Shown here piece after piece: positions 1-64,000 of a stretch of DNA of 64,000 bases. Positions within the stretch are counted from its first letter, which is position 1. Each line of letters opens with the position of its first letter. The notes below the pieces were generated by a model. The model saw nothing but the letters and a program-made list of their open reading frames with translations, was not told where the DNA came from and did no database searches. A program made the position numbers and the translations under genes. The DNA is from a bacterium (GTDB lineage Bacteria > Chloroflexota > Dormibacteria > Dormibacterales > Dormibacteraceae): the NCBI GenBank assembly GCA_004299235.1, contig SCQL01000028.1, forward strand, positions 186,001 to 250,000, written 5' to 3'.

Positions 1-137
1 GCTGTCGATTTGCCGCATCCGGAAGGACCAACCAGGACCATGAACTCGCCGTCTTTGACGTGGAGAGAGAAGTCTCGTACAGCGGCGGTATCGGTTCCGA
101 ACCATTTGCTCACGTTTTCGTAGGTCACTGATGCCAT
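1..137 (-). CDS. Sugar ABC transporter ATP-binding protein, N-terminal part (runs off the window)
   Basis: The first 45 codons of an ABC ATPase are visible and the gene continues past the left edge. It reads MASVTYENVSKWFG and reaches the Walker A motif GPSGCGKST near residue 37. The sequence resembles the UgpC/MsmX/MalK class that energises sugar importers, known from the family. The ATG at 137 is preceded by AGAGGAG at a normal distance. It lies downstream of iolE on the same strand, 61 bases away, so it probably belongs to the same sugar (inositol?) operon. The substrate cannot be told from this fragment. Confidence 0.9.
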   Translation of the reverse strand, partial: MASVTYENVSKWFGTDTAAVRDFSLHVKDGEFMVLVGPSGCGKST

Positions 138-198
138 CTCACTCGCTCCTCTGGCAGCCCTAAGGCCGAACACAAATCGACGGCGATTCTGGGTCGGG

Positions 199-1083
199 TC
201 ATTGACCGAAACCGAGATCACGGAGGTATCTGTAGGTGCGTGTTGCGATCGGCAATGGCTTGTCCGGTGCCGCCGGATACATGTCCTGCTCCACGATCCC
301 AAAGCCGTCGTACTCAACCTCCTCAAGCACGTCCCGCAGAAGCGTGAAGTCAACCGCTCCTCTTGATGGTTCGACGAACACGTCCATGGCCACGGCTTCG
401 GCGAAAGTCTTGTGCTCCTCCTCCACCAGCTTCTGAACTTCGCGGTCGACATTCTTCAGATGGAGGTACGGAATCCTTGCATGATGCCGGCGCAACAGCG
501 CAATCGGGTCCCCGCCACGGTAGGCATGGTGTCCGATGTCCAGACACAAACCGATCCGCGGATCCGCCTCCAGCAGAAAGCGCTCGACTTGGCTCTCGTA
601 TTCGATGTGGCTCTCGGCGTGCGGATGCAAAACCGGAGTCAGTCGGTGTTTCTCAGCCACGTCGGCGATCCGGGCCGTCGTATTCAACAGCTGAGTCCAC
701 CCAGCGCCATCGAGATCAGCAGGCGCAAGGGCGCGGCCCGTCGCCAGATCGGAATACAGACCATCAATCAAAACGAGATACTTGCCGCCGACCCCTTCGA
801 CCGCGGCACACGTTCGCTCGACTTCGGCGGCCCACTTCTGCCAAGCGTCTGATTGTTCGAATGGAAACATGACTAAGGATCCCGAGATGCGGAGCTGGCG
901 GCGTTCAAGCTCCTTGCTGAGCACCGCATGGTCGGTAGGCAGATAACCGAATGGCCCCAGCTCGATCCACCGATATCCAACCGCCGACACCTCGTCGAGA
1001 AAGCGCTGCCAGGGCGTTTGTTTGGGATCGGCTGCAAACCACACGCCCCAGGAATCCGGTGCAGAGCCAAGGGTGACCTTCAT
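199..1083 (-). CDS. iolE: IolE-like inosose dehydratase / sugar phosphate isomerase-epimerase family TIM barrel
   Basis: A 294-residue protein starting MKVTLGSAPDSWGVWF, an opening typical of inosose dehydratases (2-keto-myo-inositol dehydratase). That enzyme makes the trihydroxycyclohexanedione which IolD hydrolyses. The xylose-isomerase-like barrel shows the expected polar strands: HPHAESHIE near 150, CLDIGHHAYRGGD near 180 and HLKN near 207, which supply metal ligands in the family. Its ATG overlaps the upstream aldolase fragment by ATGA, implying coupled translation. It follows iolD, which supports the inositol assignment. The wider AP-endonuclease-2 family also contains other sugar epimerases, so the substrate is inferred. 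Confidence 0.82.
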   Translation of the reverse strand: MKVTLGSAPDSWGVWFAADPKQTPWQRFLDEVSAVGYRWIELGPFGYLPTDHAVLSKELERRQLRISGSLVMFPFEQSDAWQKWAAEVERTCAAVEGVGGKYLVLIDGLYSDLATGRALAPADLDGAGWTQLLNTTARIADVAEKHRLTPVLHPHAESHIEYESQVERFLLEADPRIGLCLDIGHHAYRGGDPIALLRRHHARIPYLHLKNVDREVQKLVEEEHKTFAEAVAMDVFVEPSRGAVDFTLLRDVLEEVEYDGFGIVEQDMYPAAPDKPLPIATRTYRYLRDLGFGQ

Positions 1084-1430
1084 GGTGCTTGGCGCCTGTG
1101 AACCGCAGGACGGTGTTGACCAGCCCCCCGATGGGCATCAAGGGAAAGACTTTGGCCGTAGAGCTGAGCGCCTTCAAACGCGGAGAGCCGCAGACGCGTA
1201 CCGGTAGTCGTCCGAGTTGAGAGCGCCGAACGGTGAGCGGCGGCGGCAACGATCTGCTCCAACAACGCGTCCTCGCCAGCGCTGCCGTGCTCGAGATCGA
1301 CGACCATGAATTCGCAACCAGCCATAGCACAAGCCTCGGCTGCGGTGGCCGAACCGAGGTTGAGGAAGGTGCCGATCAGGGGGTCACGATTCCGGAGGCG
1401 GTTCCGAAACTCGTGGTTCAACCGAACCAT
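1080..1430 (-). pseudogene. N-terminal fragment of an HpcH/HpaI-type aldolase
   Basis: This frame of 116 codons begins like a class II 2-keto-3-deoxy aldolase (HpaI/RhmA family): DPLIGTFLNLGS, then MAGCEFMVVDLEHGSAG. The similarity stops near residue 66. The rest is an Arg/Ser/Thr-rich tail that does not look like the barrel, and family members are normally about 250 residues. The beginning overlaps the end of iolD, and the stop codon overlaps the iolE start by ATGA. A deletion or frameshift has probably removed most of the gene while keeping the operon junction. A functional short protein cannot be excluded, but the catalytic half is missing. Confidence 0.6.
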
Positions 1431-3349
1431 CTCTGATGGCGCAGGTCTGCCTCATATTCGTGTCGCTTCTCTGCCACCCAAGGCTGGCCAGAGACTTCGG
1501 CGGGCGCAACGTCCCACCAGACTCCCGAACCCGGAAGATTCTCGTGCGGTGCAGTCTGAACAACGATGACCGATGGACCAGGCGTCTCTCGCGCCCGCTC
1601 GAGAGCGTCCCGCAGCTCTTCCGGACTATTCGCATTCCATGCGGTGGCCCCAAGGCCATGGGCAATCTCTGCGAGGTCAAGCGTGAGGTACTCGCCCTCC
1701 AAGGCTCCAGTGCCCAGGGGTCCTACCCGACGCCGGAACTCGTTGGCGAAGTGCCGGCCCGTGCGCCACATCTGTAGCCGCCGGATTGCCTGGAACCCGT
1801 GGTTGTCGGATATGACGACGGTGACCTTGAAGCCTTCCTGGACCGCCGTGGCCAATTCGGTTGGCTGCATGAGAAACGTTCCGTCACCGATATACGCAAC
1901 GACCTCTCCAGCAGGCCCGGCCAGCCGGACGCCTAGCGAAGCCGGGATCTCGTAGCCCATGCAGGAATACCCGAACTCGAGGTGACAGCGCCGCTCGTCG
2001 GTGGCGTCCCAGACCTTGAGCAGGTCTCCGGGCGGCCCTCCTGCCGCCGCGACTACGATGTCTCCGGGCCGCGCCCAATTGTTCAGTACGCCGATGAGCT
2101 GACCCTGGGTCATCGGCCTTTCGTCGGTTGGCTTCAATGCCTCCATGCGAGTGTGCTGCCATTCGAGCTTTGCCCTTTGCGTGCGGTCGGCCCATCCTTG
2201 ACGTGGGACCACGCCGGCGGCTTTCGCGGCCGTCACGAGTGTTGCCAAGCCAGACTTGGCGTCGGCGATGATCGGCTGCGCTCCCTGCTTTCGAGCATCG
2301 TGGTCGACAACGTTTATCGAAGCGAAGCGAACGTCGGGATTGCGGAAGATCGACTGAGACGCTGTCGCAAAATCGGTTAAGCGCGTGCCGACGTGCAGCA
2401 CGAAGTCCGCTTCCGCCGCGACGGCGTTGGCGGCCGGATTGCCTTCGAGCCCCAATCCTCCGAGTCCCCACCAAACGTCGCTCTCAACGGCACCCTTGCC
2501 CCCGAAGGTTTCGACGACCGGAACGCCGAACGTGCTCGCCAGCTCGGCCAGCTCCTTCGCAGCTTCGGCGTAGATGACGCCGCCACCAGCGATGATCAGC
2601 GGCTTGTGAGCGGCGGCGAGCAGCCGCGCCACGGCCGCGATCTGGTCTTGGTGGGGCGGCGGTCGGAAGATTGGCCACTCCTGTTCGGCAAAGAAATCGG
2701 TCGGGTAGTCGTACACCTCGGTCTGGATGTCCTGCGGCAGCGCGATCACGACAGCTCCCGCCTCAGTAGGACTGGTGAGTACGCGCATCGCTTCGGGCAG
2801 CGCGGTCAAGAGTTGCTCCGGCCGCGTGATCCTGTCGAAGTACCGGGCTATAGGCCGGAAGCAGTCATTGACACTGACGTCGCCCGCCAGCGGATGTTCC
2901 AACTGCTGAAGCACCGGACCTTGCCGGCGCGTCGCGTAGGTATCTCCCGGAAATAGGAGCACAGGGAGGCGATTGATCGTGGCCAGCGCGGCGCCGGTCA
3001 CCATGTTGGTGGCACCTGGGCCAATGGATGAGGTCACGGCGAGAGTCGCCATCCGCAGCTTCGCCTTCGCAAAACCGGACGCGATATGCACCAGCGATTG
3101 CTCGTTCCGGCCCTGGATGAAAGGAAGTTTGTCTTGATATTCGTCAAGTGCCTGGCCGAGGCCGGCGACGTTGCCGTGCCCAAAGATCCCGAGCATGGCC
3201 GGCACCAACCGCTGGCGACGGCCATCCCGCACGCTGTACTGCTCGCCGAGGTAGCGGACAATCGCTTGCGCGGTGGTCAATCGCGTAGTTTGACCGTCAG
3301 CGGTCAATTTGCGGTAGGGGGTCGCCCTGCTCAACTTCGCCGAGCTCAT
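1418..3349 (-). CDS. iolD: 3D-(3,5/4)-trihydroxycyclohexane-1,2-dione acylhydrolase (IolD), ThDP enzyme
   Basis: A 643-residue thiamine-diphosphate enzyme of about the usual IolD length. The cofactor-activating glutamate lies in GRNEQSLVHIASG (E83), and the ThDP/Mg motif runs from GDGTF (about 488) to SDNHG (N about 516). IPLs such as SIGPGATNMVTGAALATINR and LPQDIQTEVYDYP are typical of IolD rather than acetolactate synthase. It opens the ring of the diketo-inositol made by IolE. ATG 3349 follows AGGAGG with about 9 bases spacing. It is first in a minus-strand operon with iolE and an ABC transporter. A palindromic operator candidate lies directly upstream. Confidence 0.93.
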   Translation of the reverse strand: MSSAKLSRATPYRKLTADGQTTRLTTAQAIVRYLGEQYSVRDGRRQRLVPAMLGIFGHGNVAGLGQALDEYQDKLPFIQGRNEQSLVHIASGFAKAKLRMATLAVTSSIGPGATNMVTGAALATINRLPVLLFPGDTYATRRQGPVLQQLEHPLAGDVSVNDCFRPIARYFDRITRPEQLLTALPEAMRVLTSPTEAGAVVIALPQDIQTEVYDYPTDFFAEQEWPIFRPPPHQDQIAAVARLLAAAHKPLIIAGGGVIYAEAAKELAELASTFGVPVVETFGGKGAVESDVWWGLGGLGLEGNPAANAVAAEADFVLHVGTRLTDFATASQSIFRNPDVRFASINVVDHDARKQGAQPIIADAKSGLATLVTAAKAAGVVPRQGWADRTQRAKLEWQHTRMEALKPTDERPMTQGQLIGVLNNWARPGDIVVAAAGGPPGDLLKVWDATDERRCHLEFGYSCMGYEIPASLGVRLAGPAGEVVAYIGDGTFLMQPTELATAVQEGFKVTVVISDNHGFQAIRRLQMWRTGRHFANEFRRRVGPLGTGALEGEYLTLDLAEIAHGLGATAWNANSPEELRDALERARETPGPSVIVVQTAPHENLPGSGVWWDVAPAEVSGQPWVAEKRHEYEADLRHQRWFG

Positions 3350-3373
3350 ACCACTCCACCTCCTCGTAGGGCT

Positions 3374-3397
3374 GACTGTTGACAGTCGGTCGTCAAC
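3374..3397. promoter_or_regulatory. Candidate operator in the divergent iolD / M24-peptidase promoter region
   Basis: Bases 3374-3387 form a perfect palindrome with a 2-base centre (GACTGT-TG-ACAGTC). A further inverted half-site GTCAAC follows at 3392-3397. The palindrome covers the -35 box of the plus-strand promoter and lies in the upstream region of iolD, so one repressor could control both directions. Twelve bases of it (TGACTGTTGACA, 3373-3384) recur as an exact reverse complement at 4978-4989 before the transaldolase. The regulator is not encoded in the window; a GntR- or LacI-type protein is a guess. Confidence 0.55.
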
Positions 3398-3407
3398 GTC
3401 CTAGCAT
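3379..3407 (+). promoter_or_regulatory. Sigma-70-type promoter for the small peptide and M24 gene
   Basis: A consensus -35 TTGACA (3379-3384) is followed after 17 bases by TAGCAT (3402-3407), which matches the -10 consensus at 4 of 6 positions. It points rightwards toward the coupled small ORF and the M24 gene, leaving a leader of about 110 bases to the small ORF. It overlaps the palindromic operator, so repression by steric block is likely. Judged by eye only. Confidence 0.5.
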
Positions 3408-3526
3408 ACCAATTCTGACCCCGCTCGATATGCGGAAGGCTGGTGGGCGGTTCCGCAGAGTCCTGGAGCACAGACCGAGCCGGACGCCGGTGCCGCTCGG
3501 TTGGCGCATATCAGGAGGTGCCCACC

Positions 3527-3628
3527 ATGGCTGGAAGTCCTCAGCATCGAATATCGCACCCACGACGTGACAGAGTTCTGATGCTGTTCATTGCCATTGT
3601 CGTGATATTCCCCCAGGCGCCCGCGTGA
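3527..3628 (+). CDS. Small membrane peptide (33 aa) translationally coupled to the M24 gene
   Basis: ATG 3527 has an excellent ribosome site, AGGAGG at 3513-3518, 8 bases upstream. The 33-residue product starts MAGSPQHRISHPRRDR, a basic, polar stretch, and continues with a hydrophobic segment VLMLFIAIVVIFPQAPA. It looks like a single-span membrane peptide or an uncleaved leader. Its TGA overlaps the GTG start of the M24 gene (GTGA), and that GTG has no ribosome site of its own. The peptide may therefore serve to deliver ribosomes to the next gene, act at the membrane, or both. I recognise no family. Frame choice rests on the ribosome site and the overlap. Confidence 0.5.
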   Translation: MAGSPQHRISHPRRDRVLMLFIAIVVIFPQAPA

Positions 3629-4830
3629 TCGCGAATCTGGACCGCGCCCGTGATCTGATGGAGTCGTGCGAAGTCGATGCACTGGTCGCAACGACCCCGG
3701 ACAATGTCCTATATCTGACTGGCTATGAGGGCTGGTTTGAACGCAGGAACTCAGAGGATATGTTAGACCCGCTCAGTCGAGCTATTCAGTTTCCAAGTTA
3801 CGCGGTCCTGACAAAGAGCGATCGCCCTGCGCTAATAGTCGTTGCCTCGTTTGGAGCGACGGCGGCAGGTCTCGGTGCTATTGACGTTCAACATTTCGGG
3901 CGCCCCGTGGGATCTCCAGACACCAAAAGTGCGCCCAGTGCGATCGAGGTGCTTGTCCAAGTTCTGAAGCAGCGCGGCCTTGTTGATTGCCGCATCGGAA
4001 TCGAGCTGCGAGCCCCGGCATCTGATCGCGCGGCGGACCTTGGGGCCCGACTACCCCTGGCTAGGTTGGACGACTGCTCCGTGCTTCTGCGATACATCCG
4101 TGCAGTCAAGACGGCAGATGAGATTCGCCTCATGCGTGAGTGTGCCGAAGCCAGTCAGCAGGCCGCCGTGACCGCGCTCGCCTTAGCTCGGCCAGGCCGG
4201 GACATGCTTGATATCAGCACAGCGTATCGCGTGGAGGTTGCCCGTTATGACGCCGAACTTGACCACTTTGCGTGGGGCGTGAGCGATGGCGGAATCGCGA
4301 TGCAGGTCAGTTCGGCGCTTAAAGAAACAGATCTGTGCTACGTCGATTTTGGATGCCGCCGACGAGGGTATTTTTCTGATGCCGGGCTCACCCTGGCGAT
4401 GCGAGAGCCACGTGCTGACGCGCTGGCAGCCATTGACAACCTCGTGAGGAGCCTCGATGCAGGTAGCGCGGCGCTCCAGGCTGGGAGGCCAGCTTCGGCC
4501 TGTCAGGTGGAAATGACCCGGGCATTACATACAGGATCGGCCAGCGAACACTGCTCAGCGAGCGGGCACGGCCTTGGAGTTCAGGTCCGGGACCTACCTT
4601 TCGTGGCGCCACGCACGACCGAGCGGCTTCGCGACCAATGCGTCGACCTGCCAGCCGACCTTCCCTTGGAGGCCGGCATGGTCATCAACCTGGAGGCTTC
4701 GGTATTCGTCGCGGGTGAATACTCGGCCAACGTCGAGCGGAGCTATGTGGTTCGACAGCATGGTGCGGAACTCTTAGTCTCGGCTCCTCCTGCCGTGTTG
4801 ATGCCAGGCGCTCAAGGGCGCACCCCCTAA
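3625..4830 (+). CDS. M24-family metallopeptidase-fold protein (Xaa-Pro aminopeptidase / creatinase-like)
   Basis: A 401-residue protein with a creatinase-type N-domain (to about 160) and a pita-bread C-domain. The five metal ligands of M24 peptidases can all be seen: D241 and D252 in YVDFGCRRRGYFSDAG, H315 in SGHGLG, E357 in MVINLEAS and E371 in NVERSYVV. The family splits Xaa-Pro peptides or, in creatinase and ectoine hydrolase relatives, small amidines and amides. Retained metal ligands argue for a metal-dependent hydrolase. The GTG start overlaps the stop of the upstream peptide by GTGA and has no Shine-Dalgarno. Its role beside an inositol operon is unclear. Confidence 0.85.
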   Translation: MIANLDRARDLMESCEVDALVATTPDNVLYLTGYEGWFERRNSEDMLDPLSRAIQFPSYAVLTKSDRPALIVVASFGATAAGLGAIDVQHFGRPVGSPDTKSAPSAIEVLVQVLKQRGLVDCRIGIELRAPASDRAADLGARLPLARLDDCSVLLRYIRAVKTADEIRLMRECAEASQQAAVTALALARPGRDMLDISTAYRVEVARYDAELDHFAWGVSDGGIAMQVSSALKETDLCYVDFGCRRRGYFSDAGLTLAMREPRADALAAIDNLVRSLDAGSAALQAGRPASACQVEMTRALHTGSASEHCSASGHGLGVQVRDLPFVAPRTTERLRDQCVDLPADLPLEAGMVINLEASVFVAGEYSANVERSYVVRQHGAELLVSAPPAVLMPGAQGRTP

Positions 4831-4977
4831 CAGTTACAACAGGCCGCGATCACCATCTGTTCACCACGACCTTCTTTCGGGTGCAGAAGTCATCGTCACC
4901 CTGGCCAAGCTGCAACCCATAGGCTCTCCTCCGACATGCGGATGCAGCATATACACCGTAGACTTACGACAGCTAAT

Positions 4978-4989
4978 TGTCAACAGTCA
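4978..4989. promoter_or_regulatory. Second copy of the operator word upstream of the transaldolase
   Basis: TGTCAACAGTCA at 4978-4989 is the exact reverse complement of 3373-3384 near iolD. The left arm of the palindrome is imperfect here (AATTGT instead of GACTGT), so it may be a weaker site. It lies 70 bases before the transaldolase start and about 45 bases before its leader minicistron. A 12-base exact match twice within 1.6 kb of noncoding DNA is unlikely by chance. Confidence 0.45.
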
Positions 4990-5033
4990 GCGCCGCCAAC
5001 AGTTGCATCCGGTGAGTCAAAGAGGAGGGACCG

Positions 5034-5054
5034 ATGGACGGTAGGCCGTGGTGA
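5034..5054 (+). other. Six-codon minicistron before the transaldolase
   Basis: A strong ribosome site AGGAGG (5023-5028) directs initiation at ATG 5034, but that frame ends after six codons (MDGRPW) at TGA 5052-5054. The transaldolase ATG at 5059 starts four bases later and lies too far from the ribosome site to use it directly. Either ribosomes terminate and re-initiate, or one sequencing or mutational indel has split the original start from its gene. Confidence 0.4.
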
Positions 5055-5058
5055 CGCG

Positions 5059-6180
5059 ATGGTGAGACGGGCGTCCGTGGGTAGGCCAACCAGTATTGCG
5101 CCGGCTTTCACCTACAAGAGCCCGCTCCACCGGATGACCCAGACAACGCAGACGTGCTTATGGAATGACTCGGCGGACGTCGAAGAGCTCCGCTATGCCA
5201 TAGCCAACGGCGCCGTCGGAGCTACCTGTAACCCGGTTATCGCGGTCGGCATTCTGAAGAAGAACATCACCGCGTGGCAGCCTCGCATCGAAGCCCTGAC
5301 GCGCGAACTGCGGGGCGCGACCGAGGACCAGATTGGTTGGCAGCTGGTTGAGGAGATGTCGGTCAGGGCTGCCGAGCTACTTGAGCCGGCGTTTGCTGCG
5401 AGTGGCGGACGGAACGGGCGCCTCTCGATACAGACCGACCCAAGACTCTTCCGGGATGCTGACCGCATCCTCGAGAACGCGATGGCCTTCAGCCGAATCG
5501 CACCGAACATGATCGTGAAGATTCCAGCTACCAGTGCCGGAATCCTGGCGATCGAAGAAGCCACCTTTCTCGGGGTCAGCGTGAATGCGACGGTATGTTT
5601 CACGCTGCCGCAATGCATCGCCGTTGCCGAAGCCGTAGAGCGAGGCTCGCAACGGCGGCATGGCGCAGGCAATGACATCGATTCGATGGGCCCGGTTTGC
5701 ACGATCATGGTCGGGCGCCTCGACGACTGGTTGAAGGTCCTCCTCGAAAAGCGAGGGATTTCGGTCGACCCCGGCATTCTAGAGTGGGCGGGCGTGGCGG
5801 TTTTCAAAAAGACGTATGGAATCTTCCGTGAGCGTGGCTATAGAGTGCGACTGCTTTCCGCGGCGTTCCGCAATCACATGCACTGGAGTGAGCTGATCGG
5901 CGCCGATGCCGTGATCTCGCCGCCCTTCGCTTGGCAGAAGCGTCTAAACGCGAGCGACATCGAAGTTCGACCCCGGATCGACGAACCGGTCGACCCCGAT
6001 GTCGTGAGTCAGCTGATTGGCCATTTCCCGGACTTCCGCCGCGCATATTCGGAAGATGGACTTACAACGCAGGAGTTTGATTCGTTCGGCCCCACCATAC
6101 GCACGCTGCGCCAGTTCATGGGGGCCTGCAGTGACCTTGAAGCGCTCGTCCGCGACGTAATGCTTCCGGAGCCCGCATAG
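5059..6180 (+). CDS. Transaldolase family protein
   Basis: A 373-residue class I aldolase of the transaldolase family. The Schiff-base lysine lies in MIVKIPATSAG (about K154 from this start), and GATCNPVIAVG near residue 55 is the typical first-strand motif. It transfers a dihydroxyacetone unit between sugar phosphates in the pentose phosphate pathway, or acts as a dedicated aldolase in a sugar catabolic locus. The frame is open upstream to about 4936, but conservation begins near MTQTTQTCLWND, so ATG 5059 or the later ATG near 5134 is preferred. The protein is longer than the compact bacterial TalC type (about 220). It is the last gene before the tRNA-associated island. Confidence 0.83.
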   Translation: MVRRASVGRPTSIAPAFTYKSPLHRMTQTTQTCLWNDSADVEELRYAIANGAVGATCNPVIAVGILKKNITAWQPRIEALTRELRGATEDQIGWQLVEEMSVRAAELLEPAFAASGGRNGRLSIQTDPRLFRDADRILENAMAFSRIAPNMIVKIPATSAGILAIEEATFLGVSVNATVCFTLPQCIAVAEAVERGSQRRHGAGNDIDSMGPVCTIMVGRLDDWLKVLLEKRGISVDPGILEWAGVAVFKKTYGIFRERGYRVRLLSAAFRNHMHWSELIGADAVISPPFAWQKRLNASDIEVRPRIDEPVDPDVVSQLIGHFPDFRRAYSEDGLTTQEFDSFGPTIRTLRQFMGACSDLEALVRDVMLPEPA

Positions 6181-6288
6181 ACGGACAGCTTGGCTCCTCT
6201 TCCCACCCTAGGTAGGTCGTGGCTTGGGAGATCTACGATGAGATCGGCGGTCTCCCGCGTGGCGGTAGACCGCGATAGGCCGCCCATG

Positions 6289-6333
6289 TGGTGGGCCCGG
6301 TTGGAGTCGAACCAACGACCAGCCGATTATGAG
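6289..6333 (-). other. Displaced 3' end of tRNA-Met (left attachment site)
   Basis: Read on the minus strand, this is the 3' part of a tRNA from the anticodon loop CTCATAA to an encoded CCA. It has a canonical T arm (GTTGG, loop TTCGACT, CCAAC) and the acceptor strand CGGGCCC. The 5' half is absent. Bases 6316-6333 are identical to 11518-11535 inside the complete tRNA, giving an 18-base core, and divergence starts immediately on both sides. This is the signature of tyrosine-recombinase integration into a tRNA gene, with this copy being the original chromosomal 3' end. Confidence 0.85.
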
Positions 6334-6357
6334 GCCCGCCCGAGCTCGTGCCAGAGA

Positions 6358-6571
6358 GTGTCAGGGAGTGTCAGGCGTACTCAGCCGTGGCCGTCAGCGA
6401 CTCGATTCAGTGTCAGGGAGTGTCAGCGAGTGCCACGGCGTTGATGTCAAAACTGTTGTCAGAGCTGGGCGACTGAGATTCGTCGCGGGACAAATCTCAC
6501 AAGAATTTACGAGGCGTGTCACAGAGTGTCAGGAAGTGTCACCGGGTGTCACGCGGTGTCAGGACGTCTCA
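6358..6571. repeat. Phased 10-bp direct repeats with GTGTCA core
   Basis: GTGTCA or a one-base variant occurs in three runs at exactly 10-base spacing: starts 6358, 6368 (then TCAG at 6381); 6410, 6420, 6430; and 6516, 6526, 6536, 6546, 6556, 6566. Isolated copies lie at 6444 and 6456. Spacing by one helical turn puts all sites on one face of DNA, as expected for cooperative protein binding. Being next to the attachment core and upstream of the integrase, they are likely integrase or excisionase arm sites. They could also be iterons or an operator array. An open frame passes through them but its protein simply mirrors the repeats. Confidence 0.7.
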
Positions 6572-6637
6572 CGCGTTGCTGATGGTCTTCGTTTCGCGCT
6601 ATTGCCGTCGTCGCGAGCTGGGGATACCGTGCGACGC

Positions 6638-6820
6638 ATGGTGGCGACGATTGCGCATTACGTGTTGGAGGTTGCGGCCGAGGCCGGCACTGGCCGGATT
6701 CGGCTTGGCTCGCACATCTCCTGGCACGGAACGCGTAACACCGTGCCTTCCATTGCGGTCGCAGAGGGTTCTGCAGTTCGTCGACACGGGTACCGGTCGA
6801 AGAATGAGGGTCAGCGATGA
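6638..6820 (+). CDS. Possible small protein upstream of and coupled to the integrase
   Basis: A 60-codon frame from ATG 6638 ends in TGA that overlaps the integrase ATG (ATGA), the kind of junction seen for excisionase-integrase pairs. The product (MVATIAHYVLEVAAEAG at its start, a basic C-terminus) shows no helix-turn-helix I can recognise, and no clear ribosome site precedes it. The overlap is the only real support; it may be noncoding. Confidence 0.25.
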   Translation: MVATIAHYVLEVAAEAGTGRIRLGSHISWHGTRNTVPSIAVAEGSAVRRHGYRSKNEGQR

Positions 6821-7949
6821 GCGCGGGACGCCGTGGCAACGGCGAAGGAACCATCCTGAAGCGCTCCGACGGACGCTGGGCGGCAGCCATCATCCTCGAC
6901 GACTACAGCCGAAAGTGGATCTACGGCAAGACACGACGCGAAGTTGCCGGCCGGCTCACAAAGATCCAGCGGGACATCGCTGAAGGTCGGCCAGTCATCA
7001 ACGAACGGCTGACCGTCGCCGACTACATGAATCGGTGGCTGTACGAAGTTGCGAAGCAGCGAACACGCCCGCTGACTTGGCGCGGCTATGAACATCTGGT
7101 TCGGCTTCACATCCTCCCCAGTCCGGCCGCGTGCGACTCGCGAAGTTGAGTCCGCAGCACGTTCACTCACTCGTTACTCGGAAGATACGAGAGGGTCGCC
7201 TGGCGCCGCGAACGATTCAGTACATGCACTCGGTCCTCAGAGCGGCCCTCAACCAGGCTGTTCGTTGGCGAATGGTCCACTACAACGCCGCGGCGATGGT
7301 TTCTCCACCTCGAGGGAAGCGCCGTGAGGCCATCGTGCTAACTCCCGAAGACGCACGGCGATTGCTTGACGGCGCGCGAGGCGATCGCCTCGAGGCGCTG
7401 TACTCGGTCGCGCTGGCATTTGGCCTGCGGCAAGGCGAAGCGCTCGGGCTGAAATGGAGCGACATCGACCTGGACACCGGGATACTGCGCGTGCGCCGCG
7501 CCTCACAGCGGATCCCGCATCAAGGGACGCAGCTCGTCGAGACGAAGACGGAGCGCAGTCGGAGAACTCTTGTCATGCCACCGATCGTCATCAGCGCACT
7601 GCGCTCTCACCGCGCCCGCCAGGCCATGGAACGCCTGGCAGCTGGAGAACAATGGGTCGACCTCGACTTGGTCTTCCCGAGCGCCAAGGGAACCCTTGCC
7701 GACGGCCCAAATGTCACGCACCGATTCCATCGACTGCTGCAGCGGGCCGGCTTACCACCGATGCGTTTCCACGACCTGCGCCATGCGTGCGCATCGCTGC
7801 TTCTTGTTCAGGGCGTCCATCCGCGCGTGGTGATGGAGACACTCGGCCACAGCCAGATCAGCCTGACGATGAACACTTACAGCCATGTGCTCCCCGCCCT
7901 TCAGCGCGAGGCGGCTGATCGGATGGAGGCCGTACTCGGCGTGCCCTGA
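6817..7949 (+). pseudogene. Tyrosine recombinase (phage-type integrase), frameshifted
   Basis: Two overlapping frames together encode one integrase. The first part (6817 to about 7125) has the AP2-like N-terminal domain and the start of the SAM-like core-binding domain, ending at LVRLHILPS. From about 7126 the reading continues as GRVRLAKLSPQHV in another frame, so one base is missing near CCAGTCCGGCC. The catalytic half is complete: Arg in GLRQGEALGLKW, Lys in ETKTERSRR, HDLRHACAS, LGHSQ and the tyrosine in MNTYSHV. Such enzymes integrate elements into tRNA genes, fitting the adjacent core site. Conservation of every catalytic residue suggests a recent break, a sequencing error or, less likely, programmed frameshifting. 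Confidence 0.85.
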
Positions 7950-8082
7950 AATCGCGCACCGCATGTGGATTTCAACAGAGCTTGGCGAAATCGAAGTATT
8001 TCTGGAGCGGGGCCGCGTCTGGGAAGTGGTTGGTGGTTAATGCGTGTCGATGGCAATATCTTGGTTGGAAAGGAGTTCCAGA

Positions 8083-8724
8083 TTGCCCGAGCAACCAGAA
8101 ACGCACGACCTGACGACGGGCGTCGAACTTGACCCAATCACCAGGGACGTGATGGCCTGGGCCGGTGTCGCAATGGCCTGGGGACAAGCACTTGAAGCTG
8201 AGCTCAGTGCTTACGCGTGGCTGTCGCATCCTAAGACTTCAACGCTGACACGTCGCGACTATCTCCGGCTGCTAGCCAGCATCCAACGACAAACGCTGGG
8301 GAGTCTCGTGCGTGAACTCAAACCACGCATCCCTCAGCAAGGCGCCATGTTCAAACAATTGACCAAGGTGATTGAGCGACGAAACTTCGTCATTCATCAC
8401 TTCTTCAGGACGCCACAACGTCAGGCGATGATGAAAACGGACGACGGGCGGGCGGCGATGGTGGCCGAACTTCAGACTGACGCGGTGAATTTCCGTCGCT
8501 GGACCGAAGCGATCAAGCCAGTGGTCCTCATGTACGCCGTTGAAAAGGGCCTACGCGTTCGTGACCTGTTAGACCGCGCACCGCGGTTGAGGGCGCAGCC
8601 CGCAATTGAAGGCAAGTCCATGACCGCTCAAGCTCAGGTCGCGGTCACCATGGACCCTCACCATGCTGAGTATCTGGTGGACGTGCTGAAGAAGGCCCAG
8701 CGCAGCGCTGAACGGCGCCGGTAG
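8083..8724 (+). CDS. Hypothetical protein with a HEPN-like RNxxxH motif
   Basis: A 213-residue, mostly helical protein without a recognised family. TTG 8083 is chosen because AAGGAG (8070-8075) lies 7 bases before it; the frame also extends to GTG 8044 without a ribosome site. Around residue 110 it reads IERRNFVIHHFFR, the pattern Arg-(4)-His preceded by a long helix that HEPN RNase-type domains show. Many uncharacterised helical proteins with RNxxxH belong there. As an accessory gene in a mobile islet, a role in defence or RNA cleavage is possible but unproven. Confidence 0.6.
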   Translation: MPEQPETHDLTTGVELDPITRDVMAWAGVAMAWGQALEAELSAYAWLSHPKTSTLTRRDYLRLLASIQRQTLGSLVRELKPRIPQQGAMFKQLTKVIERRNFVIHHFFRTPQRQAMMKTDDGRAAMVAELQTDAVNFRRWTEAIKPVVLMYAVEKGLRVRDLLDRAPRLRAQPAIEGKSMTAQAQVAVTMDPHHAEYLVDVLKKAQRSAERRR

Positions 8725-8748
8725 GGTGACAATGGCGGCGAGATACTC

Positions 8749-9183
8749 ATGACAAGCTCCGAGACACCGGACCCGAGTCCCATGGGAACAGTCGGCCAGC
8801 GATCGCCCGACGGTCGTTGGTGGTGGGATGGTGCCCAATGGCAACCTATAGCACCCGCCGGACTTGCTCCGCGCCAATTTGCAAGGTCCGGACTGAAGCG
8901 TCCGCTTCTTTGGTTTGTGGCGGGGGTCGTTGACGCCAGCCTTTTTCCTCTCCTCATCCCGTGGGTGTTTTTCAGCTTTGGTGTGATCCATGGAATACGC
9001 CGCTTCCGTGAGGGCTCCGCAAGTCGAGCCGCTATTGGCATCGCTGCCAACGTGATCGGTCTGGCTGCCTATCTTGCGGTAAGCGTGGGGCTGGCGCTCT
9101 CAAAAGGCGACGGCGCATATGTCATCACCTACCTTCTCATTTCCCCCAACGAGTTGCGATTGTTCAACTACCTGCTTGGCTGA
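8749..9183 (+). CDS. DUF2510-like membrane protein
   Basis: A 144-residue protein with an N-terminal Trp-rich motif SPDGRWWWDGAQWQP (about 19-33), characteristic of the DUF2510 module common in actinobacterial membrane proteins. Two hydrophobic segments follow (about 50-78 and 93-117). The gene starts 24 bases after the HEPN-like gene on the same strand, so the two are probably cotranscribed. The same motif recurs in the 9402-10442 protein in the next islet. Function is unknown; the module is thought to sit on the cytoplasmic side. Confidence 0.65.
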   Translation: MTSSETPDPSPMGTVGQRSPDGRWWWDGAQWQPIAPAGLAPRQFARSGLKRPLLWFVAGVVDASLFPLLIPWVFFSFGVIHGIRRFREGSASRAAIGIAANVIGLAAYLAVSVGLALSKGDGAYVITYLLISPNELRLFNYLLG

Positions 9184-9244
9184 CCGGGTCGAACGTCGGT
9201 CTTCTGGAACTCGGCCTGCCTGGGATCGCTTCGTCCTCAGCGAG

Positions 9245-9362
9245 AACTGTTGTCAGAATTGCTGTCGGACCGGGTGCCGATGCCGGTCAAACCCCCAAGG
9301 AGGCTCGAGACGAGTTCGATTTGGAGTGGGCCCGGGTGGGCCTTTGATTCACGACCAGCTAG
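9245..9362. repeat. Right-end module, internal copy, with degenerate tRNA-like att sequence
   Basis: Bases 9245-9339 match 11411-11506 with, by hand count, seven substitutions and one indel. Both copies contain AACTGTTGTCAGA, GGAGGCTCGA and the tRNA acceptor complement GAGTGGGCCCGGGTGG. After that, 9340-9362 resembles a decayed tRNA-Met 3' end and keeps only CGACCAGC of the 18-base core. This looks like an old internal attachment junction between two islets. The remaining bases 9184-9244 and 9363-9401 show nothing recognisable. Confidence 0.65.
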
Positions 9363-9401
9363 ATTGCCGGGCATGCGCTTGCGTGTCACGCTCCTCACAA
9401 G

Positions 9402-10442
9402 ATGAAACGACTTCCGCTGTGGCTGTGGCTGGTCGGAGCAGTGGTCCTAATCGGCGTGGTTGTGGCCATTACGGGGATCGATCCTGCGTATCAGTTCGCG
9501 ATCGACGTTGTCGTCATCGCGCTCGCCGGCATAGTGCTGGCAGCGCAAAGCGCCCGCAAACGTTCGACAGCCTCCGCTGCTGAGCTGGCCCGCTTTTCGC
9601 CTGACATGCGTTGGTGGTGGAACGGTCAGGCCTGGCAGACCGCAGTATCGAACGACGGCCGATCGCGTTGGGACGGCCGAGCCTGGGTTCCACGCGAGTA
9701 CTCAAGCAAAGTCCGGAATACGGTCGATGCCACGACGTATGCAATCACGACGTTCCGAAACAAGCGGCTCAACGGATGGGAACTCCAGGTGATGAGTATC
9801 AGCGGCAGAAAGTTCTGGCGGTGGATCTCAGACGCTAGGGGCACGAGTAACGATTTCGACCTGGAGGGTGCGCATAGACAACTTGTCCAAGCCGCTGAAA
9901 ACGATCCGCCGCAGAGTTGGCAAATGTCGCGTTCCGCAATCAGTGCACTCCAGTCGCTGGTCATGGAACTTCATCCAGCGGACTCAAATGACGTCGTCGG
10001 GCCTACAGCTGTAGGGCAACTCGAGGCAGCAATGGTGGATGCGCTACATGTGGCGGTTGGCAGCGGGCCGAACGATCTTCTACCCGGAGTGGACAGGAAG
10101 AAGTATTGGGTCTCTACACGCCGCTATCCCGGCGCCGGATGGCAGACCGCAGTCTTCGATCGCAGCCTCACCAACTGGCTTGACCACCCAATCTTCTGCA
10201 TCAACGAGATGGAAAGTCCGGATGACGCATTGGCCAATCACGTCGCCGCGCTAGCCGTCGTCGCCGAAGGTCCAAGGACCACGTGGCCCACTGGGATGCA
10301 CTTTGAGCCATGCGTCGTCCCGTCGTGGCTAAATGCAATCCAAGGTGTTCGGGACCGTCTAAAAGTGGGTACCTCTGACCGCAAGGGGCACGTCGATGCT
10401 TACGTCGCTCTGCGACAGCGGTACCGATGCGAGCACCTCTAG
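9402..10442 (+). CDS. Hypothetical membrane protein with two Trp-rich DUF2510-like motifs
   Basis: A 346-residue protein. Two hydrophobic segments at the N-terminus (about 5-24 and 30-50) are followed by two tandem Trp motifs, SPDMRWWWNGQAWQ and DGRSRWDGRAWVPRE (about 66-98). A large soluble region without recognised motifs then runs to the C-terminus. It shares the Trp motif with the 8749-9183 protein in the neighbouring islet. No clear ribosome site precedes ATG 9402. The gene stands alone on the plus strand between the internal repeat and the toxin-antitoxin pair. Confidence 0.6.
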   Translation: MKRLPLWLWLVGAVVLIGVVVAITGIDPAYQFAIDVVVIALAGIVLAAQSARKRSTASAAELARFSPDMRWWWNGQAWQTAVSNDGRSRWDGRAWVPREYSSKVRNTVDATTYAITTFRNKRLNGWELQVMSISGRKFWRWISDARGTSNDFDLEGAHRQLVQAAENDPPQSWQMSRSAISALQSLVMELHPADSNDVVGPTAVGQLEAAMVDALHVAVGSGPNDLLPGVDRKKYWVSTRRYPGAGWQTAVFDRSLTNWLDHPIFCINEMESPDDALANHVAALAVVAEGPRTTWPTGMHFEPCVVPSWLNAIQGVRDRLKVGTSDRKGHVDAYVALRQRYRCEHL

Positions 10443-10463
10443 CGAGCGAGAGGTCCTGACGGC

Positions 10464-11120
10464 CTACTTCCCGAGCATACGCAGGAGTTCTCCAGTGCGA
10501 ACCGTTGTCAAGCCCGTGACCTCGTAGTCTTTGTCGGCGCTCCAGATTGCGACGCTCTTGTGTACCAATCGACTCGGTCTGTTGAGCGCTCGATGCAGAA
10601 GCATCCCCGTGAGTGTCTTCGGATTTCTCTTTATGGGCTTCCCCGGCGACGTCATGGGTGACTGCATCTCTAGCAACAGGTCGTTCATTCGGTGCCGAAC
10701 TACGACGTCAGCGGACCATAGCTTTCGTGCCCAAGCGCCTTCCGGCGGTGCTGAATGTCGGTATTCGTGACTCGTGTCGATCGCGAGAGCGACTGTCGGC
10801 CAATCGTCCGGGTCGCGCGCGCCGATTCGCCGCAAGGCCTCGTCTTTGTACCTGGCCGTTACCGCTGGTTCCTTCCATTCGACGGGCATCATGGCGAAGG
10901 TCCCAAGTAATAGGTCCTCCTCAAGGCCCCGCTTGCGAGCCAAGACTGGCAGCCATTCCCTGACCTCATCGGCGACTTCGCGTGCGCTGTACACGTGAAT
11001 CCCGGCCTCAAGCGAAAAAACCAGTGCGCCAGCAGCTCGACCGCCGAGGACCGCTGAGATCAGCGCATTGGCGTCAGCGACGAGCGCGTCGGGAAGCCGC
11101 GAAGTCTTTGAGAGCGGAAT
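10464..11120 (-). CDS. PIN-domain toxin (VapC-like) with no canonical start codon
   Basis: The C-terminal part shows PIN motifs RDPDDWPTVALAIDTS and AIWSADKDYEVTG. The conserved first strand LVADANALISAVLGG, holding the first catalytic Asp (codon at 11075), is encoded upstream of the first usable GTG (10994). The frame is open to a TGA at 11129 but contains no ATG, GTG or TTG before the Asp; an ATT lies at 11120. A start at GTG 10994 would lose the first catalytic Asp. So initiation is non-canonical, arises by frameshifting from the overlapping antitoxin, or a start has mutated. PIN toxins are metal-dependent RNases. Confidence 0.7.
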   Translation of the reverse strand: MPLSKTSRLPDALVADANALISAVLGGRAAGALVFSLEAGIHVYSAREVADEVREWLPVLARKRGLEEDLLLGTFAMMPVEWKEPAVTARYKDEALRRIGARDPDDWPTVALAIDTSHEYRHSAPPEGAWARKLWSADVVVRHRMNDLLLEMQSPMTSPGKPIKRNPKTLTGMLLHRALNRPSRLVHKSVAIWSADKDYEVTGLTTVRTGELLRMLGK

Positions 11121-11334
11121 CCTCGGTCACTCCTGCAGCTTCCATTTTCTTCCGCACCTGTTCGGCCAACCTCAGGAAAACAGCTCGGCGGAGATCGTTA
11201 GGCAACGACTTCGGCTCATCCCAGGGCACCCAAAAGCCTGCCGGATGGCCGTCACGTGTTATCAGAACTACGTCATCTGAGCGCAGCCAATCCGTCGCTC
11301 TGTCGCGAAACTCTCGAACCGTCGCTACCTTCAT
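11074..11334 (-). CDS. Phd/YefM-like antitoxin
   Basis: An 86-residue protein starting MKVATVREFRDRATDWL with VVLITRDGHPAGFWVPW about residues 22-38, the N-terminal DNA-binding fold of Phd/YefM antitoxins. A toxin-neutralising basic C-terminal tail follows (KKMEAAG, SRRARR). ATG 11334 is preferred over the longer frame because AGGAG lies about 9 bases upstream. The 3' end overlaps the PIN toxin frame, as in many toxin-antitoxin pairs. The palindromic sites directly before the gene fit autoregulation. Phd-type antitoxins paired with PIN toxins are known. Confidence 0.75.
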   Translation of the reverse strand: MKVATVREFRDRATDWLRSDDVVLITRDGHPAGFWVPWDEPKSLPNDLRRAVFLRLAEQVRKKMEAAGVTEDSALKDFAASRRARR

Positions 11335-11337
11335 GGT

Positions 11338-11361
11338 GTGATCACTCCTGTGACCACTATA
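11338..11361 (-). promoter_or_regulatory. Autoregulatory operator / promoter of the toxin-antitoxin pair
   Basis: A perfect palindrome GTGATCAC (11338-11345) and a near-copy GTGACCAC (11350-11357) lie 12 bases apart, just upstream of the antitoxin ATG. A minus-strand -10 box TATAGT (11361-11356) overlaps the second site. This is the usual arrangement for toxin-antitoxin autoregulation. No good -35 box is visible. Confidence 0.5.
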
Positions 11362-11410
11362 ACGCTCAGCACGGCGAGCGGCTCTCTCACGCGGTTGAAG
11401 GGAATCTCTC

Positions 11411-11535
11411 AACTGTTGTCAGAATTGTTGTCAGACCGGCTGCCGACGCCGGTCAGACCCACCAAGGAGGCTCGAAATGAGTTCGATTTGGAGTGGGCCC
11501 GGGTGGCCTCGATCCACCGACCAGCCGATTATGAG
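11411..11535. repeat. Right-end module, outer copy, and right attachment core
   Basis: Bases 11411-11506 repeat 9245-9339, and the 18-base core 11518-11535 repeats 6316-6333. AACTGTTGTCAGA at 11411 also occurs at 6451 and 9245. Together these define the right junction of the island within the 3' half of the tRNA-Met gene. The bases 11494-11517 that rebuild the tRNA 3' end come from the element, not from the original chromosome. Confidence 0.75.
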
Positions 11536-11567
11536 TCGGCCGCTCTAACCAGCTGAGCTACGGGCCC
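11494..11567 (-). tRNA. tRNA-Met (anticodon CAT), rebuilt by element integration
   Basis: A complete cloverleaf of 74 bases. It has a seven-pair acceptor (GGGCCCG with CGGGCCC), D stem GCTC/GAGC, anticodon stem GCCGA/TCGGC with loop CTCATAA, variable loop TGGTC, T stem GGTGG/CCACC and discriminator A. The anticodon is CAT; elongator Met is most likely, though a lysidine-modified Ile tRNA has the same anticodon. The T loop is ATCGAGG, so the nearly universal T54 is replaced by A, and CCA is not encoded (CTC follows). The displaced original 3' end at 6289-6333 has both features intact. Confidence 0.9.
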
Positions 11568-11693
11568 CTCTCGCAGGCCGGCGCCGGCCGCCTCCGCTGA
11601 GTCTATCCGGGGCGGCCCCTCGGTTAGGGTTTGAGATCTGGGTGGCGGTGCGCGACCCACGGAATGTAAGTGGCTGCGGCTAGATATCAGGAG

Positions 11694-12218
11694 ATGACGG
11701 TGTTGATGGCTTTAGCCCTTTTGATCCTCCGCGTTGTGGTCGGCCTGACGCTCGCCGGGCACGGCGCCCAGAAGCTCTTCGGCTGGTGGGGCGGTCCGGG
11801 CATGTCCGGTTGGACCGGCGCGATGACGCGAATGCGGATCCGTCCGGCATCCGCTTGGGCTTGGATGTCCGCGCTTGCGGAGCTGTTGGGCGGCCTGGCC
11901 GTTGCGCTCGGGCTGCTTTTTCCGCTGGGCAGTTTCGCCATCGCGGGCTCGATGCTGGTGGCGATCGGCCTCGTGCACTGGGCGAAGGGCTTCTGGGTCA
12001 GCAAGGGCGGTTACGAGTTCAACCTGCTGATCCTGGCCGTGGTGGCCGCGCTGGCGCTGATCGGGCCCGGAGCCTATTCGATCGATCACCTGCTGCGCAT
12101 TCACCTCCCCGAGCCGCTGACACTGGCGGTGGGGACTCTGGCCACGATCGCGGGCGTCGCCATCGCCCTCGGCACACGCGGCGAGCCGGCCGTCGAATCG
12201 AAGCCGCAGGCGACCTGA
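11694..12218 (+). CDS. DoxX family membrane protein
   Basis: A 174-residue protein with four hydrophobic segments and the family opening LRVVVGLTLAGHGAQKLFGWWGG. DoxX proteins are small quinone-pool-related or redox membrane proteins whose exact role varies. The start could be ATG 11694 or the in-frame GTG/ATG a few codons later; CAGGAG at 11686-11691 fits GTG 11700 best. It is the first gene right of the tRNA-Met and marks the return to high-GC chromosome. It converges on the glyoxalase-fold gene with a 4-base gap. Confidence 0.82.
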   Translation: MTVLMALALLILRVVVGLTLAGHGAQKLFGWWGGPGMSGWTGAMTRMRIRPASAWAWMSALAELLGGLAVALGLLFPLGSFAIAGSMLVAIGLVHWAKGFWVSKGGYEFNLLILAVVAALALIGPGAYSIDHLLRIHLPEPLTLAVGTLATIAGVAIALGTRGEPAVESKPQAT

Positions 12219-12222
12219 CGCT

Positions 12223-12627
12223 CTAGGCCGGAGCGATCACTTCGACTTCGTTGCCTTCGGGGTCGTCGACGTAGAAGGTCCGAACGCCTTGGAGCACGGG
12301 GTGGGTCCCAGACCTCACGTCAATTCCCTCGGCGGCGAACCGTTCACGCAGCTCGTCGTACGCGACGGTCTCGACGCGAAACGCCAGATGATGCAGGACG
12401 CGCATGACCTTTGCGCGCGGGAATTCGGACGACCTGTCGGGATGCGGGATGAGCACGATCATCTCCGGCACGCCCGCACCACCGTCGGCGGCCTTCAGGA
12501 ACTTGTTCGGCAGCTCGACCGGCGAGATCACCTCGAGGCCGAACAGGTCTCGATAGAAGTGGAGCGCGGCTTCCATGTCGCGCACCCACAGCACGATCTC
12601 GGCCAGGCCGGCCACGACCCGGGTCAT
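12223..12627 (-). CDS. VOC (glyoxalase/bleomycin resistance/dioxygenase) superfamily protein
   Basis: A 134-residue protein with two beta-alpha-beta-beta-beta halves. The N half reads GLAEIVLWVRDMEAALHFYR and the C half ends TFYVDDPEGNEVEVIAPA. His in LHHLAFRV and Glu in the last strand are plausible metal ligands, as in glyoxalase I and methylmalonyl-CoA epimerase. ATG 12627 overlaps the stop of the URO-D-like gene by ATGA, and no upstream start is supported. The substrate is not predictable from sequence. Confidence 0.82.
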   Translation of the reverse strand: MTRVVAGLAEIVLWVRDMEAALHFYRDLFGLEVISPVELPNKFLKAADGGAGVPEMIVLIPHPDRSSEFPRAKVMRVLHHLAFRVETVAYDELRERFAAEGIDVRSGTHPVLQGVRTFYVDDPEGNEVEVIAPA

Positions 12628-13610
12628 GCCGCGACTGCCGACACCATGGCGGCCAGGTTGACGTCTTTGGCGCGCGGGGGGACCGAGCACCCCGGGGCGA
12701 GCAGCAAACCCCGCCCGCCGGTTGCCGCGACGGCACGGCGCGCTTCGGCCTCGACCTCGTGCGGCGGTCCGTTCAGCAAGCTAGCGCGATGACCCAGCCC
12801 GCCCATCACCGCCCGCCCGGCCAGCGTCCGGCCTTCGGCCAACGACGGGTTGCCCTGGTTGTGGATCGACCAGCTCACCACCTGCGCCGGCAGCTCTCGG
12901 GCCAGGCCGAAGTGGAGGTGGGAGCCGCACAGGTGGGCGACGTTGAACCACGCCTCGCGCGGCAGTCGCTGGAGCACGTTCATGTCGTACGGCAGCACCA
13001 GATCGCGATACACCTGCTCGGGCATCGCATCCTTGCTCGCGTAACCGGAGATCGCGTAGAAGATGCCGGCGCCTCCGGCCGCGACCGAGCGCGCGCCGAA
13101 ATCGACGAGCCCCTCAGCGATCCGATCCAGCGCCGGGCGCACCAGGTCGGGGTGCTGGCGGAGCTCGCGCACGACGCGGGCTTGCGACTTGCCGACCAGG
13201 TAGCCCGCGACCGTGATCGGGCTGAAAACGGTCTGGATCACCGGCACGTCGGGTCCCAGCTCGCGAGCCACAATCCCGATCGCCTCGACCTGGTCGTCCA
13301 GCGCCATGCGATTGACCAGCGCGACGGCTCCCCAGGCCTCGAGATCCGGGACGGCGGCGCTGATCAGCACCGGACCCTTCAAGCGATGGCCGGCCGGTTT
13401 GTAGACGGAGCCGAAAGCCTCGGCGAAACAGCTCGCCCGCGGCTGGAGCTTGACAAAATCCCACCCGAACTGGCGGGCGCGCTCGACGGTTGCGGACGCC
13501 AGGGTCTGGGGCGACCACTCCTCGCGATAGGTGTGTCCCCACGCGCCGACAGGCGGCCGGTCGGCCACGGTCATCGCCAGCGCGGCGGCCACCCGTTCTC
13601 GGCCGTTCAT
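12624..13610 (-). CDS. Uroporphyrinogen decarboxylase (HemE)-fold family protein
   Basis: A 328-residue protein starting MNGRERVAAALAMTVADRPPVGAWGH, the opening of URO-D family members. It continues with VIQTVFSPITVAGYL, the ISGYASKDAMPEQVYRDLV region and HLCGSHLHFG. True HemE enzymes have RQAGR near residue 30, which is absent here. It is therefore one of the HemE-like methyltransferases or unknown paralogues (compare MtbA/MtaA corrinoid methyltransferases) rather than the haem enzyme. It is followed by the VOC gene with an ATGA overlap and lies head-to-head with the small hypothetical gene. Confidence 0.75.
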   Translation of the reverse strand: MNGRERVAAALAMTVADRPPVGAWGHTYREEWSPQTLASATVERARQFGWDFVKLQPRASCFAEAFGSVYKPAGHRLKGPVLISAAVPDLEAWGAVALVNRMALDDQVEAIGIVARELGPDVPVIQTVFSPITVAGYLVGKSQARVVRELRQHPDLVRPALDRIAEGLVDFGARSVAAGGAGIFYAISGYASKDAMPEQVYRDLVLPYDMNVLQRLPREAWFNVAHLCGSHLHFGLARELPAQVVSWSIHNQGNPSLAEGRTLAGRAVMGGLGHRASLLNGPPHEVEAEARRAVAATGGRGLLLAPGCSVPPRAKDVNLAAMVSAVAA

Positions 13611-13625
13611 CGGTTCGAGTTTAAT

Positions 13626-13973
13626 GTGGACGTGTTGAGCGACGTGAGAACCGAGGCCGCACGACTGCGCGCCGCCGCCGAGGCCAAGCCGCTGAAGCTC
13701 CCGGTCAACCGGCGGGTTGACGAGCAACACCATGCCCTGACGCCCGACGGCCTCTCCGTCTGGTACACGATCCAGGTCTCGCCGCACAGTCGAATCCAGG
13801 AGGCGATCTTCGAGCGCACCGATCATGCGCCGACCGACGAGGAGTGCCGGCGATGGCTCAACCTGCTCATCGTCGGCGCGGAAGCGACCGAAGCCCCCGG
13901 CCTTCCGGGAGCCATGACGCGGAGGTTCGAAGCCTTCGAACGCAGCCCGGACCGCGAGGCTCCGCTCGCCTGA
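13626..13973 (+). CDS. Hypothetical protein upstream of glcD
   Basis: About 115 residues from GTG 13626 (GTG 13632 is equally possible), starting VDVLSDVRTEAARLRAAAEA. It is soluble and contains LSVWYTIQVSPHSRIQEAIFERT and EECRRWLNLLIVGAE. I do not recognise the family. The stop overlaps the glcD ATG (TGATG), so it is probably cotranscribed and coupled with the glycolate oxidase genes. The much longer open frame upstream in this phase is antisense to the URO-D-like gene and is not counted. Confidence 0.55.
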   Translation: MDVLSDVRTEAARLRAAAEAKPLKLPVNRRVDEQHHALTPDGLSVWYTIQVSPHSRIQEAIFERTDHAPTDEECRRWLNLLIVGAEATEAPGLPGAMTRRFEAFERSPDREAPLA

Positions 13974-15412
13974 TGTCCTTACCTTCGTCGGCGGCCGAAG
14001 AGCTGCGTCGAATCGTGGGCCGCGAATCCGTCATCGACGCCGCCAACGACCTTCGGATCTTCGAGCGTGACGGCTCGATCGAAGGCGCCGTTCCCGACGC
14101 CGTCGTGCTGGCCTCGACCACCGAACAGGTCGCCGAGATCATCAAGGTGGGCGCGAGGCATCACGTTCCCGTCGTGCCGCGCGGCGCGGGCACCGGACTT
14201 TCCGGCGGCGCGGTCACCATCCGGGGCGGCATCGCGCTGCAGGTCACGCGCATGCGGCGCATCGAGATCGACCCCGTGGCGCAGACCGCCCTGGTCGAAC
14301 CGGGCGTCGTCAACCAGGAGCTCTCACTCGTCGCCGCCACGCACGGGCTCTTCTACGCCCCCGACCCGTCGAGCCAGAAGGCGTGCACCATCGGCGGCAA
14401 CGCCGCCGAGAACTCAGGCGGCCCTCACTGCCTCTACTACGGCGTCACCACCAACCACGTGCTCGGCATGGAGGTCGTGCTCGCGGACGGGAGCGTCCAC
14501 TGGGTGAGCGGCGACGCGCCCGACCGCACCGGCCTCGACCTGTGCGGCGTTCTCGTCGGCTCCGAAGGCACCCTGTGCGCGATTACCAAGATCAAGGTCC
14601 GCCTGCTCCGGATACCGCCCAGCGTCGCCACCCTGCTCGCGGCCTTCCCGACCATCGAGGCCGCGAGCCACGCCGTCTCGGCGGTCATCGCGCGCGGCAT
14701 CGTGCCCGCCGCCCTCGAGATGATGGATCGCGTCACCGTCGGCGCGGTCGAGGCGCACTACCACGCGGGTTACCCCACGGATGCCGGCGCGGTGCTGCTG
14801 GTGGAGGTCGATGGCATCGCCGAGTCGACTCGCGAGCTGATGGCCGCGGTGCGACAGGTGCTGGAGGAGAACCAGGGTTACGCGATGCGCGAGGCCAAGA
14901 CTCCCGCCGAGAGGGACCTGCTGTGGGCCGGCCGCAAGGGCGCGATCGGGGCGCTTGGGCGGATCAAGCCCAACTACTACCTCCACGACGGGGTCGTGCC
15001 GCGCTCCAAGCTGCCTCAGGTGCTGTCGGCCGTCGGCGAGATCGGCGAGCACTACAAGCTGCCCGTCGCCAACGTCTTTCACGCCGGCGACGGCAACCTG
15101 CATCCCAACATCCTGTTCGACCTGCGAGACCGCGAGGTGCTGCACCAGGTCGAGGGCGCCGGAGAGGAGATGCTCAGAGCGGTCGTGGAGATGGGCGGCG
15201 CGCTGTCCGGTGAGCACGGGATCGGGCTCGAGAAGGCCTCGTTCATGCCCTGGGTGTACAGCCCAGACGACCTCGACGCCATGCTTCGCGTCAAGCAGGC
15301 ACTCGATCCCGATGGAATCCTGAACCCGGGCAAGATCTTCCCCGACCCGTCACGCAGGCCGATCCAGCTCGTGGGCCGCACCGGTCTTGCCGTCGAGGCC
15401 AAGTGGTGGTGA
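13973..15412 (+). CDS. glcD: Glycolate oxidase subunit GlcD (FAD-linked)
   Basis: A 479-residue PCMH-type flavoprotein. FAD-binding signatures RGAGTGLSGGA (about 71-81) and CTIGGNAAENSGGPH (about 137-151) are clear. The C-terminal oxidase fold has HAGDGNLHPNILFD, GEHGIGLEK and GILNPGKIF. GlcD oxidises glycolate, or D-lactate in close relatives, and passes electrons via GlcE and GlcF to quinone. ATG 13973 overlaps the upstream stop. It heads a tight glcDEF operon. Confidence 0.93.
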   Translation: MSLPSSAAEELRRIVGRESVIDAANDLRIFERDGSIEGAVPDAVVLASTTEQVAEIIKVGARHHVPVVPRGAGTGLSGGAVTIRGGIALQVTRMRRIEIDPVAQTALVEPGVVNQELSLVAATHGLFYAPDPSSQKACTIGGNAAENSGGPHCLYYGVTTNHVLGMEVVLADGSVHWVSGDAPDRTGLDLCGVLVGSEGTLCAITKIKVRLLRIPPSVATLLAAFPTIEAASHAVSAVIARGIVPAALEMMDRVTVGAVEAHYHAGYPTDAGAVLLVEVDGIAESTRELMAAVRQVLEENQGYAMREAKTPAERDLLWAGRKGAIGALGRIKPNYYLHDGVVPRSKLPQVLSAVGEIGEHYKLPVANVFHAGDGNLHPNILFDLRDREVLHQVEGAGEEMLRAVVEMGGALSGEHGIGLEKASFMPWVYSPDDLDAMLRVKQALDPDGILNPGKIFPDPSRRPIQLVGRTGLAVEAKWW

Positions 15413-16497
15413 CGGCGCCGGCGGTGGAAAGGCCCGGGACCGCCGAAGAGCTTGCCGCGCGCCTGGCCGAAGCGGCAGGTGATCGCTCCTCCGTGGTCCC
15501 GGTCGGCGGCGGGCGTGCGAGCGAAATGGGCGACGCTTCAGGACGCGGTGACGTCGAGCTGCACACGACCCGGCTCGACCGAGTGCTGGAGCATTCGCAG
15601 GCCGACATGGTGATCAGCGTGGAGGCGGGCATCACGCTCGAAGCCCTGCAGGCGGTGCTGGCCGAAGCCGGCCAATTCCTCCCTCTCGACCCTTTCAACT
15701 CGCCCGGCCACACCATCGGGGGATTGCTGGCGACGGCCTGGACAGGCCCGCTTCGCCTGCATTACGGCTCGCCGCGTGACTTCCTCATCGGCATCCGTGT
15801 GGCCCAGCCTGACGGCCGCCTGGCCAGTGCCGGTGGGCGCGTGGTCAAGAACGTCAGCGGGTACGACCTGATGAAGCTGCACCTCGGAGCGATGGGCACG
15901 CTCGGTGTCATCGTCGCCGCCTCTTTCAAGGTGTTCCCCAAGCCGCTGCACGACCTCACCGTCGAGGCCCCGCATGAATCGATCGCGGACGCTTGGACGT
16001 CGACCGAGCGGGCGTTGGCGATGCCGCTTCCCCCCGCGGCGCTGGAGCTGTTCTCCGACGGCCGCGTGCTGGCGCGTTTCTTCGGCAGCCCGGGCGCGGT
16101 CGAACGCATGGTGGATGAGCTGGGCTGGAAGAAGGTCGAATCGTCGGTGTGGGTCGAGCACTCGCACCGCGCGCCCAAGGCCTGGGCCCGGATCGCTGTT
16201 CCACGCCACGACCTGCAGAGGATCGTCGCCTCGCTGCCGGCAGGCGCGCACTGGTGGGCCTCACCGGGCGCGGGGATCGTGCACTGGGCGATCGCGACCG
16301 GCGCACAGAGCGTGCGCGATGTCCGGGCGGCCTCGGAGGCTGCGCACGGCTCGCTTGTCCTGCTGGCGGCACCGCCCGAGCTGCGACGCGAAGTCGGCGC
16401 CTGGGGCTCGCCGCCTCCGACCCTGGAGCTCATGCGCCGCCTCAAGCAAGTCTTCGACCCGGTCGGAATCATGAACCCAGGTAGGTTTGTGGTGTGA
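15403..16497 (+). CDS. glcE: Glycolate oxidase subunit GlcE (FAD-binding)
   Basis: A 364-residue PCMH-type FAD protein, shorter than GlcD as is normal for GlcE. It has the binding segments SPGHTIGGLLATAWTGP and GGRVVKNVSGYDLMKLHLG and ends FDPVGIMNPGRFVV. It forms the glycolate oxidase complex with GlcD and GlcF. GTG 15403 lies 10 bases inside the 3' end of glcD, and its own stop overlaps the glcF GTG. Tight overlaps imply a single transcript and stoichiometric translation. Confidence 0.92.
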   Translation: MVVTAPAVERPGTAEELAARLAEAAGDRSSVVPVGGGRASEMGDASGRGDVELHTTRLDRVLEHSQADMVISVEAGITLEALQAVLAEAGQFLPLDPFNSPGHTIGGLLATAWTGPLRLHYGSPRDFLIGIRVAQPDGRLASAGGRVVKNVSGYDLMKLHLGAMGTLGVIVAASFKVFPKPLHDLTVEAPHESIADAWTSTERALAMPLPPAALELFSDGRVLARFFGSPGAVERMVDELGWKKVESSVWVEHSHRAPKAWARIAVPRHDLQRIVASLPAGAHWWASPGAGIVHWAIATGAQSVRDVRAASEAAHGSLVLLAAPPELRREVGAWGSPPPTLELMRRLKQVFDPVGIMNPGRFVV

Positions 16498-17732
16498 CTG
16501 AAGACCAAGCCTCATCACCGCACCCCACACCTTCCCTCCAAGCGGCGACGGCGCCCTTTGCCCGGCTGAGCGACGACGACCTCGCGACCTGCGTGCACTG
16601 CGGCCTGTGCCTGGACGCGTGCCCGACGTTCCGCACCACCGGGCTCGAGACCGAATCGCCTCGCGGGCGCATCTACCTCATGACGCAGTGGAAGCGCTCC
16701 AGCCTGCCGTTCACCGAGGAACAGGCCAAGCACATCGACCTGTGCCTCGGCTGCCGAACCTGCGAGGCGGTATGCCCTTCGGGCGTCCCTTACGGGCGCA
16801 TCATCGAGGCCGGGCGCGCGGAGGTGGAGAGCCTTCGCCGTCCGACACCCAAGCGATGGCTCGCGAAAACCGCGCTGCGGCAGCTGCTGGCGCATCCGGT
16901 TCGGCTGCGCGCTTTCGGATCCGTCACGCGCTTGGCCCAGGCCGCGCGTCTCACGTCATTCGTCCGCTCCGGCCGCCAGCTGCCGCCACTCCGCGCCCAG
17001 TTCCGCCCGCCGGCCGGCAACATCGCGCCCGCGATCGGCGAGCGGAAGTATCGCGTCGCCTTCCTCGTCGGTTGCGTGATGCCGATCCTGTACCCACAGT
17101 CACACCAGGCGGCGGTCAAGCTCCTGCAGCTCGCGGGCTGCGAGGTGTGGTTTCCACCGGATGAGCACTGCTGCGGAGCCCTGCTCGCCCACAACGGCGA
17201 CCTCGAAGGAGCGGAACGCCTGCGCGACGTGAACGCGCGAATGTACGGCGCCGGCAGCTTCGACGCGCTCGTCATCGACTCAGCAGGCTGTGGCGCCCAC
17301 CTCAAGGATTTCTATCCGAGCTTGCAAGGGCGCGTCAAGGACCTCACGGAGTGGCTCGCCGAGGTCGGACTGCCCGAGCCCAAACGTGAGGTCGGCCTGC
17401 GTGTCACCTATCAGGACGCCTGCCACCTGGCGCACGCGCAGCGCATCCGCAAGCAGCCGCGCGAGCTGATTCGTTCAGTGCCCGGAATCGAGCTGGTGGA
17501 GATGCGCCACCCCGACATCTGCTGCGGCGCGGCCGGTCTCTACAGCACGCTCGAGCCGGCCATGTCCAACCGGATCCTGCAAGAGAAGATGGACGACGTC
17601 CTCAGCACCCGCGCCGATGTCGTGGTCGCCGCGAACCCTGGCTGTCAGATGCAGCTGGAGGTGGGCCTTCGCGCGCGGAGGTCAGGGATGAAGGTCGAGC
17701 ACCTGTCGGAGCTGGTGGCCCGGGCCTACTGA
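16494..17732 (+). CDS. glcF: Glycolate oxidase iron-sulfur subunit GlcF
   Basis: A 412-residue protein with two [4Fe-4S] motifs: C33-x2-C36-x2-C39-x3-C43 (CVHCGLCLDACP) and C84-x2-C87-x2-C90-x3-C94 (CLGCRTCEAVCP). Two CCG heterodisulfide-reductase-type repeats follow (DEHCCGALLAHNG and PDICCGAAGLYS). It carries electrons from the flavoprotein subunits to the membrane quinone pool. GTG 16494 overlaps the glcE stop (GTGA). The 3' end overlaps the convergent phosphatase gene by 7 bases. Confidence 0.93.
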   Translation: MTEDQASSPHPTPSLQAATAPFARLSDDDLATCVHCGLCLDACPTFRTTGLETESPRGRIYLMTQWKRSSLPFTEEQAKHIDLCLGCRTCEAVCPSGVPYGRIIEAGRAEVESLRRPTPKRWLAKTALRQLLAHPVRLRAFGSVTRLAQAARLTSFVRSGRQLPPLRAQFRPPAGNIAPAIGERKYRVAFLVGCVMPILYPQSHQAAVKLLQLAGCEVWFPPDEHCCGALLAHNGDLEGAERLRDVNARMYGAGSFDALVIDSAGCGAHLKDFYPSLQGRVKDLTEWLAEVGLPEPKREVGLRVTYQDACHLAHAQRIRKQPRELIRSVPGIELVEMRHPDICCGAAGLYSTLEPAMSNRILQEKMDDVLSTRADVVVAANPGCQMQLEVGLRARRSGMKVEHLSELVARAY

Positions 17733-18508
17733 CCAGCCCTCAGCTTCGGCAGCACCGCCGTCCTCGTCACGTCGACCTCGACCCGTGCCACCGCCAGCGT
17801 GACGTTGTCCGGCGCTCCCAGCTCGCGGCACCGCTCGATCACGCGCTCGGCGCCGCGGTCGAGGTTGCCGTCCTTGAGCAGCAACCGGCCCATCTCCTCG
17901 ACGCTCACGCCCGCGGTCTCCACGCCGTCGCTGCACAGCACGACAGCGTCGCCCTCCTCCAACTTCATCGTGTCGGTGAAGGACTGGATCGATTCCCACA
18001 CGCCGATGGCACGCGTCAACCGATGCTTGAGGGGATGGGTCGCCGCCTCCTCAGGTTTGATGACCCCGAGCCTCACCTGCTCTGCCGGCCACGAATGATC
18101 CTGTGAGATCAACTTCGCCAGGCCGTTGCGGAATAGATATGCGGGGCTGTCGCCGACATTCAGCAGGCCGAGCTCGCCGGCTCTGATCGCGGCGATCACC
18201 ATGGTGCTGCCCATCCCGGCCCAATCCGGGTTGTCACGCGCGGCTTCGAACACCGCGGCATTGGCCTCCTTGCATGCCCTTCTCAGCCGCTCGATGCCCG
18301 GTCCTTCGCTGCCGTCCTCGGCCAGGACCTTGGTGACCGCTTTCGATGCGATCGAGCTGGCGGTCTGACCCGCTGCATGCCCGCCCATTCCGTCGCAAAC
18401 CACCAGCAGGGTGTCGAGTCCCGCCTTGTTGCGCCAGACGACTACCGCGTCCTCGTTCTCCTCACGCTCCAGACCGGGATCGGTCGCCCAGGCGATCCGA
18501 AGCCGCAT
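17726..18508 (-). CDS. PP2C-type serine/threonine protein phosphatase
   Basis: A 260-residue PPM/PP2C catalytic domain. The metal-binding motifs are visible: EENEDAVVV near 16-24, VVCDGMGGHAAG near 36-47, LCSDGVET near 190 and APDNVTLAV near 234. It removes phosphate from Ser/Thr residues and usually opposes Ser/Thr kinases. There is no membrane segment. It lies 9 bases downstream of the FHA gene on the same strand. FHA domains bind phosphothreonine, so the two probably act in one phospho-signalling circuit; the kinase is not in the window. Confidence 0.93.
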   Translation of the reverse strand: MRLRIAWATDPGLEREENEDAVVVWRNKAGLDTLLVVCDGMGGHAAGQTASSIASKAVTKVLAEDGSEGPGIERLRRACKEANAAVFEAARDNPDWAGMGSTMVIAAIRAGELGLLNVGDSPAYLFRNGLAKLISQDHSWPAEQVRLGVIKPEEAATHPLKHRLTRAIGVWESIQSFTDTMKLEEGDAVVLCSDGVETAGVSVEEMGRLLLKDGNLDRGAERVIERCRELGAPDNVTLAVARVEVDVTRTAVLPKLRAGQ

Positions 18509-18517
18509 CAGTGCCCA

Positions 18518-20374
18518 CTATGCCCCAAGGAGCGAGAATTGCACCGCGTTCTGGCCGATGGTGACACGGTCGCCGTGGTTGAGCTCCTTCTCCTGGACCG
18601 GCTCTCCGTTGACGAGCGTCCCGTTGGTGCTCCCCAGGTCGACGATCCAGAACTGCTCGCCGCGGCGCTCGACGCGGGCGTGGTGGCCGCTGGTCGCCGG
18701 GTCGCGCAGGATGAGGTCGTTGTCCGGCGAGCGACCCAGGCGCAGAGCGTGGTCGCCGGCACGGTAGGTGTGGCCGGCGTCGGGACCGGCTTCGATGACC
18801 AGTTCCGCCTCCGCGCCGGCACCCGGGATCGCCGCGGCGAACGGCGGAGTCGTGCCGCTGATGGCCATGGTCTGGGCCACGGGATCGGGCGCGGCCGGCG
18901 GTGGCGGTGGCGGTGACCACGCCGGCATCAAGGTCGTGGACTCGCGGGCGGCGGCGGCCGCCTCGGGGGTCATCGTGGCGGCAATGTCGGGAATCATCGG
19001 TTCGGCCACGGCTGGGGCATCGGATGCGGCAGCTGCGGCGGGCGCTGCGGCTTCGGGCTCGGCTGCCGGCAGCGCGGCTTCGGGCTCGGCCGCCGGTGTG
19101 GCGCCGGTCGATTCCGGCTCAGCGGGCATCGGAGCCACGGCCCACGAGGGCGCCGCCGGCGCCGGTGCGCTCCAAGCCGGAGGCGATGCGGGGCCAGGCT
19201 CAGCCGGAGGCGCCACCGGTGCCGCCCATGACGGCGCCGCGGGGGCGGCGGGCTCCTCGGTCTTGGGTACGTCCCACGCCGGAGGACCGGCCGGTGCCGG
19301 CGGTGCTCCCCAGCCGGGCTCCGCCGGCCCCGCCGGCGCGGGCTCGTTCCAGGAAGGCGCCACCGTGGGCGCCGGCGACGATGCGGCGGGCGGCGGTACG
19401 CCCCAATCGGTCGAGGCCGGCGCCGACGGCGTTGAGGCGGTCGATCCCGGCGCGTCCCACGACGGGGTGGCCGGTGCATTCCACGAGGGCGCGGCCGGCG
19501 CGGCGGGCCGCGGTGGCCCGGCGGCCGGCGGTGCGGGCGGTGTTTCGGGGGCGCCCCATGACGGGGCGGGGGCGGCAGTTGCCGCCGGAGCGCCCGATGC
19601 CGGCGCGGCGGGTGCGGGCGGCTTGGAGGCCGCGGGGGGCGGGACTGGTGCCGCCGGAGCGCCCCATGACGGCGCGGCGGGTGCGGGCGCGGGTGCGGGC
19701 GGCGTGGAGGCCGCGGGGGGCGGGACTGGTGCCGCCGGAGCGCCCCATGACGGCGCGGCGGGTGCGGGCGCGGCGGGTGCGGGCGGCGTGGAGGCCACGG
19801 GGGGCGGGACTGGTGCCGCCGGAGCGCCCCATGACGGCGCGGCGGGTGCGGGCGGCGTGGAGGCCACGGGGGGCGGGGCTGGTGCCGCCGGAGCGCCCCA
19901 CGCAGGGGCGGATGCGGCCGGAGCGGCCGGAGCAGCCCCCCATGACGGCGCAGGTGCGGCTGGAGCGGTCGGCGCAGCGCCCCATGACGGCGCCGCCTGA
20001 CCAGGGGCCGCCGGCGCGGAGGGCGCGCCCCACGTGGGCGCGGGCGAGGCCGCCGGCGCAGCCGGAGGCGATCCCGCCGCGGGTGATGCCGGAGACCCCC
20101 AGGTCCCCTGGCTCGGCTTCGCCGGCGATGCGGCGGGTTGATCCCAGCTGGGTGACGACGGTACGGCTACGGTCGGCGCGACGGGACTGGCCGGCCTGGC
20201 CATCGGCGGGGGCGCCCATGTCGATGCCACGCCCGCGGTGTGATTGGCCGGTGAGGCGGGCCGCACCGGCGGAGCTGACCTCTTGCCCCTGCGCCGCCTG
20301 CGTGCCCGGAGATAAAGAATGGCGGCGAACAGCGCCGCCACCGCCAGGATGATGTCCGCATATTCAACTGGCAT
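18518..20374 (-). CDS. Membrane-anchored, Pro/Ala-rich FHA-domain protein
   Basis: A 618-residue protein. A hydrophobic segment at about 8-22 (ILAVAALFAAILYL) is followed by the basic stretch RARRRRRGKR, so the remainder is probably cytoplasmic. About 480 residues of low complexity, with many PSWGAPAAP-type units, form an extended spacer. The C-terminal FHA domain (about 525-618) has LRLGRSPDNDL, SGHHARV and DLGSTNGTLVNG, the phosphothreonine-binding residues. It lies just upstream of the PP2C gene in the same operon. A scaffold that tethers phosphoproteins at the membrane is the likely role. Confidence 0.88.
   Translation of the reverse strand: MPVEYADIILAVAALFAAILYLRARRRRRGKRSAPPVRPASPANHTAGVASTWAPPPMARPASPVAPTVAVPSSPSWDQPAASPAKPSQGTWGSPASPAAGSPPAAPAASPAPTWGAPSAPAAPGQAAPSWGAAPTAPAAPAPSWGAAPAAPAASAPAWGAPAAPAPPPVASTPPAPAAPSWGAPAAPVPPPVASTPPAPAAPAPAAPSWGAPAAPVPPPAASTPPAPAPAPAAPSWGAPAAPVPPPAASKPPAPAAPASGAPAATAAPAPSWGAPETPPAPPAAGPPRPAAPAAPSWNAPATPSWDAPGSTASTPSAPASTDWGVPPPAASSPAPTVAPSWNEPAPAGPAEPGWGAPPAPAGPPAWDVPKTEEPAAPAAPSWAAPVAPPAEPGPASPPAWSAPAPAAPSWAVAPMPAEPESTGATPAAEPEAALPAAEPEAAAPAAAAASDAPAVAEPMIPDIAATMTPEAAAAARESTTLMPAWSPPPPPPAAPDPVAQTMAISGTTPPFAAAIPGAGAEAELVIEAGPDAGHTYRAGDHALRLGRSPDNDLILRDPATSGHHARVERRGEQFWIVDLGSTNGTLVNGEPVQEKELNHGDRVTIGQNAVQFSLLGA
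19625..19905. repeat. In-frame tandem repeats in the FHA gene
   Basis: GGAGGCC followed by a GC-rich block recurs at 19625, 19706, 19790 and 19859 (spacings 81, 84 and 69 bases, all multiples of three). Each unit encodes a variant of PSWGAPAAPVPPP and STPPAPA. Unit number is likely to vary between strains through slippage or recombination, changing only the spacer length of the protein. Confidence 0.75.
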
Positions 20375-20467
20375 CCGGTGGACAGCCTCCCTTTCGCCGA
20401 ATCCGGCTATGTATCAATCACTTAAAAACCAAAGCGCGGCGATGTGCCGGCACCCGCGTAGTGCAGA

Positions 20468-20495
20468 AGTATGGCACCCGAAATAGTCGAGTCAA
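20468..20495 (-). promoter_or_regulatory. Probable promoter of the FHA-PP2C operon
   Basis: On the minus strand, TTGACT (20495-20490) and CATACT (20473-20468) are separated by 16 bases, about 95 bases upstream of the FHA start. The gap 20375-20553 is otherwise noncoding. GGGAGG precedes the ATG at 20374 by about 10 bases. Confidence 0.4.
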
Positions 20496-20553
20496 CTCAA
20501 CTGAGCCTAACTCGTCGGTCGACGGATCGCGAGCGCCTCCGAGCTTCGGGACG

Positions 20554-23178
20554 CTAGACGTCCACTGTGCCTTCGATGACCAGGCGACCCGACGCCACGC
20601 CGGGCACCGTGATGTCGGCTTCGAGCGAATGCCCACCGATGCCGAGCCGTTCGCCCGTGACCACGTGCACGACCATGCGCCTTCCAAGCGGCATGTCGAG
20701 CCGCCTCGGAAGCGGCGCCCGCCCGGCATGCGTTTCGATCTGCAGCTGATGGCGACCGAGGACGACGCCGTCGAGCCGTAGGCCGGTGACACCCACCAGC
20801 ACGGCCGTCCTCGTGCGGTTCTCGAGCTCGAAGCTCATCCCATCCCGTTCCGGTCGCAGGCTCTGCACGTCGGCGAGCCGCTCGGCGAGATAGCGCGGTA
20901 TCTCCGGACGCGGACGCGGTGGTGGGAGCCTCGATGTGACTGCGAACCGCAGCTCGGCACGATCGACCACGCGGCCGGACATGATCAGCGACGCCTCGAG
21001 CTTGTAATCGCCCTCGGCCTGAAGCGGGAGGCTCAAGCTCGTCGCGCTGACCGCCGGTTCGAACGCGGTGGGGACCTCGACCTCGGCCACGCCGGAATAC
21101 GACTTTTTCTGCATCGCATCACGCAGGCGGCCGATGCCGCGGACTCCCGATGCGCGCTCGCGAGTCAGCGACCACCTCACCGACCCCGGTCCGTACACAT
21201 CGGCGTCGTCGTTGACGATCACGAGCCGCGCCGCGAACGGGACGTCCGGGTTCTGCAGGATTCCAAACGGCCGCCCGGGCTCGAACGCCAGCGGCTCGAT
21301 GATCACTCGCGTCGGTTTGAACGCCTGGCCCAGCGCCTCGAGCGCGAGCTTCGGCCGCCGCGCGCCGTCCATCAGTCCGAAACCGATGGCTGGAAAAGGG
21401 TCGACGAGGTGATACGCGAAGGCGCCCCAGCACGACTCGAACTTCCGCGTACGCAGATGCTCGGCCGCGAGACGGATCACCTCGGCCTGGTACCTCTGCG
21501 ACTCCTCGACGTAAGGCTCAAGCCCCTGATGCGCGGAGGGCAGCCCGACACCACGCTCTGCCCAGTTGACGGGTTGAAAGCCGGCGTGGCGCCACGCCGG
21601 CTCGTCGTCGGCCACCGGCCACCGGGCGTCGATCGACTCCCAGACCGGTGAATCGGCCGCCGGTAGCGACTGCGCGCCGAAAGCGGTGACCATTAAAGGC
21701 TCGACCTGGGCGAGGTCGCGCCATGAACCGGCCGCCCAGCCCAGCATCAGATGCAGGTCGACCTCCCCCGAGGCGGCCAGCGCGGGCCGGCTCGGGTCGA
21801 GGCGCTCGAACGAGGCTTTGAGGTCCTGGTCGATCGAGTGGTTCTGCCGCACCGCGTGGACCTCGCCGAGGTCGGAGTTGGTGGCGAGCCACGGCGGATC
21901 GTCGTGCGCGATCCAGAGCGCCACAGAAGGGCGGTTGTGGAGCAGCTCGACCATCTCGGCCTGCTGCTCGCGGACCACGTTCTCGAAGAACCGTGAATCT
22001 TCGCCGCGCGCGTGATAGGCGTACGTGCCGGTCAGCGGCAGGTCCTGCAACACCAGCATCCCGGCCGCATCGGCGCGACGATAGAAATCTTCGGGGAGCA
22101 CGTTGGCGACGACTCGCAGCGCATCGAGGTTGGCCCGCTTGGCGATTTCGATGTCGTCCCGCATCCGTTCGGGCGTGAGCTCGTCGAGCCGGTGCGACGG
22201 CACGTAGCAGGCCCCCCGAAGAAACATCGGGCGTCCGTTGACGGCAAGGCTCCAGCGGCGCGGTCCGATCTCCCAGGCCAGCTCGCGGAAGGCAAACGTG
22301 TCCTCGACGCGGGCCGACTCGACGCCGTCAGAGGTGCGCGCGATGAGCTCGGCCCGATACACATGCTGCTCGCCCAAACGCCACGGCTCCCATCTCCGGG
22401 CGCCAGTGAACGCCAGCCGCATCGCGACCGTCTGCTCCATCCCGCCGCCGAGGCGCACCTCGCGCCGCAGGCGCAGCGGCTCGCCGGCGCCGCGGCCTGG
22501 CGCCGGCACCACCAGCTCGACCTCGCCTTCCATCTGGCGGCCGTCCAGGTTCCGCAAGCGCGCCTCGACCTCCAGGCGCCCGTCGCCCGCCTCGAAGCCG
22601 GGCTTCAGTCGCATCCAGTCGATCGTGATCGACCCCACGTACTCGAGCTCGACCGGCCGCCACAGCCCCACCGGCACCTCCAGGCGATACGGCTCGGGAA
22701 GGCTTCCGTACGCCGACGCGGGATATGGCTTCAGGTCTCCGTCGTTGAACAGCCCCATCATGTGGCGCTTCTTGTCGGGCTCGCTCTCGAGCGGCGATTC
22801 GCAGCAGATGACCAGCAGGTTCTCCGCTTTCAGGTAAGGCGTCAGGTCGAATCCGAACGGGGCGAAGTATCCGTAGTGAGAGCCGAGCAGCTTGCCGTTG
22901 AGCCAGACGTTGGTGGCGAGGAATGCGCCGCCGATACGAAGGACGACGCGACCGGCGTGGTCGGGCCGCGGAAACTCGGTTCGGTACCAGACCGCCTGCC
23001 GGCCCTCGTGCGCGACGAGCTGACGCGGCACCTCGATCGGTTTCCAACCCGTTCCCCTGCCGATCGTCAGCCGCTCCGCCTCGCCCTCGCCCAGCGGCAT
23101 CCACAAGGCCTCCCATCCGCTCAGCTCGCGGATTCCAGCCGAACGTTGTGACATCGGCAGGAACAGGCAGTTGCTCAT
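20554..23178 (-). CDS. Glycoside hydrolase family 2-like protein lacking both catalytic glutamates
   Basis: An 874-residue protein with the GH2 architecture. It has a jelly-roll sugar-binding domain (about 60-185, with LATNVWLNGKLLG), an immunoglobulin-like domain, a TIM barrel (about 300-600, RGACYVPSHR and NLDALRVVANVLPEDFY) and two C-terminal beta domains. In active GH2 enzymes the acid/base Glu is in W-x-x-NE; here it reads LWIAHDDPPW (421-430). The nucleophile normally lies in SEFG; here it is TAFG (498-501). Loss of both suggests a carbohydrate-binding or otherwise repurposed protein. It is the last gene of the galT-galK operon (ATGA overlap with galK). Confidence 0.85.
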   Translation of the reverse strand: MSNCLFLPMSQRSAGIRELSGWEALWMPLGEGEAERLTIGRGTGWKPIEVPRQLVAHEGRQAVWYRTEFPRPDHAGRVVLRIGGAFLATNVWLNGKLLGSHYGYFAPFGFDLTPYLKAENLLVICCESPLESEPDKKRHMMGLFNDGDLKPYPASAYGSLPEPYRLEVPVGLWRPVELEYVGSITIDWMRLKPGFEAGDGRLEVEARLRNLDGRQMEGEVELVVPAPGRGAGEPLRLRREVRLGGGMEQTVAMRLAFTGARRWEPWRLGEQHVYRAELIARTSDGVESARVEDTFAFRELAWEIGPRRWSLAVNGRPMFLRGACYVPSHRLDELTPERMRDDIEIAKRANLDALRVVANVLPEDFYRRADAAGMLVLQDLPLTGTYAYHARGEDSRFFENVVREQQAEMVELLHNRPSVALWIAHDDPPWLATNSDLGEVHAVRQNHSIDQDLKASFERLDPSRPALAASGEVDLHLMLGWAAGSWRDLAQVEPLMVTAFGAQSLPAADSPVWESIDARWPVADDEPAWRHAGFQPVNWAERGVGLPSAHQGLEPYVEESQRYQAEVIRLAAEHLRTRKFESCWGAFAYHLVDPFPAIGFGLMDGARRPKLALEALGQAFKPTRVIIEPLAFEPGRPFGILQNPDVPFAARLVIVNDDADVYGPGSVRWSLTRERASGVRGIGRLRDAMQKKSYSGVAEVEVPTAFEPAVSATSLSLPLQAEGDYKLEASLIMSGRVVDRAELRFAVTSRLPPPRPRPEIPRYLAERLADVQSLRPERDGMSFELENRTRTAVLVGVTGLRLDGVVLGRHQLQIETHAGRAPLPRRLDMPLGRRMVVHVVTGERLGIGGHSLEADITVPGVASGRLVIEGTVDV

Positions 23179-24122
23179 GCCGGCGCTCGCTGCGCCACGA
23201 ACGCGCCGTCGGCGGTCGGGCAGAAGAGGATCGCCCGCCCCATCGAACCGGCGAAGGCGTGCTCCTGACCGCGTTCGACAAGTGCGAGGATGCTGCCTCC
23301 GAAGCCCCCGCCCATGATGCGTGCGCCGTAGCAGCCGGGCGAAGCCCAGGCCCTTTCGACCAGTCCATCCACAGTCGGCGTCGACACCTCGAAATCATCG
23401 CGGAGGCTTTGATGCGACTCTTTCAAGAGCCGGCCCACGCTCGCGAAGTCGCGCCGCTTCAGGGCCTCGACGAACGCATGCACGCGCGCGATCTCCGAAT
23501 CCACATGCCGCCGGCGCTTCGGTTGGCCCGCCTCAGCCTCACGCCGGCGTTCGTTGTAAGGCGTGCGCGCCAAGGAGCGGTGCTCGCCCGAATCGATGAC
23601 GGCGATGGCGAGCTCATCGGGAAAAGGGATGACCTCATATTCGAGGGTGGCGCAGTCGAGCAGGAGCGCGTGGCCGCGCCGCCCCAGCGCCGACGCGAAG
23701 TGGTCCATCACGCCGACCTGGACTCCGGTCGCATGCTGCTCCGCGCGCTGGCATGCGAGCGCCGCCCGCTGGCCGTCCATCTCGGGCCGCAGCCCGACCG
23801 CGAGCGCGACCAGGAGGGCGGCCGACGAGCTGATGCCTGCCCCCGGCGGGACGTCGGATGTCACGCGCACCGCCTGCGCCGCCGCCCCCAGCTCCTCGCC
23901 GATGGCGCGAACGTAGGCGAGGCCGGTCTTGACGTTGCTTTCGATCGACCATTCGCCGGCCGGCCGGCCAACCACCTCGACGTGACGGTCGACGGCCGCG
24001 GGCAGGACCAGGCCGCCCAGGTAATCAACATGCTCACCGATCAGGTTCACACGGCCGGGAGCCCGCCCGCGCCAGGCGTCGAGGCCCCCTCCCGCCGGCA
24101 AGGGGTCCGGTCTAAAGCCCAC
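23175..24122 (-). CDS. galK: Galactokinase
   Basis: A GHMP kinase of 315 residues. The galactokinase signature GRAPGRVNLIGEHVDYLGG is at the N-terminus, and the ATP loop is PPGAGISSSAALL. The third motif is the glycine-rich GARIMGGGFGGSILALV. It phosphorylates galactose at C1 for GalT. The frame is open further upstream, but GTG 24122 is chosen: it lies just before the conserved start, follows GGAG and overlaps the galT stop by 11 bases, as in coupled gal operons. The protein is slightly short compared with the usual 350-380 residues. Confidence 0.88.
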   Translation of the reverse strand: MGFRPDPLPAGGGLDAWRGRAPGRVNLIGEHVDYLGGLVLPAAVDRHVEVVGRPAGEWSIESNVKTGLAYVRAIGEELGAAAQAVRVTSDVPPGAGISSSAALLVALAVGLRPEMDGQRAALACQRAEQHATGVQVGVMDHFASALGRRGHALLLDCATLEYEVIPFPDELAIAVIDSGEHRSLARTPYNERRREAEAGQPKRRRHVDSEIARVHAFVEALKRRDFASVGRLLKESHQSLRDDFEVSTPTVDGLVERAWASPGCYGARIMGGGFGGSILALVERGQEHAFAGSMGRAILFCPTADGAFVAQRAPA

Positions 24123-25020
24123 GTAGCTCCGCGGCGGCGTCCTCGGCGCGAGCGTCGAGGATGAATGCGCCCGCCCCAAGCTCGGAGCCGGCGAGAAACT
24201 TGAGCTTGTCGCGACTCCGGTTCGGCGGGTAGAACTCGACATGGAAGTGGTGTGGCTTCCGGCCGCGCCCGGGCGGTCTCTGGTGCATCGCCATCACGTA
24301 CGGAAGCGGGCGGTCGAAAAGGCGGTCGTACTTCTGGAGCAGGCCCTTGAGCGTGCGCGCGAGCGATTCGTCGTCGGCCGCATCCAGGTCGGCCAGGCCG
24401 CCGCGATGCCGGACCGGCGCCAGGTGGACCTCATAAGGCCAACGCGCAAACGAAGGCACGAAAGCGATCCAGCGCTCATCGCGCAACACCGTTCGCCCTC
24501 CACTCTGCTCGCCTTCGATGACCTCGCAATAAAGGCAGCGCCCGGTCTTGCGCATGTGCCGGGACTCGGCGCGCAGCTCACGCTGGATCACCGGCGGGAC
24601 GAATGGGTACGCGTAGATCTGGCCGTGCGGATGGCTGAGGGTGACGCCGATCGCCTCGCCTCGATTTTCGAAGATGTAGACGTACCGGACGCTCGGCAGC
24701 CGTCCGAGCTCCTCGGTCCGATCTCGCCAGACCTCGATCAGGTCCCGGATGTGGTCCACCGTCTGCTCGCCAAGAGACGAATCGTGCACCGGCGTGTAGC
24801 ACACGACCTCACATCGCCCCTGCTCGCCCGTGTAGGCAGGGAAGCGGTTTTCGAAGACCGCGATGTGATAGTCGGGCTCGGGGATCTCGGTCTCGGCCTC
24901 CCCCGGCCGGGTGGGACACAGCGGGCAGTGGTCGGCGGGCGGGTGATAGGTCCGGTCCTGGCGCCACGGCGCGACGGTCACCCACTCCTCCAAGAGAGGA
25001 TGCCAGCGAAGCTCGCTCAA
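24112..25020 (-). CDS. galT: Galactose-1-phosphate uridylyltransferase
   Basis: A 302-residue HIT-superfamily protein. The catalytic motif is SHPHGQIYAYPFVPP, whose second His forms the uridylyl intermediate. CPLCPTRPGE and GRCLYCEVIE supply Cys pairs for structural zinc, and HHFHVEFYPPNRSRDKLKFLAG is typical of the C-terminus. It exchanges galactose-1-P and UDP-glucose in the Leloir pathway. The start is TTG 25020 with AAAAGG just upstream; a TATTAC box 8 bases before the start could instead indicate a leaderless transcript. First gene of galT-galK-GH2. Confidence 0.92.
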   Translation of the reverse strand: MSELRWHPLLEEWVTVAPWRQDRTYHPPADHCPLCPTRPGEAETEIPEPDYHIAVFENRFPAYTGEQGRCEVVCYTPVHDSSLGEQTVDHIRDLIEVWRDRTEELGRLPSVRYVYIFENRGEAIGVTLSHPHGQIYAYPFVPPVIQRELRAESRHMRKTGRCLYCEVIEGEQSGGRTVLRDERWIAFVPSFARWPYEVHLAPVRHRGGLADLDAADDESLARTLKGLLQKYDRLFDRPLPYVMAMHQRPPGRGRKPHHFHVEFYPPNRSRDKLKFLAGSELGAGAFILDARAEDAAAELRGL

Positions 25021-25167
25021 GCCTTTTCGTAATAGATGAGGTGGCGGCCGTCGGGTTTCCGAACCACGCGCCTGTTCAAGCGGCTCCTGGTCTTGCGGCG
25101 GGGCATTGAGGCCAAAGTCTAGGGGGATCGGGCTTCCGCCCCAGGGGCCCGCTGGTAGACTCCACGG

Positions 25168-25376
25168 CGAAGTTCACTGCCCGCGGGGCAAAGGAGGTGA
25201 GGCGGAACCTTGGATATACCGAGTCGCGGTGCCAACCGCCTCGTTTGCCAGCCGGGAGCTCGGGAGGAAGTGAGCCTCTAGGGCTTCCAATTTCCCAATC
25301 CGGCTCCTGGAGTCGGAGGCGGAAGCACTGCGAACGTCGATCAACGAGGGCCGGGTATACCCGGCCCTCGGCTTTT
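25168..25376 (+). ncRNA. Structured leader RNA ending in a terminator, upstream of a thioesterase
   Basis: Three nested helices can be drawn. Helix 1: 25187-25192 with 25244-25249 (GGCAAA/TTTGCC) and 25199-25205 with 25236-25242 (GAGGCGG/CCGCCTC), with a GGAGGT bulge at 25193-25198 and an inner hairpin 25210-25213/25219-25222. Helix 2: 25250-25255 with 25300-25305 (AGCCGG/CCGGCT), 25262-25265 with 25293-25296 and 25266-25270 with 25284-25288. Last, the terminator. A TAGACT box at 25156-25161 could start it near 25168; no -35 is clear. It resembles no riboswitch class I recognise. The stop of transcription just before the thioesterase suggests attenuation; an independent small RNA is the alternative. 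Confidence 0.6.
25345..25376 (+). terminator. Strong Rho-independent terminator
   Basis: A perfect 12-base-pair stem (25345-25356 with 25359-25370, arms CGAGGGCCGGGT / ACCCGGCCCTCG) is followed by GCTTTT. It ends only 27 bases before the preferred thioesterase start, leaving no room for a separate promoter. Confidence 0.85.
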
Positions 25377-25402
25377 GCCGGCGATCAGGGAGAATCTTGG
25401 CG

Positions 25403-25867
25403 GTGAGCCAGGACTTCTCGACTCGACTCAACGAGCTGCCCGAAGGCTGGCTGCAGGCGATGGGCGTGAACATCACGCTCGCCACCCAGGACGAGGTGCG
25501 CGCCGAGCTGACCGTCGGCCCCGAGCACCTTCAGGGTTACGGGATCGTCCACGGCGGCGTCCACTGCGGACTGATCGAATCCCTCGCTTCGATCGGGGCT
25601 GCGCTCTTCGCGCTGCCGCGCGGTCAGTCCGTGGTCGGGCTGGAGAACAACACCAGCTTCGTGCGCGCCGTGCGCTCAGGCGCCAGGCTGCATGCGGTCT
25701 CGACGCCGATCACCCGCGGTCGTCGCACGCAGGTGTGGGAGGCGCGAGTGCTGGACGAGCAGGAGCAGGTGGTGGCCACCGGGCGGGTACGCCTCCTGTG
25801 CCTGGAGTCTGATCAGGCGCTCGCCGGCGAGCAGGTCAGAGGCGTCCTGCATCCCGGCAAGGGTTAG
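25403..25867 (+). CDS. PaaI-type hotdog thioesterase
   Basis: About 154 residues with the single hotdog fold of PaaI/YbgC-like acyl-CoA thioesterases. GYGIVHGGVHCGLIESLASIG carries the usual HGG turn, and SVVGLENNTSFVRAV is the second half. Such enzymes hydrolyse aryl- or acyl-CoA esters. GTG 25403 fits AGGGAG (25387-25392); TTG 25397 is in frame but too close. It sits directly after the terminator-ending leader RNA, so expression probably depends on read-through. The 3' end overlaps the convergent membrane gene by 4 bases. Confidence 0.85.
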   Translation: MSQDFSTRLNELPEGWLQAMGVNITLATQDEVRAELTVGPEHLQGYGIVHGGVHCGLIESLASIGAALFALPRGQSVVGLENNTSFVRAVRSGARLHAVSTPITRGRRTQVWEARVLDEQEQVVATGRVRLLCLESDQALAGEQVRGVLHPGKG

Positions 25868-27417
25868 CGTCCGGCGACGTAGCTGAAGATGATCTCGTCG
25901 ATCAGGCGCTCGACCGGCGCCAGGTCGTCGGTGAACACCTGGCCGTGGTAAGGGGACACGCGCAGGCGGCCCTCCCCCACCGCGCTCGTCGCGATGGAGC
26001 GCGCCAGCGGCTCATCGATGAGGCCCAGGTTGTGCTCGACGTCGGCGACGGTGGCCGGCTGGGTGGAACCGTAGACGAGGGTGTTGCTGAACTCCGGCAC
26101 GTCGACGAGGAAGACGCTCGGGTAGACGGCGGCCATCGTGCTGGCGATGGCGTCGACGAGCCGGTAGTCGGTGGGCGTACGGCCGGCGTTCACCACCGCC
26201 ACGCCACCCGGTTTCAGATGGCTTTTCACCTCGCTGAAGAATTCGCGGGTCGTGAGATGAAACGGGATGTAAGGCTGCCGGTAGGCGTCGAGCACGATGA
26301 CGTCGTACGCACCCGCCTGCGTGCCGAGCCAGTACCGCGCATCCGCCGCGACCGCATGGATGTTGGGTTCGTCGAGATGGAAGTAGCGCCGCGCCACGTC
26401 GAGGATCTCCGGGTCGATCTCGACGCCGGTGATCTCGACCTGGCTGCCGAAGGCCGCGGTGTACTCGCGCGCGGCCGTGCCGCCGGCGAGCCCCAGGATC
26501 GCGACTTCCCGCGGTTCCGGCTCGGTGGCCTGCGCCGGCCGGAACGAATCCGCGATCACCATGTAGTCCCACGGCCCGCGGGTGAGCAGGTTCTGCGAAT
26601 CGTAGATCGAATGGATGGCCTCGCCTTCATTGAGGATGAGCTCGGTCTTGGTCCCGTCCCGCACGACCTGGATGTAGTGGTACGCGGACTCTTTTTCATA
26701 GACGAGCGTTCCGACCTGTGGCGGCTTGATGCCTGAAGGCAGCAGGATCCACGCGAGGACGACGACCAGCACGAACAACGCATAGAGGCGGCGTCGCGGC
26801 CACAGCCCGACGACTGAGACGGCGACCAGCACCAGGCCGAAACCCTCGAGCGTCGGGCGGGTGCCATAGCTGGGAATGAACCAGAAGACCGGCAGGAAGG
26901 TGCCGAGGATGCTACCCGCGGTCGAGAGCGCGTAGACGCGCCCCGCCGTGTTGCCGCCCGTGGCGACGTCTTTGAGGAGCAGGCGGATGGCGAAAGGGCT
27001 GACGCAGCCGAGCAGGATCACCGGCACCGCGAACAGCAGAACCACCGCCAGCAGGGTTCCCGCCACCAGGCCGACGCTGAAGTCTCGGAATCCTTGCTGC
27101 GAGGCGAGCAGGATCGGATAGCTGACGAGGGGAATCACGCCGATCCAGAGTCCCGCCCACGCCGTGACCTGGTACAGGACCTCGTCTCGGGGATGCCGGT
27201 CGGCCAGCCGGCCGCCGATGACGTAGCCCGCGGAAAGATAGATGAGGATGAGACCGATCAGCACCCCCCAGACATAGAGGCTCGTGCCGAAGTAGGGCGC
27301 CAGAAGCCGGGCGGCGCCGAACTCGACGCCGAGCGAGGCCATGCCGGACACGAAGACGAGGGGGAGGAGCAGCCGGCGTGACCGCGGGCTCGTCAGATGG
27401 GTTGCTCTGCCGCCCAC
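25864..27417 (-). CDS. Membrane-fused spermidine synthase-like protein
   Basis: A 517-residue fusion. The N-terminal half has about eight membrane segments (from LLLPLVFVSGMASLG to LYALFVLVVVLAWILLP). The C-terminal half is a SAM/dcSAM-binding Rossmann domain with AILGLAGGTAAREY (about 295), GVEIDPEILDVARRYF and VIVLDAYRQPYIPFH (about 375), as in spermidine synthases. Such fusions are widespread in high-GC bacteria, and their product is often unproven. It follows dnaJ with a 25-base overlap. Confidence 0.85.
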   Translation of the reverse strand: MGGRATHLTSPRSRRLLLPLVFVSGMASLGVEFGAARLLAPYFGTSLYVWGVLIGLILIYLSAGYVIGGRLADRHPRDEVLYQVTAWAGLWIGVIPLVSYPILLASQQGFRDFSVGLVAGTLLAVVLLFAVPVILLGCVSPFAIRLLLKDVATGGNTAGRVYALSTAGSILGTFLPVFWFIPSYGTRPTLEGFGLVLVAVSVVGLWPRRRLYALFVLVVVLAWILLPSGIKPPQVGTLVYEKESAYHYIQVVRDGTKTELILNEGEAIHSIYDSQNLLTRGPWDYMVIADSFRPAQATEPEPREVAILGLAGGTAAREYTAAFGSQVEITGVEIDPEILDVARRYFHLDEPNIHAVAADARYWLGTQAGAYDVIVLDAYRQPYIPFHLTTREFFSEVKSHLKPGGVAVVNAGRTPTDYRLVDAIASTMAAVYPSVFLVDVPEFSNTLVYGSTQPATVADVEHNLGLIDEPLARSIATSAVGEGRLRVSPYHGQVFTDDLAPVERLIDEIIFSYVAGR

Positions 27418-28307
27418 CGGCGCGTGCGCTCGTCCATCGGCACCGGCAGATGGACCCGCACCTCCACGTACAGGTCGCCCACCGGGCCGCCCCTGGGGTC
27501 GGGGAACCCGAGACCGCGCAGGCGGATCTTCGTCCCGTTCTGCGTCTCCGGCGCAACGTTGAACTGGACCTGGCCGCCTTTCAGCGTCGGCGCGGCCACC
27601 TCACCGCCGCGGAGCGCGATGTGCAGCGGCACCGGCACCGAGACGCGGAGATCCTTGCCATCGCGGTTGAAGACCGGGTCGGGCGCCACCTGGACTCGGG
27701 CGCGCAGGCCGGGCACGCGCAGCACGGTGCCCTCCTTCACGCCGGCTGGGACCTTGACCTCGACGCGCCGCCCGCCCGGCAGCTCAACCGTCCGGCTCGC
27801 GCCCTTGTAGATCTCGGCGAGGCTGACCGTGATCGGCACTTCGAGGTCCGTGGGCTGCTGACGGGCTCGACCCCGCGAGCCGCCGCCGAAGATCGACCCG
27901 AAGATGTCGCCGATGCCTCCGCCCGTCTCGCCGAAGAGGTCCTCCATCTCCTCCGGAGTCACCGTCCGGTACTGCACGCCCGGACCGGCGTCCGTGCGAT
28001 AGCCGAATCCCTCGCCCGGCGCCGGCCTGGCGCCTGCGGGTGCTCGACGGACGCCGGGCTGCACGCCGGCGGCTTCGGCCGCCGCCCAGTCGGGACCGAA
28101 CTCGTCGTACAGCCGCCGCTTCTTGGCGTCCGCAAGCACGTCGTACGCCTGCGACACTTCCTTGAAGCGCGCCTCGGCCTGCTTGTCGCCCGCGTTCAGG
28201 TCCGGGTGGTGCTTGCGCGCGAGCTTGCGGAAGGCGGATGTGATCTCCTTCTGGCTCGCCGTCCGCGGCACGCCCAGCAACTCGTAGTGGTCTTTGGATC
28301 TAGGCAT
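27393..28307 (-). CDS. DnaJ-family co-chaperone (CbpA type)
   Basis: A 304-residue protein. The J domain (about 5-70) has YELLGVPRTASQKEI and HPDLNAGDKQAEARF with the essential HPD. A Gly-rich region GETGGGIGDIFGSIFGGG follows, then two C-terminal substrate-binding domains (LPGGRRVEVKVPAGVKEG and DLYVEVRVHLPVPMDE). The Cys-rich zinc domain of classical DnaJ is absent, so it is a CbpA-like type II J protein. It stimulates the ATPase of Hsp70/DnaK, which is not in the window. Confidence 0.92.
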   Translation of the reverse strand: MPRSKDHYELLGVPRTASQKEITSAFRKLARKHHPDLNAGDKQAEARFKEVSQAYDVLADAKKRRLYDEFGPDWAAAEAAGVQPGVRRAPAGARPAPGEGFGYRTDAGPGVQYRTVTPEEMEDLFGETGGGIGDIFGSIFGGGSRGRARQQPTDLEVPITVSLAEIYKGASRTVELPGGRRVEVKVPAGVKEGTVLRVPGLRARVQVAPDPVFNRDGKDLRVSVPVPLHIALRGGEVAAPTLKGGQVQFNVAPETQNGTKIRLRGLGFPDPRGGPVGDLYVEVRVHLPVPMDERTRRWAAEQPI

Positions 28308-28363
28308 TCACACCTTCCTTTACCCGCTTCAGGTGGCTCACGAACCCTGACTCTAGCGAGTGG

Positions 28364-28987
28364 CTACAGCTCTATGACCGCGGGTACGATCGCCGACCCG
28401 CTGATCTCGAGGATGCCGATCGACGGCGCGGGATGGCTGCGTATGTGGCGCGCCACCTGGAGCCAGCACCATTCGAACCAGCCGGGCCGTTGGGCCAGGC
28501 GGCGCAACACCGTCTCCGGATTCCACTGGTGCACGCCGCCGGGGTTGAAGACCAATGTTCCGTCGATCGTCTCGATGCTTGCGCGGTGCGTGTGGCCGTA
28601 GACGATCAGATCGGCTCCGGGGAAGCGGCGATGCAGCGCTCGCGGCAGACCGGCATGCGGGTGGAAATAGCCCAGGCTCAAGGTCCACAGCAGCGTCTGC
28701 GGTTCCTCGATCCAGCGGCTGCGATGGCCGTGCACGATCACGATGCGTTTGCCTTCCACCGTGAGCTCGCGGCTCGCCGGCAGGGTGGTGAGCCCGCGGT
28801 CGTGGTCGCCGCGCACCGCCTCGACGGGCGCGATGCGCTGGAGCGCCGCGATCGTCTCCCCGCCGTCGACGTCCCCCGCGTGGAGGATCAGGTCGACCCC
28901 GTCGAGGACCTGGAAGATGCGATCCGGAAGCCGGTCGATGAACTCCGGGCAGTGGGAGTCCGCGACCACGCCGACGCGGGTGGTCAC
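28364..28987 (-). CDS. Calcineurin-like metallophosphoesterase (YfcE/MJ0936-type)
   Basis: A 207-residue protein with the complete metallophosphoesterase motif set: VVADSHC, LHAGDVDG, VRGDHDRG (GDHD in place of GNHD), IVHGHR and VYGHTHRA. It resembles the small YfcE-type phosphodiesterases active on cyclic or artificial phosphodiesters. GTG 28987 overlaps the stop of the MFS gene by GTGA. The longer open frame upstream is antisense-free noise within the MFS gene and is ignored. Confidence 0.88.
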   Translation of the reverse strand: MTTRVGVVADSHCPEFIDRLPDRIFQVLDGVDLILHAGDVDGGETIAALQRIAPVEAVRGDHDRGLTTLPASRELTVEGKRIVIVHGHRSRWIEEPQTLLWTLSLGYFHPHAGLPRALHRRFPGADLIVYGHTHRASIETIDGTLVFNPGGVHQWNPETVLRRLAQRPGWFEWCWLQVARHIRSHPAPSIGILEISGSAIVPAVIEL

Positions 28988-30204
28988 GCGGGCCGGATCT
29001 GGACCGCGGCCGGGGGCAGCGTCAGGAGCACGATCAGAGGCGACAGGCTCAGCGCCGCCGCGATACCGAACACCACCGGCTGACCGGCGCCGAATGCCGC
29101 CGCTCCCAGCAGCGGGCCGGCGACCCCGCCGATGTAGAACGGGAACAGGATCTGACCGAGGACGGCGCCGCGCCGCTCGGGGCTCACGCTCGCGGCCATC
29201 ACGGCCATGCTGGCGGTGAGGATGGCCGCGGTGAAGACGCCGTTGGCGAACAGACCGAGGCCGAAGACCAGGAGCTCGTGGCTGAGTCCGGCGACGGTCA
29301 GCGCCAGGGCCGAGGCCACCGCGGTGAGGCACAGCACCCGCACGTGTCCGAACCGGGGCATGACGACCCCCCACAGGGCCGAGGCGATCGCCTGCCCGAG
29401 CCCCACCCCGGACAGCACGACACCGACGGCGGTCACCGTGTCGCTCGGCGCCAGCCGTGCGATGTAAATGGGGGCGTAGGGCAGGACGGTCCACAGCCCG
29501 ATCTGGGAGAGGGCGGTGGCGAGGAACAATCGCCAGACCAGCGGCCGGCTGACGATTTCGTCCAGGGCGCCGCGCAGGAGGCTGAGCACGCGAAGGTCCG
29601 CCGGGCGCGGATGGGCGTCCTCCCGCATGAGGATCACGAGCAGACCCGTCATCAGCACGGATAGAGCGGCGTCGAACAGCAGCATGCCCCGGATGTCGAC
29701 CCGGTGGACGAGAAAGGCTCCCAGGATGGGTCCCACCGCCCGGCCGGCCGGCGAGCCCGCGCCCACGATGCCGACCGCCAGAGCCAGCCGCTGCTTGGGG
29801 GTCGTCGACGCCTGGACTGCGAGCATGACCCCGGTGTTGCCGAGGATGAACCCGTTCAACGATCGGAACGCGAGCGCCATCCACGGCGTCGTCGCCAGCG
29901 CCCAGCCGGCGAAGATGACCGCCTCCAGTGCGGCGCTGCGGACGATGATGAGCTTGCGGCTGTAGCGATCGGCGAGCACACCCCAGAACGGCGCCATCGG
30001 GAGGGCGAGGATCCAGCCGAGGCTCGAGATCGCCGCGATCCAGCCGGGCACCTGCGCCGCCGGCACGTGCAGCTCGCGCAGGTACAGAGGCGTGTAGGCG
30101 GTCAGCTGGTTCCACGACATGCTCTCGACGCAGGTGGTGGCGGCGAAAAGCGCCGCGACGACAGCCCAGCCGGCAGCCTTGGAGGTTCGGGCGGTGCTCT
30201 GCAT
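28984..30204 (-). CDS. MFS transporter, DHA1-type drug/metabolite exporter
   Basis: A 406-residue protein with about 12 hydrophobic segments. The loop 2-3 motif A is visible as MAPFWGVLADRYSRKLIIVRS, and motif C-like VGAGSPAGRAVGPILGAFL follows in helix 5. It resembles MdtG-type drug exporters. Substrate unknown. It starts 92 bases from the divergent SHOCT-like gene and is coupled to the phosphoesterase downstream. Confidence 0.85.
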   Translation of the reverse strand: MQSTARTSKAAGWAVVAALFAATTCVESMSWNQLTAYTPLYLRELHVPAAQVPGWIAAISSLGWILALPMAPFWGVLADRYSRKLIIVRSAALEAVIFAGWALATTPWMALAFRSLNGFILGNTGVMLAVQASTTPKQRLALAVGIVGAGSPAGRAVGPILGAFLVHRVDIRGMLLFDAALSVLMTGLLVILMREDAHPRPADLRVLSLLRGALDEIVSRPLVWRLFLATALSQIGLWTVLPYAPIYIARLAPSDTVTAVGVVLSGVGLGQAIASALWGVVMPRFGHVRVLCLTAVASALALTVAGLSHELLVFGLGLFANGVFTAAILTASMAVMAASVSPERRGAVLGQILFPFYIGGVAGPLLGAAAFGAGQPVVFGIAAALSLSPLIVLLTLPPAAVQIRPA

Positions 30205-30258
30205 CTGGGCGCTTAGATCTTATCTGGAGCTCGGATCTGAACGAATTTGCGGACAGTC

Positions 30259-30287
30259 TTGACAAATTGGCAAGGTCGCGTTATTAA
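30259..30287 (+). promoter_or_regulatory. Near-consensus promoter giving a leaderless transcript
   Basis: TTGACA (30259-30264), 17 bases, then TATTAA (30282-30287). The start codon ATG 30296 comes 8 bases after the -10 box, exactly where transcription should begin, and no ribosome site precedes it. The mRNA is therefore probably leaderless. Confidence 0.8.
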
Positions 30288-30295
30288 TCTAAACA

Positions 30296-31090
30296 ATGAA
30301 GGACCAACAACGCGAGATCCTGAACCAGGTGGCGGCCGGCACGATCACCCCCGAGGAAGGCGCCGCCCGGCTTGAGGCGCTCGAGACCGCCGCCACCGCT
30401 AACGCCGACCCGGCCATCACCCCGCCATCCGCCCTCCCTGGCAGCTCCGCGACCCGCCAGGTCAAGGTGGTCTCGCAGATCGGCACCGCCGAGATCGTCG
30501 GCGACCCCAGCGTCGCCTATGTCATCGCCGGCGGGCCGCACCGCGCGCGCCAGGAGGGCGAAACGATGGTCATCGACCACCTGCCGCTCGACGAGGCCGG
30601 CAACTTCTCGTTCGGGCACGGCGGCGAGCGCCGGTTCGTCATCAACGGGTTCGACATCCAGCGCCGCAAGCTGACGGTGCGCATGAACCCCGACCTGGCG
30701 CTGATCGCCAGCGTCCAGGCCGGGAACGTCCGGGTCGATGGCGTGCACGGTCCCATCACCGGCGAGGTGCAGGCCGGCAACTGCAAGATCCTCGACTTCC
30801 GCGGCCCGCTCGACCTGGTCGTCCAGGCTGGGAACGTCTCCGCCAGCGGCCGCCTCGACCGCGGCGCGAGCAGGGTCCGCTGCGAGATGGGCTCGGTCAA
30901 GGTCAATCTGGAACAGGGCTCGAGCGTCCGCATCACCGCCCGTACCACCCTGGGCAAGGTCGGCATCGAGGGTGCGGGAAGCGAGCGCGCCCGCGTCGGA
31001 CAGTCAGGCAACGATGTGACCATCGGCTCCGGCGCCGCCACACTCGACGTCGAGTGCACGATGGGCAACGTCAAGGTGACCGCGGACTGA
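30296..31090 (+). CDS. SHOCT-like plus beta-helical (DUF4097-like) protein
   Basis: A 264-residue protein. The first 30 residues, ILNQVAAGTITPEEGAARLE, form a SHOCT-like two-helix module of the type found in bacterial regulators and adhesin-like DUF4097 proteins. From about 55 to the end a regular beta pattern appears with short repeated turns (VQAGNVRVDGVHGP, VQAGNCKILDFRGP, VQAGNVSASG, MGSVKV, MGNVKVTAD), suggesting a small right-handed beta-helix. There is no membrane segment. It is followed, with a TGATG overlap, by a DUF2089 regulator with a related C-terminal module. Likely an accessory partner of that regulator; function unknown. Confidence 0.72.
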   Translation: MKDQQREILNQVAAGTITPEEGAARLEALETAATANADPAITPPSALPGSSATRQVKVVSQIGTAEIVGDPSVAYVIAGGPHRARQEGETMVIDHLPLDEAGNFSFGHGGERRFVINGFDIQRRKLTVRMNPDLALIASVQAGNVRVDGVHGPITGEVQAGNCKILDFRGPLDLVVQAGNVSASGRLDRGASRVRCEMGSVKVNLEQGSSVRITARTTLGKVGIEGAGSERARVGQSGNDVTIGSGAATLDVECTMGNVKVTAD

Positions 31091-31467
31091 TGGCGCGCGA
31101 CCGCGGGCGCCGTCCGCCCCTCAACTGCCCTGTCTGCAACGCAAGGCTGGCGCTGACCCGGCTCAGCTGCCCGGCGTGCGACACCGAGCTGTCGGGGGGA
31201 TTTGCGACGTGTGAGTTCTGCGTGCTCGCCGACGAGGACCGTGAGTTGCTGCGGGTGTTCCTCGCCTCACGCGGGAACATGAAGGACCTCGAGCGCCACC
31301 TCGGCGTGAGCTACCCGACCGCTCGCGCGCGTTTCGACGCTCTGCTGATCAAGATCGGCATCGACCGCCTCCCGGCTCCGGCCCCCACGCGGGTCGAGCT
31401 GATGGAGCAGGTCGCGCGCGGCGAGATCGACGTCGCGGAGGCGCTCAAGCGCCTCGAGGCGAGCTGA
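31090..31467 (+). CDS. DUF2089 zinc-ribbon, helix-turn-helix regulator
   Basis: A 125-residue protein. Two CxxC pairs (CPVCNARLAL and CPACDTEL, about 13-35) form a zinc ribbon. CEFCVLADEDRELL leads into a helix-turn-helix-like stretch GNMKDLERHLGVSYPTARARFD (about 64-84), as in DUF2089 proteins. The C-terminus MEQVARGEIDVAEALKRLE repeats the SHOCT-like module seen at the N-terminus of the upstream gene. The pair may bind each other or the same partner through this module. ATG 31090 overlaps the upstream stop. Confidence 0.8.
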   Translation: MARDRGRRPPLNCPVCNARLALTRLSCPACDTELSGGFATCEFCVLADEDRELLRVFLASRGNMKDLERHLGVSYPTARARFDALLIKIGIDRLPAPAPTRVELMEQVARGEIDVAEALKRLEAS

Positions 31468-31479
31468 AGCCGGTAGGAC

Positions 31480-33018
31480 CTATGGGATGCCGGCGGCCGC
31501 CAGCCCGGCCGCGTGGGCGGCGCTCGCGTCGGCACCGGCGTCCAGCGCCTGCACGGCCGCGGTCGCAAAACCGTGCGCCCGCTGCTGGTCGAGGTTGAGG
31601 TCGATGTTCGCCAGCGAGAACCAGGCACAGTAGGTCTGGCGGCCTGACGAGACCGGGGCCGGAGGCCGGCTCATCGCCGCCGTCGCCCACTGCACGGCCA
31701 CCGACACGTCCTGGCCGCCGGCCAGGGCCTCAAACGCGCCCTGGGCCGCCGCGTGGCACGCGTTCGCCGGAGCGCCCCCGCGCTTCGCCCAGGCGAACCA
31801 TTCCGCGTAGGAGCGGTCCTCCGGCGTCGGGCCCTCATTGGCGGGGCCGGCCTTTGGCCCCTGCTCGACCACCTCCCACGCCGGCTTGCTGCTCCGGCCG
31901 GCGGCCGGCGGCTGGGCGGCGTCCGGCTGGGACGGGGGGGCCGGCGGGGCAGGCACAGCGGGCGACGCCGGCATGGGTGCCGCAGGTTGAGGCGCCGCGG
32001 GTTGAGGCGCCTCGGGCTGAGACACCACCGGCTGCGGCGCCACCGGCGCGGCGGGCTGAGGCGACCAGGCCGGGGCCGGCGACGGCTGGGCCGCCGCGGG
32101 CTGGGCGGGCGGGTTGGATTCGATGTGGATCCGTGGCGCCCACGATGGAATCGCCACCGAGGCGGGCCAGTCGACCTCGAGGCCGGCGGCGGCGGGTCGG
32201 GCAGGGGCGGCAGAGGTTGGCGCCCAGGCGGGCGCCGCCGCGGGTGCCGATGCCATGGCGGGTAGCGCCGGCTCGGGCGCCGGGGCGGCTACCGTCTCAC
32301 GGTCCCCAAGCTCGCCCGCAGGTTTCGCCTCGGCGGGCTCCGCCGGCTGGAGTGCCGGCGGGACCGTGTCCGGCGTCGAACCGAAGTCCAGCGGCCAGCT
32401 GGGAATCGCCTCCGCTCCCGGCATGCCGGCCGGCTCGGCGACCTCCTCGCTGATCGTCGACCCCGGGGGCCACGCCGGCATCGCGTGCTCGGTCGGAGGA
32501 TCGGGAGGCCAGAGGTCCTTCGCGGCCGGGGGTCCACTCGATGCCGCGGCGGCCGGCGGCTGGGTCGGTGCCGGTGGCTCGGTCGCGGCCGGTGGCAGGG
32601 TTGGCGTCGCTGCCTCGGTCGCTTCGGGCTGGACCGCGGGCGTGTTCTCATCGACGGCCCCGCCGGCCGGGGCCGGGACGGTCCTGGCCCACGAGGGGGA
32701 GGTCTTCTGCATCGGCCGCGCCGGCAGGGGATCGGTGTCGTCCGCGGCCTCCGCGGGCGGCTCGGTCTGAGCCCACTCGGGATTCGACTCCTTCTCCATC
32801 GGCAGCGCCCGCTGCGGCTCGCCTTCTGAGGCCGAGCTGACGACACCCGGCGACGCGATCGGCTCGGAATCGGCTTGGTCTCCGTTCCCAGGTGCCGCCA
32901 CATGGATGGTTTGCGCCCACACCGGCGTGGTCTCGCTCGTGGGCACCGCCGGAACCAGTGGCTCGGGCTCGCCTTCCGGGCTCGGCGATTGGGGAGGTGG
33001 CTCTGCTTCGGGCTCCAA
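31480..33018 (-). CDS. Low-complexity Pro/Ala/Glu-rich protein with a conserved C-terminal domain
   Basis: A 512-residue protein. Roughly 390 residues are disordered-looking Pro/Ala/Glu-rich sequence with repeated Trp-centred units (NPEWAQTEP, SPSWARTVP, IPSWAPRIH). The C-terminal 115 residues look folded and helical (YAEWFAWAKRGGAPANACH, then YCAWFSLANIDLNLDQQRAHGFAT), containing two similar halves. The Trp units recall those of the FHA protein at 18518-20374. I do not recognise the C-terminal domain. It converges on the DUF2089 gene. Confidence 0.65.
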   Translation of the reverse strand: MEPEAEPPPQSPSPEGEPEPLVPAVPTSETTPVWAQTIHVAAPGNGDQADSEPIASPGVVSSASEGEPQRALPMEKESNPEWAQTEPPAEAADDTDPLPARPMQKTSPSWARTVPAPAGGAVDENTPAVQPEATEAATPTLPPAATEPPAPTQPPAAAASSGPPAAKDLWPPDPPTEHAMPAWPPGSTISEEVAEPAGMPGAEAIPSWPLDFGSTPDTVPPALQPAEPAEAKPAGELGDRETVAAPAPEPALPAMASAPAAAPAWAPTSAAPARPAAAGLEVDWPASVAIPSWAPRIHIESNPPAQPAAAQPSPAPAWSPQPAAPVAPQPVVSQPEAPQPAAPQPAAPMPASPAVPAPPAPPSQPDAAQPPAAGRSSKPAWEVVEQGPKAGPANEGPTPEDRSYAEWFAWAKRGGAPANACHAAAQGAFEALAGGQDVSVAVQWATAAMSRPPAPVSSGRQTYCAWFSLANIDLNLDQQRAHGFATAAVQALDAGADASAAHAAGLAAAGIP

Positions 33019-33082
33019 GTCGAGGTCAGTCTAGCTTTGCGACCACGGCCTCGCCAACTCCTGGCCGCTCTTCAGCCGGACT

Positions 33083-34072
33083 TCAGGCGAAGACGTTGGC
33101 CAGCGCATCCTCCGGGAGCGGGTCCGGCTGCCGCTCCGCCCAGTCGGCTGCCTCCGACGCCTCCCGGTCGCAATCCGCCTGCACCCGAGCCGCGTCCTCC
33201 GCTTGGATCCAGCCCCGCTCGATGAGCCAGGTCGTGAAGCGGGAGATCGGATCGTGGGCGGACGCCTCCTCGATCTCCTCTTTGGTCCGGTACTTGAGGT
33301 GGTTGTCCTCAGACGTATGCGAGTTGATGCGCCAGATCTTGGCGTCGATCAGCGTCGGCCCCTCGCCCCGGCGTGCGCGCTCGACCGCCTCCCGGCAGAC
33401 CGCGTAGCAAGCCGGAACGTCCGTGCCGTCGACCGTCACCCCCGCGATCGCGTAGCCGGCAGCGCGGTCCGCCACGTTGGGATTCGCCATCTGCAGCCGG
33501 ATCGGCACCGAGATCGCGTAACTGTTGTTCTCGCAGACGAAGACCACGGGGAGCCTGTGGACGGCGGCGAAGTTGACGCCCTCATGGAAACCGCCCTGGC
33601 TGGTGGCCCCATCACCGAAGGTGCAGAGCGTCACGGAGCCTTCACCCCTGAGCTTGGCCGCGTACGCGATGCCCGACGCCTTCGGTATCCAGGACGCGAC
33701 CACTTGCGACACCGAGGCGATCTTCAGAGCCCGGTAGCTGTAGCAGCCCCCGGGGATGTTGCGACCCGCCGAGAGCGGATCAGCCGCCTTGGCGAAGACG
33801 GCCAGCATCCATTCCTTCATGGTCAGGCCGCGGACCAGCGAGTTCGCGAGGCCGCGGTAGTGCGGGACGAGCCAGTCGTCGGGCCCGAGCGCGGCGGTCG
33901 ACGCGACCTGGATCCCTTCGTGTCCGCGGCTCGAGCCGACGAACGGCGCGCGCCCCTGCTTGACCAGGATGTGCATGCGGTCGTCGAGCGCTTTCGCCAT
34001 GCACATCCAGCGATGGAGCTGGAGGTATAGCTCACGCATCGCGGTGTCCGCGCGAGTGGTCGTGGCCATCAC
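33083..34072 (-). CDS. 2-oxoacid dehydrogenase E1 alpha subunit (pyruvate/branched-chain type)
   Basis: A 329-residue ThDP protein of the E1-alpha family. The cofactor motif runs from GDGATSQGGFHEG (about 154) to CENNSYAISVP (about 182). SRGHEGIQVASTAAL and SHTSEDNHLKYR are typical of branched-chain 2-oxoacid dehydrogenase E1 alpha. It decarboxylates 2-oxoacids and transfers the acyl unit to E2. No E1 beta, E2 or E3 gene is adjacent. The start (GTG 34072 or ATG 34069) overlaps the stop of the leuA-like gene, so it is in the leu operon. Confidence 0.88.
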   Translation of the reverse strand: MMATTTRADTAMRELYLQLHRWMCMAKALDDRMHILVKQGRAPFVGSSRGHEGIQVASTAALGPDDWLVPHYRGLANSLVRGLTMKEWMLAVFAKAADPLSAGRNIPGGCYSYRALKIASVSQVVASWIPKASGIAYAAKLRGEGSVTLCTFGDGATSQGGFHEGVNFAAVHRLPVVFVCENNSYAISVPIRLQMANPNVADRAAGYAIAGVTVDGTDVPACYAVCREAVERARRGEGPTLIDAKIWRINSHTSEDNHLKYRTKEEIEEASAHDPISRFTTWLIERGWIQAEDAARVQADCDREASEAADWAERQPDPLPEDALANVFA

Positions 34073-35526
34073 TCCTGGTGATCCTTGGCCAGCGCCCGCG
34101 CGATGTCAACCACCTCGTCCGCCGTCAGGCCCATGCGATTGAGGTGATCGTAGTACCGGCGGTGGAAGTCTGAGAAGTCGCTGTGCTCGGCGCGCTCCTC
34201 GCGGATGCGCTTGACCTCCGTGAGCACCCTCGCCACCAGCTCCGGCTCCGGCCTGATGCCCGCATCCCGCAGGGCGTGTTCGATCACCAGCGCGCCCGAG
34301 TGCTTGCCGTATACGTACCCGACCTCCGCGCCCATGTCGGCGGGCGGCAGGAACTGATAGATGGCCGGATGGATGAGCATGCCCGCGGTGTGGATGCCCG
34401 ACTCGTGGGTGAACACGTTCAGGCCGATGCCCGGCTCGGTCGGCTGCACCGGGATGCCGCTGACCTTCTCGAGGTGGCGCGCCAGCGTGCGCAGCTTCTC
34501 GTACTTGAAATGCGGGATCTCGATGCCGAACAGGTATCGGAGCTGCAGCAGGACCTGGTGCATCGGCGCGTTGCCGGTGCGCTCGCCGATGCCGTTGACG
34601 CTGGTCGTGAAGACCTCGGCGCCCGAGCCGAGGGCCATGACCGTGTTCCAGGCGCCCAGGCCCAGGTCGTTGTGGAAGTGCACGACCAGCGGGGCTTCGG
34701 GCGCCGCCGCCTTGATCGCCGGGATGTACTCACGGACCGCGAAGGGCGAGTAGCAGCCGACCGTGTCGGGAGTCGACGGCCGCGTGCCGCCCGCCCTCAG
34801 ACCTTCGCGGTGGATCTCGGCGATGTAGTCGACATCGGCGCGGCTGCCGTCTTCCCCACCGAACTCGATCGAGCGCGCGCCCTGCTCACGCGCATACCGG
34901 ATCGCCTCGCACATCATCCGGAGGTTGGCGTCGCGGTAGTACGCGACCGGCAGCTCGAGCCACTCGGATTCCGGGATGCCCTCGCGGTGGAGCAGCGTCT
35001 TGCCGAGCTTGTACTTGACGTGAAGGTCCGACGCGGACGTGAAGATGAAGTACGTGACCTCGTCACGCTCGTGGCCGAGCGAATCGATGACGCGCATGGT
35101 CGCGTCGATGTCGCCTTTGGTCGAGCGCATCATGCAGACCACCTCGAGGTCCTCCCGCAGCTCGCCGCGCCTGCGACCCTCGAGCACGAGCCGCAGCGTT
35201 TCACGCTCGCTCTCGGAGACCGAAGGGAAACCGACGTCCATGATGTGGACGCCGATGTCTGACAGCATGCGGGCGAGCTGGTACTTCTCCTTCGGGGAGA
35301 TCGCCACGCCCGGCATCTGCTCGCCATCGCGAAGCGTGTCGTCGTAGACGCGGATCTTGCCCGGCGGCGGGAACTGAAGGTCGTGGGCGAAGTGCTTCGG
35401 ATCTCGAGCCAGCTCCTCCAGCGGCTCCTGCAGTTCGACCTCACCTCCCGCCACCCGCCGGGGTCCCGGCGCGTCTGCGCGGGCGCGGACCTTGGGGCCG
35501 GAGTGGGGGCGTTGGCCGGCCCTCAT
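34069..35526 (-). CDS. 2-isopropylmalate/homocitrate synthase family enzyme without LeuA regulatory domain
   Basis: A 485-residue DRE-TIM metallolyase from ATG 35526, which overlaps the leuD stop (ATGA). The catalytic motif DTLRDGEQMPGVA and metal ligands HFHND, with NGIGERTGNAP and YGKHSGALVIEHA, mark the synthase family that condenses acetyl-CoA with 2-oxoacids. About 65 N-terminal residues precede the barrel. After the GKHSG subdomain the protein ends, so the C-terminal dimer/allosteric domain for leucine feedback is missing. The operon suggests leucine synthesis, but homocitrate- or citramalate-type chain extension is equally possible from sequence. Confidence 0.85.
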   Translation of the reverse strand: MRAGQRPHSGPKVRARADAPGPRRVAGGEVELQEPLEELARDPKHFAHDLQFPPPGKIRVYDDTLRDGEQMPGVAISPKEKYQLARMLSDIGVHIMDVGFPSVSESERETLRLVLEGRRRGELREDLEVVCMMRSTKGDIDATMRVIDSLGHERDEVTYFIFTSASDLHVKYKLGKTLLHREGIPESEWLELPVAYYRDANLRMMCEAIRYAREQGARSIEFGGEDGSRADVDYIAEIHREGLRAGGTRPSTPDTVGCYSPFAVREYIPAIKAAAPEAPLVVHFHNDLGLGAWNTVMALGSGAEVFTTSVNGIGERTGNAPMHQVLLQLRYLFGIEIPHFKYEKLRTLARHLEKVSGIPVQPTEPGIGLNVFTHESGIHTAGMLIHPAIYQFLPPADMGAEVGYVYGKHSGALVIEHALRDAGIRPEPELVARVLTEVKRIREERAEHSDFSDFHRRYYDHLNRMGLTADEVVDIARALAKDHQE

Positions 35527-36065
35527 CCGCGCGCGGCTGTCGACCCCCGCCGCTCTTCCAGTCGCTTCCGCACCCACGGCACGAGCCCGCCCATGTGCAG
35601 CAGCTCGTTCATGAACTGCGGAAACGCCTCGCAGCGGTACTCGTCGCCCTTGGTGAAGTTGCGGACGATGCCCTCTTCCAGGTCGACCTCGAGCTCATCA
35701 CCTTCGGCCACCGCCTCCGCCGCCTGCGGCGACTGCAGGATGGGATAGCCCATGTTGACGGCGTTGCGAAAGAAGATCCGCGCATAGGAATCGGCGATGA
35801 CCAGCGAGATGCCGGCGCCGCGGATCGCCACCGGCGCGATCTCGCGCGACGAGCCGCAGCCGAAGTTGGAGCCGGCGACCATGATGTCGCCTGGCGCCAC
35901 CCTCGCCGCCCAGCCGTCTCGGCCCGGCACCCCCTCCATGGCGTGCCTGCCGAGCTCCTTCTCGTCGAGCGAGTAGATGGCGTACTTGGCCGGGATGATC
36001 TGGTCGGTATCGATGTTGGCGCCGAACGTCCAAGCTCGGCCGCGCAGGACCTTGGGCAAGGTCAC
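35523..36065 (-). CDS. leuD: 3-isopropylmalate dehydratase small subunit
   Basis: A 180-residue aconitase swivel domain with [20 protein letters not shown], the typical opening, and [16 protein letters not shown] around the substrate-binding loop. Archaeal-type length. It pairs with LeuC to isomerise 2- to 3-isopropylmalate or a homologous substrate. It is separated from leuC by 55 bases and coupled to the leuA-like gene downstream. Confidence 0.92.
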
Positions 36066-36120
36066 CGAGCACCCTCTCTAGGCTCGCCGGGGCGGGTCGG
36101 GGTGAGAGGACTCACTCTGC

Positions 36121-37410
36121 TCACGCGATTCCCGCCGGCATCTTCTTCAGCACTTCGCGCGGGTGGGTGATCACGCCGGTCACGGCGCTCGCCGCCGCCA
36201 CAGCCGGGTTGGACAGGTAAACCAGGGCCTTGGGGTGGCCCATCCGGCCGGGGAAGTTGCGGTTCGTCGTGCTCAAGCACACCTCCCCCTCACCCAGCAC
36301 GCCCATGTGCCCGCCCAGGCATGCACCGCACGTCGCCGTCGTCCACGCCGCGCCCGCGGCGAGAAACGTGCGGATCAGCCCCTCCTTCTCGGCTTGGATC
36401 GCGACCTGGTGGGATGAGGGCGTGATGATCAGGCGCACGCCGGGCGCGACCTTGCGGCCCTCGAGCACTGCGGCGGCGCGGCGCAGGTCGGTGATTCGCG
36501 AGTTGGTGCACGAGCCGATGAACACCTGGTCCAGCTTCGTCCCGGCGACGTCGGACAGCGGCGAGTAGTTGTCCGGCGACATCGGCTTGGCGACCCCGAG
36601 CTCGACTGACTCGGCGTCGAACTCGAACACCCTCTCGTAGTTGGCGTCAGGATCGGAGGTGACCGGCGTGTAGGGACGCTTCGCGCGCCCGTCGAGATAT
36701 TCCCTGGTCACCTCGTCGAACTCCATGATCCCGTTCTTGGCGCCCGCCTCGATGGCCATGTTGGTCATCGTCAGCCGTGCCTCCATGTCGATGTGGCGCA
36801 GGGCTTCGCCGGTGTGCTCCATCGCTTTGGAGCGCGCGCCGTCGACGCCGATCTGACCGATCACATAAAGGATGAGATCCTTCGCCTCCACCCATTCCTT
36901 GAGCCGGTTGTGGTAGACGAACTTGAGGGTCTCGGGCACCCGGAACCAGAGCTCTCCGAGCGCCAGCACGCAGGCGAGGTCCGTGGATCCGATGCCGGTC
37001 GCGAAATTGTTGAGCGCGCCGTAGGTGCAGCTGTGCGAGTCGGCGCCGACCACCAGCTCACCCGGCAGCACCAGGCCGTTCTCGGGCAGGACGGTGTGGC
37101 AGATGCCGCCCTGGCCGACCTCGAAGTACCACTTGATCCCCATGTCGCGCGAAAACTCGCGCGTCAGGCGGCCGAGGGTCGCGCTGGCGGCGTCCTTGGC
37201 GGGTTGGAAGTGGTCCTGGGTCACCGCCACGCGATCGGGGTCCCAGATCTTCTCGGCCCCCATCTGCTCACGCATGATCCTGCCCGCCGGTGGAATGGTC
37301 AGGTCGTGGCCCATCGCGAAATCGACTTTGGCCAGGATCAGGTCGCCCGGCGCCACGCTTTCGCGTCCGGCTCCGCGAGCCAGGATCTTCTCGGTCATCG
37401 TCATGCTCAT
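36121..37410 (-). CDS. leuC: 3-isopropylmalate dehydratase large subunit (HACN/LeuC2 type)
   Basis: A 429-residue aconitase-family subunit. The [4Fe-4S] ligands are in GSCTNSR and TCGACLGGH. GADSHSCTYGALNNFATGIGSTD (split here: GADSHSCTYG, then GIGSTD) is the substrate region. Its length fits the archaeal/thermophilic LeuC2/HACN type rather than the 466-residue enterobacterial form. ATG 37410 lies 5 bases after the leuB stop. A longer open frame upstream overlaps leuB and is rejected. Confidence 0.92.
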   Translation of the reverse strand: MSMTMTEKILARGAGRESVAPGDLILAKVDFAMGHDLTIPPAGRIMREQMGAEKIWDPDRVAVTQDHFQPAKDAASATLGRLTREFSRDMGIKWYFEVGQGGICHTVLPENGLVLPGELVVGADSHSCTYGALNNFATGIGSTDLACVLALGELWFRVPETLKFVYHNRLKEWVEAKDLILYVIGQIGVDGARSKAMEHTGEALRHIDMEARLTMTNMAIEAGAKNGIMEFDEVTREYLDGRAKRPYTPVTSDPDANYERVFEFDAESVELGVAKPMSPDNYSPLSDVAGTKLDQVFIGSCTNSRITDLRRAAAVLEGRKVAPGVRLIITPSSHQVAIQAEKEGLIRTFLAAGAAWTTATCGACLGGHMGVLGEGEVCLSTTNRNFPGRMGHPKALVYLSNPAVAAASAVTGVITHPREVLKKMPAGIA

Positions 37411-37415
37411 CGCGA

Positions 37416-38447
37416 TCAGTCCTTCAGGCGTTTTACGACCGCGTCGCCGCACTCCCCCGTCGAAAGGTTGCCACCGATGTCGCGCGTGCACGCTCGCGCG
37501 CGGATGGCCGACTGGACCGCACCTTCGATCGCTTCCGCCATGTCGGGATGACCCAGGTGTCTCACCATCATAGATGCGCTCAGGATCGCCCCCATGGGGT
37601 TGACGACGCCCTGCCCGGCGATGTCCGGCGCCGTGCCGTGCACCGGCTCGAAAAGCCCACGCATGCTGACCGGGTTGATGTTCGCCGACGGAGCTATGCC
37701 CATGCCGCCGATGAGCTCGGCGGTGAGATCCGAGAGGATGTCGCCGAACAGGTTGCCCGTCACGATCACCTCGAACTGGCTCGGATCCTTGACCAGCTGC
37801 ATCGCCGCGGCGTCGACGAGAAGGTGGCGAGCCTCGACCTCGGGATGCTTGGCGGCGATCGCCTTCCAGCGCTCCTGCCACAACCCTCCCGCGTACGTCA
37901 TGGCGTTGGACTTGTCGACCATCACCAGCTCGCGGCGGGCGACCTGGAACGCGTGCTCAAGGATGCGCGTCACGCCGGCATAGGTGTTGAGGTCCTCCTG
38001 GATCGCGACCTCATTCTCGGTGCCCTTCTTGAAACGGCCGCCCATGCCGACGTAAAGGCCCTCGGTGTTCTCCCGCACGACCAGCAGGTCGACCGCGCGC
38101 CGGTCCTCGCGCCGCAGCGGCGACAGACGGTCGTCATAGAGCCTGGCCGGGCGCAGGTTGACAAACAGGTCGAGCTCGAAGCGAAGCCGCAGCAGGACCC
38201 CGGTGAGGTAGCTCGGATCCGCGACCCTCGGGTCGCCGACGGCGCCGAAGAGAATCGAGTCCGCCCTCTCGAGCTCAGACCAGACCTGGTCGGGGATGGC
38301 GACGCCGGTGCGCATGTAGGCGTCGGCGTTGACGTCGAACTCCTCGAACTCGAAGTCCGCGCCCACCGCGCGCAGCACCTTGATGGCTTCGGGAACGACC
38401 TCCTTGCCCACGCCGTCGCAGGGCAGGACGGCGATGTGCCTGGACAC
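37416..38447 (-). CDS. leuB: 3-isopropylmalate dehydrogenase / isocitrate-type dehydrogenase
   Basis: A 343-residue beta-decarboxylating dehydrogenase. It has VLPCDGVGKEVVPEA at the N-terminus, RPARLYDDRLSPL, VVRENTEGLYVGMGG (substrate region) and VTGNLFGDILSDLTAELIGG with the Asp metal ligands. LFEPVHGTAPDIAGQG is the coenzyme region. The order leuB-leuC-leuD-leuA-like on one strand supports the isopropylmalate role, though relatives oxidise homoisocitrate or tartrate. It starts 2 bases from the upstream ligase gene end. Confidence 0.87.
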   Translation of the reverse strand: MSRHIAVLPCDGVGKEVVPEAIKVLRAVGADFEFEEFDVNADAYMRTGVAIPDQVWSELERADSILFGAVGDPRVADPSYLTGVLLRLRFELDLFVNLRPARLYDDRLSPLRREDRRAVDLLVVRENTEGLYVGMGGRFKKGTENEVAIQEDLNTYAGVTRILEHAFQVARRELVMVDKSNAMTYAGGLWQERWKAIAAKHPEVEARHLLVDAAAMQLVKDPSQFEVIVTGNLFGDILSDLTAELIGGMGIAPSANINPVSMRGLFEPVHGTAPDIAGQGVVNPMGAILSASMMVRHLGHPDMAEAIEGAVQSAIRARACTRDIGGNLSTGECGDAVVKRLKD

Positions 38448-38449
38448 GA

Positions 38450-39988
38450 TCAGGCCTTGGCCGGGGCGGGCGCGGGCTCACGCAGCTTGAAGCGCTGGAT
38501 CTTCCCGGTCACGGTTTTCGGCAGCTCGGGTACGAATTCGATGAGGTGAGGGTACTGGAAGCGCTGGAGTCGCGACTTGCAGTGCTCCTGCAGCTCGGCC
38601 ACGAGGGGATCGCCGGGAGCGGCGCCGCCCTTGACGATCACGAAAGCTTTGATCTTCGTGAAACCCTCCACGCTGATGCCCACGACGGCGCTCTCCCCCA
38701 CCGCCGGATGCTCGAGCAGGGCGGCTTCGATCTCGATCGGAGAGACCCACAGGCCGCCGACCTTGATCATGTCGTCGGACCGGCCCTCGTACCAGTGGTA
38801 GCCGTCCTCGTCCACTCTGTAGCGGTCGCCGGTGAAGAACCACTCGCCGACGATCGAGCGCTTGGTCTTCTCGTGCTGAGCCCAGTAGAGCGCAAGCGCG
38901 CTGTCGCCTTTCACGTACAGGTCGCCGGCTTCACCGCCGGAGACCGGACGGCCCTGGTCGTCGAGGATCTTCAGCTCGTAGCCGGGGACCGGCTTGCCGC
39001 TCGAGCCCGGCCGCACGTCGTCGAGCCGGTTCGAGCAGTAGATGTGGAGCAGCTCCGTCGAGCCGACCCCGTCGAGGATCGTGAGGCCGAAGGCGTCCTT
39101 CCATCGCCGCCAGACCTCGGCCGGCAGCGCTTCGGCCGCCGCGACGCAGTGGCGTATCGAAGACAGGTCACGGTTGCGGGCGCCTTCGAAGTTGAGGATC
39201 GCGTTGTAGAGCGTGGGCGCGGAGAAGAAGAGGGTGGGCCTGCGCTTCTCGATGGTGTCCAGAACCGTGGCCGGGGTGTGGCGACCCGCGTGAAGGACCG
39301 TGGCCGCACCGACCCAATAAGGAAAGGTGAGGTTGTTGCCGAAACCGTAGGCGTGGAAGAGGCCGGTGGTCGAGAAGGTGGTGTCGCGCTCCGTGATCCC
39401 TAGCACCTGCTCGGCGTACGTCACGCAGGTGTACGGAATGTCGTGCTGGAGGTGCACCACCGCCTTCGGCTTGCCGGTCGAGCCTGAGCTGTACAGCCAG
39501 AAGGCCATGTCGTCTCGGCGGGTCGGCGCGGCGGCGACCTCGGGGCCGGGGGCGGTCCGGTCGACGCGCAACAGGCGCGGCGGGTTGACGGCGCGATCCA
39601 CGGCCGCGCGGAGCTTGGCCTCGGTGTTGCCGTCCACCGCCACGACTCGGGCGAGCGAGTCGTCAAGGTAGTGGTCGTAGTCCTCGGAGTGCTGGAGGAG
39701 CGGGTTGACCGGGACGGGGATGGCGCCCAGGCGGATCGCGCCCAGGAAGGCGGCCACCCAGCCAGGGCTGTCGTAAGCCACCAGCAGGACACGCTCCTCG
39801 CGGCGCACCCCCAGCTCGTGGAGGGCGCGCGCGGCGCCGCACGCGAGGTGGTGGAGGTCGCCGTAGGTGAGGTCTTCGGCCGCCGAGTGGATCGCCACCT
39901 TGTTCGCCCGACCCGCTCTCAGGTTGCGGTCGAGGAGGTCGGCCCCGACGTTGTAGCGGTCCGGCAGGTCCTCGCCCATGCGTCGCAT
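38450..39988 (-). CDS. Benzoate-CoA ligase family acyl-CoA synthetase
   Basis: An ANL-superfamily adenylating enzyme of about 512 residues. The P-loop-like motif is LYSSGSTGKPKAVVH, the A5 motif is GVGSTELLHIY, and the A7/A8 hinge is FTGDRYRVDEDGYHWYEGRSDDMIK. PKTVTGKIQRFKL carries the A10 lysine. The overall pattern resembles benzoate/4-hydroxybenzoate-CoA ligases. ATG 39988 or 39979 is preferred; the open frame upstream is antisense to the DCC gene. It precedes leuB by 2 bases, so it may be in the same operon and supply CoA thioesters. Confidence 0.85.
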   Translation of the reverse strand: MRRMGEDLPDRYNVGADLLDRNLRAGRANKVAIHSAAEDLTYGDLHHLACGAARALHELGVRREERVLLVAYDSPGWVAAFLGAIRLGAIPVPVNPLLQHSEDYDHYLDDSLARVVAVDGNTEAKLRAAVDRAVNPPRLLRVDRTAPGPEVAAAPTRRDDMAFWLYSSGSTGKPKAVVHLQHDIPYTCVTYAEQVLGITERDTTFSTTGLFHAYGFGNNLTFPYWVGAATVLHAGRHTPATVLDTIEKRRPTLFFSAPTLYNAILNFEGARNRDLSSIRHCVAAAEALPAEVWRRWKDAFGLTILDGVGSTELLHIYCSNRLDDVRPGSSGKPVPGYELKILDDQGRPVSGGEAGDLYVKGDSALALYWAQHEKTKRSIVGEWFFTGDRYRVDEDGYHWYEGRSDDMIKVGGLWVSPIEIEAALLEHPAVGESAVVGISVEGFTKIKAFVIVKGGAAPGDPLVAELQEHCKSRLQRFQYPHLIEFVPELPKTVTGKIQRFKLREPAPAPAKA

Positions 39989-40004
39989 CAGTTTAGATAG
40001 CCAC

Positions 40005-40352
40005 GTGGGCGATGACCGGCTGGTGCTCGTGTACGACGGAGAGTGCGATTTCTGCGGCCGGCTCGCGACGTGGGTGGCGAGGCACGACAGGCGCGGCCGG
40101 TTGGTGGTGAAGCCCAACCAGGAGATCGGGCTCGTGGAACAGCTCGGGCTCAGTCGTGAGGAGGTGGACCGGGCGTCGTGGGTGATGGGACCCGGGGGGC
40201 AGAAGCTGGAGGGGGCGGCGGGGATCAGCCGGGTGCTGAGGGAGCTGGGGGGCTTTTGGGGCTGGCTCGGGGCCATCTACCGGGTGCCGCCGATCGCGTG
40301 GGTCGAGGACCGGTACTACCGGAGGGTGGCGAGAAGGCGGGGGTGGTGGTGA
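40005..40352 (+). CDS. DCC-family thiol-disulfide oxidoreductase-like protein
   Basis: About 115 residues beginning with DRLVLVYDGECDFCGRLATWV. The DxxCxxC motif defines the DCC family of predicted thiol-disulfide oxidoreductases. IYRVPPIAWVEDRYY near the C-terminus is also usual. GTG 40005 is preferred because the frame upstream overlaps the start of the divergent ligase. Redox partner unknown. Confidence 0.82.
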   Translation: MGDDRLVLVYDGECDFCGRLATWVARHDRRGRLVVKPNQEIGLVEQLGLSREEVDRASWVMGPGGQKLEGAAGISRVLRELGGFWGWLGAIYRVPPIAWVEDRYYRRVARRRGWW

Positions 40353-40405
40353 CGAGCGTCGAGGCAGGCCGAAGCGACCGTTGCCGGCGGTGAGGGCCCC
40401 GGCGG

Positions 40406-41983
40406 TCACTGCCTGACGAGCCCGGGGGCGCCTTTTCTCAGCACGAACTTCTGGATCTTGCCCGTGGCCGTCTTCGGCAGCTCGTCCACGAAGGTGACGC
40501 TGTGGGGGGCTTTGAAGTGGGCGAGCCGGTCGCGCGTGTAGGCGATCAGCTCAGGCTCCGTTGCGCTCGCGCCCGACTTCAGGACGACGAACGCATGCGG
40601 CGCCTCTCCCCACCTCTCGTGCGGCAGGCCGACGATCGCGGCTTCCTGCACCGCCGGGTGACGCAGCAGGACGCCCTCGACCTCCACGGATGAGATGTTC
40701 TCGCCGCCGCTGATGATCACGTCCTTGATGCGGTCTCGGATCTCCACGTAGCCATCCGGGTGCATGACCGCCGCATCTCCAGTGTGAAACCACCCGTCCC
40801 CCATCACCTTCTCGGTGGCTTCGGGGTCCCGGTAGTAACCCTCCATGATCACGTTGCCGCGGAACACGATCTCGCCGAGAGCCTGGCCGTCAGCCGGGAC
40901 GTCGTTCGCGCTGCTGTCGACCACGCGCAGCTCCCCCGCGGTGATCAGCTCCACACCCTGGCGTGCCTTGATGACGGCGCGTTCCGAGGCCGGCTTGCTC
41001 CGATGCTCCGGGCGAGGCTCGCAGATGGTCAGGAACGGCGACGTCTCCGTGAGCCCGTAGACCTGCGTCACCTCCCAGCCGAACTCTCCTTCCAGCCGTT
41101 CGATGGTGGCGGCGGCGGGCGCTGCGCCCGCGGTCACCACCTCGACGCCGGGCGGCACGTCTCCCCGCACGTCCGCCGGTGCGTTGGCGAGCGCGATCAG
41201 GATCGTGGGCGCGGCGCACAGCCACCCGACGCGCTCCTTGCGGATCAACTCGAAGACTCGTGGCGGTTCCACTTTCGGCAGGCAGATGTGCGTCCCTCCC
41301 ACCGCGGTCACGATCCACACGAACGTCCAGCCGTTGGCATGGAACATCGGCAGCGTCCACAGGTAGCGGTCGTCGACGCCCATACGCAGGTGCACCAGGG
41401 TGCCGACGACATTGGCCCATGCATTGCGATGCGTGATCATCACGCCCTTTGGCCTGGCCGTCGTGCCGCTCGTGTAGTTGAGCGACAGGAGGTCGCCCTC
41501 GTCGATCTCGGGTCGCTCGAATTCCGGCCCCGAGCCGGCGAGGAGGGCGTCGTACCCAAGCCAACCATTGCGCCCGCCCGCCTCGCCCAGGACGACGAAC
41601 CGCTCCACTCCGCCGAGCTGGTCGCGGACGCCGTCGACCGCCGCCACGTAGTCCGGGTGGACGCAGAGCACCCTGGCGCCCGAGTGCGAGGTGATGTAGA
41701 CGAAGTCCTCGGCCGTCAGCCGGTAGTTGATCGGGACGACCACCGCGCCGAGCTGCGGCACCGCATAGAAGGACTCGAGCTGCTCATGGGTGTTGGGGGC
41801 GATGTACGCGACGCGGTCACCCTTCTTCACCCCCATCCCCTGCAGCGCCGCGGACCACCTGTCGCACCGATCGAAGAACCGCTCGTACGTCAGGCGCAGG
41901 TCCCCGTCGACGACCGCCTCGCGATCCCCATAGAGCTTCCTCGAGCGACGCGCGAACTCAAGCGGCGTGAGCGGGGTCTCCAT
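40406..41983 (-). CDS. Fatty-acyl-CoA synthetase (long/medium-chain type)
   Basis: A 525-residue ANL enzyme. It has the AMP motif LNYTSGTTARPKGVMITH, A5 VYGLTETSPF, hinge FHTGDAAVMHPDGYVEIRDR and PKTATGKIQKFVL with the catalytic Lys. It activates carboxylic acids to CoA thioesters via acyl-adenylate. ATG 41983 is chosen because the conserved N-terminus METPLTPLEFARRSRKLYGDR starts there. It lies 16 bases downstream of the short hypothetical gene. Confidence 0.9.
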   Translation of the reverse strand: METPLTPLEFARRSRKLYGDREAVVDGDLRLTYERFFDRCDRWSAALQGMGVKKGDRVAYIAPNTHEQLESFYAVPQLGAVVVPINYRLTAEDFVYITSHSGARVLCVHPDYVAAVDGVRDQLGGVERFVVLGEAGGRNGWLGYDALLAGSGPEFERPEIDEGDLLSLNYTSGTTARPKGVMITHRNAWANVVGTLVHLRMGVDDRYLWTLPMFHANGWTFVWIVTAVGGTHICLPKVEPPRVFELIRKERVGWLCAAPTILIALANAPADVRGDVPPGVEVVTAGAAPAAATIERLEGEFGWEVTQVYGLTETSPFLTICEPRPEHRSKPASERAVIKARQGVELITAGELRVVDSSANDVPADGQALGEIVFRGNVIMEGYYRDPEATEKVMGDGWFHTGDAAVMHPDGYVEIRDRIKDVIISGGENISSVEVEGVLLRHPAVQEAAIVGLPHERWGEAPHAFVVLKSGASATEPELIAYTRDRLAHFKAPHSVTFVDELPKTATGKIQKFVLRKGAPGLVRQ

Positions 41984-41999
41984 CTGCGCCCTCCCGTGT

Positions 42000-42356
42000 T
42001 CATGAGTTGAGCAGCAGCGCGAAATCCGTGGTCTTGATGCCGCCCACGAACGCGCTGTGCGCCTTGGGTTCCAACTCCACCGATCGCTCGTACACGAACG
42101 CGTAGACATTCTCGAGCGTCCAGTCGCCATAGCCCTGGATCCGCAGCCCGTACCTCAGGCCTTCGTCCTTCCACCCCCGCTGGAACAGATCCGTGACGCG
42201 AGTGTAGATCGCCTTGAGGATCTCGAGCTGCATCGACAGCTCGGCTATGGTCTTCGGGTCGCCTTCCGCCGCGACCAGATGGTCGACCTGGGCCTCGAGG
42301 TCGGCGATCTCCTTCTGGTAGTCGTCCACCCTCACGACGAGTCTACCCCCGGCCAC
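42000..42356 (-). CDS. Hypothetical coiled-coil protein
   Basis: Up to 118 residues. GTG codons at 42356, 42335 and 42329 are possible starts, and the natural sequence seems to begin VRVDDYQKEIADLEAQVDHL, a heptad-like coiled coil. The rest (ILKAIYTRVTDLFQRGWKDEG, GDWTLENVYAFVYERSVE) is soluble and helical. No family recognised. It lies between hppA and the acyl-CoA synthetase on the same strand, after a hairpin. Confidence 0.6.
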   Translation of the reverse strand: MAGGRLVVRVDDYQKEIADLEAQVDHLVAAEGDPKTIAELSMQLEILKAIYTRVTDLFQRGWKDEGLRYGLRIQGYGDWTLENVYAFVYERSVELEPKAHSAFVGGIKTTDFALLLNS

Positions 42357-42368
42357 AGGCCTGGCGAG

Positions 42369-42397
42369 AGCCCTCGACGACGACGTCGTCGAGGGCT
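42369..42397 (-). terminator. Perfect hairpin downstream of hppA, possible terminator
   Basis: A perfect 14-base-pair inverted repeat with a one-base centre (arms AGCCCTCGACGACG and its complement) starts 16 bases after the hppA stop. There is no T tract on either side, so it may be a U-tract-less terminator or an mRNA-stabilising hairpin. Confidence 0.5.
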
Positions 42398-42412
42398 TCC
42401 TGCCGGGTCTCT

Positions 42413-44446
<2,034 letters not shown>

Positions 44447-44526
44447 CTAACTGCGCAACCTCTCCCTCTTCACGCGGTCCGAAAGTTTTTGCCGCGGAGC
44501 GATAGGTTACCCGAACCGGGGTTTTG

Positions 44527-45885
44527 CTAGCCGGCCACGCGCCGCCTCCACCACACCATCACGCCGCCCAGAGCCATCAATCCGGGCAGCAGGAGCACGG
44601 TGATGAAGATGATCGTGCTCTGGTCCTGCTGAGTCAGCGCAAGGGACAGGGCGCGTCCGGATTTTGGCGGCAGGGAGATGAGCGAATCCTGTCCCGCCAG
44701 CCACTGAAAGGAACCCAGCGCCAGCTCGAGATTGGCGTCACTGCTGTTCGGCGGCAGGACCCGATTCTCCGCAAACGCCGTCGTGCCGACGATCACGATT
44801 CGCGTCTTCCTGTCGCCGGACGGCCTCTCGAGAGCCTCCATGATGGTGAACGGCCCGGCGGCGTCGCCCGTCTGTTTCTGCAGGGCCTGGCGTGGAGCGG
44901 TGATCGCGTACGACCGGCTCGTCGTCGTCCCGATCGCGACCACCGCAGCGGCAGCATCAGGTGTCCCGACGATCGCCGTGGTCTGCGGAAAGAACGACAC
45001 CACACCCTGGATGTCCCTGGTGATCGGAGAGGTCCCGTACGCGAATACGGCCGGCGTCAACGCGTCGAAGGCGCGTGACGCATCGGGTTCGACGACGAGC
45101 GCACCCGAGAAGGCGAGCCCGTAAGGCTTCAAGACATCGCTCAGGGATTGCGTTACCGCCGGCTGTGCCGCCCAGGGGTCGGCGGCGATCAGCAGGCCAC
45201 CGCCCGCCTCGAGGTAGGCGTCGAGCGCCCCGACCGCCGGCGCCGGCAGCGCGACGGTGGAGCCGACGAGAGCGACCTCGTCGCATTCAGAGGGGATGGA
45301 CGGCACCTCGGAGAGGAGCACTTCTTTGATCGCGAAGTTGTTCCTGGCCAGGATGTCGGCGACTCCGGAGTAGCCCGAGCTCTGGTTGGTCTCGGTGAGA
45401 CTGCGGCCACCGGCGCCGATCGCCCAGCAGACCACGGGCACGTGGTTGGACTCGAGCTTGATCAACGCCGACGTGAAGTCCTGCTCCGTCTGCAACGCCG
45501 GCGAGAGCAGCTGCGTCCTGCCCCGCAGGTCGAGGACCAGGGTACCGGGCTCCTTGACCGCGTACTTCCTCACGTCGGCGACGTCGGTGTCGTAGTTCTC
45601 GGCGCGATAGACCACGTGAGCGCTCTGCGCCTGGTAGAGGCCGACCAGCGACTCCGCCTCGGTCTGGCCGTTGCCGGCGCCCGCTCGGTAAAGACCGATC
45701 ACCTGGAGGTCCGCGCTCAGCCGCTTCGCGGAGAGCACCGATTGCGGCGAGAGCGTGTTGATCCCGCTGCGAGTCAGGTCCCAGGCCTGCGCCCCGCGTG
45801 AGGCGATCACGTTCAGAGCCACCAGCGCGCCCAGGACCGATGCCGTCACCAGCAAGCTCACGAAGCCGGAGCGGATGCGCTTCAC
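44527..45885 (-). CDS. GldG-like ABC exporter auxiliary protein
   Basis: A 452-residue protein. One N-terminal membrane segment (LLVTASVLGALVALNVIAS) and one near the C-terminus (IIFITVLLLPGLMALGGVMVWWRRR) flank a large extracytoplasmic domain of the GldG/ABC_transp_aux type. It has DLTRSGINTLSPQSV near 36 and LEAGGGLLIAADP near 230. It overlaps the permease gene by 4 bases. With the ATPase and permease it forms a GldAFG-like three-gene operon, whose substrate in non-gliding bacteria is unknown. Confidence 0.82.
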   Translation of the reverse strand: MKRIRSGFVSLLVTASVLGALVALNVIASRGAQAWDLTRSGINTLSPQSVLSAKRLSADLQVIGLYRAGAGNGQTEAESLVGLYQAQSAHVVYRAENYDTDVADVRKYAVKEPGTLVLDLRGRTQLLSPALQTEQDFTSALIKLESNHVPVVCWAIGAGGRSLTETNQSSGYSGVADILARNNFAIKEVLLSEVPSIPSECDEVALVGSTVALPAPAVGALDAYLEAGGGLLIAADPWAAQPAVTQSLSDVLKPYGLAFSGALVVEPDASRAFDALTPAVFAYGTSPITRDIQGVVSFFPQTTAIVGTPDAAAAVVAIGTTTSRSYAITAPRQALQKQTGDAAGPFTIMEALERPSGDRKTRIVIVGTTAFAENRVLPPNSSDANLELALGSFQWLAGQDSLISLPPKSGRALSLALTQQDQSTIIFITVLLLPGLMALGGVMVWWRRRVAG

Positions 45886-46658
45886 CGCCAGCGCCTCGAC
45901 TCGAGCAGCCGGGTGGTCAGGAACAGCGCGGCGGCGGCCAGGCTCAGGAAGTAGAGCGTGTCCTTCAGCGTCACCGTGCCCAGGCTGAACGACTGATAGC
46001 GGTTGTAGCCGCCGGCGTACTCGTACAGCCGGCTGGCCGGCGGTTGGGTGAACAGGCCGAGCAGGGCGCCCGCGTACCAGATCAGGAGCAGGATGCCGAG
46101 AGCGACGAAGAAGGCCACGATCTGATTGCGCGTGAGGCTCGAGGCGAGGACGCCGATGGCGATCGCGGCGGCGCCGACCAGCAGCAGCCCGACGTAGGTC
46201 GCCGCCATCAGGCCCAGGTCAAGAGCGCCGAGGTGGCCGGGAACGTAGACCGCGAGCACGCCCACGTACAGCAGCGTGGTCGCGATCAGCAGCACGTAGA
46301 AGCTGAAGGCGCCGAGCCACTTGCCGGCAGTCAGCTCCCAGTCGCGGACGGGTGAAGTGAGCATCAGCTCGAGGGTTCCCTGGCCGCGCTCCTCCGCGAA
46401 CACCCGCATCGTGATCAGCGGGATGACGATCAGCATCAAGAAGCTGGTGATGACCCCGAAGACGCCGTCCATCGTCGCCTGCCGGCCGCCAAGCACCGGC
46501 GCGATGAAACCGAAGCCCGAGACCAGGAAGGTGAAGACAGCCGCCACCACCCAACCCACGGGCGAGACGAAAAGCGCCATCAGCTCCCGGCGTGCGATCG
46601 CGCCGACGTTGAGGATCCCGGTGCGCCACACCAACGCATGGACCGAGTCGGAGGTCAT
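45882..46658 (-). CDS. ABC-2 type permease (GldF-like)
   Basis: A 258-residue protein with six hydrophobic segments and the family motif MRVFAEERGQGTLELMLTSPVRDWELTAGKW (here in two parts: MRVFAEERGQGTLELM and LTSPVRDWELTAGKW) after the second segment. This is typical of ABC-2 permeases such as GldF and NosY. It overlaps both neighbours by 4 bases, which implies tightly coupled synthesis of the exporter subunits. Confidence 0.88.
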   Translation of the reverse strand: MTSDSVHALVWRTGILNVGAIARRELMALFVSPVGWVVAAVFTFLVSGFGFIAPVLGGRQATMDGVFGVITSFLMLIVIPLITMRVFAEERGQGTLELMLTSPVRDWELTAGKWLGAFSFYVLLIATTLLYVGVLAVYVPGHLGALDLGLMAATYVGLLLVGAAAIAIGVLASSLTRNQIVAFFVALGILLLIWYAGALLGLFTQPPASRLYEYAGGYNRYQSFSLGTVTLKDTLYFLSLAAAALFLTTRLLESRRWR

Positions 46659-47602
46659 CGCGGCTCTTCGGTCGTGAGGCTGAGGAACACTTCTTCGAGG
46701 CTCAGCGTCCGCGCCTGCAGCTCGCGCAGGCCGAATCCGCCCTCCACCGCCGCCCGCGCGAGCTCGTCACGCAGGTCCGCCTTCGCGGCGGCGACCACCA
46801 CGCGCCACAGGCCCTCTCCCGCCTGGGTGATGCTCAAGCCCTCCACGCCTGGCACGGCACGAAGCCGGATATCGATCTCCGGCCCATCGCCCTGCACCAG
46901 CATCTCGACCTCGTGGCCTTGGGCGCCGCCGATCCGTTCCGCCAGCCTGGCGGGCGTGTCATCCGCGACCAGTCGGCCCTGGTTGATGATCAGCACCCGC
47001 TCGCAGGTGGCCGCAACCTCGGGCAGGATGTGGCTCGAGAGGATCACCGTGTGCTGCCGGCCGAGCTCGGTGATGAGGTCGCGGGTTTCACGGGTCTGCG
47101 CCGGGTCGAGGCCCGCGGTCGGTTCGTCGAGGATCAGCACCTCGGGGTCGTGAACGATCGCCTGGGCCAGGCCGACCCGCTGGCGCAGCCCGCGTGACAG
47201 ACGCCCGATGACCTCCCGGCGGCGGTCCGCAAGGCCGCAGACGTCCACCGCGTGGTCGACACGCTGCCTGCGCTTCGAGGGCGCCACTCCGCGCAGCCGG
47301 CACATCAGGTCGAGGAACCCCGTGACGCGCATCTCCTTGTAGAGAGGAGTCGTCTCCGGCAGGTATCCGATCCGCCGCCTGACCTCCAGCGAGTGGTCGA
47401 AGACGTCGAAGCCCGCGATGGTCGCGGTGCCCGAGCTGGCGCCCAGATAGCCGGTCAGGATCCGCATGGTCGTCGACTTGCCCGCCCCGTTCGGTCCGAG
47501 AAAGCCGAGGACCTGGCCGCGTGGGACCGAGAAGGTGACGTCCTGGATCGCGGGGCGTTCGGCGTAATACCTGGTCAGCCCCTGGACCTCGATCAAAGCC
47601 AT
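46655..47602 (-). CDS. ABC-2 type exporter ATPase (GldA-like)
   Basis: A 315-residue ABC ATPase from ATG 47602. It has Walker A GPNGAGKST, Q-loop GYLPETTPLYKEM, signature LSRGLRQRVGLAQAI, Walker B VLILDEPTAGLDPAQ and the switch His in VILSSHILPEV. The C-terminal about 90 residues are the extra domain of ABC-2 exporter ATPases. It drives the GldF/GldG-like partners encoded next. Confidence 0.92.
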   Translation of the reverse strand: MALIEVQGLTRYYAERPAIQDVTFSVPRGQVLGFLGPNGAGKSTTMRILTGYLGASSGTATIAGFDVFDHSLEVRRRIGYLPETTPLYKEMRVTGFLDLMCRLRGVAPSKRRQRVDHAVDVCGLADRRREVIGRLSRGLRQRVGLAQAIVHDPEVLILDEPTAGLDPAQTRETRDLITELGRQHTVILSSHILPEVAATCERVLIINQGRLVADDTPARLAERIGGAQGHEVEMLVQGDGPEIDIRLRAVPGVEGLSITQAGEGLWRVVVAAAKADLRDELARAAVEGGFGLRELQARTLSLEEVFLSLTTEEPR

Positions 47603-47655
47603 TGGAATTGTAGGCACGCGACCGCCACACGCCTCGACGCCGCGGACGCGTCCCC

Positions 47656-47934
47656 TCAGCCGGTCAGGTCAAAGTCGTCGAGGCCGCCGGCGGCCGGCGA
47701 CCAGTCGTCATCGACTCGCGCGACGCGCGCCATGGCCGGGCCGTGCTCGGCGGCGCGCCTGAGCTGCTCCAGCTCGGACCGCCGGCCCTCGGCGACGAAC
47801 TCCACCGTGCCGTCGTCGCGGTTCCTCACCCAGCCGCGCAGGCCGAGCTGGGTGGCCTTGCGCATCAGGAACCAGCGGAAACCGACGCCCTGGACGTCGC
47901 CGTGCACGACGCCATGCAGCCGCTCCGCGTCCAC
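47656..47934 (-). CDS. acyP: Acylphosphatase
   Basis: A 92-residue protein of the acylphosphatase family. The catalytic Arg lies in GDVQGVGFRWF and the catalytic Asn in GWVRNRDDGTVEF, both at the usual positions (about 20 and 38). It hydrolyses acyl phosphates such as carbamoyl- or acetyl-phosphate. Stand-alone, between the Gld-like operon and the CinA-like gene. Confidence 0.92.
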   Translation of the reverse strand: MDAERLHGVVHGDVQGVGFRWFLMRKATQLGLRGWVRNRDDGTVEFVAEGRRSELEQLRRAAEHGPAMARVARVDDDWSPAAGGLDDFDLTG

Positions 47935-47997
47935 CCGTCGAGCGTATTCCTTCGGCGAGACGGCAGGGTGCTCGGCTCAACCCGGCAGAGCGGTTGT

Positions 47998-48003
47998 TAT
48001 ATG
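47998..48003 (+). promoter_or_regulatory. -10 box 8 bases from the CinA-like start (leaderless candidate)
   Basis: TATATG at 47998-48003 is followed by 8 bases (GTCCCGCC is part of these) and then ATG 48012, with no ribosome site. The arrangement matches the leaderless promoter at 30259-30287. No clear -35 is seen. Confidence 0.4.
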
Positions 48004-48011
48004 GTCCCGCC

Positions 48012-48773
48012 ATGAGCGTTTCTAGCATCGTTGCCGTCGGCGACGAGCTGGTCGGCGGCTTCACGCTCGACACCAACTCCCACTGGCTTGCCGAGCGCCT
48101 GCGCCTGCTGGGCTTCCCGGCCAAGCGGATCACCGCGATCCGCGACCGGCCGCCGGAGATCGTGCGGCAGGTGCGCCTCGAGCTGGACGACTCCGACGTG
48201 TCGCACATCTTCTGCTGCGGCGGGCTGGGCCCCACCCCGGACGACCGCACGTTCGCCTCGCTGGCCGAGGCCCTGGGTCGCGAACTCGTGATCTGGGAGG
48301 AGACCCGGGCGCGGATCGAGCGCCGGGTGCAGCGGATGCACGAGGCTGGGCTCCTGGATTCGCCGGAGCTGACGGAGGGCAACCTTCGCATGTCCCGCAT
48401 CCCGGCCGGCCCGGCTTGGGTCTTCAAGAACCGGCGCGGGATGGCCCCGGGCGTCGTCTACGAATCGAACGGCAAACGCATCTTCGTCCTGCCCGGCGTG
48501 CCGTTGGAGCTGAAGGGCATCTTCACCGAGGAGCTGGAACCCCAGTTCCTGTCCGACGGGGCCGCGGCGACGGTGCGCGAGCTTCGTTTCAGCTTTGCCG
48601 TGGAAGCGCGCTTCTACCCGCTCATGCGGGAGCTCGAGGAGACCTTCCCGGACGTCTCCGTCGGCTCGTATCCCAATTTCGAGACCAAAGAGCTGGTCAT
48701 CCGGTGCCTCGGCAGCGACGCCAAGCGGGTCGAGGAGGTCCTGGAGGTCGTGCGGCGCCGGGCTCCGAGATGA
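48012..48773 (+). CDS. CinA-type molybdopterin-binding-domain protein
   Basis: A 253-residue protein with the MoaB/Mog-like fold of CinA N-terminal domains. VAVGDELVGGFTLDTNSHW is at the N-terminus, GGLGPTPDDRTFASLAEAL lies near 75, and KRIFVLPGVPLELKGIF near 160. CinA proteins include ADP-ribose pyrophosphatases and NMN deamidases. The C-terminal deamidase domain is absent, as in many stand-alone relatives. It converges on the sigma factor gene with a one-base gap. Confidence 0.87.
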   Translation: MSVSSIVAVGDELVGGFTLDTNSHWLAERLRLLGFPAKRITAIRDRPPEIVRQVRLELDDSDVSHIFCCGGLGPTPDDRTFASLAEALGRELVIWEETRARIERRVQRMHEAGLLDSPELTEGNLRMSRIPAGPAWVFKNRRGMAPGVVYESNGKRIFVLPGVPLELKGIFTEELEPQFLSDGAAATVRELRFSFAVEARFYPLMRELEETFPDVSVGSYPNFETKELVIRCLGSDAKRVEEVLEVVRRRAPR

Positions 48774-48774
48774 G

Positions 48775-50055
48775 TCAGCGCTGAGCCTGGCCGCCGAGCT
48801 TGCGCGCCAGCAGCGATCGCTCGGCCGGGTTCGAGCAGAGCTCGAGGGCGCGGCACCGAGCCGCTCGCGCCAGTGCAGGTTCGCCCAGCTGGTCGAGCAG
48901 CTCGGCCCGAGCCGAATGGAAGAGGTGGTATTCGCTCAGCGCGATGGCCAGGTCGTTGACCTCTCCGAGCGCGACCTCCGGTCCCGCGATTTGACTCAAG
49001 GCGATGGCCCGGTTCAGCCGGATCACCGGGCCGTCCGACGTCCGCAGCAGCGCGTCGTACAGGAGGATGATCTGGCGCCAGTCAGTCTGCTCCCAAGTCG
49101 CGGCTTCGGAGTGCAGCGCCGCGATTGCCGCCTGGAGCTGGTACGGGCCCGGTGAATGCATTGAGCCTGCTCGATCGAGGACCGCGATCCCATCCGCGAT
49201 GGCCGCTTGGTCCCACAGCCGGCGATCCTGGTCCGGCAAGAGCACCAAGTCGCCGGCGGCATCGAAGCGCGCCCCGGCGCGCGCCAGGCTGAGCTGCATC
49301 AGGGCGAGCAGTCCGAGCACCTCAGCCTGGTCGGGCATGAGGGTCGCGACCAGGCGGGTGAGCCACAGGGCGTCCTCAGCGAGATCGCGGCGCATGGCCA
49401 CCGAGGCGCCGCGGCTCAGGTGGCCCTCGTTGAACATCAGGTAGAGGACCGCAAGCACGGCTTCCAGCCGCGCGGCCAGCTCCTCGCCCTGCGGCACGCG
49501 GTATGGGATGTTAGCGGCCACGATCTTGCGCTTCGCCCGCACGATTCGCTGCGCCATCGTCACCTCCGAGACGAGAAAGGCGGCGGCGATCTCGGTGGTG
49601 GTGAACCCGACGACCGCACGCAGGGTCAGCGCCACCTGCGCCTCGGCCGACAGCGCAGGGTGGCAGCACGTGAAGATCAGGCGCAGGCGATCATCGGCTT
49701 CGGCAGGCTCAGCCGGCAAGGTGGAACGCTCCAGCAGGCGGACCTTCTCGGCGTAGCGCTGGTCGCGCCGCAGGATGTCGATGGCGCGCCGTTTCGCCGT
49801 GGTCATGAGCCAGGCTCCGGGTTTGGCCGGGATGCCTTGCTCCGGCCATTTCTCCAGCGCCGCCACCAGGCTGTCCTGCACGACCTCTTCGGCGAGGTCG
49901 AAATCGCCGATGAGACGCACCAGGGCACCGGTCAGCCGGCCCGCCTCCTCGCGGAAGACGGTCGCGACAGCCGCGGCTGTGCCGGTGGTCCTCGCCGTCA
50001 GTGCGCCGGGTGATCCACAACCGGCCGGACCTCGACCGTGCTCCCGCCAGGCCAT
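48775..50055 (-). CDS. ECF42-type RNA polymerase sigma factor with C-terminal extension
   Basis: An approximately 405-426-residue sigma factor. Sigma-2 region: FREEAGRLTGALVRLIGDFDLAEEVVQDSLVAALEKWP (parts FREEAGRLTGALVRLIGDF and LAEEVVQDSLVAAL). Sigma-4 region: LTLRAVVGFTTTEIAAAFLV with TMAQRIVRAKRKI. A long helical extension (about 190 residues) follows, with AALYDALL-like and GPVIRLNRAIALSQIAGPEVAL repeats of TPR type. This is the ECF42 architecture, which is typically linked to YCII/DGPF genes, as here. The exact start is uncertain: the frame is open into the YCII gene and lacks a clear ribosome site. Confidence 0.88.
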   Translation of the reverse strand: MAWREHGRGPAGCGSPGALTARTTGTAAAVATVFREEAGRLTGALVRLIGDFDLAEEVVQDSLVAALEKWPEQGIPAKPGAWLMTTAKRRAIDILRRDQRYAEKVRLLERSTLPAEPAEADDRLRLIFTCCHPALSAEAQVALTLRAVVGFTTTEIAAAFLVSEVTMAQRIVRAKRKIVAANIPYRVPQGEELAARLEAVLAVLYLMFNEGHLSRGASVAMRRDLAEDALWLTRLVATLMPDQAEVLGLLALMQLSLARAGARFDAAGDLVLLPDQDRRLWDQAAIADGIAVLDRAGSMHSPGPYQLQAAIAALHSEAATWEQTDWRQIILLYDALLRTSDGPVIRLNRAIALSQIAGPEVALGEVNDLAIALSEYHLFHSARAELLDQLGEPALARAARCRALELCSNPAERSLLARKLGGQAQR

Positions 50056-50357
50056 GACTTGGCGAGAGCCAGGGCTTCGTCGAGATCCTTCACCTCCACG
50101 ATGGCGAAGCCGCCGATGACCTCCTTGGCCTCGATGAAGGGCCCGTCCGTGACGACCGGTCGGCCGTTCTTGAAGCGCACCGTGGTCGCGGTGCCAGGTC
50201 CCTGGAGCTCCTCACCGCCGACGATCTTGCCGGCACGCCCGTGGTCTTCAAACCACTGGCCGACCTTCGCATAGGCGGCCCGCATCTCCTCTCGGGTCTG
50301 GCTGTCCCACTGCTCCTGCTCTTCCATCGTCCCGGTGAACATGAGGACGTACTTCAT
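49998..50357 (-). CDS. YCII-related (DGPF) protein
   Basis: A 119-residue YCII/DGPF-domain protein. It starts MKYVLMFTGTMEEQEQWD and contains VTDGPFIEAKEVIGGFAIVEVKDLDEALALAK, with the DGPF motif (about 68-71). ATG 50357 has GGAGG about 8 bases upstream, which decides it against the TTG two codons earlier. It is cotranscribed with and upstream of the ECF42 sigma gene, overlapping it; the pairing is well known though the function of the YCII protein is not. Confidence 0.9.
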   Translation of the reverse strand: MKYVLMFTGTMEEQEQWDSQTREEMRAAYAKVGQWFEDHGRAGKIVGGEELQGPGTATTVRFKNGRPVVTDGPFIEAKEVIGGFAIVEVKDLDEALALAKSWPGGSTVEVRPVVDHPAH

Positions 50358-50442
50358 TGCCAACCTCCAACCAGAGCGGTCAATTGCGCCGCTTCACACA
50401 TACGACGAGCAGCCTGGGCTGGAATCGACACTCTGCGATGTT

Positions 50443-51243
50443 TCAGGCGCCTGTGAACTCGGGCTCCTGCTTGCTGAGGAACGACATGATCCCGATGGCG
50501 GCGTCGGTGCTCAGGGCGGCGCGCGCAAAGTTGCGCGCCTCGATGTCGAGCGCCTCATCCAGCGGCAGGTCGTAGCCCCGATTCACCGCGTCCTTGATCA
50601 TCGCGATCGCGAACGTCGCCATCCTGGCCAGCCTGGCGGCCAGCTCGTCGACGGCGGCATGGAAGTCGCCGGGCGAGACGGCTTGGTCGACCCACCCCAC
50701 CGCCTCCGCCTCCCGGGCCGACAGGCGCGTCGACTCGATGAGGTAGGGCATCGCCCTCGCCTTGCCGATCAGGCGGGGCAGTCGCTGAGTCCCGCCCGCG
50801 CCGGGGATGATCCCGAGCGAGGACTCGGTCTGGCCGATCCGCGAGCGGCCGTCTTCGACCATGACCCTGTAGTCACAACACAGGGCGAGCTCGCTGCCGC
50901 CCCCCTGGGCGTGGCCGTTGATGGCGGCGATGACGGGCTTGGGGCAGCGCTCGATCGCGGCGTAGTGCTGGTTGATCCGCTTCATGAAGTTCGTGATCTG
51001 GTCGACCGCATCGGGCGCCGCCCTGTCGAACGTGGCGAGCGAGGTGAGGTCCGCGCCCACGCTGAAGTACCTGTCGTACTCGGAGGCGAGCACGACGACC
51101 CGGACCGCGGGATCCTCGCCGAGCTCGGCGAACGCGGCTCCCAGCTCCAGCATCAGGTCCTCGGCAATGGCGTTGATGCCCTTGCGGTGCATGACGACGC
51201 GAGCCGTCGCGCCCTCTCGCCTGACGTCGACGAGCTCACCCAC
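50443..51243 (-). CDS. Enoyl-CoA hydratase/isomerase family protein
   Basis: A 266-residue crotonase-fold protein. The oxyanion-hole strands are FSVGADLTSLATF (about 60) and NGHAQGGGSELALCCDYRV (about 107). The hydratase Glu is expected in SSLGIIPGAGGTQRLPRL (about 137-154), where Gly occupies the usual first Glu position and Glu precedes (TESSLG). It acts on CoA thioesters in beta-oxidation-type pathways. GTG 51243 begins 4 bases after the SDR stop. Last gene of a five-gene operon. Confidence 0.88.
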   Translation of the reverse strand: MGELVDVRREGATARVVMHRKGINAIAEDLMLELGAAFAELGEDPAVRVVVLASEYDRYFSVGADLTSLATFDRAAPDAVDQITNFMKRINQHYAAIERCPKPVIAAINGHAQGGGSELALCCDYRVMVEDGRSRIGQTESSLGIIPGAGGTQRLPRLIGKARAMPYLIESTRLSAREAEAVGWVDQAVSPGDFHAAVDELAARLARMATFAIAMIKDAVNRGYDLPLDEALDIEARNFARAALSTDAAIGIMSFLSKQEPEFTGA

Positions 51244-51247
51244 GGTA

Positions 51248-52081
51248 CTAGTAGACGAACAGCGGGATGCCGCCCGCGACCTCGATGGCGGTGCCCGTGA
51301 TGTAGCCGGCTTCCTCGGTGCAGAGGAAGGCGATGGCGTGTGAGATGTCCACCGGCTCACCCGGCCGCTTGAAGATCGTCCGCGCCATCTCTCGCTCCTG
51401 GTACTTGGGGTCGAGGAACTGAAAGCCCTCGGTCTTGATGATCCCGGGGACGATCGCGTTCGACGTGATGTTGTGGCGGCCCCCCTCCAGTGCACAGCTC
51501 TTCGCCAACCCGATGCACCCGGCCTTGCTCGCCGAGTAGCTCGCCTGGCCGTAGACCCCCATGGTGCCGGCCACCGACGCCATGAAGATGACCCGGCCCC
51601 ACCTCTGCTCGACCATGTACGGCCACGCTTCCTTGGTGCAGTTGAACGCGCCCGAGAGATTGACCGCGATGTCCCGGTCCCAGAGCCGGTAGTCCATGTT
51701 CTCGATCCGGGCCACGTTGTCGAGGGTGGCCGCGTTGTTGATCAGGATGTCGATGCGGCCGAACTCGTCCTTGACCTTTTTCATCACCTCGCGAATCTGC
51801 TCGCGGTTGGTCACATCCATCTTGATGGCGAGCGACTTGCGGCCCATCTTGCGAATCGCCTCGGCCGTCTGATTGGAGTGGACCCAGCCCTGCGACAGAG
51901 CGAGCTGCGCCAGCGGGCTGTTGGCCGCGTCGGCGGTCTGCTGGAGCTCCGGGTCGTCCTCGACCAGGATGTCGGTGATGACCACGTCCGCGCCGGCTTG
52001 CGCGAGCGTGAGGGCATCCTGGCGGCCGAGGCCGCGCGACGCGCCGGTGATGACGGCCACCTTGCCTGAGAGATCGAACAC
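51248..52081 (-). CDS. Short-chain dehydrogenase/reductase
   Basis: A 277-residue SDR. The NAD(P) motif is TGASRGLGRQDAL (about 12-24), then INNAATLDNVAR, the catalytic Ser in FMASVAGTM, and Tyr/Lys in SYSASKAGCIGLAK. GTG 52081 is chosen because the fold begins immediately there (VFDLSGKVAVITG); the longer frame upstream is noise across the acyl-CoA dehydrogenase gene. It resembles 3-hydroxyacyl-CoA dehydrogenase/3-oxoacyl reductase types, in keeping with the operon. Confidence 0.9.
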   Translation of the reverse strand: MFDLSGKVAVITGASRGLGRQDALTLAQAGADVVITDILVEDDPELQQTADAANSPLAQLALSQGWVHSNQTAEAIRKMGRKSLAIKMDVTNREQIREVMKKVKDEFGRIDILINNAATLDNVARIENMDYRLWDRDIAVNLSGAFNCTKEAWPYMVEQRWGRVIFMASVAGTMGVYGQASYSASKAGCIGLAKSCALEGGRHNITSNAIVPGIIKTEGFQFLDPKYQEREMARTIFKRPGEPVDISHAIAFLCTEEAGYITGTAIEVAGGIPLFVY

Positions 52082-52089
52082 TTGTGCAA

Positions 52090-53289
52090 CTACCCCCTGA
52101 ATTTGATGGTGCCGCGCGAGCCCGAGATCGCTCGGGAGATGACCAGACGCTGGATCTCCGCGGTGCCCTCCCAGATCTGATAGATCTTGGCGTCTCTGAA
52201 CCACTTCTCGACCGGATATTCCTTGATGTACCCGTAGCCGCCCAGGACCTGGATGGCGTCGGTGGTGACGTCCATCGCCACATCCGCGGCAAAGCACTTG
52301 GCCATCGAACCTTCGGCGCGCTCGAACGGCTTGCCCTGCGTCGCCATCCAACCCGCGCGCCAGATGAGCAACCGGGCGGCGTCGATCCGCATCGCCATGT
52401 CGGCGAGCTTGAATCCGATCGCCTCGTGCTGCCACAGCGGCTTGCCGAACTGCTTGCGGTCCTGCGCGTAATCGAGCGCGAACTCGTAAGCCGCCCGGGC
52501 GATTCCGAGGGCGCCGGCGGCCACGCCCGGCCGCGTCGCCTCCAGGGTCATCAGCGCGCCCAGCGCACCAGGGCCCGCGTTGGCCGCATCCGGCTCGCCG
52601 CCAAGCCGGTGATCGAATGGGAGGTGACAGTCCTCGAGGACGACCTGAGCGGTGTGACTCGCTCGCACCCCCAGCTTCTGTTCCTTGCGCCCCATGCGCA
52701 GGCCGGGAGTCCCTTTGGGGACGAGGAACGAGGCGATGCCCGCCGGTCCCTTCGATGGGTCGGTGTTGGCGTAGATGACGTGGTAGTCGGCGATGCCCCC
52801 GTTGGTGCAGAACTGCTTGGTGCCGTTGAGGACGTAGCCGTCGCTGACCCGGGTCGCCCGGGTCTTCATGGCGAGCGCGTCCGAGCCCGAGTCGGGCTCG
52901 GTCAGGCCGAGGCCGCCCAGGACCAGCCGGTCCGGGTTGGTGAACTCGGGCAGCCAGCGCTGCTTCTGCTCTTCGGTGCCGCTGGCTCTGATGCCCGCCA
53001 TGGCGAGAGCCATCGACTGGATGCAGACGGCGATGCCGGCGCAGCCCCAGTGCAGCTCCTCGTTGAGGATCAGCTCGGTGAGGAAGTCCAGGTTCTGGCC
53101 TCCATACTCCTCCGGCAGAAACGCCGCCGGCGTCAGGCCCAGCTTGTGCGCCTTTTTGACGACCTCGTACGGAAATTCCTCGGTTTCGTCGTGATGGGCG
53201 GCGACGGGGCGGATTTCGTTGACGGCGAATTCGTGCGCGAGGTCGCGTATGGCCTCCTGTTCGGGGGTCAACGAGAAATCCAGCGTCAT
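52090..53289 (-). CDS. Acyl-CoA dehydrogenase
   Basis: A 399-residue flavoprotein of the acyl-CoA dehydrogenase family. GGLGLTEPDSGSDALAMKT (about 123-141) is the FAD/substrate signature, FLVPKGTPGLRMGRKEQKLG follows, and QVLGGYGYIKEYPVEKWFRDAKIYQIWEGTAEIQ (parts QVLGGYGYIKEYPVEKW and IYQIWEGTAEIQ) contains the catalytic Glu. It oxidises acyl-CoA to enoyl-CoA. ATG 53289 overlaps the MaoC gene stop by ATGA. Confidence 0.95.
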   Translation of the reverse strand: MTLDFSLTPEQEAIRDLAHEFAVNEIRPVAAHHDETEEFPYEVVKKAHKLGLTPAAFLPEEYGGQNLDFLTELILNEELHWGCAGIAVCIQSMALAMAGIRASGTEEQKQRWLPEFTNPDRLVLGGLGLTEPDSGSDALAMKTRATRVSDGYVLNGTKQFCTNGGIADYHVIYANTDPSKGPAGIASFLVPKGTPGLRMGRKEQKLGVRASHTAQVVLEDCHLPFDHRLGGEPDAANAGPGALGALMTLEATRPGVAAGALGIARAAYEFALDYAQDRKQFGKPLWQHEAIGFKLADMAMRIDAARLLIWRAGWMATQGKPFERAEGSMAKCFAADVAMDVTTDAIQVLGGYGYIKEYPVEKWFRDAKIYQIWEGTAEIQRLVISRAISGSRGTIKFRG

Positions 53290-53639
53290 CGACCGAACTC
53301 CGCCGAGGCCTTGGTGAGGACCGGCTCGCCGCGCTGGTTGACCGCGCGCAGATCGAGCCTGCCCGGCCCGGATGGCCCGGCGCTGAAGCTCACGCGGTCG
53401 CCCGGTTCGACCATGCCGGCGAACCGGCAGAGGAGCCGGCGAAGGTTGGCCGGGCCGCCGGCCGCCTCGGCCGCGACCACTCCCATGATGCCCATCTGGA
53501 GCATGCCGTGGGCGATGATGCCCGGAAGTCCGACCGACCGCGCGAAGTCCCCGTCCAGATGGATGGGGTTGCGGTCGCCGGAAGCCTCCGCGTAGGCGGC
53601 GATCTGTTCTCTGGTGAAGGTGACGGAGAGCTCACTCAC
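53286..53639 (-). CDS. MaoC-like hotdog dehydratase
   Basis: A 117-residue hotdog protein with the hydratase-2 motif YAEASGDRNPIHLDGDFARSVG (parts YAEASGDRNPIHLDG and FARSVG) and GIIAHGMLQMG. The Asp and His of the R-hydratase dyad are visible. It pairs with the upstream, more divergent MaoC-N protein, as HadA/HadB-type heterodimers do, to (de)hydrate 3-hydroxyacyl-CoA or -ACP. ATGA overlaps with both neighbours. Confidence 0.88.
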   Translation of the reverse strand: MSELSVTFTREQIAAYAEASGDRNPIHLDGDFARSVGLPGIIAHGMLQMGIMGVVAAEAAGGPANLRRLLCRFAGMVEPGDRVSFSAGPSGPGRLDLRAVNQRGEPVLTKASAEFGR

Positions 53640-54055
53640 GACCGGATCACGAACAGAGCGCGCGAGCGGCAGATGCGGGCGCCCTGCGCGTCGACGGTTT
53701 CGGTCTCGAAGGTGACGAATCTCATCCCCCGGCGGCTGAGGTCGGAGGCCACCCGGCCGGTGGAGGTGACCGTCTCGCCCGGCTGCGGGTGCCGCTCCCA
53801 GGCAAACTCCTGCTCCGCGTGGAGCAGTTGGGCGAAATCGATGGCCGCGTCAGCGTCGCCGAAGAGCTGCGGCGCGGTCACGCCGAGCGAATAGACGGCG
53901 GCAAAGGTGGGCGGCACGCCGGCGGCCGGGTCCGCCCCGATGGCCCGCGCGAAAGCCTCGACGCGCGCGCGCACGATCTCCACCGAGACCGGGGGGTACG
54001 TCCGCCCAGCGACCCCAGCCGACACGCTGGCGCCCACCTCGCCGCCCCCTGACAC
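53636..54055 (-). CDS. MaoC N-terminal-type (FAS1-like) dehydratase partner
   Basis: A 139-residue hotdog protein of the MaoC_dehydrat_N family. It has YPPVSVEIVRARVEAFARAIG at the N-terminus (two parts: YPPVSVEIV and RVEAFARAIG), VPPTFAAVYS, LLHAEQEFAWERHPQPGE and VTFETETVDAQG. It lacks the DxxxxH catalytic dyad of its downstream neighbour, so it likely forms the structural half of a heterodimer, as in HadA/HadC. First gene of the fatty-acid-type operon. Confidence 0.82.
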   Translation of the reverse strand: MSGGGEVGASVSAGVAGRTYPPVSVEIVRARVEAFARAIGADPAAGVPPTFAAVYSLGVTAPQLFGDADAAIDFAQLLHAEQEFAWERHPQPGETVTSTGRVASDLSRRGMRFVTFETETVDAQGARICRSRALFVIRS

Positions 54056-54065
54056 GCGCTACAGG

Positions 54066-56432
54066 TTAGTGCCTGTAGGGGCGGATGCGCGCGAAGATCC
54101 GGCGTAAGAGCAACGGCCGGAGCGCGCCCCACGCCTCCATCACCGACGACCGGGCGGAAGCGGCCACGTCCGGCGGGGCATAGGCCGCGACGACAAAGCC
54201 TGCCGTGAGCGAACCGACGGGCTCCGCGGCTTCCGGAAACCTTTGCTGCAAGCGCCGGCTGAGCTCCAGCGGAGTCTCACCCGGCCGGCGTTCAGCGCCG
54301 GCCAGCCTGGTCAGGGCCAGGGTGCGCGCCCAGACCGCCATCACGGTGCGCGGCCGCAGGTATCGCGCGGCGGCGGCGAAAAGAATGAGCAGGACCGCGA
54401 GCGCCAGCCCGACGATGCGGGTCAGCGTGCCGGCGTCGGGCGCCCGCAAGACAAAGCCTGCGCCGCCGCCTGGCAAGCTGCCCGGGTCGACGTTGCCACC
54501 GCTCCGGCCGGTCGACGGCGGCAAGCCGACCCCACCGGGGGTGGCGGAACCGGGCAGGTCGCAGTTGAGGTCGCGAAGGCACAGGTTCTGGCCCTGAGCA
54601 CCGCGGGGCAGGGGAAAGTAGACGCCGTCAGGAGTCGGCTCGAAGCCGATCCATCCATAACCCGGGAAGTAGGACTCGACCCAGGTGTGCGCGTCCTCGC
54701 CGCGCACCACGTAGCTGCTGATCGCGGTGTCGTACTGGCCCGGACCGAAGCCGTTGACCAGGCGCGTCGGAATCCCAAGCGAGCGCAGCATGTCCCCCAT
54801 CGCCGTGGCGAAGAACTCGCAGTAGCCCTGCTTCGATTCGAAGAGGAAGTAATCGAGAGGATCCTCGCCCACGGGGGTCGGCGGCGGCGTGAGGGTGTAG
54901 GTGTAGTTGTTGCGAAGGTACGTCTCGATCGCCGTCGCCTGGTCGTATGGGGTCACCGCGTTGGCGGCGGTCACGATCCGCAGGGCCAGCTGATGGACCC
55001 GGTTGATCACGTCCGGGCTGCGGTAGCCGGCCTCCGGTAGCGCCATGGCAGGCTGCAGCCACTTCGGATAATCCGTGCCCGCCGCCTGCAGCTCAGCTTC
55101 GGTGGCGGTGGAGTATTCGACCGTGACCTTGTAGGCCCCAGCGGAAGTCGCCGGCTGCAGGCTCGAGAGGCGATCGATGGCGGTCAGAAGGCCGCGGTCG
55201 AGGCTGGGCGGCAGCGCGACCTGCGCGGCCAAGCTCACTCGATCGATGCGATACAGCTGCCCTGGGTAGAACAGGATGTCCGCGTTCCCGATCGGAGGAC
55301 GGAGCATCTTGACCAGGACGCCGGCCACCGCCAGCAGCTGGTAGTCCTCGCCATAGAACGGGACCTGGTTCTTTGGAATCGTTTGTCGAAGACCGTTGGT
55401 GGTGCTTGGATACCTCCACTCCCCGTTGGCGGTCTGCGTCTCATCGACGCCGCGGAAGTAACGCGCGCCCGCGTAATCGCCGACGACGGTGTAGGTGAAC
55501 ACGATGTCGCGGGTGCGCTGCAGGGCACCGCCCAGCGGGACGTCGGTCGAAAAGCCGGTCGTCCCGCTCCCGCCAGACCCGAACCCGAACACCCCGGGAT
55601 GGCTGAGCCGCTGCTGGAGCTGGGCCCACCTCGAAAATGCGGTCGACTCGATGTCCACCGTGCGGTCCACGGTGGAGAGCGGGGGCAGCATGATCGCCAG
55701 CACGATCAGGGCCGCCATCGCGACCAGGCCGCTCTCCCAGAAATCCCATCGGGCGTCGCCGCTCAGCTTGACTCGCGCCCGCGTCGCGCTGGCGATCGAC
55801 CCGATGTAGTTCGTCCACAACAATAGAGCCAGCGTGAGCGTCAACACGGCAAGCGTGTAGCCGTTCTGATCGGTCGGGAAGTTGAGCAGGTTGGTCGCGA
55901 ACGCTGCCGCTCCCGGGACCAGCCCGAGCAGCGGCCGGCGCCAGCGCAGCACGCACCAGCTCAGCCACCCGCCCGTGACCCACATCAGCCAGCAGATGAG
56001 GAAGAGGTAGAAAGAGGCGTCGGAAGCGGCCGAGCCGTCCGTGACTCGCGTCCACCAGACGGTCAGCGGCCGCAGCGAGATCCCGTCCCCGGTGACCCAC
56101 GATGGGTCGAGAGGATGGGCCGCGTGGAGCGCCGGCGCGGACGCGATCGCGGCCACCGCGAGGCCCAGGATCATGCCCGCCGCCAGGCCGATCGGCCAGG
56201 GCACCGGGAGCACCGCGAGCAGGGCCAGGACGATGGCGGCGGCGAGCGCGATCGCGGTGATGACGTCGATGCCGCTCACCCAGTTCGCGGTGGCGGTCGA
56301 GCGGGCAATGCTGTAGGTGAGCAGCAGGACCATGAGCGCCGACCACTGGACCCCCCCGCCCATCGACTCGCGCGTGCGTTCCCAGATGCGGCCGGGGGCG
56401 AGCAGCCGCGGGCTAGGCGATGCGGATTGCAT
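54066..56432 (-). CDS. TgpA-like transglutaminase membrane protein
   Basis: A 788-residue protein. The N-terminal part has about six membrane segments, then an extracytoplasmic transglutaminase-like domain. The catalytic triad is visible: Cys in KQGYCEFFATAMGDM, His in GEDAHTWVESYF, Asp in GFEPTPDG. A Gly/Pro-rich linker, one further membrane segment (TRIVGLALAVLLILFAAAARY) and a C-terminal DUF4129-like helix region (GETPLELSRRLQQRF) follow. The family (DUF3488/TgpA) occurs with DUF58 and MoxR proteins, as here. Substrate unknown. Confidence 0.9.
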   Translation of the reverse strand: MQSASPSPRLLAPGRIWERTRESMGGGVQWSALMVLLLTYSIARSTATANWVSGIDVITAIALAAAIVLALLAVLPVPWPIGLAAGMILGLAVAAIASAPALHAAHPLDPSWVTGDGISLRPLTVWWTRVTDGSAASDASFYLFLICWLMWVTGGWLSWCVLRWRRPLLGLVPGAAAFATNLLNFPTDQNGYTLAVLTLTLALLLWTNYIGSIASATRARVKLSGDARWDFWESGLVAMAALIVLAIMLPPLSTVDRTVDIESTAFSRWAQLQQRLSHPGVFGFGSGGSGTTGFSTDVPLGGALQRTRDIVFTYTVVGDYAGARYFRGVDETQTANGEWRYPSTTNGLRQTIPKNQVPFYGEDYQLLAVAGVLVKMLRPPIGNADILFYPGQLYRIDRVSLAAQVALPPSLDRGLLTAIDRLSSLQPATSAGAYKVTVEYSTATEAELQAAGTDYPKWLQPAMALPEAGYRSPDVINRVHQLALRIVTAANAVTPYDQATAIETYLRNNYTYTLTPPPTPVGEDPLDYFLFESKQGYCEFFATAMGDMLRSLGIPTRLVNGFGPGQYDTAISSYVVRGEDAHTWVESYFPGYGWIGFEPTPDGVYFPLPRGAQGQNLCLRDLNCDLPGSATPGGVGLPPSTGRSGGNVDPGSLPGGGAGFVLRAPDAGTLTRIVGLALAVLLILFAAAARYLRPRTVMAVWARTLALTRLAGAERRPGETPLELSRRLQQRFPEAAEPVGSLTAGFVVAAYAPPDVAASARSSVMEAWGALRPLLLRRIFARIRPYRH

Positions 56433-57684
56433 CCCTCGTCCTCACCAGCCGCGCGAAGTCGTCACCGCGGCGAACCACGTACAGGTCGACGTCCTGACCG
56501 AGGTCGAAGCTTGGGTTCCGGTCGGGGCCGCCGAAGCTCGCCGCGTCGAGGTAGAAAACGATCATCGTCGAGCGGCGCCCCCGCACGGCCTTCAGCAAGC
56601 GCACCCATGCCGGGTCGGCGCTGGGGGTGACGACCGCGATCGCGCGGCGCGGCAGCCTCCGAATGCGGTCCCAGGCCAGCGTCTGTGTCAGCGGCGTCCG
56701 GCCGTCGGCCTGCGCGACCGCGAGGTAGTCGAGGATGAGCCGGTCCTGCCGCACCGCGCGGTGCGGCTCGAGGATGGTGCCTCGGGCATCGTTGGCGATC
56801 AGGCCCACCTGGCGCCCGCGGCTGTGGACCTGTGACGCCATGGAAGCCGCCAGGCTGACGGCGTACTCGACCGTGGAATCCTCCCCCTCTCCGAAGTGCA
56901 CGTTCCGGTCGAGGTCCAGAAGGATCCAGAGGTCCGTCGTCAGGGGCTGCTCGAAGGTCTTGGACATCAGCCGGCCGTGCCTGGTCGACAACGGCCAGTG
57001 GATGCGGCCGAAGCTGTCGCCGGTGGTGTAGTCGCGCACCCCGCCGGTCTCGGGCGGGTAGTCGGCCCACGCGCCGAAGCTCGGCGAGTTGCCGACCTGC
57101 TGAGCGCTTGGCGCGAGCAGGTCGGGGATCGGCCGGACACGCGGATAGACCAGCACGGACGTGCGCTCGCTCAGCTTCAGCTCGCGATCGAACAGGCCGA
57201 AAGGCTCGCGCACACGCAGCGAGGTCGGCCCGAAGGCCATCCAACCGCGCCGCCGGTAGACGCCACGCGCCCTCCACCTGACCCCCTCGCCGCCGACCGA
57301 GACCACCCGGCCCGGCTGGTAGTCGGGGATCTGGCTGAGGTCGCGGACCTCAACCCACGGCGCCGGCACCCAGCCGCGGCGGCGCACCTCGATCGCCTCT
57401 TCGTAAGCCTCGCCGACGGCGGGAGTGCCGGGGTCGAGGCGCCGCGAGACGCTCATGCCGCGGATCGCCAGGCGCGGCCAGGCCCAGGTGACCAGGAACA
57501 GGAGGCAGAGCGCGTACGCAAACGCGTAGGCCGGCCGGATGGCCGTGAGGTAGGTGAAGAACAGGAGCAGGCCGAGCGCCGCGGCGAGGGCGACCTTACC
57601 CATGAGAGGGTCCGCATCGCCGGTGGGCCGGTTGCGCCGGCCGCCCCCCGCGCTCCACCTCCCAGCGCCGCCATGCGTCGCCAC
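56413..57684 (-). CDS. DUF58 domain protein
   Basis: A 423-residue protein. Two close membrane segments (about 30-70) precede a region with GVRDYTTGDSFGRIHWPLS, then ARHGRL-like and WILLDLDRNVHFGEGE, the core of DUF58, related to von Willebrand A folds. The N-terminus reads VALAAALGLLLFFTYLTAIRP. It overlaps the TgpA start by 20 bases. The three-gene arrangement MoxR-DUF58-TgpA is widespread and thought to act in assembly or modification of surface proteins. Confidence 0.9.
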   Translation of the reverse strand: MATHGGAGRWSAGGGRRNRPTGDADPLMGKVALAAALGLLLFFTYLTAIRPAYAFAYALCLLFLVTWAWPRLAIRGMSVSRRLDPGTPAVGEAYEEAIEVRRRGWVPAPWVEVRDLSQIPDYQPGRVVSVGGEGVRWRARGVYRRRGWMAFGPTSLRVREPFGLFDRELKLSERTSVLVYPRVRPIPDLLAPSAQQVGNSPSFGAWADYPPETGGVRDYTTGDSFGRIHWPLSTRHGRLMSKTFEQPLTTDLWILLDLDRNVHFGEGEDSTVEYAVSLAASMASQVHSRGRQVGLIANDARGTILEPHRAVRQDRLILDYLAVAQADGRTPLTQTLAWDRIRRLPRRAIAVVTPSADPAWVRLLKAVRGRRSTMIVFYLDAASFGGPDRNPSFDLGQDVDLYVVRRGDDFARLVRTRDAIRIA

Positions 57685-57716
57685 GAGCGCCCCTGGGAGG
57701 CTCTACGAACCCAGGC

Positions 57717-58676
<960 letters not shown>

Positions 58677-58683
58677 TGCCGCG

Positions 58684-58689
58684 ATTATA
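58684..58689 (-). promoter_or_regulatory. Consensus -10 box 7 bases from the MoxR start (leaderless)
   Basis: TATAAT on the minus strand (58689-58684) is followed by 7 bases and the GTG start at 58676. Transcription should begin at or within a base of the start codon. No -35 resembling TTGACA lies at 16-18 bases upstream. The rest of the gap 58690-58870 shows nothing recognisable. Confidence 0.6.
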
Positions 58690-58870
58690 GGTTCGCCATC
58701 CCGCCCTTCCCCGGGCAAGTGCGCACTCCGCGCGCCCGGCTCCATCGCAGTTCAATACGTTGATCGGGTGCGTTTGGTTCCGGTGCCCGCCGGCAGGTCA
58801 AAGAGCGGGCCGCCGGCCAAGGTGACGGTCTCGAGCGCCATCGCCAGGCACGCGCACCGCGCGCTGCCGG

Positions 58871-59797
58871 CTACGAGACCTCCTCTTCTTCGACCAGGCG
58901 CAGGTGGCTGCTGACGTCGAGGCCGAGGTGGCGGGCGAAGAAGCCCGCCACCCGCTCCACATAGAGGGGACGGTCGGCGAAGTAGCCGCCGGTGTGCGGG
59001 GCGCCCTGCACGATCCAGATCTCGCGCGGGCCGCGATACGCGTCATAGAGGCGGCGGCTGTGGTTGACGGAGGTGACCTCGTCCGCGCCGCCGTGGATGA
59101 AGAAGAGCGGCCTCGGTTCCAGCGAGCTGAGGACCTCCTGGGGGCTGCATTCCGACAGCCGGCAGCGCGTGCGGAGCCACAGCATCAGGCCCGCGAGCCA
59201 GACCAAGGGCCTGCCGGGCAGCTTGGAGGCCCGGCGGACGTTCTCGATCAAAAGCGTGCGCAGGTCGCTGAATGGGCTGTCAAGGACGAGCGCCTGGACG
59301 CCGGGCTCACCCGCCGCGCCCAGCAGCGACACCACCGCGCCCATCGAGTAGCCGAGGAGGCCGATCCTGGCGTTGGCGATCCGTTTGCGCGCGAAGGCGA
59401 CGACGGCCTGGAGCTCGAGCACCTCCTTGATGCCGAACGTGATGGGCGCGCGGTCGCTGCCCGGCATGCCGCGATACGAATAGAGGATGACGTTGAAGCC
59501 CTTGCGCCACAGCGCCGCCGCGATCCCGAGCGAGCCCTGGCGCTGTCCCTTGTGGCCGCCGGAAACGATCACCGTCTGCGGAGATCCGGGTTGGCGGAAG
59601 TGCCACGCGCCAAAGCTGATGCCGTCCGCGGTCACCAGTTCGACCTCCTCGTAGTCGGCCTGGAACTCGAATGGCGTGAACGAGAAGTCGTCGAGGAAAA
59701 CCGGTTTGTTGGGCACGAACGCGCTGCGGTACACGCGGTAGGACAGCGCGATGTAGAGCAGCAGGAGAACGGCGCCCAACAGAACGAAGTCGGCCAT
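58871..59797 (-). CDS. Membrane-anchored alpha/beta hydrolase
   Basis: About 308 residues. An N-terminal hydrophobic segment (FVLLGAVLLLLYIALSY) anchors an alpha/beta-hydrolase domain. The nucleophile elbow is GLLGYSMGAVVSL (about 143-155), with Asp in FIHGGADEVTS and His in GAPHTGGYF. It looks like the BEM46/YqkD type of serine hydrolase; the substrate is unknown. ATG 59797 has AGGTGG 6 bases upstream and is preferred over the GTG at 59806. Confidence 0.85.
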   Translation of the reverse strand: MADFVLLGAVLLLLYIALSYRVYRSAFVPNKPVFLDDFSFTPFEFQADYEEVELVTADGISFGAWHFRQPGSPQTVIVSGGHKGQRQGSLGIAAALWRKGFNVILYSYRGMPGSDRAPITFGIKEVLELQAVVAFARKRIANARIGLLGYSMGAVVSLLGAAGEPGVQALVLDSPFSDLRTLLIENVRRASKLPGRPLVWLAGLMLWLRTRCRLSECSPQEVLSSLEPRPLFFIHGGADEVTSVNHSRRLYDAYRGPREIWIVQGAPHTGGYFADRPLYVERVAGFFARHLGLDVSSHLRLVEEEEVS

Positions 59798-59818
59798 CGG
59801 AGCCACCTGGTTCGAAGC

Positions 59819-60397
59819 TTAGCCGGAACGCACTCGCCCCGGCTTGGCGGGTTTAGCGCTCCGGCCGGCGAGGTCCTCCTCGTACCGGCCGAGGACGAAA
59901 AGGAGCAGGCTGAGGCGGTTCAGCCACCGCCTCACCTGCTGGTTTTCGAAGCCACCCGTACGCTCGAAGGCCAGGCAGCGGCGCTCGGCCCGGCGCGTGA
60001 CGGCCCGGGCGAGGTCGAGCGCTCCCGAGGCCGGCGTCGAGCCGGGCAGGATGAAGCCGTCAGGCATCGTGACCGCCTTCTCGAGCTCCGTCATGAGCTC
60101 CTCGAGCCGATCGACGTCGGCCGCCGTCGTGGTCGCGAACGATGTCTTGGACCGTGGGTTGGTCGCCAGCTCGGCGCCGACCGAGTAGAGGCCGCGCTGC
60201 AGCTCCTCACAGATGGCGCGCACCCGTGCGTGAGGCGTGAGCGATTTGGCGAGTCCCAGCGCGCTCGAGGCTTCGTCCACGGTCCCATACGCCTCGATCC
60301 GCGGATCGTCCTTGCCCAGCCGCCCGCCGCCGAGCAGCCCGGTCGAGCCGTCGTCGCCCGTGCCCGCGAGCTCGAGCATCTTGCGCTTGCGGGCCAT
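59819..60397 (-). CDS. Cob(I)alamin adenosyltransferase, PduO type
   Basis: A 192-residue helical protein. It has LGGGRLGKDDPRIEAYGTVDEASSALGLAK (parts LGGGRLGKDDPRIEAYG and VDEASSALGLAK) at the N-terminus, and the C-terminal RAERRCLAFERTGGF and RWLNRLSLLLFVLGRYEE, which build the active site. It adenosylates cobalamin with ATP to form coenzyme B12. No B12 enzyme lies adjacent. It starts 9 bases after the PFK gene ends, in the same direction. Confidence 0.93.
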   Translation of the reverse strand: MARKRKMLELAGTGDDGSTGLLGGGRLGKDDPRIEAYGTVDEASSALGLAKSLTPHARVRAICEELQRGLYSVGAELATNPRSKTSFATTTAADVDRLEELMTELEKAVTMPDGFILPGSTPASGALDLARAVTRRAERRCLAFERTGGFENQQVRRWLNRLSLLLFVLGRYEEDLAGRSAKPAKPGRVRSG

Positions 60398-60405
60398 CGG
60401 GCGGG

Positions 60406-61440
60406 CTAGCCGAAGACCCGGTTCAGGTCGTAGAGCTCCTTCGGCACGCGCCGGGTCTCCTTGACCACCTCGGCCAGCGTGACCACCTCGACGTCGCCGT
60501 TGCGCCGGATCGGAATCACGCCGCTCCTGCCGGCGGCGACCAGCTCCACCGCCACGACACCGAGACGGGTCGCCCAGATCCTGTCCGTCGGCGACGGTGA
60601 GCCCCCGCGCTGCAGGTGGCCCAGCACCGTGACCCGAGTCTCGAACCCCGTGTCGCGCTCCACCCTCCCGGCCAGGACGTCACCGATGCCGCGCTTGGCG
60701 AGGCGCACGTGACCGAAGGCGTCCTTCTCGGCCTGGCCGCCGGCCTCGATCTCCAGCTCCGGAATGCGAGCGCCCTCCGCGACGACGATGATGCTGAACA
60801 GCTTGCCCTCGCCGCGGCGCCGGTAAAGGTGGGCGACCACGTCGGCAAGGCTCTGCTCGAACTCGGGGATGATGATCAGGTCCGCGCCGCCGGCCACGCC
60901 GCCGATGAGCGCCACCCAGCCGGTGTCGCGGCCCATCACCTCGACGACCATGACACGGTGATGCGCCGACGCCGTGGTGTGCAGGCGGTCCAGGGCCTCG
61001 GTCACGACTCCGACCGCGGTGTCAAAGCCGATGCAGAACTCGGTCACCGACAGGTCGTTGTCGATCGTCTTCGGCACGCCGACGGTGGGAAAGCCGGCTT
61101 CGTGGAGGGCCGCCGCGACGCTCAACGTGTCGTCGCCACCGATGGGCACCAGGCCGTCGATGCCGTTGTGCCGCAGCGCTCGAACCACGCGGGCGATGCC
61201 GTCCTGCTCCTTGAGCGGGTTGGTGCGCGACGTGCCGAGGATCGTTCCTCCCATCGGCAGGATGCCCCGGACATCGGCCGGGGTGAGCTCGGCGATCATG
61301 CCCTCCTCCAGGCAGCCCGCCCACCCGTTTTGCACCCCGCTGATCTGGTGGCCCAGCTGGAACCCACGCCTGGCCACAGCCCTGATCGCAGCGTTCAGGC
61401 CGGGCGCGTCGCCGCCGCCGGTCAAGACTCCAATCCGCAC
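60406..61440 (-). CDS. pfkA: 6-phosphofructokinase with PPi-type active-site residues
   Basis: A 344-residue group III PFK. At the two positions that decide the phosphoryl donor it has GGDDT (Asp104, E. coli numbering coincides) and PKTIDND (Lys124). ATP-dependent enzymes have Gly104; Asp104 with Lys124 is the established signature of PPi-dependent phosphofructokinase. The catalytic TIDND and the sugar site VEVMGRDTGWVAL and PEFEQSL are intact. The enzyme is thus predicted to be a reversible PPi-fructose-6-phosphate phosphotransferase. This fits the H+-pyrophosphatase in the window. The common name PFK is used here; the donor is inferred. Confidence 0.9.
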   Translation of the reverse strand: MRIGVLTGGGDAPGLNAAIRAVARRGFQLGHQISGVQNGWAGCLEEGMIAELTPADVRGILPMGGTILGTSRTNPLKEQDGIARVVRALRHNGIDGLVPIGGDDTLSVAAALHEAGFPTVGVPKTIDNDLSVTEFCIGFDTAVGVVTEALDRLHTTASAHHRVMVVEVMGRDTGWVALIGGVAGGADLIIIPEFEQSLADVVAHLYRRRGEGKLFSIIVVAEGARIPELEIEAGGQAEKDAFGHVRLAKRGIGDVLAGRVERDTGFETRVTVLGHLQRGGSPSPTDRIWATRLGVVAVELVAAGRSGVIPIRRNGDVEVVTLAEVVKETRRVPKELYDLNRVFG

Positions 61441-61466
61441 GTCGATAGGTTAGAACGTCGCCCGGC

Positions 61467-62132
61467 TCAGGCCGGCTCGAGCTTCTCCAGCAGCTCGTCC
61501 AGGCTCACCTCGGCCAGCGAGCCCAGCACGAGGTCGGCGTGGCTGAGGTCCAGGCGAGCCGTGATCGAGTTCGGGATGGCGACGCAGAGCAGGCCGGCAC
61601 GCTTGGCGGCGGTGACGCCGTGGGGCGAGTCCTCGATCGCGATCGCCTCGGCTGGTCCGACGCCCAGGCATTCGAGCACCGCGAGGTAGAGATCCGGCTC
61701 GGGCTTGGCGCGGGCGACGTCGTCCCTGGTGCGAATGCAATCGAACCGATCCAGGATGGCCAGCCGCGCCAGGTGACCGCTCACCCAACCCCCCGTCGAG
61801 CTCGAAGCCACCCCGAGCTTCAGCCCGAGGGCGCGAGCCTCATCGACTCGCTGGGCGATCCCCGGCCGGAGCTGCTGGGCGAGGATCATCTCCGTCCGGC
61901 GCCCGATGCGCCGCTCGATGATCTCCGGCGGCAGGGGACGGCCCAGGCGTTCTTCGAGGTGGTGCTGCGGATGGAAGACGGCGTTGGTCGAGCCGACGAT
62001 CTGCACCCACCGTTCGAACGGCAGCTCCTCGCCGTGGGCCTCGTAGACCTCGAGCCACGAGCGGTAGATGGGCTCCTCGGTGTCGAGAATCAGCCCGTCG
62101 AAGTCGAAGACGAGGGCACGGATCACGGCCAC
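61467..62132 (-). CDS. HAD-superfamily hydrolase (beta-phosphoglucomutase-like)
   Basis: A 221-residue HAD enzyme. Motif I is VFDFDGLILDTE (nucleophile Asp 9, acid Asp 11), motif II GVASSST, motif III KPEPDLYLAVLECLG and motif IV AIEDSPHGVTAAKRAG. The cap domain lies between 20 and 85. Such proteins are beta-phosphoglucomutases or sugar-phosphate phosphatases. It is upstream of the PFK gene, separated by 26 bases, so a sugar phosphate substrate is plausible. Confidence 0.88.
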   Translation of the reverse strand: MAVIRALVFDFDGLILDTEEPIYRSWLEVYEAHGEELPFERWVQIVGSTNAVFHPQHHLEERLGRPLPPEIIERRIGRRTEMILAQQLRPGIAQRVDEARALGLKLGVASSSTGGWVSGHLARLAILDRFDCIRTRDDVARAKPEPDLYLAVLECLGVGPAEAIAIEDSPHGVTAAKRAGLLCVAIPNSITARLDLSHADLVLGSLAEVSLDELLEKLEPA

Positions 62133-62193
62133 AAGCTAACCACGGCGTGCCAATCGCTTAGGATCGCCGTGGCCGTGTGCTGGGTTTCGTTCG

Positions 62194-63879
62194 GTGGCTG
62201 ACGGAGCGGGGATGCCGCGCTCGCGTCAGGCGGACCAGAGCCGCGCCCGCGGCTGGCTCAGGGCCGCTCTGCCCGGCCTTGCGCTCGTCGCCTTCGCCGT
62301 CATGCTCGTCGTCCTTTTCGGCTTCCTGGACGCCATCCATTACCACTCGATCAAGGACTTCTTCTACCCGGATCCCACGGCCGCGGCCGGAACGCTCGGA
62401 CTGGTCGGCAGCGCCGAGGGTGTGACCCTCTCCATCGTCATCGTCTCGGTCGTCTTCGGCATCCAGACCACCTCCTCGCGGTATTCGCCGCGCATCATCG
62501 GCATCTTCATCCGCAACCCGCTGAACGCCCTGGTGCTCAGCTTCGCGCTGGCCTCGATCCTCTACACGTTCCTCGTTCGCTCAGAGGTCAAGGTCGACTA
62601 CGTGCCCCTGTGGAGCGTCGCCGCCGCCGAGGTCTTCGCCCTCGTCAACTTCGCCATCCTGCTGCCCTACGTCGGCTACGTCTTCGAGGTGATGCGCGCC
62701 GAGACCCTGGTGAGCAGCATCATGAGGCGCGCCCGTCGCAAGCTGCGAGGTTCGGTCAACAGCCCGCACAGCCGCCGTCGCCGCACCGAGCTGATGACGT
62801 CCATCGCCCAGGTGACGGACATCGCCTTCGGCTCGATCCAGCTCGGTGACATGCCGGTCTGCGTGCTGAGCATCGAGGTGCTCGGCAAGTTCCTCGCCGA
62901 GGACTACCTCACCGTCAAGAAGGACTTTCCGGCGGACTGGTTCCAGGTGGGCCATGCGGAGCTGCCCGGATCGTCCGACCAGATCCTGGCCGAGGTGAAC
63001 CGCGCCGGGACCTGGTTCGCCTACACGGTGATGTCCAGCTTCGTCGACATGGTCGGGCTGACACCCGTGCATCGCAAGGAGGCCGTGCACGCCATCGCCG
63101 TCGCCACCCGCAGCGCCGGCCTGGCCGCCATTCGGGCCGGCGATGCAGAAACGGCGGAGCTCTGCATGCGCTTCTTCAACACCTACCTGCGCGCGGCGAT
63201 CAACCAGTCGGCGCCCCGGTTCGCCTCGACGATCATGAACGAGTACCGCAGGTTCGCCATCGGCGCGCTCGAAGCGCGCCCGGACCTGGCCGTCGAAGCC
63301 GCGGCCCATCTGCTCCGCTACGGCCGGCACTTCGACGAGGCTGGGATGCCGGCCACGTTCGGAGCCGCGGCCGAGGATGTCGCCGACCTGGCCATCGAGG
63401 CCAGGGCGCGCGACCCCGAGGTCTCTCATCGCCTGGCCCTCCTGCTCGTCAGGAATCTCCTGGAGCTGATCCCAAACGCGCGCCCGATCGGCCTCAACGG
63501 GCTGTTCAAGGGTGTCGCCAAGCTCACCTTCTGGGCCATGGCCGCCGAGCAAAAGGACATCGCGCGCATCCTGATCGAGGGCATCGCGGCCGCACCGCCC
63601 GACTTCGTCGACGCGGCGTTGGACCGCATGGAGTCGATGCGGAACGGGCTCTTCTGGGAGGTCAACGAGCGCGTGATCTCATTCGACTGGGTGGAGGAGC
63701 CGCTTCGCGTCGAGATCCCCCGGCTGCGTGCGGCGCTGCGCCGGGCCAAGGCTTCCGGGCACGGCCTGGCGATCGAGCTGGAGGCGGAGCCCGCGGTTCC
63801 CCAGGACCTGGTCAAGCCGGGGCCGCGCGGCGTCCCGACGCCCACCGCGGCGCCGGCTAGCGCCGAGCCGGCTGGTTGA
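62194..63879 (+). CDS. DUF2254-like membrane protein
   Basis: A 561-residue protein. Four N-terminal hydrophobic segments (about 26-48, 70-90, 110-125, 140-165) precede a long soluble C-terminal domain rich in helices. The opening pattern and the stretch VFGIQTTSSRYSPRIIGIFIRN resemble predicted DUF2254 membrane proteins. GTG 62194 is the likely start, 61 bases from the divergent HAD gene. Function unknown. The 3' end overlaps the convergent globin fragment. Confidence 0.75.
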   Translation: MADGAGMPRSRQADQSRARGWLRAALPGLALVAFAVMLVVLFGFLDAIHYHSIKDFFYPDPTAAAGTLGLVGSAEGVTLSIVIVSVVFGIQTTSSRYSPRIIGIFIRNPLNALVLSFALASILYTFLVRSEVKVDYVPLWSVAAAEVFALVNFAILLPYVGYVFEVMRAETLVSSIMRRARRKLRGSVNSPHSRRRRTELMTSIAQVTDIAFGSIQLGDMPVCVLSIEVLGKFLAEDYLTVKKDFPADWFQVGHAELPGSSDQILAEVNRAGTWFAYTVMSSFVDMVGLTPVHRKEAVHAIAVATRSAGLAAIRAGDAETAELCMRFFNTYLRAAINQSAPRFASTIMNEYRRFAIGALEARPDLAVEAAAHLLRYGRHFDEAGMPATFGAAAEDVADLAIEARARDPEVSHRLALLLVRNLLELIPNARPIGLNGLFKGVAKLTFWAMAAEQKDIARILIEGIAAAPPDFVDAALDRMESMRNGLFWEVNERVISFDWVEEPLRVEIPRLRAALRRAKASGHGLAIELEAEPAVPQDLVKPGPRGVPTPTAAPASAEPAG

Positions 63880-64000
63880 TCATCGCCGTCGAAGCCTTCT
63901 CGAAGTAGTCGACCAACGCCTTGCGCAACGCGGGCGCCAGGTCCATTGACTCGACCGCCGCCACCATGTGACCGAGCCAAGCATCACGCTCCGCACGGCC
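63857..64000 (-). CDS. C-terminal part of a truncated-hemoglobin-like protein
   Basis: The last 47 codons of a gene running off the right edge, ending TAG at 63857. The pattern ERDAWLGHMVAAVESMDL, then LRKALVDYFEKASTAMINQP, matches the G-H helices of group II truncated hemoglobins (Trp at the G8 position, then a C-terminal MxN). Haem ligands lie outside the window. The 3' end overlaps the DUF2254 gene by 23 bases. Confidence 0.65.
   Translation of the reverse strand, partial: GRAERDAWLGHMVAAVESMDLAPALRKALVDYFEKASTAMINQPARR

Follow-up and report, generated by a model that had tools for sequence, protein, structure and literature searches.

A conserved structured RNA with a candidate small open reading frame in one family of Ca. 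Dormibacterota

SgrS/SgrT, SR1/SR1P and RNAIII/hld are dual-function small RNAs, and type I toxin mRNAs (e.g., hok) and RNA thermometers fold around the ribosome-binding site in alternative ways that exclude each other. Another dual-function small RNA is RyhB/RyhP (PMC5331693). The RNA described here is similar to the dual-function small RNAs in that it is short and structured, has its own predicted promoter and terminator, and carries a small open reading frame (ORF). It is unlike them in that the conserved fold includes the ORF itself, and a sequence relation to them was not found. As in hok-type mRNAs and RNA thermometers, the Shine-Dalgarno sequence can be covered by an internal strand, with competition from a distant one. 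Unlike in type I toxin mRNAs, the peptide is polar and charged, and the predicted effect of the 3' strand is to free the site.

The locus is probably (rough probability, 0.6) an independent unit about 205 nt in length that has a promoter and terminator of its own, either a small structured mRNA or a dual-function RNA with two exclusive folds and a peptide of 22-25 aa. This reading is supported by sequence comparison, namely by the conservation of the locus, the covariation in its rod, the preserved reading frame and stop codon, the promoter box, the terminator, and the retention of the RNA where the thioesterase is not adjacent. From the same comparison we infer that the RNA is transcribed, translated and able to switch, and so too any activity of the peptide, or of the RNA in trans. 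The locus would thus represent an RNA family that Rfam does not include. It is carried by nearly every genome of a soil lineage that is poorly known and largely uncultured, and its candidate peptide is conserved.

Distribution of the RNA and comparison with described families

The whole predicted RNA, of about 200-205 nt, was placed at positions 25168-25376 on the forward strand of the window (the whole stretch of 64,000 nucleotides that was analysed), with its 5' end set by the predicted promoter box and its 3' end by the T run of the terminator. The region 25156-25403 had a predicted folding energy of -123.8 kcal/mol, compared with -101.2 kcal/mol for dinucleotide shuffles (z = -4.6). Based on DNA searches, the RNA was present in 41 of the 42 genomes, and in all 14 genera, of one Ca. 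Dormibacterota family, almost always at about one copy per genome; because the family is one lineage, such counts of relatives overstate the number of independent events. That nearly every genome retains the RNA suggests a housekeeping role or a core regulatory one. The relatives are mostly metagenome assemblies, and several have the RNA at a contig end. At four loci (L041, L042, L045 and L050), the contig ended at the RNA or within ~70 bases of it, as can happen with strain-conserved sequences.

Strong matches to the covariance model within the class were confined to the same family. Three weak matches in another family of the class were taken as chance, and the two that were read lay in an Ala/Glu-rich sequence that resembles coiled-coil coding DNA. 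Searching 24 genomes from other families at higher sensitivity returned no match with E < 0.2. When a strict sequence pattern was searched against 400 genomes of the phylum, the matches were limited to the Ca. Dormibacterota family, and among the GTDB contigs three further matches were obtained (Paenibacillus, Chitinophagales and Bathyarchaeota), approximately the number that we estimated to occur by chance. The RNA was not found in the viral contigs and plasmids searched.

No Rfam family matched the window or ten of the relative loci at the gathering score, and at E values up to 10 the RNA-bearing stretch matched only unrelated families, all far below threshold. Our literature search found no description of a structured RNA from Dormibacterota. 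Judged from these comparisons, the structured RNA of this locus is real and previously unlisted, and Rfam is without it. A preliminary description of the window had reported an unrecognised structured RNA here and had named an Rfam match to a known class as the check; this part of it is well supported by both the missing match and the covariation reported below.

The rod-like fold, the length of ~200 nt, and the near-universal, single-copy occurrence in the lineage are reminiscent of 6S RNA (RF00013), and we considered a divergent housekeeping RNA (6S, tmRNA, SRP or RNase P RNA). This is highly improbable given the Rfam results, and ARAGORN detected no tmRNA in the window. In particular, 6S RNA had no covariance-model match at the locus, and matches to it below the cut-off were instead located elsewhere in the genomes of seven family members; four of these matches spanned the full model. 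The full-length candidates below the cut-off were G025:C1:37628-37804, G039:C124:13241-13416, G041:C85:4717-4892 and G023:C114:14378-14545, all at other loci.

Shine-Dalgarno sequence and small ORF

A perfect Shine-Dalgarno sequence, AAGGAGGTGA, was identified at 25191-25200 on the forward strand. It is invariant in the alignment and exactly complements the 3' end of the 16S rRNA, TCACCTCCTT, which was found in G000 and G025. The GGAGGT that had been described as an unpaired bulge is in fact part of this sequence. The genome has only ten AAGGAGGTGA sites, and the reversed control occurs once. At another of the ten sites, the ATG of a Flp-pilin-like gene follows after 8 nt, similar to the spacing of 9 nt at this locus.

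Downstream on the same strand, a conserved small ORF of 23 codons (25210-25281) starts with TTG, would encode MDIPSRGANRLVCQPGAREEVSL and ends with TAG; it falls inside the ~210 bases that the preliminary description had considered noncoding. In 41 of 41 full-length relatives, a frame opening with TTG runs for 22-25 codons to an in-frame stop; L045 was left out of this count as its locus is cut by a contig end. The consensus peptide reads MDxPSRGANRLVCxPGxxExxxL. L041-L044 and L048 differ in length by 3 nt within the ORF, and in L049 and L050 the usual TTG is replaced by GCA, with an in-frame TTG one codon upstream. The conservation of frame and stop indicates that the small ORF is likely, though not proven, to be coding. 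The peptide had no match in Pfam and NCBIfam, and on inspection every relative has a polar, charged version that is not hydrophobic. A type I toxin mRNA was also considered as a candidate class and was rejected on this basis, as the hydrophobic, membrane-active peptide of that class was not seen.

The codon-substitution test, in which the tree was not modelled, was borderline for BLOSUM scores (p ~0.05) and gave p ~0.2 for the synonymous fraction, because the same nucleotides are also held by pairing. In the alignment, CTCGTTTGC had no variation, third positions included. Counting against translation are the weak TTG start, the long spacing, and the start codon, which is predicted to be mostly paired.

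These features may also be read as those of a structured small RNA that codes for nothing and instead acts in trans or binds a protein or the 30S subunit. The ORF would then be there by coincidence, and AAGGAGGTGA would be conserved as an element for pairing or for binding 16S rRNA. Such an RNA would fit the nucleotide conservation, which at CTCGTTTGC exceeds what coding needs, as well as the borderline codon-level test and the strongly supported rod. It fits poorly with a frame and stop preserved in every full-length relative, with a length difference of 3 nt, and with the in-frame replacement of the start codon in L049 and L050, and we consider it unlikely.

Rod, alternative hairpin and a possible translational switch

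The RNA contains a long rod (25224-25333, forward strand) composed of an outer stem (25224-25232/25325-25333) and two inner helices (25236-25242/25316-25322 and 25252-25259/25303-25310), with a small hairpin at the apex in the alignment of 41 sequences. Across these sequences, 98.4% of the 1271 cells were paired, and two-sided changes were detected at six pairs; at columns 68/179, a UA/AU swap was seen in two separate groups of relatives. On every measure the rod outscored each of the 500 shuffles and every slid control, in statistics that ignore the tree. The rod is thus strongly supported by covariation.

The alternative is a hairpin that covers the Shine-Dalgarno sequence. Its 5' strand, GGCAAAGGAGGTG (25187-25199, forward strand), pairs with CGCCTCGTTTGCC (25237-25249, forward strand) in 99.6% of the cells, and the latter strand, which lies inside the ORF, can pair with either the Shine-Dalgarno sequence or the 3' UTR. 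This helix extends the first of the two helices proposed earlier (25187-25192/25244-25249) and includes one G-G mismatch. The earlier helix can pair in nearly all 41 sequences, but the strands are near-invariant and covariation is consequently absent, which counts against the proposed switch. In the neighbouring register, GAGGC/GCCTC, two adjacent compensated pairs were observed in one lineage. The second proposed helix (25250-25255/25300-25305) did not hold up, being broken in many relatives (columns 88-156 pair in 31 of 41 and columns 90-154 in 28 of 41); the register that replaces it, 25252-25259/25303-25310 of the rod, survives and covaries.

The helices of the 5' hairpin and the rod share positions 25236-25242, and the two folds are mutually exclusive. 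In the thermodynamic ensembles of 39 sequences, the predicted occupancy was on average 0.54 for the 5' hairpin and 0.46 for the rod. When growing prefixes of the RNA were folded, the Shine-Dalgarno sequence was predicted to be open first and covered at ~90-160 nt, and with the 3' strand present it was partly re-opened in some relatives.

Under the reading as an independent unit, the strong Shine-Dalgarno sequence and the TTG would drive translation of the 22-25 aa peptide, MDxPSRGANRLVCxPG. In the 5' fold, CGCCTCGTTTGCC within the ORF would cover the Shine-Dalgarno sequence and translation would be low. In the rod fold, part of the CGCCTCGTTTGCC strand would be captured by the 3' UTR, the Shine-Dalgarno sequence would be freed, and translation would be high. 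A lineage-wide bistable mRNA, in which the codons of the ORF serve as the anti-Shine-Dalgarno strand and the 3' UTR as the releasing strand, would make a self-contained translational switch; we put this forward tentatively, as a possibility with the odds against it. The candidate triggers for such a switch would be folding kinetics, temperature, a ligand, or ribosome load.

Promoter box, terminator and the neighbouring thioesterase gene

The predicted -10 box of the RNA, TAGACT (25157-25162, forward strand), matches a TANNNT pattern whose distance to the downstream Shine-Dalgarno sequence is fixed. The box was found in 35 of 40 relatives, compared with a background of 1.4%. At the other end, a predicted intrinsic terminator (25345-25376, forward strand) consists of a GC-rich stem with the arms CGAGGGCCGGG and CCCGGCCCTCG (25345-25355/25360-25370), a TATA loop and then GCTTTT. 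The palindrome followed by GCTTTT is as first described, with a stem of 11 bp instead of 12 bp. A terminator hairpin is present at the same place in nearly all relatives, and the sequences of its arms change while their complementarity stays. Terminator-like units in a tandem repeat were observed downstream of the RNA in L025 and L028.

The hotdog-fold (4HBT/PaaI-like) thioesterase gene (25403-25867, forward strand; PF03061, TIGR00369) is the next gene after the RNA in most genera, and we judged it to lie outside the unit. The preliminary description had proposed the layout of an attenuator or riboswitch in which the thioesterase is expressed only by read-through. The locus does share with leader-peptide attenuators and riboswitches a structured RNA and a terminator before a gene, and the small ORF ahead of the terminator recalls a leader-peptide attenuator in particular. 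In addition, the T run of the terminator in the window has only four T, and the thioesterase gene of the window is without a TANNNT box. Together with the position of the thioesterase in most genera, these two features of the window also count against an independent unit.

The comparison across genera indicated otherwise. Two lineages keep the RNA and its terminator even though a gene other than the thioesterase comes next. The RNA of G020 is followed by a convergent gene, with the thioesterase encoded on another contig, and G041 has its thioesterase ~3 kb off, beyond a gene on the opposite strand. Moreover, among 18 relatives with a clear thioesterase start, 16 carry a TANNNT box whose distance from the start codon is 6-8 nt (background, 0.5%), which suggests that the thioesterase mRNAs are leaderless in relatives; the gene in the window, with GAGAAT at this place, is one of the two exceptions. 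Expression by read-through only is thus unsupported as a general layout, although read-through may occur at the locus in the window, given its four T and missing box. By inspection of the alignment, an upstream GCCGGG is near-constant while the terminator arms vary, and no conserved upstream partner for the varying arms was seen. As the RNA and terminator persist without an adjacent thioesterase and the RNA and the thioesterase gene usually have boxes of their own, an attenuator, riboswitch or leader-peptide device controlling the thioesterase is improbable as the conserved function. An independent small RNA, which had been named as the alternative, fits better, with the conserved small ORF added. 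Gene-order comparison across genera can thus overturn a plausible riboswitch call.

In the relatives, TANNNT boxes were located 6-9 nt before the starts of both the thioesterase and the divergent gene, and leaderless mRNAs may be common in the family. The divergent gene is of the TIGR00725 type, and a similar box is often present at it. In the window, the reverse strand at 25017-25106 instead has a 29-codon ORF, MPRRKTRSRLNRRVVRKPDGRHLIYYEKA, the stop of which overlaps the start codon of galT; it weakly matched the model for 50S ribosomal protein L34e (E 0.0017), with a score far short of the cut-off. The place of this ORF is occupied by a TIGR00725/SLOG-type gene in many other genera, and L012 has a longer relative of it.
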